Of a stretch of DNA of 42,900 nt, positions 1 through 42,900 are shown piece by piece. Made by a program: the position numbers and the translations under genes. Source of the DNA: Chloroflexota bacterium (GTDB lineage: Bacteria; Chloroflexota; UBA11872); the NCBI GenBank assembly GCA_028873795.1, contig JAPPNP010000088.1:1-42900 (forward strand), written 5' to 3'. The notes below the pieces were generated by a model. It did no database searches and had not been told where the DNA came from. It saw only the letters and a list, made by a program, of their open reading frames with translations. The first letter of the stretch is position 1; the number at the start of each line of letters is the position of its first letter.

Positions 1-45
1 CGCTGCTTCCCCACGGACGATCCGCGGGGCCTTGCAACATACAAG

Positions 46-66
46 GGGCGGGTCTCAGACCCGCCC
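46..66. repeat. TAGGGGC-family palindrome
   Basis: GGGCGGGTC, three bases, GACCCGCCC: a perfect 9-bp stem preceded by ACAAG. It lies downstream of hisF with the next repeat. Confidence 0.7.
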
Positions 67-100
67 GACGCCAAGCATCCGGCGCGCTTCCAGGCATGAC

Positions 101-134
101 CGGACTGGATTCCGGCCTTCGCCGGAATGACGGA
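101..134. repeat. ATTCCGGC hairpin repeat
   Basis: ATTCCGGC (109-116), four bases, GCCGGAAT (121-128), flanked by CGGACTGG and GACGG. A related copy lies at 1268-1300. Downstream of hisF; it may help form the 3' end of the operon transcript but has no T-run. Confidence 0.75.
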
Positions 135-202
135 GGAGTACGCGGGATCTCCTTCCAAGAAGAAGGAACTAACCCAGTGGAAGGAGCTAAACCGGAGGTC
201 CT

Positions 203-1009
203 TCAGCTACCGTTGTGGGCCGATCCGCTGGTTGCGAAGGGGTCCATGCGCATGGGCAGCCCGGCGGCCACCAGCTCCCGCTTGACGCGCTCGATGCTGA
301 TCATCTTGAAGTGAAAGATCGACGCCGCCAGCGCGGCGTGGGCGCGGCCCTCGACCAGCGCCTGGCGGATGTGCTCGATCGACCCGGCGCCGCCCGAGGC
401 GACGACCGGCACTGGCACCGCGTCACAGACGGCGCGCAGCTGGTCCAGGTCATAACCGGCCCGCGTGCCGTCGGCGTCGATGCTGTTCATCACGATCTCG
501 CCCGCGCCAAGCTCGACCCCGCGCTGGGCGACCTCGATGGCATCGAGTCCGGTGGGCGTGCGCCCGCCGTCCAGCACCACCTCCCACCACGGCGTCGCGC
601 GGTCGCTGCGAAGCTGCGCGTCGATCGAAAGCACGATGCACTGCGATCCGAACCGGTCGGCGCCGATCCGAATCAAGTCGGGATCGCGATGGGCGGCGCT
701 GTTGATCGACACCTTCTCCGCCCCGCGCCGCAGCATGGCGTACATGTCGTCGGCGTTGCGCAGACCGCCGCCCACGGTGAGCGGGATGAAGACCTCCGAC
801 GCCACGCGCTCGACCAGGTCGCCCATGATGTCGCGGCCCTCGGCGGAGGCCGTGATGTCGTAGAAGACCAGCTCATCGGCGCCCTCGCGGTCGTAGCGCG
901 CGGCCAGCTCGACGGGATCGCCCGCGTCCACGTCGGCTGAGAACTTCACGCCGCGCACGTTGCGGCCGTTCTTGACGTCGAGACAGGGGATGATGCGGCG
1001 GGTCAGCAC
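203..1009 (-). CDS. hisF: Imidazole glycerol phosphate synthase cyclase subunit
   Basis: HisF uses ammonia from HisH to turn PRFAR into imidazole glycerol phosphate and AICAR in cytoplasmic histidine synthesis. The 268-residue (beta-alpha)8 barrel is full length. Both catalytic aspartates sit at the family positions, Asp11 in PCLDVKNGR and Asp130 in VLSIDAQ, and the phosphate-binding KVSINSAA and ASGGAGS segments are intact. The start is GTG. It is the last gene of the hisS-hisH-hisA-hisF order, but a 333-base repeat-filled gap separates it from hisA, so it is either read through or has its own promoter; I see no convincing one. Identity is secure from sequence alone. Confidence 0.97.
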   Translation of the reverse strand: MLTRRIIPCLDVKNGRNVRGVKFSADVDAGDPVELAARYDREGADELVFYDITASAEGRDIMGDLVERVASEVFIPLTVGGGLRNADDMYAMLRRGAEKVSINSAAHRDPDLIRIGADRFGSQCIVLSIDAQLRSDRATPWWEVVLDGGRTPTGLDAIEVAQRGVELGAGEIVMNSIDADGTRAGYDLDQLRAVCDAVPVPVVASGGAGSIEHIRQALVEGRAHAALAASIFHFKMISIERVKRELVAAGLPMRMDPFATSGSAHNGS

Positions 1010-1033
1010 GCGGATGCGCTCCGTAGGGATTCC

Positions 1034-1111
1034 TGTCCGGTGGCCCAGGCTGCGTGCAGCCTGGGAGACTCAACCACGGCCGGTCCCACGCTGCACGCAG
1101 CGCGGGCCACC
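1034..1111. repeat. Inverted pair of GTGGCCCA-family hairpins
   Basis: The first hairpin is CCCAGGCTGC-GT-GCAGCCTGGG (1044-1065), preceded by GTCCGGTGG. The second, CCCACGCTGC-AC-GCAGCGCGGG (1085-1106) followed by CCACCG, is the same element on the other strand with one mismatch in the stem. Confidence 0.85.
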
Positions 1112-1142
1112 GAAGGCTGCGCCGCGGGCTGGCGACTTCGTC

Positions 1143-1167
1143 GGGCAGCCACAAGGGCTGCCCCTAC
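1143..1167 (-). repeat. TAGGGGC-family repeat
   Basis: GGGCAGCC, five bases, GGCTGCCC then CTAC; on the minus strand it reads GTAGGGGCAGCCCTTGTGGC, the family form. Confidence 0.75.
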
Positions 1168-1267
1168 ATGGCTGCGACCGCCCGACACGGCATCTTTCAT
1201 TCCGAACCGAAGGCGAGGAATCTCCGACGTACGTTCTTGGGTAGGAGAAATGGAATACCGGCGGCCC

Positions 1268-1300
1268 GGACTGGATTCCGTCTTTCGCCGGAATGACGAC
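1268..1300. repeat. ATTCCG hairpin repeat, second copy
   Basis: CGGACTGGATTCCG, a variable loop, CGGAATGACG; shares flanks and stem with the copy at 101-134. Confidence 0.7.
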
Positions 1301-1342
1301 GGGATGGCGCAACGGTCTCCTTTCGCGGGAAGGACGGAGAGG

Positions 1343-2077
1343 CTACACACGGGCTTCGCCAGCCGCTTCGATGGCCTGCTCCAGCGAGAACGCTCCGCGG
1401 TAGAGGGCGCTGCCGATGATGACGCCCGCCGCCCCGGCGTCGCGCAGCCGGGCGATGTCGTCGAGCGAGGCCACGCCGCCCGAGGCGACCACCGGCAGGT
1501 GCTCGCCCACTTGCTCGACCAGGTCGCGTGTGCCCGCGACGTTCGGTCCCTTGAGCATGCCCTCGACGACCACGTCGGTGTACATGATGGCCGCGGCGCC
1601 GGAGTCCACCGCCCGCGCCGCCAACTCGGCGACCGACAGCGTGGATTCCTTGGCCCAGGCGTCGGTGACGGCCATCCCCTCGCGCCCCTCAACCGCCACC
1701 GCGACGCGGCCCGGGTGGCCGCCGGCGGCGCGGGCCAGCAACTCGGGATCGTTCACGGCGGCCGTACCCAGCACGATCCGTGCCGCCCCGTGCCCAAGCA
1801 CCCGCTCGATGTCGGCCTGCGAGCGGATGCCCCCCGCGACCTGCACGGGAACATCGCCCGCGGCCTTGATGATGTCCTCGATGATCGCCGCGTTGGCGCT
1901 GACGCCGTCGCGAGCCCCGTTGAGATCGACGACATGCAGCCATGTCGCGCCCTGGTCCAGCCAGTGCCGGGCCGCCTCCACCGGATCTTCGAAGAACACC
2001 GTCTCGCGGTCGAAGTCACCCTGCACGAGCTGCACGCAGCGACCGCCGCGAATATCGACGGGGGGATAGACCTCCAT
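1343..2077 (-). CDS. hisA: HisA, ProFAR isomerase, with substituted active site
   Basis: HisA normally isomerises ProFAR to PRFAR, the substrate of HisF/HisH. The 244-residue barrel has the first catalytic Asp8 (PPVDIRGGR), the HVVDLNGARDG segment, GGIR, and C-terminal ASGGVAS and GVIIGSAL phosphate loops. Two family acidic positions differ. The second catalytic Asp (Asp127 in the Thermotoga enzyme) aligns with Glu130 in VAVEGREG, and the usual RDGT after the YTD motif reads VEGM. Both changes come from my hand alignment. The ATG overlaps the hisH stop by one base (TGATG), so translation is probably coupled. Context argues strongly for HisA; whether activity is normal is uncertain. Confidence 0.9.
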   Translation of the reverse strand: MEVYPPVDIRGGRCVQLVQGDFDRETVFFEDPVEAARHWLDQGATWLHVVDLNGARDGVSANAAIIEDIIKAAGDVPVQVAGGIRSQADIERVLGHGAARIVLGTAAVNDPELLARAAGGHPGRVAVAVEGREGMAVTDAWAKESTLSVAELAARAVDSGAAAIMYTDVVVEGMLKGPNVAGTRDLVEQVGEHLPVVASGGVASLDDIARLRDAGAAGVIIGSALYRGAFSLEQAIEAAGEARV

Positions 2078-2709
2078 CAGGGACCGGCTGCGTCGCGTGG
2101 ATTCTGCCCCGCCAGGCGCACGAAGTTGGCGTAGAGCCGCAGGCCCGCCGCGCCGCTTTTCTCCGGGTGGAACTGCGTCGCGAAAAGGTTGTCGCGCAGC
2201 AGCGCGCTGGTGAAGGTCACGCTGTAGTCGGTCGTCGCGGCCACGTGCGCCGCGCCGTCGACCGGTGCGTGGTACGAGTGCACGAAGTAGAAGTTGGCGT
2301 CCTGCGGGATTCCCGCGAATAGCGGCGACTCGACCTGCTGGCGGACTTGGTTCCAGCCCATGTGCGGCACGTGCTGGCTCGGCGGGAAGCGCACCACGCG
2401 GCCCGGCACCACGCCCAGGCAGGTGGTGCCGCCGTCCTCATCGCTGGCCTCGTAGAGCACCTGAAGCCCCATGCAGATACCCATATAGGGCACGCCGGCG
2501 TCGATCGCGTCCAGGATCGCCGGGATGACGCCGGCGCGATCCAGGCCGCGCATGGTATCGGCGGCGGCCCCCACGCCGGGCAGGACGACGCCGGTAGCGT
2601 CCCCGATCTCCGACGCATCGTGGGTGACGGTGAACTCGGCGCCGACGTGCCGCAGCGCGCGCTCCACGCTGTGGAGATTGCCGGCCCCGTAGTCGACGAC
2701 CGCGATCAC
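2077..2709 (-). CDS. hisH: Imidazole glycerol phosphate synthase glutaminase subunit
   Basis: HisH is the class I glutamine amidotransferase that hydrolyses glutamine and channels ammonia to HisF. I place the start at a GTG giving IAVVDYGAGNLHSVERAL, the conserved HisH beginning, for 210 residues; the reading frame stays open far upstream but that part lies inside hisS. The nucleophile is the Cys in GICMGLQ, and the His-Glu of the triad is in ATQFHPEKSG. The GTG overlaps the hisS stop in a GTGA, and the hisH stop overlaps the hisA ATG, so three genes are chained. Identity is secure. Confidence 0.95.
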   Translation of the reverse strand: MIAVVDYGAGNLHSVERALRHVGAEFTVTHDASEIGDATGVVLPGVGAAADTMRGLDRAGVIPAILDAIDAGVPYMGICMGLQVLYEASDEDGGTTCLGVVPGRVVRFPPSQHVPHMGWNQVRQQVESPLFAGIPQDANFYFVHSYHAPVDGAAHVAATTDYSVTFTSALLRDNLFATQFHPEKSGAAGLRLYANFVRLAGQNPRDAAGP

Positions 2710-4001
2710 GCGTCGCTCGCGGTCGCCGGACCGGCGAGCACGGACCGCGTGGACGCCACGACGTCGTCGAGCGCCACGTCGACCTGATCGCCGCCGTGGA
2801 GGGGCTTTACGGATATGCGCCCGGCCTCGATCTCGCGTTGGCCCACGATCAGCGCCACGCGCGCGCCGACCGCGTTGGCGCGGCGCAGGTGCGACCGCGG
2901 GCTGGCGGCGGTGTAGCCGGCCTCGGTGGCGATGCCAGCGTTTCGCAGGCTGGCGGCCACGGTGGTCACCACCGGCAACGCCGCGTCGGCCAGGGGCGCG
3001 ATATACACCTCGGGCGGTGGCGGCGACGTCTCCTCGAGCCCCACGCGCCGGCGATTGAGCAGGATCCGCTCGATGCCGCTGCCGAACCCGACGCCCGGCA
3101 GATGCGCGCCGCCAAGCGCCTCGGCCAGAAAGTCGTAGCGCCCGCCGCCGCCGACGGTGCCCTGGGCCCCGCTGTCCGGCGGCACGATCTCGAAGACCGT
3201 GCGGTTGTAGTAGTCCAGGCCGCGGACCAGCCGGTGGTCCAGGGTGCACGGAATATCCAGCGCCCCAAGCAGGCTTCGCAGCGTGTCGAAGTGCTCCCGC
3301 GCCGCGTCGCCGAGGTAGTCCAGGGAACGCGGGGCGTCGTCGCCGACGCGCGCGCAGGGCGGCTTCTTGCAGTCGAGCAGCCGCAGCGGGTTTTGCGTCA
3401 GCCGCATCTGGCAATCGCCGCACAGCCTGTCCGCGTGCGGGGTGAAGTAGGCCACCAAGGCGGCGCGGTATTCCGGCCGCGTCTCGGGGTCGCCAAGCGA
3501 GTTGACGCGCAGCGCCAGGTCCGTGATTCCGAGGGCCTGGAGCGTGCTCCAGAGCAGGTCGATCACCTCGGCGTCCACCGCGGGGCTGGGGTCGCCCAGC
3601 GCTTCCGCGCCGATCTGGTGATGCTCGCGCAAGCGGCCCGCCTGGGGCCGGTCATAGCGGAACACCGGCAGCACGTAGTAGAGCTTCACTGGCTGCGGCA
3701 GCACGTGCATGCCGTGCTGCTGGTAGGCGCGCACGACCGAGGGCGTGCCCTCCGGCCGCAGCGTGAGCGAGTCGCCCCCGCGGTCGTCGAAGGTATACAT
3801 CTCGTTTTGCACGATGTCGGTCGTGGAGCCGGTGCCCTTGTCGAACATCTCGGTGGTCTCGAAGGTCGGCGTGCTGATGGGCTGGAAGTTGCGCAGCCGG
3901 CACTCGCGCGCGAACGTGCGCAGCACGCCTTCCCATGCGGGCGCATCGGCGGGCAAGCGATCGGCCGTGCCACGCGGCCGCCGGAGACCCGAGCTAGGCA
4001 C
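2706..4001 (-). CDS. hisS: Histidyl-tRNA synthetase
   Basis: HisRS, a class II synthetase, charges tRNA-His in the cytoplasm. The protein is 431 residues, a normal length. The early PRGT element, LRPEGT, motif 2 (FRYDRPQAGRLREHHQIGAEALG, with the family's RPQAGR core), the LVRGLDYYNRTVFEI histidine-specific motif and a motif 3 stretch GVGFGSGIERILL are all visible, followed by the C-terminal anticodon-binding domain. The start is GTG just before PSSGLRRPRGTAD. It lies directly upstream of hisH with a 4-base overlap, an arrangement that couples histidine use with histidine synthesis. A 79-base gap separates it from yggT upstream. Confidence 0.96.
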   Translation of the reverse strand: MPSSGLRRPRGTADRLPADAPAWEGVLRTFARECRLRNFQPISTPTFETTEMFDKGTGSTTDIVQNEMYTFDDRGGDSLTLRPEGTPSVVRAYQQHGMHVLPQPVKLYYVLPVFRYDRPQAGRLREHHQIGAEALGDPSPAVDAEVIDLLWSTLQALGITDLALRVNSLGDPETRPEYRAALVAYFTPHADRLCGDCQMRLTQNPLRLLDCKKPPCARVGDDAPRSLDYLGDAAREHFDTLRSLLGALDIPCTLDHRLVRGLDYYNRTVFEIVPPDSGAQGTVGGGGRYDFLAEALGGAHLPGVGFGSGIERILLNRRRVGLEETSPPPPEVYIAPLADAALPVVTTVAASLRNAGIATEAGYTAASPRSHLRRANAVGARVALIVGQREIEAGRISVKPLHGGDQVDVALDDVVASTRSVLAGPATASDA

Positions 4002-4080
4002 GAGGCTTGGACCTTGGCGACGGCGCGGTCATGAAGGCTGCGCCCGCGGCGCGGGGCTGAACGATAGACACGGCACTTCG

Positions 4081-4341
4081 CTACTGCAGCGCGAGCGCCA
4101 CGATCAACCGCCACACGATCTGAATCACCACGATCGCGATCAGCGGTGAGAGGTCGATCATCCAGGACGAGGGCAATCGATTGCGGATCGGCGCGAGAAT
4201 CGGCTCGGTGACGTCGATGAGCAGACGCATCAGCGGGTGGCTGGGGTCTTGCACGAACCAGGACAGCAGCGCGCGACCGACGATCGCGAACACCAGAATC
4301 GTGACCAGGATGTCGAGAAAGCTGATGAGACCAGTCAGCAT
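4081..4341 (-). CDS. yggT: YggT family membrane protein
   Basis: A small integral membrane protein of 86 residues, the usual single-unit YggT length. It has two hydrophobic spans, about residues 5-28 and 65-84, around the family motif VGRALLSWFVQDPSHPLMRLL and PILAPIRNRLP. The family is typically found beside yggS and near ftsZ, and its role is linked to envelope or division functions, but the molecular activity is not known. The ATG overlaps the end of yggS by 7 bases, so the two are probably co-translated. Identity is good from the motif and context. Confidence 0.92.
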   Translation of the reverse strand: MLTGLISFLDILVTILVFAIVGRALLSWFVQDPSHPLMRLLIDVTEPILAPIRNRLPSSWMIDLSPLIAIVVIQIVWRLIVALALQ

Positions 4342-5081
4342 GGCGAGTCCATCGGTGGTGGCGCGGGCACGGCGCTCGCGGCGGTCGGGCGACTGCCAAA
4401 GATAGCCCGTCCCACGCGAATCATCGTCGACCCCTCGGCAATCGCGGCGCCGAAATCGTCCGTCATGCCCATGGAAAGCTCCGTCAGCGGCTGATTGGGG
4501 AGCTTCGGCCGCAACGCGTCGCGCGCCTCGCGCAGCTCACGAAAGCAGGCGCACAGGGCGGCGAGGTCACCGCCCAGCGGACCGATAGTCATGAGGCCGC
4601 GCAGCGTCAAGCCCGTCTCGCGGTCGATAACCTCGCACAGCCGGCCAAGGTCCGCCAGCGCTACGCCCTCCTGGGTGGTCGCGCCGGTGAGGTTCACCTG
4701 GGCCAACACGTCCACGGGCCGGGTCTCGCGCACGGCGTCCAGCCGGCGGGCCAGTCGCGGGGAGTCAACACTCTGGATGCAGTCGAAGCGTTGAACCGCC
4801 GTCCGCGCTTTGTTGCGCTGCAAATGCCCGATGAGATGCCAGGCGCCGCCGCCGACCTGGGGAATCTTCGCATCGGCCTCTTGGACTCGATTCTCGCCAA
4901 ACGTCGCAAGCCCGGCGGCCAGCGCCGCACGCACCACGTCGGCCGGCACGGTCTTGGTGACCGCCACCAGCTCGACGGTGTCCGGCGAGCGGCCGACCGC
5001 GGCGCAGGCGGCCGCGATCTCCTCGCGCACCGCCGCGATGCGCAGGCGTAATCCTTGTTCGACCGTAGCCGCACCCTGCAT
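4335..5081 (-). CDS. yggS: YggS/PLPBP pyridoxal phosphate homeostasis protein
   Basis: A cytoplasmic PLP-binding protein of the alanine-racemase-like barrel fold, thought to buffer PLP and influence amino-acid balance rather than catalyse a known reaction. The 248 residues include the PLP lysine, Lys43 in VAVTKTVP, plus FGENRVQEA, WHLIGHLQRNK, SMGMTDDF and GSTMIRVGRAIFG, all signatures of the family. The ATG is 55 bases downstream of the ftsZ stop, in the same direction. The ftsZ-yggS-yggT order is widespread in bacteria. The C-terminal 15 residues are Pro/Ala-rich and not conserved. Confidence 0.95.
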   Translation of the reverse strand: MQGAATVEQGLRLRIAAVREEIAAACAAVGRSPDTVELVAVTKTVPADVVRAALAAGLATFGENRVQEADAKIPQVGGGAWHLIGHLQRNKARTAVQRFDCIQSVDSPRLARRLDAVRETRPVDVLAQVNLTGATTQEGVALADLGRLCEVIDRETGLTLRGLMTIGPLGGDLAALCACFRELREARDALRPKLPNQPLTELSMGMTDDFGAAIAEGSTMIRVGRAIFGSRPTAASAVPAPPPMDSPC

Positions 5082-5136
5082 CCCGCCATTTTAGGCCCGG
5101 ACGGACTCCGGCGGCGGTTGGCGGTTGGTCGTTCGC

Positions 5137-6288
5137 CTACCCCGCGGACTTGCGCCGCAGGAATGCCGGGATCTCGATCTCGGGCAGCGCCTCGGGACCA
5201 GGCGAGAAGTCGAGCTCGCGCACCCGCGGCGAGGCCGGCGTTCGAGCGCGCGTCCGCGCGGCGGGGCGCACTTCCTTGCGCTCGTGCTGGAAGCCCGTCG
5301 CGATCACCGTCACGTGAATCCGACCTTCGAGCGACTCGTCGACCACGGTGCCGAAGATGATGTTGGCGTTCGGGTCGGCCGTCTTGGCCACGATCTCGGC
5401 CGCCTCGTTCACCTCGTACAGCGTCATGTCCGAGCCGCCGGTGAAGTTCAGCAGCACGCCGCGCGCGCCGTCCATGGACGTGTCGAGCAGCGGGCTGTTG
5501 AGGGCCTGCGTGATGGCGTCGGTGGCGCGGGTTTCGCCCTGACCCTCGCCCATGGCCATCAGCGCGGTCCCGGCATCGGTCATGACGGCCCGCACGTCGT
5601 TGAAGTCCAGGTTGATGAGCCCAGGCATGGTGATGAGGTCCGACACGCCCTGGATGGCCTGCCGCAGCACGTCGTCGGCCAGCGCGAAGGCCTCGCTGAT
5701 CGTGGACTTGGCGTCGGCCACGTTGAGCAGCCGGTCGTTGGGGATCACCACCAGCGTGTCGACCCGCTCGCCGAGGTCTTGGATTCCGTCGTCGGCCACG
5801 CGAGCGCGCGCCGTGCCTTCGAATGCAAAGGGCCGCGTGACCACGCCCACGGTCAGCGCGTCGCTCTCCTGCGCGATGTCGGCCACGACCGGGGCGCCGC
5901 CCGTGCCGGTGCCGCCGCCCATGCCGGCGGCGATGAAGATCATGTCGGCGCCTTCGAGCGACTGCCGCAGGTCCTCGGCCGATTCCTCGGCGGCCTTGTG
6001 TCCCAGCACCGGGTTTCCGCCCGACCCGAGCCCGCGAGTGGCCTTTTCGCCAATGTGCACGCGCACGGAGGCCTGCGAGCGCATGAGCGCTTGGGCGTCG
6101 GTGTTGACGGTGATGAATTCCACCCCGCTGACGTCGACGTCGATCATTCGGTCGACGGCGTTGCTCCCGCCGCCTCCCACACCGACTACCTTGATGGTGG
6201 CGGATTGATCGCTAGAGGCCGAGGCCGCCTGGCGCCGCGGCGTCGTGAGCCGTGTAATGCGTCCCGTGCTGCCGGTATCGTCGTTCAT
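5137..6288 (-). CDS. ftsZ: Cell division GTPase FtsZ
   Basis: The tubulin-like GTPase that assembles the Z ring at mid-cell. The protein has 383 residues. After a variable N-terminus of about 30 residues come VVGVGGGGSNAV, the tubulin signature GGGTGTG (about 124-130) and the T7 synergy loop NLDFNDV (about 226-232). A short Arg/Pro-rich linker leads to a conserved C-terminal peptide, EIEIPAFLRR, the site that binds FtsA. The ATG has a GGGGA Shine-Dalgarno-like stretch upstream. It follows ftsA with a 108-base gap that contains a CATAAT on the coding strand near 6360-6365, a possible weak secondary promoter that I cannot confirm. Confidence 0.98.
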   Translation of the reverse strand: MNDDTGSTGRITRLTTPRRQAASASSDQSATIKVVGVGGGGSNAVDRMIDVDVSGVEFITVNTDAQALMRSQASVRVHIGEKATRGLGSGGNPVLGHKAAEESAEDLRQSLEGADMIFIAAGMGGGTGTGGAPVVADIAQESDALTVGVVTRPFAFEGTARARVADDGIQDLGERVDTLVVIPNDRLLNVADAKSTISEAFALADDVLRQAIQGVSDLITMPGLINLDFNDVRAVMTDAGTALMAMGEGQGETRATDAITQALNSPLLDTSMDGARGVLLNFTGGSDMTLYEVNEAAEIVAKTADPNANIIFGTVVDESLEGRIHVTVIATGFQHERKEVRPAARTRARTPASPRVRELDFSPGPEALPEIEIPAFLRRKSAG

Positions 6289-6396
6289 GTCAGGGTCCCC
6301 TGTCGCCGGAGTCCAGCGCTGGCGGACGTCATGCGGTCAGCTCGCGCGTTCGGCCACTCATTATGCACAACAGTAAAGCGTCTGTGGGACATTTCG

Positions 6397-7647
6397 TCAG
6401 GCTGCGGCGGGCGAGACCAGACCGCGGAGCCAGGAGCCGAGGCTGGTGAGCACGCCGCCGGGCCGCCGCACGGGACGCTGGTCCAGCCAGCCGTGGTCCG
6501 AGGGAGGAGCGGCGCCCATGAGCGTCAGCCCAATGGCGGTGCTGAACTGCGGCTCGCGCATGCCCTCGTCAAGTCCCCAGAGCGCCTGTGGCCGGCCGAG
6601 CGCCACGGGGAGCTCCAAGATGCCGGACGCCTTGGCCGCGAGTCCCGAGATCAGCGACCCTCCGCCCGTCAATACGACGCCGGCGGTGAGCACGTCGTAG
6701 TACCCGCTGCGCACGATTTCATCCTTCACGTGGGTAAAGATCTCCTCCATGCGCGCGTCGATCACCTGGGCCAGGTCGCGGCGCCGAACCGCGACCGGCG
6801 CGCCGTAGTCAAAGCCGGGCACCTCGACGGCCGACTCGTCGGCATCGACATAGGGATCGGCGCGGCCGTGCTGGATCTTGAGCGCTTCGGCCACCCGCAA
6901 CGGCAGCCGCAGGCCGCGCGCGATGTCCGAGGTCACCAGCGCGCCGCCCATGGGCAGCACGGCAATGTGCCAGCAGGCGTCGCCCACGTAGATGGCCACG
7001 TCCGTCGTGCCGCCGCCGATGTCCACCACCGCCGCGCCCTCGCGCCGCTGGTCTTCCGTGAGACACGACGCGGCCGACGCCAGCGGCTGCAGAACCCGAT
7101 CGCGAATCTCGCAGCCGGCCCCCGACACGCAGCGCTCGAGGTTAGTCATGGCGTTGGTGGCGCCTGTCACCACGTGCGCCTCGACCTTCAGACAACGACC
7201 GGTGAGGCCGCGCGGATCCAGCACGTCGGTCAGATGGTCGACGCTGAAGGTCTTGGGAATGACGGCGGCAATCTCGCGCTCGGCGGGCAGGGAAATGGCC
7301 GCCGCGCTCCGCACGATGGTGTTCATGTGCCGGGGTCGCACCGTCGGATCGTCGGCGCCCAGCCGCAGCTCGGCATGTTGGCTGTGGGACTGCAAATGTC
7401 CCCCGGCGATCCCGGCCACTACGCGCCGCACCCGCGTCTGCGACGCCTCCTCGGCGCGCATCACCGCGTCGTCGATCGCCTTGATCGTCTGCACGATGTC
7501 AACCACTTGGCCGCCCTTGAGGCCAAGCGACGGCGCCGTGCCGATGCCCAAGACATGCAGCCGCGTGTCCTGGTATTCCTGACCAACGACCACACACGTC
7601 TTGGTCGTTCCGACGTCCAACCCGACGACCGTTCGATTGCGTCCCAA
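6397..7647 (-). CDS. ftsA: Cell division protein FtsA
   Basis: An actin-like ATPase that tethers FtsZ filaments to the membrane and recruits division proteins. The protein is 416 residues, a normal length. It has the phosphate-1 motif VVGLDVGTTKTCVVV at the N-terminus, the phosphate-2 motif VVDIGGGTTDVAIY near residue 208, and an adenosine motif VVLTGGGSLISGL. The C-terminus, LTSLGSWLRGLV, looks like the amphipathic membrane-targeting helix. The start is TTG with a GGAG nine bases upstream. It lies between ftsQ (61-base gap) and ftsZ, the classical order. Confidence 0.96.
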   Translation of the reverse strand: MGRNRTVVGLDVGTTKTCVVVGQEYQDTRLHVLGIGTAPSLGLKGGQVVDIVQTIKAIDDAVMRAEEASQTRVRRVVAGIAGGHLQSHSQHAELRLGADDPTVRPRHMNTIVRSAAAISLPAEREIAAVIPKTFSVDHLTDVLDPRGLTGRCLKVEAHVVTGATNAMTNLERCVSGAGCEIRDRVLQPLASAASCLTEDQRREGAAVVDIGGGTTDVAIYVGDACWHIAVLPMGGALVTSDIARGLRLPLRVAEALKIQHGRADPYVDADESAVEVPGFDYGAPVAVRRRDLAQVIDARMEEIFTHVKDEIVRSGYYDVLTAGVVLTGGGSLISGLAAKASGILELPVALGRPQALWGLDEGMREPQFSTAIGLTLMGAAPPSDHGWLDQRPVRRPGGVLTSLGSWLRGLVSPAAA

Positions 7648-7708
7648 CGTCTGCTACTCCAGTGCCCCCCGGATGTCTGCTGACTCAGCCCCTGCCGCCT
7701 GCGCTATC

Positions 7709-8476
7709 TCACGGAGAATCCCCGATCGTGCTGATCAGCGGCGGGGCGTTGGAAGTGCGATAGGTCGGGCGGTCCACCGGGCGCAGGTCCACCGACGCGA
7801 TGCGCTCGCCGCGGCGGGTGGCGCGTTCGAGCACCGCCTGCAGCGCCACGAGCTTGGGCTCGAGCCGGTCAATGCCTCCAAATCGCAGCTCGCGGCCGGA
7901 GTGGTCGATGACCGTGAGGTTGCCGGCGGCGTACTGAATCCGGTTGGGAAACACGCGCAGCAACGGCAAGTTGCTCTGCAACTGGTAGGCGGCCAGCAAG
8001 GCGGGCTGATTGACGTGCTCGCCGGGAGCCGGCTCACGCACGGCGGTTTCCTCGATCGTCAATTCGAGATCGGGCCGGTAGCGCGCCGCCAGGATCTGGC
8101 CGTCGGCGTCAACCAGGTAGCTCTGGCCGCCGATAATCCAGTTGGCCACCGGCGCGTCGTAGGCAATCGTCACCGTGAGATGGCCATCCACGGATACGTC
8201 GACCAGCGCATCGGCGACGCCTGGGATTTCCTGCAGCTCTTCTCGGATGGCGGCGGTATCGATGCGAAACACGCTGGCCCCCACGAATTGGCCGACGAAG
8301 GATTCGATCTGTTCCGCGCTCACCACCACCGGCGGCGACGACGCCGCCCGATGCACGGTGATGTTGCGCACCTTCATCACGGGTGAGGTGAGCATCCACA
8401 CCAGCAGGATGGTGGCGAGGCCGGCGATAGCCAGCGACAGCAGGTGAAGGCGCCAGATGCGAGGTTCCGTGGTCAT
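7709..8476 (-). CDS. ftsQ: Cell division protein FtsQ/DivIB
   Basis: A bitopic membrane protein that links the cytoplasmic Z ring to septal peptidoglycan synthesis through FtsL/FtsB. I start it at the ATG giving MTTEPRIWRLHLL, which overlaps the murB stop in an ATGA, for 255 residues; the frame is open further upstream but only inside murB. A single membrane span lies at about residues 10-32, followed by a POTRA-like region (VMKVRNITVHRA, IESFVGQFVGASVFRI) and a beta-rich FtsQ domain. Sequence conservation is low, as usual for FtsQ; position between murB and ftsA supports the call. Confidence 0.88.
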   Translation of the reverse strand: MTTEPRIWRLHLLSLAIAGLATILLVWMLTSPVMKVRNITVHRAASSPPVVVSAEQIESFVGQFVGASVFRIDTAAIREELQEIPGVADALVDVSVDGHLTVTIAYDAPVANWIIGGQSYLVDADGQILAARYRPDLELTIEETAVREPAPGEHVNQPALLAAYQLQSNLPLLRVFPNRIQYAAGNLTVIDHSGRELRFGGIDRLEPKLVALQAVLERATRRGERIASVDLRPVDRPTYRTSNAPPLISTIGDSP

Positions 8477-9396
8477 GCCGTCAGCTCCGAGGCCGCGGTC
8501 TCCCAGCGGCCCAGCACGCGCACTTCCGGCTCCAGCCGGATCCCGTGCCGATTCTCCACGGTGGTCTGCACGTAACGCGCCAGCGCCAAAATGTCCGCCG
8601 CCGTGGCGGTGCCGTCGTTGCTGATGAAGTTGGCGTGCATCGGCGACACGAACGCCCCGCCGCGGGCGCATCCCTTGAGTCCCGCGGACTCAATGAGCCG
8701 GCCCGCGTAGTCACCGCTCGGGTTCTTGAAGAACGAGCCGGCGTTCTGTCCGCGCGGCTGGGTATCCAGCCGGCGGCGCGCGAACGTCTGCAACTGCGCG
8801 TCCAGCTCATCGGGATCGCCGGGCTGGATGCGGAGCGCCGCGGTGAGCACTACCGGCATTTGGGGATCGTCCTGCAGGGCGCTGTGTCGATAGGCGAACG
8901 CCAGGTCGTCCGGGCCCAGCTGTCGCACGCCATCGGGATACCAGACCTGAGCTGATTCCAGCACCGCCGCGATGTCGCTGCCCCAGGCGCCGGCGTTGCC
9001 GAAGACGGCGCCGCCAACGGTGCCGGGGACCCCGATCGCGAACCCGAGACCGGCATGCCCGCCGGCGGCGGCCTGCCGGGCGAGCCGCGCCATCGTGTGT
9101 CCCGACTCGACCTGGGCCAGACCGGCAGCCGGGTCGAACGTCAATCCGGTGCAGTTGTTGGCCAGAACCAGCCCCTCGATGCCCCCGTCGGCCACCAGCA
9201 GGTTCGTGCCGTGTCCCACGACCGTGCGCGGCGTGCCGGCCGCCTCGGCGGCGTCGAGCACCGCGACCAGGTCGTCCACCGCGTGCACTTCGACCCATAG
9301 GTCCGCCGGACCGCCCACCCCGAACGTGGAGTGCCGCGCCAGCGGCTCACGCTCACGCAGGGTCACGTGCTCCGGGAGTGACAGCGTGGCGCTCAT
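8473..9396 (-). CDS. murB: UDP-N-acetylenolpyruvoylglucosamine reductase
   Basis: MurB, a cytoplasmic flavoenzyme, reduces UDP-GlcNAc-enolpyruvate to UDP-MurNAc with NADPH. The 307 residues show the FAD-binding motifs GHGTNLLV and GVPGTVGGAVFGNAGAWG, the catalytic Ser221 in NAGSFFKNP, and Glu291 in RLEPEVRVLG as the likely proton partner. SPMHANFISN is also typical. The ATG overlaps the murC stop in an ATGA, and its own stop overlaps the ftsQ start. The order murG-murC-murB-ftsQ matches many bacterial dcw clusters. Confidence 0.96.
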   Translation of the reverse strand: MSATLSLPEHVTLREREPLARHSTFGVGGPADLWVEVHAVDDLVAVLDAAEAAGTPRTVVGHGTNLLVADGGIEGLVLANNCTGLTFDPAAGLAQVESGHTMARLARQAAAGGHAGLGFAIGVPGTVGGAVFGNAGAWGSDIAAVLESAQVWYPDGVRQLGPDDLAFAYRHSALQDDPQMPVVLTAALRIQPGDPDELDAQLQTFARRRLDTQPRGQNAGSFFKNPSGDYAGRLIESAGLKGCARGGAFVSPMHANFISNDGTATAADILALARYVQTTVENRHGIRLEPEVRVLGRWETAASELTA

Positions 9397-10787
9397 GCCG
9401 CGGCTCGCGCGCAGACCCCGGCGCTGATTCGGTCGGCCAGCGGGGTGACGGAGTCCGGGCCCATCACCAGGATGACGTCACCCTCGGCCGCCTCGGCCGC
9501 GACCGCGTCGGCAATGGCGTCGAACGACTCGAGGAAGCTGGCGTCTGGATGTCGCACGCGGGCGGCCAGGAGCGCCGAACTCGCGCTGACGCCGCGTTCG
9601 CGACCGGGGGGAGAGTAGATCTCGGCGAAGGTCACGCGGTCGGCGCCCGCAAAGGCGTCGACGAAGTCCTCCAGCAGGTCGAGCGTCCGGCTGCGCAGCA
9701 GCGGCTGATAGATCGCCCAGAGTCGCCGATGGGTGAACTCGCGCGCGGCCTCGATGGTGGCGCGCACGGCGGTGGGATGGTGGGCGTAGTCCTCCAGCAC
9801 CCGCACGCCGCCGCCGCAGGCGCGCAGTTGCAGGCGGCGCTCCACCCCGGCGAACGCCTCGAGGCCGCGCGCGGCGTCCGGCAGGGGCACTCCGGCCAGC
9901 GCGCAGGCCATCAGCGCCGCCAGCGCGTTCCAGGCGTTGTGACGCCCGCGCAGTCGCAGGCGGCAGGCCAGCGGCCCGTGCGGCGTGCGGAACTCAACCG
10001 CACACCCGTCGGTGACCGCCGTGTACGCCTCCAAGTCCCACGCTTCGTCCCGGCCGAACCACTCCGTGGGCGTGGGCGCGCCGGCCGCGACGTGTCGCAG
10101 GTGCGCCACGTCGCCCCGGGCGATCAGCCGGGCGTTTGCGGGCAGCCCGGCCGCGAACGCGGCAAACGTCTCGACCAGGCGCGCCTCGGTCCCAAAGTAG
10201 TCCAGGTGATCGCGTTCGAGATTGGTGATGACGGCGATCTCGGGCGTATAGGCCAGAAACGCCGAGTCGAACTCATCAGCCTCCACCACCATCCAGCTGT
10301 CACGCCGATACCTGCCGTTGGCGTGATCGAGCGATGGGCTGGCGGCGCCCAGGAGGAAACTGGGATCGCGGCCGGTCGCCCGCAGCACGGCGGCAATCAT
10401 GGCGCTCGTGGTGGACTTGCCATGCGTGCCGGCGACGGCGATGCCGCGGGACTCGTTGAACAGCTCGGCGATGATCGCCGCGCGCGAGGCCACCCGCACG
10501 CCGCGGCTTCGGGCCGCGACGAGCTCCACGTTGTCGGCGGGGACGGCGGCGGAGTGAACCACCAGGTCTACGTCGGTCACGTTGTCGGCGTCGTGCCCGT
10601 GCTGGATGTGCGCGCCGCGCGAGGCGAGACGCTCGGTGGCGGAGGTGAGGCGCAAGTCGCTGCCGCTGACCTCCAGATCGAGATCGAGCAGCCCCGCCGC
10701 AATGCCCGACATGCCCGCTCCGGCAATTCCGACGATATGCACGCGGCTCACCGCGGCACCCAGCAACCGACAAGTCGCGGCGCTCAT
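9393..10787 (-). CDS. murC: UDP-N-acetylmuramate--L-alanine ligase
   Basis: MurC adds L-alanine to UDP-MurNAc, the first amino acid of the peptide stem, using ATP in the cytoplasm. I start it at the ATG giving MSAATCRLLG, overlapping the murG stop (ATGA), for 464 residues. Visible are the N-terminal UDP-binding motif GIAGAGMSGIA (about 20-30), the ATP P-loop GTHGKSTT (about 120-127), EADEFDSAF, NLERDHLDYFG, GRHNAWNALAA and DYAHHPTAV, which together are MurC-type rather than MurD/E/F. No other Mur ligase gene is present in the window, so those steps must be encoded elsewhere. Confidence 0.96.
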   Translation of the reverse strand: MSAATCRLLGAAVSRVHIVGIAGAGMSGIAAGLLDLDLEVSGSDLRLTSATERLASRGAHIQHGHDADNVTDVDLVVHSAAVPADNVELVAARSRGVRVASRAAIIAELFNESRGIAVAGTHGKSTTSAMIAAVLRATGRDPSFLLGAASPSLDHANGRYRRDSWMVVEADEFDSAFLAYTPEIAVITNLERDHLDYFGTEARLVETFAAFAAGLPANARLIARGDVAHLRHVAAGAPTPTEWFGRDEAWDLEAYTAVTDGCAVEFRTPHGPLACRLRLRGRHNAWNALAALMACALAGVPLPDAARGLEAFAGVERRLQLRACGGGVRVLEDYAHHPTAVRATIEAAREFTHRRLWAIYQPLLRSRTLDLLEDFVDAFAGADRVTFAEIYSPPGRERGVSASSALLAARVRHPDASFLESFDAIADAVAAEAAEGDVILVMGPDSVTPLADRISAGVCARAAA

Positions 10788-11908
10788 GCGGGCGCCGCCT
10801 GCCAGGTCGGATCGGCAAGCCCGATCGCGAGTCGGGCCACCGCATCCGCGGCTTGCGGCCGACCCCGCGCGGCGGCCGCCTGGCGCATGCGCGCAAGGCG
10901 CGAGCCGTCGGCCAGCAGGTCCAGCATCGCAGCGCCGAGCGTGCCTCGCGTCAGCGCATCTTCGAGCAGCACAACCGCCGCGCCGGTCTCGGCGACGGCA
11001 TTTGCCGTGGCGATCTGGTGTCCGGCGCCAAAGGCGCCCGGTGCGATCACGGCGGGCGTGCCGACGGCGCCGAGCTCCGCCACCGCCGTCGCGCCGGAGC
11101 GCGTCACGATCAGGTCGGCCCCCGCCATGAGGTCGGCGAAGCCGTACCGGATGAACGCGTGGACGTGGTAGCGCTCCCGCAGCTCGCCGGGAAGGCTCTC
11201 GCGCGCCGACTCGATCCACTCGATGTCGCGGGGACCTGTGACATGCACGATCACGGCGCGCTCGAGCAGCTCGGTGAGATCCCGCGCGATGGCGGCGTTA
11301 ATGGCATGCGCCCCTTGGCTGCCGCCCACGACCAGCACCAAGGACTCGCCAGGTCCCACGCCCACCGCGGCCCGGCCGGCGTCGCGATCGGGGCCGGCAA
11401 ACGCATCGCGCAGGGGATAGCCCGTGAGCTCGACCCGTGTGCCGCGAAGCTGGCTCACCGCCTCGGGAAACGCCACCGTGGCGACGGTGGCCAGCGGGGC
11501 GAGCGCCTTGGTGGCCCACCCCAGCTGGGCGTCGCCGGAGAAGATCAGGCGCGGAATCCGACGCAGCCACCCGGCCAACATGACCGGAACGCTGACATAG
11601 CCGCCGCTGAGGACTATCGCGTCGGGCGGTCGATTCCCGAGGTCACGCCACACGGCGACCGTCGAAATGAGCAAGCGCCAAAGCCGCGCCGGCAGCTCGC
11701 CGAGCCGCACGCCCACGATGCCGCGAACGTGGATCGGAAAGAGATCGAATTCCACGCCGCGATACAGCTCACGATCGAGCTCGCGGGCCCCGGAGACGAT
11801 GGTCAGATCCACCGTGTCGGCGCCGAGCAACTCGCGCAGGCGGCGCGCCACGGCCAGGGTCGGAAAGATGTGTCCGGCGGTACCGCCGCCGGCCAGCACG
11901 AATCTCAT
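10784..11908 (-). CDS. murG: Lipid II synthase, MurG glycosyltransferase
   Basis: MurG transfers GlcNAc from UDP-GlcNAc to lipid I at the inner face of the membrane to give lipid II. The start ATG giving MRFVLAGGGTAGHIFPTLAVA overlaps the ftsW stop (ATGA); the protein is 374 residues. The GGGTAGH glycine loop near the N-terminus, the second loop VVGGSQGAHAIN, and the sugar-nucleotide site RSGATAVAELGAVGTPAVIAP region are visible. Its place directly after ftsW and before murC is canonical. The adjacent lipid I synthase gene mraY is missing from this cluster. Confidence 0.95.
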   Translation of the reverse strand: MRFVLAGGGTAGHIFPTLAVARRLRELLGADTVDLTIVSGARELDRELYRGVEFDLFPIHVRGIVGVRLGELPARLWRLLISTVAVWRDLGNRPPDAIVLSGGYVSVPVMLAGWLRRIPRLIFSGDAQLGWATKALAPLATVATVAFPEAVSQLRGTRVELTGYPLRDAFAGPDRDAGRAAVGVGPGESLVLVVGGSQGAHAINAAIARDLTELLERAVIVHVTGPRDIEWIESARESLPGELRERYHVHAFIRYGFADLMAGADLIVTRSGATAVAELGAVGTPAVIAPGAFGAGHQIATANAVAETGAAVVLLEDALTRGTLGAAMLDLLADGSRLARMRQAAAARGRPQAADAVARLAIGLADPTWQAAPA

Positions 11909-13041
11909 TCGCGACGTTGCAGCGCGGACTTCCGCGCCACGTTGAGCAAGATGCCCATCATCAGCAGGGAGGCGAACAGGGACGACCCGCCCAGGCTCAC
12001 GAACGGCAGCGTGAGGCCGGTGACCGGAATCAGCCCCGTGACGACGCCCATATTCACGAACGCCTGGAATGTGAGCTGCGTCACGATGCCCACCGCCAGC
12101 AAGCGGCCGAAGGGATCCTCGGTCGAGCCCGCAATCTGGATCCCGCGCACGAAGAGCGCCAGAAACAGCACCAGCACGAGCCCGGTGCCGACGAGGCCGA
12201 ACTCCTCGCCGATGACGGCGAAGATCGAGTCGGAGTCGGGCACCGGCAGCAAGAATTTCTGGGTGCCGGCGCCCAGGCCGCGGCCGGTGACGCCGCCGGC
12301 GCCAAGCGCGATCTTGGCTTGCGCCGCCTGATAGCCGGTGTTGGTGACTTCCGGGTCGCGCGTGAGAAAGGCGACCACGCGCGCCCGCTGGTATTCGTGG
12401 ACGGCAATGGAAATCGCCCCGGCCGCCAGCGCGCCGATCGGCAGCACGGCCAGATGCCGGATGCGAACGCCGGCCACGAACAACATGGCCAGGCCCACCG
12501 CCGCCATCGTGACCGCCGTTCCCAGGTCGGGCTCGGCGACCACGGGCAGCACCACCGCCGCGAGCAGCCCACCGCCGCCCAGCAAGCCGATGCGCCAATC
12601 CCGCACCCGGTGGCCGAAGAGCTTGGCCAGCTTGGCCAGGGCCAGAATCAGCGCAAGCTTGGCGAACTCACTGGGCTGCAGCGTGAATTCACCGATCACG
12701 AACCAGCGACGCGCCGCCAGCTGCGGCGGCGCGTTGGAGAAGAAGTAGACCCCAAGCAGCAGCAGCCAGGCGATGCCCAATGCCGGCAGGGCCACCCGTT
12801 CGTAGCGCTGGTAGTCCACGGCGCTCAGACCCAACGCCACCACCAGGCCCGCGATGCCGAACACCATTTGCTGAATCGTGTCGGCGTCGAGGGGCGCCCC
12901 TTCGCCAAGGACCGCCGGAATGCGCGCGCTGGCCACCATGACCGCGCCGCCCAGCGGCAGCAACACCGTGAGCAGCAGGAGGATCGGGTCCTGCGGCGGC
13001 CAGCGGATCCCGCGCGGGGCGGCCTGAGCACGCGTCGCCAT
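11905..13041 (-). CDS. ftsW: Septal peptidoglycan polymerase FtsW (SEDS family)
   Basis: A SEDS-family glycosyltransferase that polymerises lipid II at the septum together with its partner transpeptidase FtsI. The 378 residues contain about ten hydrophobic spans and the family motifs AARRWFVIGEFTLQPSEFAKLALI, AEPDLGTAV, GAGTQKF, PDSDSIFAVIGEEFG and the C-terminal TGLTLPFVSLGGSS. The start is ATG, three bases from the ftsI stop. RodA is a possible alternative in principle, but the position between ftsI and murG points to FtsW. Confidence 0.95.
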   Translation of the reverse strand: MATRAQAAPRGIRWPPQDPILLLLTVLLPLGGAVMVASARIPAVLGEGAPLDADTIQQMVFGIAGLVVALGLSAVDYQRYERVALPALGIAWLLLLGVYFFSNAPPQLAARRWFVIGEFTLQPSEFAKLALILALAKLAKLFGHRVRDWRIGLLGGGGLLAAVVLPVVAEPDLGTAVTMAAVGLAMLFVAGVRIRHLAVLPIGALAAGAISIAVHEYQRARVVAFLTRDPEVTNTGYQAAQAKIALGAGGVTGRGLGAGTQKFLLPVPDSDSIFAVIGEEFGLVGTGLVLVLFLALFVRGIQIAGSTEDPFGRLLAVGIVTQLTFQAFVNMGVVTGLIPVTGLTLPFVSLGGSSLFASLLMMGILLNVARKSALQRRE

Positions 13042-13044
13042 AGC

Positions 13045-14871
13045 TCAGGCCGCCCGCGCCGGGACTCGCAAATACGAAAAGACCCGGGTCATGATGCGTT
13101 GAAACGTCGGCGACGCGACGAATGCGCCGAAGTAGCCCTCTTGGGGACGGTTAATCACCACCAGCGTCAACAGTTGGGGGTCCTCCAGCGGACCGAATCC
13201 CGCGTAGGACGCGATCGAGAGGTCGGACTGAAAGCGCCCCCCGATCGGGATTTCGGAGGTTCCGGTCTTGCCGGCGGTGCGATATCCATCCACCTTCGCC
13301 GGGTTGTTCACAATGCCCGCTTCGGCGCTCTCCATCATCTGCATGAGCTCGCGGGCCGACTCGGAGGAAATGACCCGCCGCACTTCCTGTGGGCGCACGA
13401 AGGCTTGCCGCCCATCCGGGTGCTCCACCGACCGCACGATGTGGGGCCGCATGAGCACGCCGTCGTTGGCAATCGCGCCGATGGCGGTGGCGATCTGGAG
13501 CGCGGTCACCCCGATCCCGTGCCCGAACGAGTTGGCCGCCAGATCGGCCTGAAACCATCCACGGTCGCCGCGCCGGCGCACAATTCCCGGCACCTCGCCG
13601 CTGAGGTCCACACCGCTGACTTCACCGAAGCCGAACTTCTCAATGTAGCTATAGAACCGGTCGGGACCGGTCCGGTCCGCCACAAAGATCGCGCCGGTGT
13701 TGCTTGAGTGACGCAAGACGCTGGTCATGTTTTGGTCGGGATAGGTCTGCAAGTCCCAATTCTTGAACTCCTCGCCGAAGTACCGAATGGTTCCGGGAAG
13801 ATCGTGGGTCGACTCGGGAGTGACGGCCTTGCTGTCCAGCCCGGCGGCCATCGTGACCAGCTTGAACGTGCTGCCGGGCTCGTAGACATGGCTCAGCGCG
13901 CGGTTGGCGAACTCCGGGCCGAACGACTGGTATTCGTGGACCCGCGCCGGGTCATAGTCCGGCACGTTCGCCAGCGCCAGGATGGCGCCGGTGCGCGGAT
14001 CGAGCATGATCACCGAGCCGGACGCCGCGCTGAAGCGTTCGACCGCTACTTCAAGCTCCTCCTCGACGATGTGCTGAATGGTGCGATTGAGCGTGAGCGT
14101 CAGGTGCGATCCGTGGCGGGCCGGCAGCAGGTTGTGACGTCCGATCGGGATTTCACGGCCCAGGCGGTCGAGGTCCGACGTGCGCAGGCCGGGGCTGCCG
14201 GACAACAGATCGTCATAGTGCGCCTCAACCCCGGCCTGCCCAATTACATCGCCCGGCCGGTCGACGCGCTCGCCCAGAAACCCCAGCACATGGGCGCCGA
14301 GCCGGCCGTTGGGGTACATGCGCACGCGGTCCGGCTCGAGCCGAATGCCCGGAAGCTCGCCGGCCGCCACCGCATGTCGCAACTGCCGTTGGGTGTCGTC
14401 CAGGATGCCGCGCGCCAGCAACGCGTAGCGCGAGCGTGGATTGCTGATCGCATTGGCGATCGGGATGGGGTCGAGACTCAGGATGTCGCCGAGCCGGTTG
14501 GCGACGTCGAAGGGCGCGCTCTCTTCGTGCACCACGCTCGGATCCGCCACTACGCGGGTGGCGCTGCACTCGATGGCCAGCACGTCTCCGGAGATGTCGA
14601 AGATGGTGCCTCGGCGTGGGTGGAGCTCGGTCCGCGCCAGCAATTCCCCGGCGCCGCGCGCGGCGAGAACCGCCGCTTGATTCACGTGCCAGTCGTACAG
14701 ACGCCAGCCGAGGACGCCGGCGCCGAGCGCCGCGCCGCCGAGCATCATCGCCAGCCGCCGGCTCGGGTCGGCGGGTGCGTCGGCGCCGGCGCTGCCCGAG
14801 CGCTTATTCGCGGAGGCTGGTGATCTTGGCACTGATCGCTCGAAGAAAGGCTTCCCACCACGGCATCTCAT
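13045..14871 (-). CDS. ftsI: Septal transpeptidase FtsI (PBP3-type)
   Basis: A class B penicillin-binding protein that crosslinks septal peptidoglycan outside the cytoplasmic membrane. The 608 residues have one N-terminal span (around LAMMLGGAALGAGVLGW), a dimerisation region starting at ELHPRRGTIFD, and a transpeptidase domain with all three motifs: EPGSTFK (active Ser near residue 333), SSNTG and KTGTS (near 535). There are no PASTA repeats. The ATG shown overlaps the ftsL-like gene by 68 bases and has no clear Shine-Dalgarno; a GTG at 14832 would shorten the overlap and keep the span, so the start is uncertain. Confidence 0.94.
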   Translation of the reverse strand: MRCRGGKPFFERSVPRSPASANKRSGSAGADAPADPSRRLAMMLGGAALGAGVLGWRLYDWHVNQAAVLAARGAGELLARTELHPRRGTIFDISGDVLAIECSATRVVADPSVVHEESAPFDVANRLGDILSLDPIPIANAISNPRSRYALLARGILDDTQRQLRHAVAAGELPGIRLEPDRVRMYPNGRLGAHVLGFLGERVDRPGDVIGQAGVEAHYDDLLSGSPGLRTSDLDRLGREIPIGRHNLLPARHGSHLTLTLNRTIQHIVEEELEVAVERFSAASGSVIMLDPRTGAILALANVPDYDPARVHEYQSFGPEFANRALSHVYEPGSTFKLVTMAAGLDSKAVTPESTHDLPGTIRYFGEEFKNWDLQTYPDQNMTSVLRHSSNTGAIFVADRTGPDRFYSYIEKFGFGEVSGVDLSGEVPGIVRRRGDRGWFQADLAANSFGHGIGVTALQIATAIGAIANDGVLMRPHIVRSVEHPDGRQAFVRPQEVRRVISSESARELMQMMESAEAGIVNNPAKVDGYRTAGKTGTSEIPIGGRFQSDLSIASYAGFGPLEDPQLLTLVVINRPQEGYFGAFVASPTFQRIMTRVFSYLRVPARAA

Positions 14872-15268
14872 ACAGCCGCTGACCCGGCGCCGCCCAGACC
14901 GGCAGGTCCAACGACACGCCGGGTGGCAGGGCCTGACTGCTTACGTAGATCGGGTTGGTCGGCTCGCGCATGTCCAGATCCGTGAAGGCCACCCGCTGGA
15001 CGGTTGGGAGGTCGTTTTCGGTTGCCAGCTGCGCGCGCAGGTCCTGCTGCGTCTGCAGCAGCACTTCGAGTCGGCGTTCCAACGCCTGGACCTCGCCACC
15101 CACCCGAACGATCGCTTGCGTCTGCTGCACCCAGACCATGGCGAGCACAAAGGCCGCCACGATGAGCGCCAGCACCAGGCGCGACGGACTGATCGGCCGC
15201 AGGACGACCTGCGCCAGCTGCGCCGGCAGCGCCATGCGGCGCTGGATCCGCGCCTCACGGACGGCCAT
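14804..15268 (-). CDS. ftsL: FtsL-like small division protein
   Basis: A 154-residue bitopic protein in the place where ftsL is expected, between rsmH and ftsI. It has one membrane span (about residues 31-50, LVLALIVAAFVLAMVWVQQT) followed by a Glu/Gln-rich predicted coiled coil (VGGEVQALERRLEVLLQTQQDLRAQL), the architecture of FtsL/DivIC proteins that bridge FtsQ and FtsW/FtsI. The 60-residue tail after the coil is longer than usual. I chose the second ATG because GAGGA lies seven bases upstream; an ATG at 15289 has none. It overlaps rsmH by 14 bases. The call rests on architecture and position, not on a strong motif. Confidence 0.78.
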   Translation of the reverse strand: MAVREARIQRRMALPAQLAQVVLRPISPSRLVLALIVAAFVLAMVWVQQTQAIVRVGGEVQALERRLEVLLQTQQDLRAQLATENDLPTVQRVAFTDLDMREPTNPIYVSSQALPPGVSLDLPVWAAPGQRLYEMPWWEAFLRAISAKITSLRE

Positions 15269-16220
15269 GGCGGTCCTCGGTGGGGGCATCCATCAGTGGG
15301 GGCGGCGTCACGCGTGCGGCGCGCAGCTTGGCGCTGCGCGACCGCCGATTCGCGGTCACCTCCGCCGCGTCCGCGCGCAGCGGCGAGCGCGTGAGAATCT
15401 CCGCCGTGCCCGCGGAAGCCCAAGCGCGAAATCGGTGCTTGACGATGCGGTCCTCATGGCTGTGGAACGCGATCACGACCACCCGCCCGTCCGGGGCGGC
15501 AACGCCGCGCGCCGCCTCCAGGCCGGCCGTCAGGGCCCCAAGCTCGTCGTTGACGGCCATGCGCAACGCCTGAAACGTGCGTGTGGCCGGGTGAATCCGC
15601 TGGCGACCGGGGATGGCGCGTTTCACCGTCGCCGCCAGCGTCGCGGTATTGGTGATCGGTCGGCGCTGCACGATGCGGCGCGCAATGCGCCCGGCGCGCC
15701 GCTCGTCGCCGAAGCGGCGCAGCAGCTCCGCCAGCTCCGGTTCCGGCAGGTGGTTGACGAGGTCCAGCGCGGGACGGCCGCAGGTCGGGTCGAAACGCAT
15801 GTCGAGCGGACCGTCGTGCTGAAACGAGAATCCCCGCGACGGATCGTCCAGCTGGTCGCTGGAGAGTCCGAGATCGAAGATCACCCCATCGGCCCGATCG
15901 AAGCCGTGGGCCGGGGCGATGCGCGCCAGATCGCGAAAATTCGCCTGCACGGGTGTAACGCGAGGCTCGTCGCTGAATCGCTCACCAAGCCGCGCGACGG
16001 CGTTGGGATCGGCGTCGAGCGCCAGGACGCGTGCGGCTCCGGCTGCTACGAGTGCTTGGGTGTGCCCCCCGGCGCCGGCCGTTGCGTCCACGTAGCTCCC
16101 CCCCTGTGATACCCCCGAGAGATCAACGACCGCCGCAACGAGCACCGGAGCGTGGACTGGCGACGCTCCCTTCGGAGGTTTGGTGTATGGGGGACGCAGG
16201 GGAGGCACTGCGTCCCCCAT
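15255..16220 (-). CDS. rsmH: 16S rRNA m4C1402 methyltransferase
   Basis: RsmH (MraW) methylates N4 of cytidine 1402 in 16S rRNA using SAM. The 321 residues include HAPVLVAAVV, the SAM site YVDATAGAGGHTQA, GVIFDLGLSSDQLDDPSRGFSF, MRFDP, RRIV and the C-terminal AFHSHEDRIVKHRF and NRRSRSAKLRA. The conserved region begins only at about residue 23. The ATG at 16220 lies inside a 14-bp-arm hairpin, has no visible Shine-Dalgarno, and no canonical start is closer to the conserved part except a GTG at codon 5. It is 14 bases after mraZ. Confidence 0.94.
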   Translation of the reverse strand: MGDAVPPLRPPYTKPPKGASPVHAPVLVAAVVDLSGVSQGGSYVDATAGAGGHTQALVAAGAARVLALDADPNAVARLGERFSDEPRVTPVQANFRDLARIAPAHGFDRADGVIFDLGLSSDQLDDPSRGFSFQHDGPLDMRFDPTCGRPALDLVNHLPEPELAELLRRFGDERRAGRIARRIVQRRPITNTATLAATVKRAIPGRQRIHPATRTFQALRMAVNDELGALTAGLEAARGVAAPDGRVVVIAFHSHEDRIVKHRFRAWASAGTAEILTRSPLRADAAEVTANRRSRSAKLRAARVTPPPLMDAPTEDRHGRP

Positions 16221-16221
16221 A
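16186..16221. repeat. Perfect 14-bp-arm inverted repeat at the rsmH start
   Basis: TATGGGGGACGCAG at 16186-16199 is followed after eight bases by its exact reverse complement at 16208-16221. The rsmH ATG (16218-16220) is part of the right arm. Outside the arms, GGTG and CACC continue the pairing with a small bulge. There is no T-run on either side, so it is unlikely to be an intrinsic terminator. It may be a mobile palindromic repeat or a translation-control hairpin. Confidence 0.85.
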
Positions 16222-16234
16222 GAACACCCGAAAG

Positions 16235-16675
16235 TTAGTGTGGGCCGCCTCCACCAGCTCGCCGCATGATGGCGACGGCGTCCGCGTCGATACGGTCGCG
16301 CTGATCGCGCCAGGTATCGGCGTCCCAGATTTCAATGACATCGCCGGTACCAATCACGGCGACCTTCTTTGCCAGTCCAGCGAAATCGATGAGGTGCGAC
16401 GGAATGTTGATCCGTCCCTGCCCATCGAAGTCCACGCGCTCGGCCATGCCGAACACACGTCGTTTGGTGTCGCGCACGTCGGGGTCGAGGGGATCCATCT
16501 CCGCCAGACGTTCTTCGATCTGGCGCCAGCGCTCGCTCGGATAAAATGTGAGGCACCGCTCGGCGCCCACCGTGAGCACGCCCCCGCCGGGAAGCAAGGC
16601 GCGAAACTTGCTGGGGAAGGCCAAACGCCCCTTGGCGTCGAGCTGGTGGACTCGAAGTCCGGTAATGCCGTGCAT
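16235..16675 (-). CDS. mraZ: Transcriptional regulator MraZ
   Basis: MraZ is a DNA-binding protein built of two AbrB-like halves that controls its own dcw operon. The 146 residues show both halves: HQLDAKGRLAFPSKFR near the N-terminus and ERVDFDGQGRINIPSHL in the middle. It is the first gene of the division cluster, preceded by a good promoter and three MraZ-type boxes, so autoregulation is likely. The ATG gives MHGITGLRVHQLDAKGR, matching the family start; no strong Shine-Dalgarno is visible. The end is a glycine-rich AGGGGPH. Confidence 0.96.
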   Translation of the reverse strand: MHGITGLRVHQLDAKGRLAFPSKFRALLPGGGVLTVGAERCLTFYPSERWRQIEERLAEMDPLDPDVRDTKRRVFGMAERVDFDGQGRINIPSHLIDFAGLAKKVAVIGTGDVIEIWDADTWRDQRDRIDADAVAIMRRAGGGGPH

Positions 16676-16719
16676 TGCTCATGACGTTCGCGAGATCGCC
16701 TGCGGCTCGCGGTCATCCT

Positions 16720-16744
16720 CCCCACATTCCCCCACAAATCACCA
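16720..16744 (-). promoter_or_regulatory. Three-box MraZ operator
   Basis: On the coding strand the pentamers TGGTG (16740-16744), TGGGG (16730-16734) and TGGGG (16720-16724) are spaced exactly ten bases apart. This fits the TGGGN-N5 direct-repeat operator known for Escherichia coli MraZ. It lies between the promoter and the mraZ ATG, where a repressor could act. The most upstream box is also part of a 9-bp inverted repeat (AATCACCAC/GTGGTGATT, 16737-16758). Confidence 0.85.
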
Positions 16745-16758
16745 CTCCTGTGGTGATT
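16737..16758. repeat. 9-bp inverted repeat overlapping the MraZ operator
   Basis: AATCACCAC (16737-16745), four bases, then GTGGTGATT (16750-16758). The arms match perfectly. It sits just downstream of the expected transcription start of the division operon and shares its left arm with one MraZ box. It could be a second operator or a leader hairpin; no T-run follows, so it is not a terminator. Confidence 0.8.
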
Positions 16759-16768
16759 CAACGGCGGA

Positions 16769-16797
16769 AGTAAACCACAGGCCCCACCTGGCGTCAA
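16769..16797 (-). promoter_or_regulatory. Sigma70-type promoter of the mraZ division operon
   Basis: Coding-strand TTGACG (-35, at 16792-16797), a 17-base spacer and TTTACT (-10, at 16769-16774). The -35 matches 5 of 6 consensus bases and the -10 matches 4 of 6. The expected start, near 16762, lies about 87 bases before the mraZ ATG and just before the MraZ boxes. No experimental support. Confidence 0.7.
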
Positions 16798-16858
16798 GTG
16801 TTTCGCCGAAAATTCGTTGAGATTTTTGGCCGCGACCGCCCGCGCGCCCGCGCCGCCG

Positions 16859-17281
16859 CTAGCTCGGTGCGGCGTCCGCCGGATCGATGCGGTCCAGCGC
16901 CCAGTTCGCCAGCCGGTCCGCCAGGACGTTGGACTCCCGGCCCACATGGGCATATCGCACCTGCGCCCCGGCCGGCTGGGAGGCTCGGACGCGCTCGGCA
17001 AGCGCGCGCAAGCCGGCGTGCTTGATGCGCCACTCGCCGCTGAGCTGCCGCACGACCAGCTCGCTGTCCAGCCGGAACTCGATCTCCGTGGCCCCGAGCT
17101 GCCCGGCCAGCTGCATGCCGGTCCACACAGCGTGATATTCGGCCTGGTTGTTGGTCATGTCGCCGAGCCGCAGGGCCGAGCGGGCCACGATTTCGAACCG
17201 GTCGTCGAGCACCACCACGCCAGCGGCCGCCGGTCCGGGGTTGCCACGGCTGGCGCCGTCGCAGTGAATCGTGAGCTTGAT
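16859..17281 (-). CDS. RNase HI-like protein with apparent AUC start
   Basis: A ribonuclease H-fold protein of 140 residues, probably cleaving RNA in RNA/DNA hybrids. With the start used here all four catalytic acids of the family are present: Asp8 (CDGASRGNPG), Glu48 (NNQAEY), Asp72 (LDSELV) and Asp122 (NVLADRLAN). No ATG, GTG or TTG exists in frame upstream of the Asp8 motif before a stop; the first usual start codon is GTG at 17218, which would remove Asp8. The codon at the position of the normal initiator Met in KLTIHCDG is ATC, with AGGG five bases before it. It is divergent from the next gene and upstream of the mraZ promoter. Confidence 0.8.
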   Translation of the reverse strand: MKLTIHCDGASRGNPGPAAAGVVVLDDRFEIVARSALRLGDMTNNQAEYHAVWTGMQLAGQLGATEIEFRLDSELVVRQLSGEWRIKHAGLRALAERVRASQPAGAQVRYAHVGRESNVLADRLANWALDRIDPADAAPS

Positions 17282-17349
17282 CGTCGCCCTCGCCGATGGT
17301 GCGTGGCTCGCCCGCGTGATCGTACCTATCGACGGAGACGGGTTCGACG

Positions 17350-18090
17350 ATGACCGATCGCGCGCCGCTGCACGCCAGGGGGCCGTTCGAGAGATATCGG
17401 GCCGAGCTGGCGCTCGGGACGCATTGGTATCTGGCGGCGCTCCGCGCGGCCGCCCTTTGGACGCTTCGCGCCGAGATCGTGCGGCAGCGGCGGCTGGTCT
17501 ATCTCATCGACGGACAGGCGCTCGACCTGCTGCTGGTCATCGAGCGCCTGGTGACGGCAGGCGGCGGCGCCAAGCGTGACGAGCTCGACCGCCTCCTCTT
17601 TGCCGGCGAGCCGCCGATCCATCTCACCGAGGCCGAGTTCCGCGATGCCCTGGGTCCGGAGAGCTATTCGGCGTACCTCACCTACTTCTACGGCGTCACC
17701 GTCGAGGAAGCGTTGCATTGCGCGGTTGAGCTCCAGGCGGCCAAGGCCCACGCGCTGGACGCCTCCGCGAGCCTGGGAATCCATGAGCGGATCTATGGAC
17801 GCTCGCTGGTCGAGCTGCTGGCGGCCTACGCCGAGGAACGCGGCGACAACCCGCCGCGGCGCCTCGCCTGGCCGGCGTACAAGTCATTCATCTACTGGCT
17901 CTTTCGCCTCCGGGTACGGACATCTGTCGCTCCGCGCATCGCCAGCGATACGCGCAAGGCGCTCGACTTCTTGCGCCGGCAGCGCGGATCCGAGGCCGGA
18001 TCTCCGGATCCGCTGCGGCCGAATGCGGACGCATCCCCGGAGGGCATCCCAGCGTCGGCCAACGTCATCGACCTCGAGCGCCCGTCCTGA
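17350..18090 (+). CDS. Unrecognised conserved-looking soluble protein
   Basis: I do not recognise this 246-residue protein. The first 190 residues are rich in Leu/Ala with regular charged positions, consistent with an all-helical soluble fold, and have aromatic segments (THWYLAALRAA, SYSAYLTYFYGVT, AYKSFIYWLFRLRV). The last 40 residues are Pro/Ser/Asp-rich and probably disordered. There is no signal peptide and no clear membrane span, though YKSFIYWLFRLRV is hydrophobic. It is divergently placed from the RNase H-like gene with about 70 bases between, and it ends 10 bases from the convergent MFS gene. Codon use looks like its neighbours. Confidence 0.75.
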   Translation: MTDRAPLHARGPFERYRAELALGTHWYLAALRAAALWTLRAEIVRQRRLVYLIDGQALDLLLVIERLVTAGGGAKRDELDRLLFAGEPPIHLTEAEFRDALGPESYSAYLTYFYGVTVEEALHCAVELQAAKAHALDASASLGIHERIYGRSLVELLAAYAEERGDNPPRRLAWPAYKSFIYWLFRLRVRTSVAPRIASDTRKALDFLRRQRGSEAGSPDPLRPNADASPEGIPASANVIDLERPS

Positions 18091-18100
18091 GGAACGGCGT

Positions 18101-19528
18101 CTAGTCCCCCGCATCGGCGGTCGAGTCGTCGGCGCCTCCCGGGCCGCGCGCCAGCGAGGCGACCAGCGCCAGCAAGGTGACGGCCGCGGCGGCCGCCCAA
18201 GTCGCGCGAAAGGCGTCGAAGGCGGTATCGAGCGGCTGATCGCCTACAGCCGCGACGCCTAGAAGGCCCGCCGCGAGCACGCCCCACAGGGTGCCCCAGA
18301 GCGCCTGCCCCACCGACTGCCCGGTATTCCGCGCCAATGACATGGTGGCGCTGGCCTGACCGCGATGACGCGGCGCGGCGGCCCCCATGAGCGAGCTGGC
18401 ATTGGCGCTGTTGAACAGCGCGAGTCCCACGCCCGTCACCAGCGTCCGCACCACCACGTCGCCCGGACCGGCTGTGTCGCCCAGGGTGGCCATCAGCGCG
18501 AGCCCTACCGCGGTTAACGCCACGCCTACCGACGCGACCGGGCGCGGCCCCAGACGATCGGCGAGCACTCCGGACGGCGGGCCGAGCAATCCCATCAGGG
18601 CCGGGATCGTCGCCAGCACCATCCCAACCTGCACCGGGGTCAGCCCAAGGCCGCGCTGCAGATAGAACGGCAGCAGCAAGACCAACGACGCCAGCCCGGC
18701 AAATGCCAGGAAGGCCGCCATCGTGGCCGCGCTCAACTCGCGCACGCGGAACATGTCGAGGTCGACCGTCGGCGCGGGCGAGCGGCGCTGCCACGCCAAG
18801 AATCCGCCGAGCAGCACAATTCCCGTCAGCAACGGCGCCAGCGCCAGCGGCGCGATTAGACCGGCGACCTGAATCCGGTTCAGCCCGAAGAGCACCAACA
18901 TGACGCCGGCCACCAGCGATGCCGCGCCGGGCACGTCGATGCGCCGGGGTCCAACGGGCGCGCTGTAGGGCAGCGACCGCAGCCCAAACGCCAGGCTCAC
19001 CAAGCCAACCGGAACGTTGAGAAAGAAGATCCAGCGCCAACCAATCGTGCCCACGAGCACGCCTCCGGCGAGCGGCCCGGTGATGAGGCCCGCCGAAACC
19101 GCGCTGAGCACCCACCCCATGGCGCGCCCGCGCTCATTCTGGGGAAACGCGTCGATAACCAGCGCCGCGCCGATGGCCTGCGTGGCGGCGCTTCCGAGGC
19201 CCTGCAGGACCCGGCACGCCACGAGCATCCAGACGTCGACCGCCATGCCCGACAGCAGCGACCCGGCCACGAACGTCGCGAGGCCGGCCACGAAGAATCG
19301 CCGCCGCCCCAGCACGTCGGCGGCGCGGCCAAACGGCAGCAGCAGGCCGGTGATGACGAGCAGGTAGGCCAGCACCACCCATTGCAGGGCGTCGAAGGTG
19401 GCGTCGAACTCGACGGCGAGCGTGGGCAACGTGATGTTGACGGCGCTGGAGTCGAGCGTGGCCATGAACACGCTGGTCATGACCACCGCCAGCGTGGTCC
19501 ACTTGCGCGAGCGGGGCATCCGGTTCAC
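18101..19528 (-). CDS. MFS multidrug exporter, DHA2 type
   Basis: A 475-residue proton-driven exporter with about 14 hydrophobic segments, the size and layout of the EmrB/QacA (DHA2) group. Typical features are LDSSAVNITLPTLAVEF in the first span, the motif A region PFGRAADVLGRRRFFVAG between spans 2 and 3, and the motif C-like GWVLSAVSAGLITGPLAGGVLVGTIGWRWIFFLNVPVG in span 5. Substrate cannot be read from sequence. It lies 13 bases after the small 19542-19976 gene in the same direction, so the two may be co-transcribed. Confidence 0.9.
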   Translation of the reverse strand: MNRMPRSRKWTTLAVVMTSVFMATLDSSAVNITLPTLAVEFDATFDALQWVVLAYLLVITGLLLPFGRAADVLGRRRFFVAGLATFVAGSLLSGMAVDVWMLVACRVLQGLGSAATQAIGAALVIDAFPQNERGRAMGWVLSAVSAGLITGPLAGGVLVGTIGWRWIFFLNVPVGLVSLAFGLRSLPYSAPVGPRRIDVPGAASLVAGVMLVLFGLNRIQVAGLIAPLALAPLLTGIVLLGGFLAWQRRSPAPTVDLDMFRVRELSAATMAAFLAFAGLASLVLLLPFYLQRGLGLTPVQVGMVLATIPALMGLLGPPSGVLADRLGPRPVASVGVALTAVGLALMATLGDTAGPGDVVVRTLVTGVGLALFNSANASSLMGAAAPRHRGQASATMSLARNTGQSVGQALWGTLWGVLAAGLLGVAAVGDQPLDTAFDAFRATWAAAAAVTLLALVASLARGPGGADDSTADAGD

Positions 19529-19541
19529 GCCGACCCGTGCG

Positions 19542-19976
19542 TCAGCTCAGCGAATGCGCGAATTGCACCAGCGCCCCCGCGAGCCGCTCCGCGTCTTCGG
19601 TGGACATCGAGTCGGTGATCGCAATGGCCACCAGTCCGGCCGCCCCTTCGGCCTCGCCGTAGACATCGAGGCGCTCGCGCAGCGCTTCCAGGTCCTCCGG
19701 CGGCACGCCGCGCCGGCGCAGCAGATCGAGGGCGACCTCCAGGCGCGGCTCTCGATGCCGGGCGTCCGGCGCGTAGACCCACGCGATGCTCTGCAGCCGC
19801 TCCTCCAGCGGGGCCTGCAGGGCGAAGCCCCGCGCGCTCGGTCGCAGCGGCAGCCCCGCGTCCTGCCAGCGCCCCAGCAGGTGCTCGCAGATGGGAAACA
19901 GCTCGGAAGGCGTCAGCCGCTGGAACGCCCGCACCTCGTTATCGTCGCTGCGGTAGACGCGGAACTCAGCCTCCAC
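19542..19976 (-). CDS. Unrecognised 144-residue protein upstream of MFS exporter
   Basis: No family recognised. I start it at a GTG giving EAEFRVYRSDDNEVRAFQRLT, because the frame upstream is made only of intergenic repeat sequence. The protein is soluble, acidic and helical, with segments LFPICEHLLGRW, EERLQSIAWVYAP, EVALDLLRRRGVPPEDLEALRERL and a C-terminal TEDAERLAGALVQFAHSLS. It might be a small accessory or regulator of the exporter 13 bases downstream, but nothing in it proves that. No DNA-binding motif is evident. Confidence 0.6.
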   Translation of the reverse strand: MEAEFRVYRSDDNEVRAFQRLTPSELFPICEHLLGRWQDAGLPLRPSARGFALQAPLEERLQSIAWVYAPDARHREPRLEVALDLLRRRGVPPEDLEALRERLDVYGEAEGAAGLVAIAITDSMSTEDAERLAGALVQFAHSLS

Positions 19977-20020
19977 CGGCCGCCTCCAATGCACGGACCC
20001 GGGATCGTTGCAGTGTCCGG

Positions 20021-20097
20021 GTAGGGGCGGTTCGCGAACCGCCCTTCCGGGTGGCCCATGCTGCAAGTCCGGTGGCCCATGCTGCGTGCAGCATGGG
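20021..20097. repeat. Two intergenic palindromic repeats
   Basis: The 20-bp perfect palindrome with arms GGGCGGTTCG/CGAACCGCCC at 20025-20044 belongs to the TAGGGGC family. Directly after it come a half unit, GTGGCCCATGCTGCAAGTCC, and a full hairpin CCCATGCTGC-GT-GCAGCATGGG at 20076-20097, of the GTGGCCCA family also found near 1040 and 34480. They sit in the 188-base gap before the 19542-19976 gene. No gene is visible in this gap. Confidence 0.85.
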
Positions 20098-20164
20098 AGC
20101 CCCACTCTCAATCACCGGGTAACGGCTCCGGTTCGGCGCACCGTCCAGAGTAGCGGCGCGGGCC

Positions 20165-20641
20165 CTATTTCAGCAGCCGCCCAATCAGGCGCGCGAACAG
20201 CGTCGAGAGCCCCAGGGCCACGCCGAAGGCCACCGCCGCCCGCGGGCCAAACAGCGCGCGCACGTTGCCTTGGATATTGGCGCCCACCACGGCCAGCGTC
20301 AGCACCCGGTCGGCTTGGACGTTGCCCGCCACGACCCACGACGCGGCCACGTTTTCGAGCTTGGCGTTGGCGGTCACAGCGCCCGCGACGGCGCTGTTGC
20401 GCACGGTGGCCTCGCGCGCCGCCACGCCTCCCACCAAGGTTTGTCCGGTGGCAAGCGCATCGGTCCGTGCGACGCCGATGGCCGAGGCGTCACTCTGGAG
20501 GACGTCGGTCTGAATGTGGCGCACGGACCCGCCGCGCACGATCGCGTTTTCGGCGCGCACCACGCCCACCGGCTGGCGGTTGAGACGAACGGTCTCGCCG
20601 CGCGTCTGTTGCAGCGGCCGGTAGTCGTCACGATCGGTCAT
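20165..20641 (-). CDS. Small membrane-anchored repeat protein coupled to larC
   Basis: A 158-residue protein of unknown function. A hydrophilic N-terminus (MTDRDDYRPLQQTRGE) is followed by a Val/Ala/Asn-rich region (about residues 18-128) with a loose periodic pattern such as VRAENAIVRGGSV, VAAREATVRNSAVAGAV and VVAGNVQADRVLTLAVVGANIQGNV. This suggests a beta-helix or bactofilin-like stacked fold. One C-terminal span (AAVAFGVALGLSTLFARLIG) ends in basic RLLK. Its ATG overlaps the larC stop by 14 bases, so it is probably co-translated with the Lar operon. A structural or membrane scaffold role is a guess. Confidence 0.7.
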   Translation of the reverse strand: MTDRDDYRPLQQTRGETVRLNRQPVGVVRAENAIVRGGSVRHIQTDVLQSDASAIGVARTDALATGQTLVGGVAAREATVRNSAVAGAVTANAKLENVAASWVVAGNVQADRVLTLAVVGANIQGNVRALFGPRAAVAFGVALGLSTLFARLIGRLLK

Positions 20642-21844
20642 CTGGGCCTCCCATTGCCGGCTGAGTCGGGGGCGCGGCCTCCCAGGCGGCGGCCCGAGCC
20701 GCATCGTAAACCGTCTGCAAGCGAACGTCCTGCTCGCGCGCGGCGCGGGCGCAATCGTCGGCCTCCGGCGCCACGTCGCGCAGGCGTCCGTCAAGGTACG
20801 AGGCCTTGACCGCAATGGGCCCGTAGGGCGTGTCGACGCGCAACACATGCCGCGGCACTTTCACGCGCCGCGCGTCGTGCAGCCGCACGCCAAGCGTCGA
20901 AGTCTCGCGCAAGAGCAGGTCCACGGCGGCGTCGGTCGTGTCCGGTTGCGCCAGCACGCGGATCAGCGTTCCGGGGCGTCCCTTCTTCATCACCAGCGGC
21001 GTAAGCGTGACGTCCAGCGCGCCGGCCTCGAAGAGCCGCTCGCTGACCGAGGGGTAGTGCTCCGGGTTCATGTCGTCCACGTTCGCCTCGATCACGGTCA
21101 CCACGTCCGTGCCGAGCGTGCTGGCGGCCTCACCCAGTGAGACCCGCAGCACGTTGGGGATGGCGAGATCCGCCGTACCCGCGCCGTAGCCGGTGGCCGT
21201 CACGCGCATGGCGGGCGCCTGTCCGGCATGGGTGGTGAACTCGGTCAGCACCAGGGCCCCGGTGGGCGTGAGCAGCTCCGCGTCAACGTCATTCGCGTAG
21301 ACCTCAAGCGCCGATCCCTGCAGAAGCTGAACCGTCGCAGGGGCCGGGACCGGCAGCACGCCGTGGGACGTGTCGACCGTTCCACTGCCGGTGTTGATGG
21401 CCGACGCGCTCATGGCCGTAATGTCCAGCAGGTCGACGGCCACGCACGCGCCCACGATGTCGAGCACCGCGTCCACCGCGCCGAGCTCGTGGAAGTGCGC
21501 GTCATTCGGGTCCACCCCGTGCACCGCCGCCTCGGCCACCGCCAGCCGCCGCACCATGGCCTGCGCCCGGTCCTTGACCGGCGCCCGCAGCCCGCTCGCG
21601 GCAATCACCGCCGCCATCGAGGCGGGATCGCCGAGCATTCCATGGCCGGCGGCCTCGATCTCGAAGTCCATGTGCGTGGCCGCGATCGGGCCTTTGCGTA
21701 CCGCCTGACGCGCCAGACGCCACGGCGGCAAATCGAGCCTGCGCAGCTCGGTTTCCAACGCCACCTGGTCCAGCCCCGCGTCCAGCAGTGCGCCGAGAAA
21801 CATGTTGCCGCTGGCGCCCGACGGACAATCGACGCGGGCGACGG

Positions 21845-21848
<4 letters not shown>
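20628..21848 (-). CDS. larC: Nickel-pincer cofactor nickel insertase
   Basis: LarC inserts nickel into the pyridinium dithiocarboxylate mononucleotide precursor to complete the nickel-pincer cofactor used by lactate racemase-like enzymes. The protein is a single 406-residue chain, unlike the frameshifted larC1/larC2 of Lactiplantibacillus. Features are DCPSGASGNMFLGALLDAG at the N-terminus, HFHELGAVDAVLDIVG, GVLPVPAPATVQLL, LLTPTGALVL, ANVDDMNPEHYPSVSERLFEAGALDV and KKGRPG. The ATG overlaps the larB stop (ATGA). No LarE or LarA-like racemase is in the window. Confidence 0.94.
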
Positions 21849-23928
<2,080 letters not shown>

Positions 23929-23974
23929 TCAGGAATCGTCAGGGTCAAGATATCCGTCACAGGCGCCGATCCGG

Positions 23975-24012
23975 CCCTTTCTCCCTTGGGGAGAAGGTTG
24001 GGATGAGGGGAC
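23975..24012. repeat. Intergenic repeat with TTCTCC/GGAGAA stem
   Basis: The stretch around CCCTTTCTCCCTTGGGGAG continues into AAGGTTGGGATGAGGGG. A short stem TTCTCC/GGAGAA can form. This wording resembles a dispersed repeat seen between genes in many GC-rich bacteria. It lies in the 141 bases between the sialidase-like gene end and the enolase start. There is no T-run, so I do not call a terminator. Confidence 0.6.
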
Positions 24013-24048
24013 GACGCCGAGGCGCTCACCGCCCCCGACGAGGTTGAC

Positions 24049-25245
24049 CTACGCAACCTGCACGTCGATCACGATGCGCCGGATCGACTGTGTGGGCAAC
24101 TCGTTCGTGCCCAGCTCGCGCGTGAAGTCCGAGTGCGAGTAGGCCACGTGCAGCTTGTTGCCGCGCTGAATCACCGACGTGTACGAGCAACCCGGACCGG
24201 TGTGAAAGGCGAACGGGTACTCCCAATGCTCGCCGGTGCCGTCCAGGCTCAGCATTACGTGCGTGATCTGAGGATGCCCATAGGCCCCGCGCCCGGCCAC
24301 GCAGGCCAGCACGCCGTTGGGCAGCTTTTGCAGGCGCGGCTTCACGCCCTGCCAGCCGACAGACTCGGGGGCGGACCACGTTTCGCCACCGTCCGTCGAG
24401 CGTGACTGGAACATGGGCGAGTAGCCGCCGGTGCGCATCATGCAGAGGATGTCGCCGTTGTCGAGCTGGATGACATCGGGCTCGTCGAATCCTTCGTCCA
24501 CCGCCCGATCCGCCGGGCCGTAGACCGGCTTGTGATCGTCGGGATGGAAGTGCTCGACGAACTTCCAGGTGCGTCCCCGGTCCGACGAGCGGACGACGGA
24601 GCTCGAGAAGCTGTACTGCATCATGGGCCGCCCGCTGGGGCTCAACCCGTCGAGCACTTCGGGCGGGCCGACCTGCTGCTCAAACACCGTCATGTAGTCC
24701 CCGTTGTCCAGCTCGATCAGGCGGGAGTAGTTCTCGAAAGACGCCTCGTCCCAGGGAAACCCCTCGACATTGAATGGGAGAAGCTCCAGCAGCTCGCCCG
24801 CTTTCGTCCACCGGCGCAGCTGAAACGTCGAGTCCGCGCGCTGCTGGACCAGGTGATAGGGGCCCTCGGCGCTCAGATAGGGCTCTTGGTAGTTCTCGAG
24901 CGGATAGGTGTCGATCCGGGTGATCGTGCCGTCGCTGGGATAGCCGATGATCCCCGAGCCGAAATCCATGGTGTTGAGGCCGGTTGTGGGATGCCGGTCG
25001 ATAAACGGCGAGTCGTCCGGCGCCGGCTGCCAGGTCGCGCCCAGGTCGCTCGAGACCACTCCGGCCAGAGGCTCATCGCCCCCGTGCCGCCCGCGGTGAT
25101 AGGACATGAAGAGGTTGTCGCCCTCGAGCTCCACCAGGCCCGGAAAGTTGACGACGCTGTCGGTGACCTCCAGCCACACGTCCGGTTCCGACGCGCTGAT
25201 CACCACCTCGCGCGATCCGTTGCTGTACCTCGCCTGCTTGATCAT
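24049..25245 (-). CDS. Sialidase-superfamily BNR-repeat protein
   Basis: A 398-residue six-bladed beta-propeller-like protein of the sialidase/neuraminidase superfamily. Three Asp-box motifs (SxDxGxTW) are visible: SSDLGATW (65-72), SSDRGRTW (about 218) and STDGGETW (about 285). No signal peptide is visible, so it may be cytoplasmic or exported by another route. The substrate could be a sialic acid or another acidic glycan; the sialidase catalytic Arg triad cannot be confirmed by eye. The start is ATG with GGGGTG upstream. It is separate from eno, and its upstream gap holds a direct repeat. Confidence 0.85.
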   Translation of the reverse strand: MIKQARYSNGSREVVISASEPDVWLEVTDSVVNFPGLVELEGDNLFMSYHRGRHGGDEPLAGVVSSDLGATWQPAPDDSPFIDRHPTTGLNTMDFGSGIIGYPSDGTITRIDTYPLENYQEPYLSAEGPYHLVQQRADSTFQLRRWTKAGELLELLPFNVEGFPWDEASFENYSRLIELDNGDYMTVFEQQVGPPEVLDGLSPSGRPMMQYSFSSSVVRSSDRGRTWKFVEHFHPDDHKPVYGPADRAVDEGFDEPDVIQLDNGDILCMMRTGGYSPMFQSRSTDGGETWSAPESVGWQGVKPRLQKLPNGVLACVAGRGAYGHPQITHVMLSLDGTGEHWEYPFAFHTGPGCSYTSVIQRGNKLHVAYSHSDFTRELGTNELPTQSIRRIVIDVQVA

Positions 25246-25282
25246 CGCTGCACCCCGCCACCCCTCAGGCCGCGAAACACGC

Positions 25283-25356
25283 GGCTACCTGCATCGTAGG
25301 AGGCGAAGGCACCGGGCGCACGGAGAATCGGGCGGTGCTCGTGGGCCAATCCAGTC
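25283..25356 (+). repeat. Left direct repeat flanking the MNT-HepT pair
   Basis: About 74 bases, beginning GGCTACCTGCATCGTAGGAG and ending GGGCCAATCCAGTC. A second copy in the same orientation begins at 26195, on the other side of the toxin-antitoxin pair. I estimate roughly 75-80% identity with one or two short gaps. No terminal inverted repeats or transposase accompany it. Confidence 0.75.
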
Positions 25357-25385
25357 CGAGCGCGCACGCGCCAGCAACTGTCACT

Positions 25386-25407
25386 CAGGCGCGGAGCCTG
25401 CCCCTAC
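25386..25407 (-). repeat. TAGGGGC-family palindromic repeat
   Basis: On the minus strand GTAGGGGCAGGCTCCGCGCC continues into TGA, with stem CAGGC/GCCTG. It belongs to the same GTAGGGGC intergenic family as copies near 46, 1143, 20025 and 39148. It sits in the 249-base gap before the sialidase-like gene; I see no gene in that gap. Confidence 0.6.
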
Positions 25408-25494
25408 TCGATCCGGGGTCAGAATCCAGGCACCGGTACGTAGGTCGGCACCGGACTCGAGAGGATTATCGATACGCGGCGTGGACGATGCGAA

Positions 25495-25866
25495 TTAGGC
25501 GGCGTTGCCGGGACCTGCGCCGTCAGATTCTTCAAGCAAGGCGCGCAGGAGTGAAGTCAACTCGGGAACGCTCTGGCACACAATGCCCCAAATGAGATCG
25601 TCGTCGATGCCGAGATAGCCGTGAATGATCCGATTTCTGGTCCCGATGACATCGCGCCACGGTACGCCCGCATGGGCGTCGCGCACGGCCGCCGGAATTC
25701 GCGTCGCGGCTTCACCCACCAACTCGAGATTGCGCAACGTAGCGTCGTAGGTTCGCCGGTCGCTAAGGAAATCGGCCTAATCCATGCCGGCCGTGTAGGC
25801 CGTGACTCGCTCGCAAGCCTGCAGCATGTCGCGCACGTACAAGTCCCAGCGGCGTCGCTCACACAC
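25495..25866 (-). pseudogene. hepT: HepT-like HEPN toxin interrupted by a TAG codon
   Basis: A HEPN-domain RNase toxin, the partner of MntA. Reading from the GTG at 25866 gives 29 codons of a typical HepT start (WDLYVRDMLQACERVTAYTAGMD), then TAG at 25777-25779. The same frame continues with ADFLSDRRTYDATLRNLELVGEAATRIP and the complete active-site motif RNRIIHGY (RX4HXY) to the stop at 25495. No frameshift is needed, so a single nonsense change explains it. The start overlaps the mntA end by 8 bases. Suppression or a functional downstream start seems less likely than decay, but the reading frame otherwise looks intact. Confidence 0.85.
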
Positions 25867-26164
25867 GGACAGCCTCAGCTTCAATGTACGGACGCGATTC
25901 TCGCCGCAGCGCTCGATCGGTGACCAGATCGACGGGCCGTCCCAGGAGATCTTCGATGTAGAACTGGAGCGCGAAGAAGCGCTCTGGATTGGTAGGGCCG
26001 TCGAAGCTGACGAGAATGTCGACATCACTGTCCGGGCCCAACGCATCGCGCGCCGCTGAACCAAAGAGCGCCAGCTCGACGACGCCAAATCGCTCGACCA
26101 ACTCGGCCTTGTGCCCGCACAGAAGGTCCAGCGTTTCGGCGCTACTACGCGCTTGAATGGTCAT
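25859..26164 (-). CDS. mntA: MntA-like nucleotidyltransferase antitoxin
   Basis: A minimal nucleotidyltransferase of 101 residues. In known pairs MntA inactivates HepT by adding AMP to the Tyr of its RX4HXY motif. The catalytic signature is complete: FGSAAR (34-39) followed by DSDVDILV, with the two metal-binding aspartates at 47 and 49. The ATG giving MTIQARSSAETLDLLCGHK is chosen because upstream in-frame codons are repeat sequence. It is the first gene of the pair, and its end overlaps hepT. With hepT interrupted it may now lack a substrate. Confidence 0.9.
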   Translation of the reverse strand: MTIQARSSAETLDLLCGHKAELVERFGVVELALFGSAARDALGPDSDVDILVSFDGPTNPERFFALQFYIEDLLGRPVDLVTDRALRRESRPYIEAEAVRV

Positions 26165-26194
26165 CTTCCGCACTCCGCAAGCCACGCTACGCAC

Positions 26195-26267
26195 GGCCAC
26201 CTGCATCGTAGAGGCCGGAGCCCCCCGCGCACGAAGAATCGAGCGGTGCTAGTGGGCCAACCGAGTC
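26195..26267 (+). repeat. Right direct repeat flanking the MNT-HepT pair
   Basis: A second copy of the 25283-25356 repeat, beginning GGCCACCTGCATCGTAGAGG and ending GTGGGCCAACCGAGTC. It starts 30 bases upstream of the mntA ATG. The two copies are in the same orientation and about 840 bases apart, enclosing the toxin-antitoxin pair. Confidence 0.75.
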
Positions 26268-26338
26268 GCGTGAGTCACGCAACGGCATCCATCATTCCCG
26301 CGCCGCCGTTTTCATCGCCGCCGATCGGCGATCGCCGG

Positions 26339-26998
26339 CTAGTCCTTCGACGCGTTGCGCGAGCCCCCGAGGCCGAGGGTCGCCAATCCCAGCGCCAGCC
26401 CGATCGGCGCGAGCGAAAGCGCGGCAGGGATCGGCGCATGGCCGACCGCGCCGATCACGACGTCCAAAAGGCTCGGCGGTGGCGATTCCTCTTCCGTGGA
26501 GTCGTGGGCGGCGCTAGCCGAACGCTTCTCGTCGTCGGCGTGATGGTGGTCGTCCGCCGCACCCTCGTCGCCATGGGCGTGATGGTCATCCGCCTTCCCC
26601 TCGTCGTGGTGATGGCCGTCGCCTTCCGTCTCCTCGTGGTGATCGGAGTCCTGGGCGCTCGTCATGCTTTCCCGGCGATCTTCGTGCTGGTGGTCATGCG
26701 AGTCTGGGTTGAGATTCGCGGCGATGTGTTGCCAGGCTCCGAGCAGGGCGCTCACCATCGTCACTACGGCGACCACCCGCGCCAGCCTGACCGTCGCCGC
26801 CGTCTGGCGAACGGCGAGGGCTGACGTGGCGACGATGACGATGCCCAGCGTCATCCACGGCGCAAACTGCCAGGGGCTGAGCCAGTGCCGGTCGTAGGCG
26901 AGCGCCAGACTGGTACCCACCACGCCCACGACCACAAGCAGGAGCAATCCTGCCCGAAGCCGTGCTGCCGCGCCGTCCCGCCCGACCATGTCAGTCAT
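26339..26998 (-). CDS. Histidine-rich membrane protein
   Basis: No family recognised. The 219 residues have three N-terminal spans (about 15-35, 45-64, 71-92), a long acidic and His-rich loop with 14 His between residues 101 and 153 (runs such as GHHHDEG and DDHHHADD), and a fourth span near 183-202. Such loops commonly bind Zn, Ni, Co or Cu, so a metal-handling role is plausible. There is no transporter motif of the CDF or ZIP families that I can see. It stands alone between two toxin-antitoxin pairs; the start is ATG. Confidence 0.75.
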   Translation of the reverse strand: MTDMVGRDGAAARLRAGLLLLVVVGVVGTSLALAYDRHWLSPWQFAPWMTLGIVIVATSALAVRQTAATVRLARVVAVVTMVSALLGAWQHIAANLNPDSHDHQHEDRRESMTSAQDSDHHEETEGDGHHHDEGKADDHHAHGDEGAADDHHHADDEKRSASAAHDSTEEESPPPSLLDVVIGAVGHAPIPAALSLAPIGLALGLATLGLGGSRNASKD

Positions 26999-27038
26999 GG
27001 TACTCGCGAGACTTGCAGGCGTGCCGCGCCTGCGGGAT

Positions 27039-27072
27039 CAGACGGCGCGGTTTGTTGGTCGCGCGCCGTCTG
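27039..27072. repeat. 11-bp-arm inverted repeat after vapC
   Basis: CAGACGGCGCG (27039-27049) and its exact reverse complement CGCGCCGTCTG (27062-27072) enclose a 12-base loop. It lies between the end of vapC and the start of the His-rich gene, both leftward. There is no T-run, so a terminator is not proven; a folded 3' end of the vapBC transcript is possible. Confidence 0.7.
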
Positions 27073-27109
27073 GAGTCGAAGAAACGCCGAGCATGCACAA
27101 GACTCGCGG

Positions 27110-27532
27110 TCACGATGTCACGAATGGGTTCTGGATCGTCAGGTGCTCCACCTGCTGACCGTGCTGCAAGTCCTCGCTGTAGAGCCGCGTGCACCCGGCT
27201 TCCAGCGCAGCGGCGACGATCAGCGAGTCGTAGTAGCTAAAGCCGAAATGCGCGTGAACGCCCAGACCGCGCGCGTACAGCGTGCGCGTCGGGTTTACCA
27301 GCCACAGCGGCGCCAGCACGTCGTCCAGCAGCAGCCGGGCGCTCTGCGGTCTCGCCCCCAACTTGCGGGTGACCACATTCAGGGTTTCCTGGACGACCTG
27401 GAAGCTGATGCAGCCGCTGCCGTCTTCCAGGCTGCGGTGCACCAGGGACTCCGCGCGCCGTCGCTTGCGCGGATCGGTCTCGTCAAACAGGTAGATGAAG
27501 ACGTTCGTGTCGAGGAAATCCTCAACGCTCAT
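27110..27532 (-). CDS. vapC: PIN-domain toxin, VapC type
   Basis: A 140-residue PIN-domain endoribonuclease. The conserved acidic residues are in FLDTNVFIYLFD, FQVVQETLNVV and YYDSLIVAAALEAG, followed by LYSEDLQHGQ, a typical end. The target RNA cannot be deduced. The ATG lies within the last codons of the antitoxin gene (11-base overlap), the usual VapBC arrangement. Confidence 0.92.
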   Translation of the reverse strand: MSVEDFLDTNVFIYLFDETDPRKRRRAESLVHRSLEDGSGCISFQVVQETLNVVTRKLGARPQSARLLLDDVLAPLWLVNPTRTLYARGLGVHAHFGFSYYDSLIVAAALEAGCTRLYSEDLQHGQQVEHLTIQNPFVTS

Positions 27533-27746
27533 TCATCTCATCCCGCGTAAACCTGCGGCCGCCGGTCGCGATATCGCCGCGCAGCACCTGGATAGTTGCG
27601 ACGGCGTCGTCGGCCTGTTGCCGGCGCCCGGCGTAGTCCTCGAGCCACAGCCGAAACTGCGCGTTGAGAGTGGTTCGCTCGGCTGCGGCGCGACGCCGCG
27701 CCGCGGCGATCAGGGTTTCATCGGCGCTGAGGGTGATGTTCTTGAT
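27522..27746 (-). CDS. vapB: VapB-like antitoxin with apparent AUC start
   Basis: A 74-residue ribbon-helix-helix-type antitoxin, expected to neutralise the PIN toxin and repress the pair. The sequence IKNITLSADETLIAAARRRAAAERTTLNAQF...WLEDYAG matches the VapB family that normally begins MKNITLS. Here the initiator position is ATC: the frame is closed by TGA 24 bases before it, and no ATG, GTG or TTG lies between that stop and the conserved core. Either AUC initiates or the start codon has decayed by one base. The end, RRFTRDEMNER, overlaps vapC. Confidence 0.8.
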   Translation of the reverse strand: MKNITLSADETLIAAARRRAAAERTTLNAQFRLWLEDYAGRRQQADDAVATIQVLRGDIATGGRRFTRDEMNER

Positions 27747-27945
27747 GGGGAGAGCTCGACGTGCGTATCACACGAATTCAGTGTACACGAGAATCGTGCA
27801 CTACACGGCGAATCAGGCAGTCACGGCACACGGTGAAATTTGCTTCGTACTCGAAGGTAACGCCCAAACATGTATAAAAACCCCGAGCCGCCGGGCGCGA
27901 ATCGACTGCCCCGCCGGTTCGGCCGGGATTTGGTTCTGTAAACCG

Positions 27946-28818
27946 CTAAATCGTGTGCACGAACGGCACGTGCTCGGTGCCGTTGATGACGGCCAGCGCC
28001 AGGTCGCGGAAGCGGATCGTTTCCGCCGTGTTGTCGACCTGGTTGCAGTTCCAGATCGCCGTCCACACGAACTCGACGCCGAACCAGCCGCCGTAACCGA
28101 CTTCCTGCATCTTCTCGATGATGCGGCGGTAGTCGATGACGTTCTCGTCGAAGTCCACTTGCATCCGATCCGGCGCGCAGCCGCGACAGTGGAAGTGGCG
28201 CGCGTGGGGCAGCAGCGGGTCCACGCTGGTCTGCTCCATGCCCTGGTAGACGAAGTGGCAGTAGTCGAGCGTGAGCTTGAGGCCCGGCACCAGGTCCAGC
28301 ATCTCGAGGGCCAGCTCGACGGTGTTGGCGTTGGTGCCGACCGCAGGCTCCACCGAGACCGCGATGCCGTACTTGTCGCCCTGATCGACGCGCCACTTCA
28401 GCTCCTCGACGGAGTTGCGCAGCGACTCGCTGGGCGTCTCGCCCTCGAACGGCTCACCGCAGGTCGAGGAAATGCCCTTGGCCTCCAGGCGGCGCGAAAG
28501 CTCCACCACGTCGTTGAAGTACATGCGCCCGGCTTCGCGCTCGGCCGGATCGGGATTGTTCGGCACCATGCCGCCGGGTTCGGTGCTCGGGATCAGAAAC
28601 ACGTCGGCGGGCTCGAGGCTGTTTTGCTCCAGCCGCTCACGCAGGATGCCGGCCCACATGGGCACGTCGCCATGGATCACTTCGGGGCGGATGTGTGAGC
28701 GGTTGCCGAAAATCCCGAGATCGACTCCCTCGAACCCAAGGGTGGAGATTAGGGCCAGGGATTGTTCGTGGCGGAGCAGAGGCCAGGTGAAGTCGGCGCA
28801 GGCGAGCCTAATGGACAT
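27946..28818 (-). CDS. Sugar phosphate isomerase/epimerase-like TIM barrel
   Basis: A 290-residue protein of the AP-endonuclease family 2 / xylose isomerase-like barrel, a group of divalent-metal sugar isomerases and epimerases. Likely metal-site segments are VSVEPAVG, LTLDYCHFVYQG, RHFHCRG and WFGVEFVW. The start ATG is well supported by GGGAGGTGATT five bases upstream, the strongest ribosome-binding site in the window. The exact sugar is unknown; glycan-degrading neighbours (sialidase-like proteins, sulfatase) make a catabolic role reasonable. It is divergent from the ABC exporter operon. Confidence 0.85.
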   Translation of the reverse strand: MSIRLACADFTWPLLRHEQSLALISTLGFEGVDLGIFGNRSHIRPEVIHGDVPMWAGILRERLEQNSLEPADVFLIPSTEPGGMVPNNPDPAEREAGRMYFNDVVELSRRLEAKGISSTCGEPFEGETPSESLRNSVEELKWRVDQGDKYGIAVSVEPAVGTNANTVELALEMLDLVPGLKLTLDYCHFVYQGMEQTSVDPLLPHARHFHCRGCAPDRMQVDFDENVIDYRRIIEKMQEVGYGGWFGVEFVWTAIWNCNQVDNTAETIRFRDLALAVINGTEHVPFVHTI

Positions 28819-28993
28819 GGAATCACCTCCCGCGAAAGCGTCGGCCCATGGTCGCAAACTCGGCGCGAGCGCGCGCGGCCATGCCCGGTCGAGCCGACGC
28901 GAAAGCCCCGCCGTGGCCTAGACTTCGAATTGCGGTGCCGGAGCAAGGCGATGACCCTTGAGACTGAATCGCAGAGCCTCACGTCGAATCGAC

Positions 28994-30610
28994 ATGGACG
29001 GCGCCCGCCGGCTAGGCCTCGCGTTGGCAGCCCTGGTCGTCGGCGGCGCGGTCGTCCTTGCGGTCGCCGCCTGTGATCCGGTCGAGCCCGCCGCCGACGC
29101 CACGCCCACGCTCGCGCCCGATCCATCGGCCGAGCAGCGCGATCCGATGGTTGCGGTGGAGCGCGGACGTCTCGAGAACCGCCTGCGAATTCCGGGGCTG
29201 GTCGAGGCGCGGGGACAAGAGATCCTGACCTTCGAGGTGCCCGGCGTCGTGGGCGCCATTCGCGGCCAGCGTGGGGTGATGGTGCAAGCCGGCAGCGTCC
29301 TGGTGTCGCTCGACGCGGAGTCGCTGAATGCCGAGATTGGCGCCGCGCGCGAGGCTCGCGTGGCGGTCCTCGAAGAGCTTGAAGACGTCGAGACCCAGCT
29401 TGCCGCCGAACGGATTGCCGCCGAGCGCGCCGTGCTGGCAGCCGCGGCGGAGCTGGCCGAGCGCCAACGTGTGTGGGAATCGCTCACCGCGGCGCCGCCT
29501 GCCGCGGAGGTGAACGCTCGCCAAGCCCGTGTGGCTCTGCTTGCGGCGGTGGTGGACGACCGCCACGCCGCATTGACGACCGCCGAGAACTCCATCGAGG
29601 CGCTGCTGGCGATCGCGCGCGCCGAGCTTGCGTTGCGCGAAGCCGGCCTGGCCGAAGCTCAGGCCGAGCGCGACGGTTTGCCCGAAGATGCGACGGCGCG
29701 CGAGCGCGCCAGAGCCGACGCAAACCTTGCCGCCGCCAAGCTCGCGGTGGCCCAGGCGCGCACCCTCGAGCAGCAGACCGCAGGCCCCAGCGGACCGCCC
29801 CACCTGCGCGGGGCGCGGCGCGATCTCGCCGCCGCCGAGGCGGACTTGCTGGCGGCCCAGGCCGAGCTCGAGCGACTTCTGGCAGGCGCTTCAGGCGTCG
29901 ACGTGGCCGCGGCCGATGCGGCCCTCGCCTCGGCGCAATTCGAATACGACCTGGCCGCCGCGGCGCTGGCCGCCCTCGATTCCGGCACCTCACCGCTGGC
30001 CGCGGATGCCGAGCGACTACGCGCGGAGGCGGAGCGCCTGGAGGAGCGAGTCGCCATGCTCGAGAGCCGCTCGACGCAGCTCGACATTGCGGCGCCGTAT
30101 GACGCCATCATTTCGCGCGTGCTGACCGTGCGCGGGCGCGACATTGCGCCCGGCGACCCGGCCATCGAGCTGGCGCGGGCCACCGACCTGGTCTTCGAGG
30201 CCGTGTCCACCCCGGCGCAGGCGGCCAACCTGCGCATCGACCAGAGGGTCCAGGTCACGCTGCGCGAGTTTGCCGAGACGCCCTTCGAGGGAACCGTGGT
30301 CACGCTGCCGCTCGACACGGGCGACCCTTCGGACAAGCCCTTCATCCAGCTTGCGGTCGACTGGGGCGACCAGCCGGTAACCATCGGCCTGCAGGGCGTC
30401 ATCAGCGTCCTGCTCGGGGCGTCGGACGGGGTGCTCAAGGTGCCGGCGTCCGCCGTGTGGACGGTCAACGGCCGCTCGTTCGTCGAGACGCTGATCGACG
30501 GCCGCCGCCGGACGCTTCCCGTGACCCTGGGCATGGAGACTGACGACGAGGTCGAGATCGTCCACGGCCTGACCGAGGGCGACATGATCTTCGCCACCGT
30601 TCGCTCGTGA
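28994..30610 (+). CDS. MacA/HlyD-like adaptor lipoprotein
   Basis: A periplasmic-adaptor-like subunit of an ABC exporter, 538 residues. A signal peptide with a VAAC lipobox puts the lipidated Cys at about residue 27, so it is probably anchored to the outer face of the membrane. A lipoyl half-motif (LTFEVPGVVGAIRGQRGVMVQAGSVLVSLD) precedes a very long Ala/Glu-rich coiled coil (about residues 105-370), then the second half (LDIAAPYDAIISRVLTVRGRDIAPGD) and beta-barrel domains. I prefer the ATG at 28994 to an upstream TTG because it begins the signal peptide. The stop overlaps the permease GTG. Confidence 0.88.
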   Translation: MDGARRLGLALAALVVGGAVVLAVAACDPVEPAADATPTLAPDPSAEQRDPMVAVERGRLENRLRIPGLVEARGQEILTFEVPGVVGAIRGQRGVMVQAGSVLVSLDAESLNAEIGAAREARVAVLEELEDVETQLAAERIAAERAVLAAAAELAERQRVWESLTAAPPAAEVNARQARVALLAAVVDDRHAALTTAENSIEALLAIARAELALREAGLAEAQAERDGLPEDATARERARADANLAAAKLAVAQARTLEQQTAGPSGPPHLRGARRDLAAAEADLLAAQAELERLLAGASGVDVAAADAALASAQFEYDLAAAALAALDSGTSPLAADAERLRAEAERLEERVAMLESRSTQLDIAAPYDAIISRVLTVRGRDIAPGDPAIELARATDLVFEAVSTPAQAANLRIDQRVQVTLREFAETPFEGTVVTLPLDTGDPSDKPFIQLAVDWGDQPVTIGLQGVISVLLGASDGVLKVPASAVWTVNGRSFVETLIDGRRRTLPVTLGMETDDEVEIVHGLTEGDMIFATVRS

Positions 30611-33503
30611 TCCTCGCGGGCGTCGGCGCGGCCGGGCGCACGGTGCTCGCGTTGCTGGGGTTCGCCGCCCGGCGGCTCCGCAGCAATCCCATTCACGCGT
30701 TGACCACGCTGCTGGGACTCTCGCTCACGGTGGGCGTGATCACCGCCGTGCCGCTCTATGCGGAGGGCATGAGCACTCGCCTGCTGCGGGAGCACCTGCG
30801 CGCCTCGCCCGGACCGCTCGATTTGGGGGTGGTGATCGAGCACGGTGAAGCGCAGCTGCCGGACGATCCCCCCACGTCGCCTGCCGCGTATCGGCGAGCC
30901 GACCGGATCTTTGGCGAGGCCGTCGCCACCCATCTCGGCGTGCCTGCGGAAGCCATCGTGCGGTTGGTGCGATCCGACAATCGGCATCTGCTCTTCACGT
31001 CCGACGACCCGGACGCGCCCCTGCGCGAGGGCGTTCCGTGGGGCGGGCTGGCCGCGATCACCGGGCTGGACGAGAACGTCGAGATGCTGGAAGGGCGGGC
31101 AGCCGCCGATGAGGTCTACGCGCTGCGAATGCCGTCCGGCGCGCTGGCGCCGCTGGTGGAGGCGGTTGCGGCGACGGACATGCTCGACGCCGCCGGCCTG
31201 GTGGTCGGGGACCAGGTGCAACTGCGCTTCGGCGACCCGCGGGCGCTTGACACGCCGCAGGCGGTCGTCGCCGTGGACATCGTGGGTCGCTTCGCTCCTA
31301 TCGAGACACGTCGGGCGTACTGGCCCGAGGATGTCGACGAGCTGACGAAAAACACGCTGTTCACGCCGCCGGCCGCGTTTGTCGACAGCCTGCTGGCGCG
31401 CTATCCCGACGTTTGGCATCCGCGCCTCCTGGATCGCGCGGTGTGGTTCGCGCCGCTGGACGATGCCGCGCTGCAGGCGTCGTCCGCCGGGCGGACGAAC
31501 GAGGGCATCTTCGCCGTGCGCATCATTGCGGAGCGGGTGCTGCCGTTCATGAGCGTCAGGACTCGCCTGGAGCGCGATCTGGAACAGTTCGAGAGCCGTC
31601 TGGCGGTGCTCACCGTGGCCCTGTTGGCGCTCAGCGTGCCGATCGTGGTGATGGTGCTGGGCTTCATGCGGCTCTCGGTGTCGCTGGCCATCGAACGTCA
31701 GCGGCAAGAGGTGGCGTTGCTGCGCAGCCGCGGGGTGGGCGTGGCGCAGCTGGTCGGCGTATACCTCGTCGAAGGGCTGCTGATCGGGGCGCCGGCGCTG
31801 GCGGTCGGATTGGCGCTGGGCTTGGGCTTCGCGCAGGCCATCGGACAGACGGCGAGCTTTCTAGCCTTCGACGCGCGTGCGCCGCTGGACATTGCGCTGA
31901 CGGGCGGCCAGGTGGCCGTGGGCGCGGCGGCCATCGCGGTCAGTCTGCTGGCGATGCTGGGTCCGGTCGTTGGCGCCGCCAGGCTGAGCATTGTGGGCGC
32001 CAAGCAGCAGGCCTCGCGCAGCCTGGATCGCCCGCTCTACCAGCGGCGGCTGCTGGATGTGCTGCTGCTGGCGGCGGCGGTTGCCGGTTTTTTCCTGCTG
32101 CAGAGCGTCGACGCGCTGCCCGGCGAGACCGAGGACGACCTGCTGCTGGCCGACACGCTGCTGGTGCTGGCGCCGATTCTGTTCATCTTCGCCGTCTCGG
32201 TCTTCGCCCTCCGCGCCTTTCCCTATGCGGTGCGAATGCTCGCCGCGCTCACCGCGCGGGTGTCCGGCGTGAGCGCGTTCGTGGCGCTGCGGCAGATCGG
32301 CCGCAGCCCGGCGCACTACACCAGCCTGGTGTTGCTGCTCTCGCTCACGTTCGCCCTCGGGGCCTTCAGCGCGTCCTTTGCGTCGACGATCGATCGCAAC
32401 ATCATCGACCGCGTGTATTTCGCCACCGGCGCCGACGCTCAGATCTTCGAGAGTGGGCACTTCGACGCCGACGCCCGGTCTTGGTACATCGCGCCGGTGG
32501 ACCGCCACTTGGACGTGGTGGACGACGATGGCCGGCAGGTGGTCACGGAAGCGGCGCGCCACTGGGTCAAGACCGCGCTCCTGCACATCGACACGCCGTC
32601 GGTGAATGCCCTGCGCGAGGTTCGCCTGCACGCGGTCGATCCCATCCCCTTCGCCCGCACCATTGCCTGGCGCGATGACTACGCGACCACATCGCTGAAC
32701 GCCCTGGCCAATGCGCTGGCGGCGGATGACCGCGGCGTGATCCTCGAGCGCGAGCCCTTTCACGAAGCCATGGGCGTGCAGATTGGCGACCACGTGACGA
32801 TGGAGATCAATCGAGTGGTCGTGCCGTTCGTGGTGGTGGGCTGGATGGACGCCCTGCCGTCGCAGGAGGTTGGCGCGGGATCGTTCGCGGTCGCCAATCT
32901 CACGTATATCAACCGCGTCATCGGCCGCTCGCCGTGGAACACTCTGGTGCGGCTGCTGCCGGACGCACCGGCCCGGGAGCTGATCCAGCCGCTGAAGGAC
33001 CTCGACATCCAGGCGCTGCGCACCGTCGACGCCAGGTCCGAGATCGTAGACGCGCGCCGCGACGCCGTGCTGGTCGGCACGTTCGGTTTGCTGACGCTAG
33101 CGTTCATCGTGGCCGCCGGTCTGACCCTCAGCGGATTCGGCATGCACGCGGTCTTGTCGTTTCGTCGACGCGTCCAGGAGTTTGGGATCCTGCGGGCCAT
33201 GGGGATCTCGACGCGGCAGATGGGCGCCATCGTGGCGTTGGAGCAGGGGTTCCTGGTGCTGCTCGGCACGGCGGTCGGGACAGTCATCGGCATGGTGACG
33301 GCAGCGCTGTTCGTGCCATTCCTCGAGTTGAGCGCCGGCGAACGCGACGCGTTTCCGCCCTTCATCGTCGACACGGCCTGGGACGACATTGGCAAGATCT
33401 ACGTCGTGTTCGGCGTGCTGATCGCGGCGGCGTTGCCCCTCTCAATCCGCCTGCTGCGGCGCGTCCGGACGCACGAAGCCATCAAATTCGGCGAGGAGAC
33501 GGG

Positions 33504-33507
<4 letters not shown>
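30607..33507 (+). CDS. ABC permease with two FtsX domains
   Basis: A 966-residue membrane protein of the MacB/FtsX-type ABC exporter family. One span at the N-terminus (LTTLLGLSLTVGVITAVPLY) is followed by a large outside domain, FtsX domain 1 (about 325-470, with coupling motif QEVALLRSRG), two more spans, a second outside domain, and FtsX domain 2 (about 820-960, with QEFGILRAMG). The duplicated layout is like LolC/E halves fused. The start is GTG in a GTGA overlap with the adaptor; the stop overlaps the first ATPase ATG. Substrate unknown; lipid or peptide export is the usual job. Confidence 0.9.
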
Positions 33508-34409
<902 letters not shown>

Positions 34410-34413
34410 CCCC

Positions 34414-34503
34414 GGTAGCCCACGCTGCCCCTCCAGTGGCCCACGCTGCGCGTCCGGTGGCCCACGCTGCGCGTCCGGTGGCCCACGCTGCGTGCAGCGT
34501 GGG
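34414..34503. repeat. 21-bp tandem array ending in a hairpin
   Basis: Three 21-bp units begin at 34414, 34435 and 34456, each like GGTGGCCCACGCTGCGCGTCC. A fourth, at 34477, runs into the perfect hairpin CCCACGCTGC-GT-GCAGCGTGGG (34482-34503). It is the longest member of the GTGGCCCA family. It occupies the 130 bases between the two ATPase genes. The array is too short and its units touch, so it is not a CRISPR. Confidence 0.88.
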
Positions 34504-34539
34504 ATTCCCAATGCTCTCCAAAGTGATCGTCGAGCCATC

Positions 34540-35319
34540 ATGACCGCGTCTCCGTCGTCGGCAGTCGTGCGCCTGCTCGACGTATCGCGCCGCTACGGGG
34601 AGGGCTCCGCCGCGGTGACGGCCGTCGCCGGAGCGACCTGGGATATCGGGCGCGGCGGGCTCTACGCGCTGCGCGGACGGTCCGGCTCGGGCAAGACGAC
34701 CCTGCTCAACCTGATCGGCGGGCTGGACGTGCCGACCGAGGGGTGCGTGGTCTTCGACGGCGACGACCTCGGAGCGCTGAGCGAGGACGAGCTGGCCGCC
34801 GTGCGCCGGCGCAGCCTCGGCTTCGTGTTTCAGACTTTCGCGCTGCTTCCGGTGCTTTCGGCGCGGGAGAACGTGGAGCTGGCCCTGCGCGTGGCCGGCG
34901 CTCCGTCGGCAACCTGGCGAGAGCGCACGCTCGACGTGCTGCGGCTGGTGGGCCTGGAGTCGCGTGTCGATCACCGCCCGTTTGAGTTGAGCGGGGGCGA
35001 ACAGCAGCGCGTGGCCATCGCCCGCGCCATCGCCAATCGACCCGACGTGCTGCTGGCCGACGAGCCCACCGGCGAGCTGGACAGCAACACGGGCCTGGAG
35101 ATCATGCTGCTGTTTCGCCACATCGTGGCTGAAGAAGGCGTGACCGCCGTGGTGGCCACGCACGACCCCGCCCTGAGCCAGATCGCCGATCAAACGGTGG
35201 TCATGCGCGACGGGCATCTTGCCGAAGCCGAGGGGCCGCTGGACTTCGACCTGCCAGACCTGATCCAGCACGTGGAGATCGTGGATCCGGCGACGGTGCG
35301 TCCGGCGTCCGATCACTAG
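34540..35319 (+). CDS. Second ABC ATPase of the exporter
   Basis: A LolD/MacB-type ATPase of 259 residues. Walker A GRSGSGKTT (46-54), Q-loop in GFVFQTFALLPVLSARENVELAL, signature [17 protein letters not shown], Walker B LLADEPT and ATHD are intact. It is clearly different from the first ATPase and lacks the AbrB-like tail. The start is ATG; upstream in-frame codons are repeat sequence. It is likely to pair with the first ATPase on the two FtsX halves, or to replace it under other conditions. The tandem array upstream may affect its expression. Confidence 0.9.
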   Translation: MTASPSSAVVRLLDVSRRYGEGSAAVTAVAGATWDIGRGGLYALRGRSGSGKTTLLNLIGGLDVPTEGCVVFDGDDLGALSEDELAAVRRRSLGFVFQTFALLPVLSARENVELALRVAGAPSATWRERTLDVLRLVGLESRVDHRPFELSGGEQQRVAIARAIANRPDVLLADEPTGELDSNTGLEIMLLFRHIVAEEGVTAVVATHDPALSQIADQTVVMRDGHLAEAEGPLDFDLPDLIQHVEIVDPATVRPASDH

Positions 35320-35455
35320 ATCGCCGTCGCAGTCGAGCAGTACAAGAGGCGGCAGGGGAGTTGAGATACAGTGCACAAACCGGCGCACTACGGAGGTGTC
35401 GGAGCTAAAGGTCTCCAGTCATTGGATGCACGACTAAGCGAGGATTCAACAGGTA

Positions 35456-35803
35456 ATGTTCGATAGCACAGGAACTGAGTTTACAGCCGTCGGCATACTG
35501 TTGGCAGCTGTCGTCATTATATGTGGTTCTTTTCTTTATCTTTCCCCGTCCATAGTCGCTCACCTCAAAGAGCATGAGCGGACGGCGTTTATTTTCTTTG
35601 TAAATCTTGTTGCTGGATGGACTGTTATTGGCTGGATTGTCCTTTGGATATGGATGCTTCGGACGGTGCCGAAGACAACCGAATCCGGGAGACGAAGTCT
35701 CCAGCCAGCGGTGCGGACGCTGCCCGGCTCGCCGCCTCCGACCGAGCGGAATTCCGCCCGCGGCGAGAGCCGTGAGGGAGCCGACTCCAAGCGAAGCACC
35801 TGA
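35456..35803 (+). CDS. Superinfection immunity-like membrane protein
   Basis: A 115-residue protein. The first 70 residues hold two spans, about 12-31 (VGILLAAVVIICGSFLYLSP) and 45-67, around SIVAHLKEHERTAFIFFVNLVAGWTVIGW, which matches the superinfection immunity family (T4 Imm-like: an N-rich ...NLxxGWTxIGW motif). The coding sequence to about 35665 is AT-rich, unlike all neighbours, and then switches to high GC; the remaining 45 residues are Arg/Ser/Pro-rich and probably not part of the domain. This suggests recent transfer. Function in phage or plasmid exclusion is by family only. Confidence 0.75.
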   Translation: MFDSTGTEFTAVGILLAAVVIICGSFLYLSPSIVAHLKEHERTAFIFFVNLVAGWTVIGWIVLWIWMLRTVPKTTESGRRSLQPAVRTLPGSPPPTERNSARGESREGADSKRST

Positions 35804-35861
35804 TGCCGTCCGACCCCGACCGGATGGCCGGCGCTGGTGCGCGCGTGGGAGGAGAACGATC

Positions 35862-37505
35862 ATGCAACCAGACCTGATCGCACTGCCGCCGGACGTCGAG
35901 CGGCCCATGGTGGTTCGTCGCCGCGACGGTCGGCTTGACGGCTTCTTTCTCAAAGACGCGGACATTCCGACTCCGCGCGTCGCGCGCATTGCCTCGCGGG
36001 ACGACGGGCACTCCTGGGACGAAGCGCCCGACGTGCTGACGCTGCCCGACACGGGCGGGCTGTGGGGCGGACTGGAAGTGCTGGCGGACGCCGACGACGA
36101 GGTGCATTGCTTCTTCATGCACGACCGGGGCTCCGGCGTCTTCGGCGCGCCGCTGGCGGGCGAGGGCGTGGCCCACGAGGGCCCCTACCACGGCAAGTTC
36201 CTCGACATCTGGCATCTCGGGTCACGCGATGGCGGCACGGCCTGGACCGAGCCCAAGCGGATTTGGGAGGGCTTCACCGGCGCGTTGAACAGCGTGATCC
36301 AGCTCCGCAATGGCCGCATCGTGCTGCCCTTCGCCTCGGCGACGGGTCAGACGTGGGCCCACCGTGTCGATACGGGACTCGACGCCTTCAGCTTCGCCGG
36401 CGCCTTCTACTCGACGATGGTCTACTCCGACGACGCGGGCGCAACCTGGCGCCAGGGCACGCGCGACATCAAGGCGTGGGCGCCGATTCCGGCCTACGGC
36501 GCCGACGAGCCGGTGATCATCCAGAAGCTCGACGGGCGCGTCTGGATGCTGCTGCGCACGCAGACCGGGCGGCTCTACGAGTCGTTCTCCGACGACGGCG
36601 CCGAGTGGGCGGTCGCGCGACCGACGCCGCTTGTCTCGTCCGACTCGCCGGTGGGCCTGGTGCGCCTCAGCGACGACCGCCTGGTGCTGATCTGGAACTG
36701 CTGCCAGCGGTTCCCCTACGCCTACGGCGGCCGCCACGTGCTGCACGCGGCCATCTCGGAGGACGACGGCCTGACCTGGCGCGGCCGGCGCGAGGTGCTG
36801 CGCGATCCGCGACGCCACGATCCGCCGCCCACCAAGGGTGACTTCGGCACGGCCTATCCCTTCCCCGTTGTCACGAGCGACGACGCGGTGATCATCGTGT
36901 CCGGGCAGGGCGAGGGTCGCGTGCTGATGGTGCGGCTGGACCCGGCTTGGCTCTACGAGACCCAGCAGGCGAGCGACTTCGCCGACGGACACGAGGACTG
37001 GTCGATCTTCGGCACGGCCGGCGTCCAACGGCAGCCGCATCCGGACCGCGCCGTCGCCTTCGCGCTGCGCCTCACCAAGCAGGCGCCCGGCCGCACGGCG
37101 GGGGCGGTGTGGAACTTCCCCGCCGGACGACGCGGGCGGGTGCAAGTGCGGCTGCGCCTCGAACCGGGCGCCGGTCCGTTTCGGCTGAGCCTGACGGACC
37201 ACTTCTCGACGCCCTTCGATCCCCAGGACCAGTTCCACAACACCTTCAACGTTCCGGTCGCGGCGGACGGCGAGATCGGCGGCGAGCCGGCGCTCGAGGC
37301 CGGGCGCTGGCAAACAGTCGAGCTCGCCTGGGACACGCACGAGGACCGCGCTTGCCGCGTTTCGGTCGACGGGCGGCAAGTGACCACGGTTCCTCAATTG
37401 CACGAGACGCTCGGAGTCAACTACCTGCGCGTCGCCGTCCTGTCAGAGCCCCACGACCACGCCGGTCTGTGGATCGAGTCGGCGACGGCCGACGTGGAGC
37501 CCTGA
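35862..37505 (+). CDS. Sialidase-superfamily BNR-repeat protein with C-terminal domain
   Basis: A 547-residue protein. The first ~370 residues form a sialidase-type propeller with Asp-box motifs SRDDGHSW (45-52), SDDAGATW, SDDGAEW (degenerate) and SEDDGLTW. The last ~150 residues are a separate beta-rich domain (VWNFPAGRRGRVQVRLRLEPG, FRLSLTDHF, AGRWQTVELAWD, RVSVDGRQV), of the laminin-G/concanavalin type often used to bind glycans. No signal peptide is visible. ATG is preceded by GGGAGGAG, a strong ribosome-binding site. It follows the immunity-like gene without sharing its base composition. Confidence 0.85.
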   Translation: MQPDLIALPPDVERPMVVRRRDGRLDGFFLKDADIPTPRVARIASRDDGHSWDEAPDVLTLPDTGGLWGGLEVLADADDEVHCFFMHDRGSGVFGAPLAGEGVAHEGPYHGKFLDIWHLGSRDGGTAWTEPKRIWEGFTGALNSVIQLRNGRIVLPFASATGQTWAHRVDTGLDAFSFAGAFYSTMVYSDDAGATWRQGTRDIKAWAPIPAYGADEPVIIQKLDGRVWMLLRTQTGRLYESFSDDGAEWAVARPTPLVSSDSPVGLVRLSDDRLVLIWNCCQRFPYAYGGRHVLHAAISEDDGLTWRGRREVLRDPRRHDPPPTKGDFGTAYPFPVVTSDDAVIIVSGQGEGRVLMVRLDPAWLYETQQASDFADGHEDWSIFGTAGVQRQPHPDRAVAFALRLTKQAPGRTAGAVWNFPAGRRGRVQVRLRLEPGAGPFRLSLTDHFSTPFDPQDQFHNTFNVPVAADGEIGGEPALEAGRWQTVELAWDTHEDRACRVSVDGRQVTTVPQLHETLGVNYLRVAVLSEPHDHAGLWIESATADVEP

Positions 37506-37834
37506 TCTAGCGCTCGGCGGGAAAGTCGGGCGGGCGTCGATTCAGACCGGAATAACGCAAAGGGCCAAGGCTAATTCGACATCCAACCGGACGGCTACGG
37601 GCAGTCAGCCAATGCTCGTTCGACATCCTCATTGGTGATCGCCTCGGTGTGGTGCGCAACGGCGAACACCGTTGGGTCCCGATCGGCACGATCGGTCGAC
37701 GCACCCGGGAACGCGCGTCGCACTAACTTGGACTCGCCGCTGCCAAGGCTTTCTCCCAATCGCACGACAAGCGCTCGGGCAGCTGCTAGAACACTGGCAA
37801 TTGTGGCCGTCATTCGCATAAGCACATCATCGAA
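37506..37834. other. Gap without a supported gene
   Basis: The 329 bases between the convergent sialidase-like and MFS genes hold only small open frames with no recognisable motif. One 65-residue leftward frame ends SGLNRRPPDFPAER, a phrase I associate with spurious intergenic ORFs, and another of 76 residues begins MLMRMTATIASV. I see no tRNA, hairpin with T-run or repeat here. Confidence 0.5.
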
Positions 37835-39025
37835 TCAGGCGGATGCGTCCTTCGGTGATCGCCGCCGCCACGGCAGGTCGCCGACCACCCGCCAGCCGAT
37901 GATTCCCGCCAGGCCCATCAGCACGGCCATGGCGATGCCCACAAGCTCGTAGCCGCTCACGTCGAGCAGGAAACCCACCGCGGGCGCGACGCCGAGTTGG
38001 ACGAGTGACCCCATGGTCAGCAGCACGCCCAGCGACCGTCCCACGTAGGCCTTGGGCACCCGATCGCCGATGAGCACCGACGGCAGCACCGCCCCCAGTC
38101 CGGTGACCGCCGACAGCGCGCCCGCGGCGATGAACACGCCCAATCCAAGCGGGAGCGTGAACAGCACCGCGGCCCCAAATGCGCCAAACACCATGGCGTA
38201 GAACGCGCTGCCGCGGCCGGCGCGGTCCATCAAGTTGCCGCTCAGGAAGGTGAGGACGGCTCGGGCGGCGCTCATGGCGGAAATCGCCATCCCCACGACC
38301 GCAGGCGTGAAGTCGAGTCCCTCGCCGGCGTAGAGCGGCAGAATTACGCGGCTCTGCCCGACGACCGGACCGGTGAGCAGCATGGCCACGGCGATGATCG
38401 GCCAGACCACGCGGGGCAGGCGCAGGTCGTTGAGGCTGAACATGCGCGGTTCTCGCTCGGGACGCGACGGCGCACCGCCGCGAACGATGGACAGCACGAC
38501 AACGGCGACGCTCAGACTGAGCACCGCCGGAACGATGAGCGCCGCCCGCCAGTCGAACGCGGCGGCAATGACGCCCGCCAGCGCCGGACCGATGAACGCG
38601 CCCACCTGGACGCCGGACATGACCCGGGACGTCGCGCGGCCGCGCTGCTCGGCGTCGGCCTGAGCCACGGTATAGGCAATGCTGCTGGTGATCATGAACG
38701 TCGCGCCCACGGTGCCAATGAAACTGCCCGCCAGAAGGACGACGAATCCGGGGGCCAGCGCCATGAGCAACGTGCCGGCGGCGAGTCCCAGACCGCCGGC
38801 GGCAATCGGCACGCGGGCGGGCAGGCGGTCGGCGACCAACCCAGCCGGGATGTTGCTGAGCATGCCCGCCAGCGCCTGCGCCGAGAAGATCAGCCCAAGC
38901 TGGGCGAAGCTGAGCCCGAACTCGTCGCGGATCACGACGAGCAACGGGCCCGGAGAGGTCGCCACGACAGCCGTCACTGCCAGGACGGCGAAAACCGTGA
39001 CGAAGTCGGCGCGTGGGCGTGCCAT
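37835..39025 (-). CDS. MFS transporter, 12-span type
   Basis: A 396-residue major facilitator with about 12 hydrophobic spans. MLSNIPAGLVADRLPARVPIAAGGL is a motif-A-like loop between spans 2 and 3, and VMSGVQVGAFIGPALAGVIAAAFDWRAALIV is motif-C-like, pointing to export of drugs or metabolites. A second motif-A-like loop, SGNLMDRAGRG, follows span 8. I start at the ATG giving MARPRADFVTVFAVL; the open frame extends upstream into repeat sequence only. It is divergent from the desaturase gene across a 384-base gap. Confidence 0.88.
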   Translation of the reverse strand: MARPRADFVTVFAVLAVTAVVATSPGPLLVVIRDEFGLSFAQLGLIFSAQALAGMLSNIPAGLVADRLPARVPIAAGGLGLAAGTLLMALAPGFVVLLAGSFIGTVGATFMITSSIAYTVAQADAEQRGRATSRVMSGVQVGAFIGPALAGVIAAAFDWRAALIVPAVLSLSVAVVVLSIVRGGAPSRPEREPRMFSLNDLRLPRVVWPIIAVAMLLTGPVVGQSRVILPLYAGEGLDFTPAVVGMAISAMSAARAVLTFLSGNLMDRAGRGSAFYAMVFGAFGAAVLFTLPLGLGVFIAAGALSAVTGLGAVLPSVLIGDRVPKAYVGRSLGVLLTMGSLVQLGVAPAVGFLLDVSGYELVGIAMAVLMGLAGIIGWRVVGDLPWRRRSPKDASA

Positions 39026-39098
39026 GAGCGCGCGGTTGTAGGGCCGGGCGAGAGCCCAGCCCAGCAATGCTACGCCCACGGCCGAATGTAGAGTGCAC

Positions 39099-39120
39099 GG
39101 GCGGGTTTGAAACCCGACCC
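39099..39120. repeat. TAGGGGC-family palindrome
   Basis: GGGCGGGTTT, one base, then AAACCCGACCC; the arms pair with one mismatch. Followed by TACG, so on the minus strand it reads GTAGGGTCGGG..., the family form. Confidence 0.75.
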
Positions 39121-39147
39121 TACGCCCGCGGCCGGAGGTGTCTGGTA

Positions 39148-39169
39148 GGGGCAGGTTTCCAACCTGCCC
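39148..39169. repeat. TAGGGGC-family palindrome
   Basis: GTAGGGGCAGGTT, three bases, AACCTGCCC: arms GGGCAGGTT/AACCTGCCC pair perfectly. Confidence 0.8.
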
Positions 39170-39409
39170 GTGCCACCGAGCACCTGCCGGCGGCAGCCCG
39201 AGCGACAGGCGCCGTGGCAACCGCGCTCATGTGTAGTACAAATGGTCCCGCCCGGGGCATTTGCCCCAGCGCGAAGGCCGCACCCCCACCCATGGCTAGG
39301 ACCAGATCACCCTTGCGTTGTCGGCGGCTGCACCCAGAATTCGCGACAACGCGTGGCGAGTGACGCGCCTGCCCAGCTAGGCGCGGCGCCCCCGGGTCGC
39401 ACGAGATCG

Positions 39410-40423
39410 ATGCTCCCGCCGTCGCCCGACTACGCGGAGCTCAAGCGCCTAATCAAGGCCGCGGGGCTACTCGAGTCCCAGACGCGCTATTTCGCCTTCA
39501 AGTTTGCGAGCACGGCCCTGCTCTACGCGATCACTGTCGCAATCGTGCTCGCGGTCGATCACCCCGCCGTCGTCCTCGCCGCGGCGGTCTTTCTCGGGTT
39601 TGTCTTCACGCACGTGGGATTCCTCGGGCACGACTTGGCCCACCGACAGATCACCCACCGTTCGCGCCTGGTTTCATCGCTTGGGCTGATCATCGGCAAC
39701 CTGCTCATCGGCGTGAGCTATTCCTGGTGGACGGCGAAGCACAACCAGCACCACGCGACGCCGAATCACAGCGAGCAGGATCCAGACTTGGACTATCCGA
39801 TGCTGGTTTTCGAGTCAGCGAGCATCCGGGACCGCAAGCGCCGCTTCTACCCCGTTATTGCCTACCAGGCGTTTCTCTATCTGTTCCTCGGCGCGTTTCA
39901 GGCGATTGGGATGCGGGCGCAGGCCGTGGCGCAGGTGCTGAGCGGCAGGTCCCCGCGGCGAACGGCCGAGGGACTGACCCTGGCGCTGCACGCGCTGCTC
40001 TACGTCCTGATGTTGTTTCAGATCGGCCATTGGGGACTGAGCCTGGCGTTCCTATTCGTGCACCAGATGACCTTCGGGCTCTACAACACGCTCGTGTTTG
40101 CCCCCAATCACAAGGGCATGCCGATGATCGACGAGTCCAACCGCATGGACTATCTGCGAGAACAGGTGCTCACGGCTCGCAACGTGACGGCGCATCCGGT
40201 GATCGATTTCCTGTACGGCGGTCTGAACTATCAGATTGAGCACCATCTGTTTCCGGCGATGGCGCGCAACAAGCTGCGCGCGGCGCAGCCGCTCGTGCGG
40301 GCGTTCTGCGCCGAACGCGGGATCGACTATGCCCAGACGGGACCGCTGCAGGGACTCATCGAGCCGCTGCGGCATCTGCACGCCGTCTCGGCGCCGCTGC
40401 GTCGGGGTTCGCGAGCCGCATAA
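39410..40423 (+). CDS. Front-end type fatty-acid desaturase
   Basis: A membrane-bound di-iron acyl desaturase of 337 residues. The three histidine boxes are present: GHDLAH (73-78), HNQHH (111-115) and QIEHH (275-279, in NYQIEHHLFP). The Gln in the third box marks the front-end or delta-6/linoleoyl-like group, but no fused cytochrome b5 domain is present. Several spans lie at about 30-65, 90-105 and 150-220. The ATG giving MLPPSPDYAELKRLI is chosen over upstream codons that encode repeat-like sequence. Acyl substrate unknown. It stands alone and ends 12 bases from the convergent PIN gene. Confidence 0.9.
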   Translation: MLPPSPDYAELKRLIKAAGLLESQTRYFAFKFASTALLYAITVAIVLAVDHPAVVLAAAVFLGFVFTHVGFLGHDLAHRQITHRSRLVSSLGLIIGNLLIGVSYSWWTAKHNQHHATPNHSEQDPDLDYPMLVFESASIRDRKRRFYPVIAYQAFLYLFLGAFQAIGMRAQAVAQVLSGRSPRRTAEGLTLALHALLYVLMLFQIGHWGLSLAFLFVHQMTFGLYNTLVFAPNHKGMPMIDESNRMDYLREQVLTARNVTAHPVIDFLYGGLNYQIEHHLFPAMARNKLRAAQPLVRAFCAERGIDYAQTGPLQGLIEPLRHLHAVSAPLRRGSRAA

Positions 40424-40435
40424 GCCGCCCGCCAG

Positions 40436-40801
40436 TCAGGCCAGGGGCACCACCCTCGAGCGTCGGATGGCTTCGTCGCGGGTCAAGAGCGGAATCCCGT
40501 GCACAACGCTCGTCGCCGCGATGAGCTCGTCCGCGGGATCGCCCCGGAAATCGAGCTGTGTGGATACGCGTGCCACCTCCAGATCCAGCGGCCATACGTG
40601 CAGGCTGGCCAGCGCCGCTTCGACTGAAGGGCTTGAGAGATCAAGCTCTATACGCCCGAGTTGCGCGAGCTTGGCCATCTCCCACAGCACAATGGCCGAG
40701 ATGCCCCATCGATGGTCACTGAGAAGCACGCGTTCCCGAGGCTGCGCGTCGCCGCCGAGCGCGTGAACCAGCACATGCGTATCAAGATTCAGCATCAGCA
40801 T
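40436..40801 (-). CDS. PIN-domain toxin of a Phd-PIN pair
   Basis: A 121-residue PIN-domain RNase toxin. Acidic and conserved residues are in LNLDTHVLVHAL, ISAIVLWEMAKLAQLGRIEL and DPADELIAATSVVHGIPLLTRDEAI; this matches the DTHxLxW-type PIN proteins paired with Phd/YefM antitoxins rather than RHH ones. Two ATG codons (40801 and 40795) are possible; both overlap the antitoxin gene end. The pair is probably controlled by the palindrome at 41031-41052. Confidence 0.9.
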   Translation of the reverse strand: MLMLNLDTHVLVHALGGDAQPRERVLLSDHRWGISAIVLWEMAKLAQLGRIELDLSSPSVEAALASLHVWPLDLEVARVSTQLDFRGDPADELIAATSVVHGIPLLTRDEAIRRSRVVPLA

Positions 40802-41015
40802 CCCACGGCACTCCCGTGGCCAGGAGGTCACCGTGAATCTTCAGCTCGTGCCGCAGTGCGCCGAGGAGCCCCGCCGGTGGCTGAGGGTGAGGCAGGAGGC
40901 GGGCAACCGGTCGCCCGTGCTTCGTGATAACGAGCCCTCGAGGCCCGAGATCGTCCAACAAGGCCAGGCATTGCTCCTTGAACTTGGCGGCGCCAATGGT
41001 TGGGACGGGCGGCAT
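40782..41015 (-). CDS. Phd/YefM-type antitoxin
   Basis: A 77-residue antitoxin with the typical PTIGAAKFKEQCLALLDDLGPRGLVITKHGRPVARLLP, in which the VITKxGxPVARL strand and helix bind DNA and the C-terminal half (HELKIHGDLLATGVPWDADAES) wraps the toxin. ATG at 41015. It is the first gene of the pair, and the toxin starts within its last codons. The promoter and palindrome upstream fit autorepression. Confidence 0.92.
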   Translation of the reverse strand: MPPVPTIGAAKFKEQCLALLDDLGPRGLVITKHGRPVARLLPHPQPPAGLLGALRHELKIHGDLLATGVPWDADAES

Positions 41016-41030
41016 GAAGCGAATGACCGA

Positions 41031-41052
41031 AATTTACGACTAGTCGTAAATT
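41031..41052. promoter_or_regulatory. Perfect 22-bp palindromic operator
   Basis: AATTTACGACT is followed directly by its reverse complement AGTCGTAAATT. It lies 16 bases before the antitoxin ATG and overlaps the likely -10 hexamer, the position expected for an autorepression site of the Phd-PIN pair. Confidence 0.85.
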
Positions 41053-41076
41053 ATGACTATATTGGGTATGCGTCAA
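41050..41076 (-). promoter_or_regulatory. Promoter of the Phd-PIN pair
   Basis: Coding-strand TTGACG (-35, 41071-41076) with CATAAT 15 bases later (41050-41055); TAATTT two bases further gives the usual 17-base spacing. The spacing is therefore ambiguous, but either -10 overlaps or abuts the palindrome. The -35 hexamer is identical to that of the mraZ promoter. Confidence 0.6.
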
Positions 41077-41147
41077 GGGCGTTTGCCCGGGTCGTCAAGC
41101 ATGCCGCGTTGCGAACGCCGGCTGCGCCAACTCCGCCAGAGGCGCGC

Positions 41148-42794
41148 CTAGGCCAATAGGTCCCGCAGTCGCTGCTCGAGATCGGCCTTGGCTTCCGGCT
41201 GCGGCTCCATGAGGCGCGCGTCCCGCAGGCTGCCGGCGACCGGCTGATTGTCCGTGACCAGGTGCGGATCGCCGCCTTCCTCGTTGATCAGCTCGATCAG
41301 GAGGCGCTCCACCAGCTCCGCTCGCACTCCTGAATGGGCCGGGTCGCCCCAGAGATTGTGCAGGTCCTCCGGGTCGTCCTTGACGTTGTAAAGCTCGCCG
41401 TATTCGGTGGTGCCGTAGTGCAAGAGCTTCCAGTCCTCGGTGACGAGCATCTTGACCCGCTGCGTGATGGGCGCCGGATGCGCCTTGCCGGCGCCGACGA
41501 GCTCCGGCCGACCGCTGCCGAAGATGGCGATGCGCTCGACGATGACCGCGTCGCGATGCGTCTCGGTCTCGCCGCGAAGCAGCGGGGCGAAACTGCGACC
41601 CTCCTGCCCGACCAGCGGATCCGCGCCCGCGAGGTCGAGCCAGGTCGGCACGAGGTCGAGCTGCGTCATCACACCGGCGTGCACGCGGCCCGCCTCGACC
41701 GTCCGCGGGTGACGCCACAGCAGCGGCACGCGGTTGACGCACTCGTACGACATCATCGGCTTGGCGGCGATGCCGTGATCGTTGAGACCCTCGCCGTGGT
41801 CCGAGCTGAAGATTACGTGGGTGTTCTCGGCGAGCCCCAGCCGGTCCAGCTCGGCCAGCACGCGGGCGATGCCGTCGTCGATGAAAGTGGTCATGCCGTA
41901 GTAGTGCGCCACGATCTCGCCGTGGTGGTCGCCGTCCCAGCCGCTGGACGTGTCGTAGCCCTGGTAGGGCAGGCCGTCGCGGGCGTACTGGTATTGCGGC
42001 GGTTTGTTGCTCACGTCCTCGCGCGGCACCGGCGGCGGCATGTCCGCGGGGTCGTACATGTCGCAGTACGGACGTGGCGGCGTGAAGGGCTGGTGCGGGT
42101 CGTAGAACGACATCCAAAGGAAGAAGGGCCGCTCGCGACCATGATCCCGCAGCCAGTCGGCGGTGCGGTCGGCGGTGCGGTGGGTGTAGTGCCACTCGGC
42201 GGGAACGGCGTTCTTCCAACTGTGGAAGGCGCCGGTGCGCGGCTCCAGCGCATTGACCGGCTTCCACAGCTCCAGGCCCTCGGGATGATGCCGCTCCAGC
42301 CAGAGGCGCCAGTGGCCCTTGGGATAGGTGTGCGCGCCCAGGAATTCGACATAGTCGAAGCCGAAATACGGTCCGTACCAGAGGCCGTCGTCAGGGTTGA
42401 CCGGCGCGCCGGGCGGGGGTTGATCCGGCAGCACGTCCTCGTATTCGCCGCTCTTGAAGTGGGCCTTTCCGACCAGCGCCGTGACATAGCCGGCCTGGCG
42501 GAGTGAATCGCCGACCACCGGAATGGCCTCGCTGAGATTGACGTTGTTGAAGACGTGATGCCCGCGCTGGCTGCGCCCGGTGATCATGCTGGCGCGGGCC
42601 GGGGCGCAGATGGCGTTGGTGGGATAGGCGCGGTCGAAGCGCATGCCGTCGCGCGCCAGGCTGTCCATCGCGGGCGTGCGGATGCGCGGGTTGTGAATGC
42701 CCAGCGCGTCCCACCGCTGCTGGTCGGTGGTGATGAAGAGGAAGTTTGGCTGGGAGGTGCTGGGCATTTGGGTCAGGGTTGGTCGATTAGACAC
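41148..42794 (-). CDS. Type I sulfatase (arylsulfatase/GAG sulfatase-like)
   Basis: A formylglycine-dependent sulfatase of 548 residues. The nucleophile signature CAPARASMITG has Cys at about 63, which would be oxidised to formylglycine by a maturase encoded elsewhere. Metal-site segments TTDQQRWD, FSSDHGEGLNDHG and the C-terminal EDWKLLHY are present, as is LYNVKDDPEDLHNLW. No signal peptide is visible. The start is either GTG (42794) or ATG (42767, MPSTSQPNFLFITTD); both lack a clear ribosome-binding site. Sulfated glycan is the likely substrate; specificity unknown. Confidence 0.93.
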   Translation of the reverse strand: MSNRPTLTQMPSTSQPNFLFITTDQQRWDALGIHNPRIRTPAMDSLARDGMRFDRAYPTNAICAPARASMITGRSQRGHHVFNNVNLSEAIPVVGDSLRQAGYVTALVGKAHFKSGEYEDVLPDQPPPGAPVNPDDGLWYGPYFGFDYVEFLGAHTYPKGHWRLWLERHHPEGLELWKPVNALEPRTGAFHSWKNAVPAEWHYTHRTADRTADWLRDHGRERPFFLWMSFYDPHQPFTPPRPYCDMYDPADMPPPVPREDVSNKPPQYQYARDGLPYQGYDTSSGWDGDHHGEIVAHYYGMTTFIDDGIARVLAELDRLGLAENTHVIFSSDHGEGLNDHGIAAKPMMSYECVNRVPLLWRHPRTVEAGRVHAGVMTQLDLVPTWLDLAGADPLVGQEGRSFAPLLRGETETHRDAVIVERIAIFGSGRPELVGAGKAHPAPITQRVKMLVTEDWKLLHYGTTEYGELYNVKDDPEDLHNLWGDPAHSGVRAELVERLLIELINEEGGDPHLVTDNQPVAGSLRDARLMEPQPEAKADLEQRLRDLLA

Positions 42795-42868
42795 TCACCG
42801 TAACCGCCCCGCTAGGCGTCGGCCAAGGACGCTCAGGCCTTGACATGTCATTTGTATGTTGGCAGCGG

Positions 42869-42894
42869 CCTCACCACGTGGCCGGGTGGTGAGG
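42869..42894. repeat. Inverted repeat near window end
   Basis: CCTCACCAC (42869-42877) and GTGGTGAGG (42886-42894) form a perfect 9-bp stem with an 8-base loop, just upstream of the sulfatase. No T-run follows within the window. Role unknown. Confidence 0.6.
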
Positions 42895-42900
42895 CGGGCG

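Follow-up and report, generated by a model that had tools for sequence, protein, structure and literature searches.

The gene at 35456-35803 of the 42,900-nucleotide stretch of Chloroflexota DNA analysed here (the window) is real and AT-rich; it is a chromosomal representative of the known family Imm_superinfect (PF14373) and has an unusual local history. We give roughly even chances to the reading that it encodes an Imm-like membrane protein kept in the chromosomes of its genus, that its AT-rich block has been swapped between species, and that the protein would hinder the entry of phage DNA. The host genome comprises 3.18 Mb in 89 contigs and is 96.6% complete, the window being contig 21; the three named relatives nearest to it are Chloroflexi MAGs, and from names one might guess at a sponge habitat. 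The features on which the analysis draws are as follows.

28955-30607, + strand: HlyD-like membrane fusion protein
30607-33507, + strand: FtsX-like permease
33522-34409, + strand: ABC transporter ATPase 1
34540-35319, + strand: ABC transporter ATPase 2, the neighbour on the left, with 89-92% identity in each of the five congeners
35316-35665, no strand: AT-rich block of ~350 bp (spacer and codons 1-70), giving a tree at odds with the flanks and probably swapped from one species to another
35320-35455, + strand: spacer following the gene for ABC ATPase 2; it can be aligned across five species, whereas G001 has a different one, and a simple scan detected no sigma-70-like promoter in it
35456-35803, + strand: Imm_superinfect (PF14373) membrane protein gene, 115 aa, ATG start, TGA stop (ORF, Pfam match, orthologues in four of five congeners)
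35534-35653, + strand: PF14373 core, residues 27-66, with the motif NLVAGWTVIGW (profile match)
35666-35800, + strand: GC-rich basic tail of 45 residues, no predicted structure, conserved in five orthologues
35862-37505, + strand: BNR_2 (sialidase-like) protein, the neighbour on the right; each of the five congeners has an orthologue with 90-93% identity

The 200 bp at 35445-35644, which encode most of residues 1-70 of the protein, have a GC content of 0.445, the minimum among all 200-bp windows of the stretch (mean 0.687, SD 0.041), with the next distinct minimum at 0.54; this composition check bears out the low-GC island of about 200 bases described in the initial annotation. Near codon 70 the GC content rises in a sharp step and the frame runs on, as had been described, into GC-rich DNA that adds a tail of 45 residues (codons 71-115). 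As a control for hydrophobic coding, overlapping 45-codon stretches with a Kyte-Doolittle value above 1.4 were taken from large ORFs of the window that had been picked mechanically. The 38 control stretches averaged a GC of 0.683 (minimum 0.622) and a GC3 of 0.862, against 0.44-0.45 and 0.40-0.47, respectively, in three hydrophobic stretches of the Imm-like gene, which rules out hydrophobic coding as the source of the low GC. Over all 2,424 45-codon stretches the minimum was 0.504 for GC and 0.311 for GC3, so that the GC3 of the Imm-like gene is not by itself unique. A chance ORF is ruled out by the Pfam and PHROG matches given below and by a core dN/dS below 1, and an RNA element by an Rfam search of 35200-36000, which gave nothing up to E 1.

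The Pfam model PF14373 matches residues 27-66 with 50.5 bits, above its curated cut-off of 27.9, and PHROG 1039 ('immunity to superinfection') matches the protein with E 1.3e-15; on these profile matches we assign it to the Imm_superinfect family. NCBIfam gave a single match, far below its cut-off, PADLOC-DB contained no family matching up to E 1, and no solved structure matched the protein by sequence. The two membrane spans and the NLxxGWTxIGW motif noted initially both held. The motif reads NLVAGWTVIGW, its GWTxIGW part being invariant across five orthologues, and the spans are indicated by the sequence and by a weak structure model (mean pLDDT 65.8, pTM 0.29) that places helices at residues 5-37 and 44-69, the second broken at 56. 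We conclude that this is probably a two-span inner-membrane protein. The tail shows no indel among the five orthologues, in which 21 of its 45 positions are invariant, and is weakly constrained (dN/dS 0.30-1.12); its net charge is +2 to +5. According to the positive-inside rule basic segments are expected in the cytoplasm, and the tail is therefore probably located there.

The gene is present in five of the six sampled genomes of the genus (G000 and G002-G005) and absent from G001. The orthologues in G002-G005 are all 115 residues long, are 74-78% identical to the window's protein and have the same ABC ATPase and BNR genes on either side, and core dN/dS over ten pairs (0.17-0.53) indicates purifying selection. 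Core GC is 0.45-0.48 vs. 0.70-0.71 for the flanks in G000, G002, G004 and G005, and the G003 orthologue is similar (core GC of 0.53, 0.40 and 0.47 at the codon positions). Relatives carrying this gene at this locus are thus likewise low in GC rather than of normal composition. Of the initial proposal, a foreign-looking gene of Imm type is supported, but its recent splicing to local sequence is not; in addition, there is evidence that the AT-rich block moves between species. The whole ORF, tail included, occupies the same chromosomal place in four of the five congeners, and a comparison of the tail DNA with its own genome (96.6% complete) gave no second match exceeding 28 bases, which argues against a recent splice to local DNA. 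We therefore consider the ORF to have been inherited whole, as an ordinary member of its family. The search for a parent gene suggested by the initial annotation yielded only matches below 60% identity (1,563 records from phages and 28 from plasmids, E ≤ 1), and a close phage or plasmid parent was rejected, the best segments in 68 matched viral contigs reaching at most 50% identity. A recent chimera, in which a foreign AT-rich fragment was joined to local GC-rich DNA, would account for the sharp GC step near codon 70, and the tail by itself yields a tree that resolves nothing, so that its history may differ from that of the AT-rich block. However, with the same tail in five of six genus members and, by eye, a similar one in a diverged second copy in G003, such a chimera is refuted as a recent event and we regard it as very improbable; the AT-rich part and the tail may instead have been fused before the genus diverged.

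It is the history of the AT-rich block that departs from that of its surroundings. The block supports the tree (G000,G004),(G002,G003),G005, on which basis the flank topology falls short by 49.7 lnL units and is rejected by the AU test with p = 2e-4 when five trees are compared and 3e-9 when all 15 are. Among 30 overlapping 350-bp control windows drawn from four flanking genes, 19 preferred the flank tree and none the block tree; the flank tree was rejected at p < 0.05 by one of the 30, the largest penalty being 15.0, and seven, mostly in BNR, did not reject the block tree. For the ORF as a whole, rejection of the flank tree is weaker (AU p 0.01). Synonymous divergence departs from that of the four flanking genes in both directions, with a G000-G004 core dS of 0.20 vs. 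0.33-0.47 and a G004-G005 core dS of 0.46 vs. 0.12-0.31. Keeping in mind that the discordant tree is based on ~350 bp from five genomes, these sequence comparisons suggest that the block was probably exchanged between species, which may have proceeded through homologous recombination in the conserved flanks.

The same discordance could have arisen with no exchange at all, from an old tandem duplication followed by the loss of different copies in different species, and G003 does still carry a tandem second copy, 42-46% identical, the two being separated by a decayed 3' fragment of the ABC gene (L033:7870-9127). Loss of paralogues would not, however, bring the G000-G004 core dS below that of the flanking genes, a comparison resting on 70 codons, and we consider this explanation unlikely. 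A mobile island inserted by an integrase or transposase found no support: the window contains no tRNA, no repeat pair bounds the island within 34300-36100, and no phage gene, integrase or recombinase was found among the ORFs scanned, which make up part of those in the window and include three with no Pfam match. The neighbours that do match Pfam are transporter, BNR, MFS, desaturase and sulfatase genes.

In G001 the same flanks enclose a different AT-rich ORF of 74 residues (L050:7829-8053). It has two apparent membrane spans. A search of 40 other genomes of the class at E 0.01 gave no relative, and neither hhalign (probability 5%) nor BLASTP (47 columns with 23% identity, E 0.003 in a single comparison) linked it convincingly to the family; it is treated here as unrelated, although a distant kinship is conceivable.

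The Imm protein of the T4-like phage VR25 scores 65.8 bits against PF14373 as well, and its alignment with the window's protein shows 41% identity over 59 columns; T4-type Imm (VR25; PF14373; PHROG 1039) thus shares the model across the two-span core. In contrast to T4-type Imm, the window's gene is chromosomal, no phage gene was found among the neighbours scanned, and its product has the 45-residue basic tail. T4 Imm has been described to prevent DNA injection through a change of the translocation site (PMC11436027). In soil Acidobacteria, chromosomal Imm_superinfect genes that are not necessarily in intact prophages have been read as retained immunity, and in this sense the idea of host-borne immunity is not new; those genes are host-chromosomal like ours but belong to another phylum, and an analysis of synteny and exchange, as given here, is absent from the available part of that account (PMC5900883). 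Literature searches found nothing under PF14373 and nothing on a superinfection immunity protein with SHOCT, and in those on Mrr and defence the phrase 'superinfection immunity protein' occurred in none among the matches listed.

PF14373 is found across many phyla, and the tails of some members are of the zinc-ribbon, SHOCT or DUF2510 type; in a 43-member alignment six matched SHOCT and five a zinc ribbon (E up to 0.1). The patterns of the family scan included GWTVIGW, so that the invariance of the motif in alignment A2 holds by construction. In genus g2, of the same family, seven proteins of 312-321 aa (L020, L021, L022, L023, L025, L030 and L088), which are all the proteins scanned and come from 7 of the 13 g2 genomes, combine a PF14373 core with an Mrr_cat nuclease domain. 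By eye, their middle stretch resembles a coiled coil. Five g2 genomes have a short form, an open frame of 87 residues. The fusions have the same membrane core as the window's protein and are likewise AT-rich amid GC-rich surroundings, but the core is followed by a predicted nuclease domain, and their surroundings differ as far as the BNR gene shows (weak, partial BNR matches in 11 of 13 g2 genomes, none in two). A nuclease on this core fits a role at incoming DNA. Taken together, the homology with VR25 Imm, the mechanism of T4 Imm, the Mrr_cat fusions and the basic tail suggest a block of DNA entry of the Imm kind, in which the protein, like T4 Imm, would form a membrane hairpin, with the basic tail in the cytoplasm, and would hinder the passage of phage DNA.

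A function apart from phages can also be envisaged. Because PF14373 occurs in many phyla with varied tails, its core may serve as a membrane module of general use, unconnected with phages, and the gene follows the second ABC ATPase on the same strand at a distance of 136 bp, with the same neighbours in five species, as would befit an accessory small membrane protein of the adjoining FtsX-ABC exporter. Yet G001 lacks the gene while its FtsX and ABC genes are still ~90% identical, and the host genome's other PF14373 gene is located on a different contig, close to a gene for a PemK/MazF-type toxin, which makes an exporter accessory improbable in our view.

The low GC, for its part, need not be a mark of foreign origin, if selection or a local mutation bias keeps it low. 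In our class-wide comparison (29 of 30 loci, L010 left out), PF14373 cores lay on average 0.21 below their flanks in the genus itself (six loci, two of them not orthologous to the window's gene) and 0.17 below in g2 (13 loci), and the differences were 0.09 in g8 (seven loci), 0.16 in g11 (two) and 0.03 in g3 (one). The AT-richness is shared by the g2 genes and also by the ORF in the G001 slot. Moreover, singletons in the core are equal in both directions, 17 AT-to-GC and 17 GC-to-AT, with no excess towards GC and hence, small numbers notwithstanding, no sign of drift to the host composition, and those in flanking genes run towards AT (42 vs. 173 in FtsX, 26 vs. 121 in BNR). On the other hand, in other hosts with a flank GC of at least 0.60 the mean difference is just 0.04 below the flanks (34 loci), and 3 of the 34 stand out. 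That comparison used 72 of 80 kept loci, three congeners being left out and five further loci, mostly short or near a contig end, dropped under no strict rule. We regard such maintenance of low GC as possible but rather doubtful.

Returning to a genus-kept Imm-like protein with an exchanged block, the data suggest an Imm-type gene that is settled in uncultured Chloroflexota chromosomes and yet still moves from one species to another in the form of a very short block, as would be expected under phage-driven selection; both the exchange and the replacement at the slot may reflect selection by changing phages. We also entertain, tentatively, a wider reading, in which the slot flanked by the ABC ATPase and BNR genes would be a hotspot for immunity cassettes, its ~350-bp AT-rich blocks encoding small membrane proteins (of Imm type in five genomes, apparently unrelated in the sixth) and being swapped by homologous recombination, and in which the g2 Mrr fusion would be a membrane-tethered nuclease that cuts entering DNA. 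Together with the window's gene, the fusions offer a testable idea for the role of host-borne Imm proteins. Should the function prove unrelated to phages, the case would caution against using the family's name, 'superinfection immunity', for genes of host genomes.

Some minor observations concern the wider surroundings. The second PF14373 gene of the genome (L001:1360-2402) lies close to the toxin gene mentioned above, and on its other side is an ORF that is similar by eye. Within the window, a second BNR-type gene lies at 24055-25284 and a sulfatase gene at 41154-42794, and a GC-rich tandem repeat with a 21-bp unit, ending in an inverted piece, precedes the second ABC ATPase at 34406-34492.
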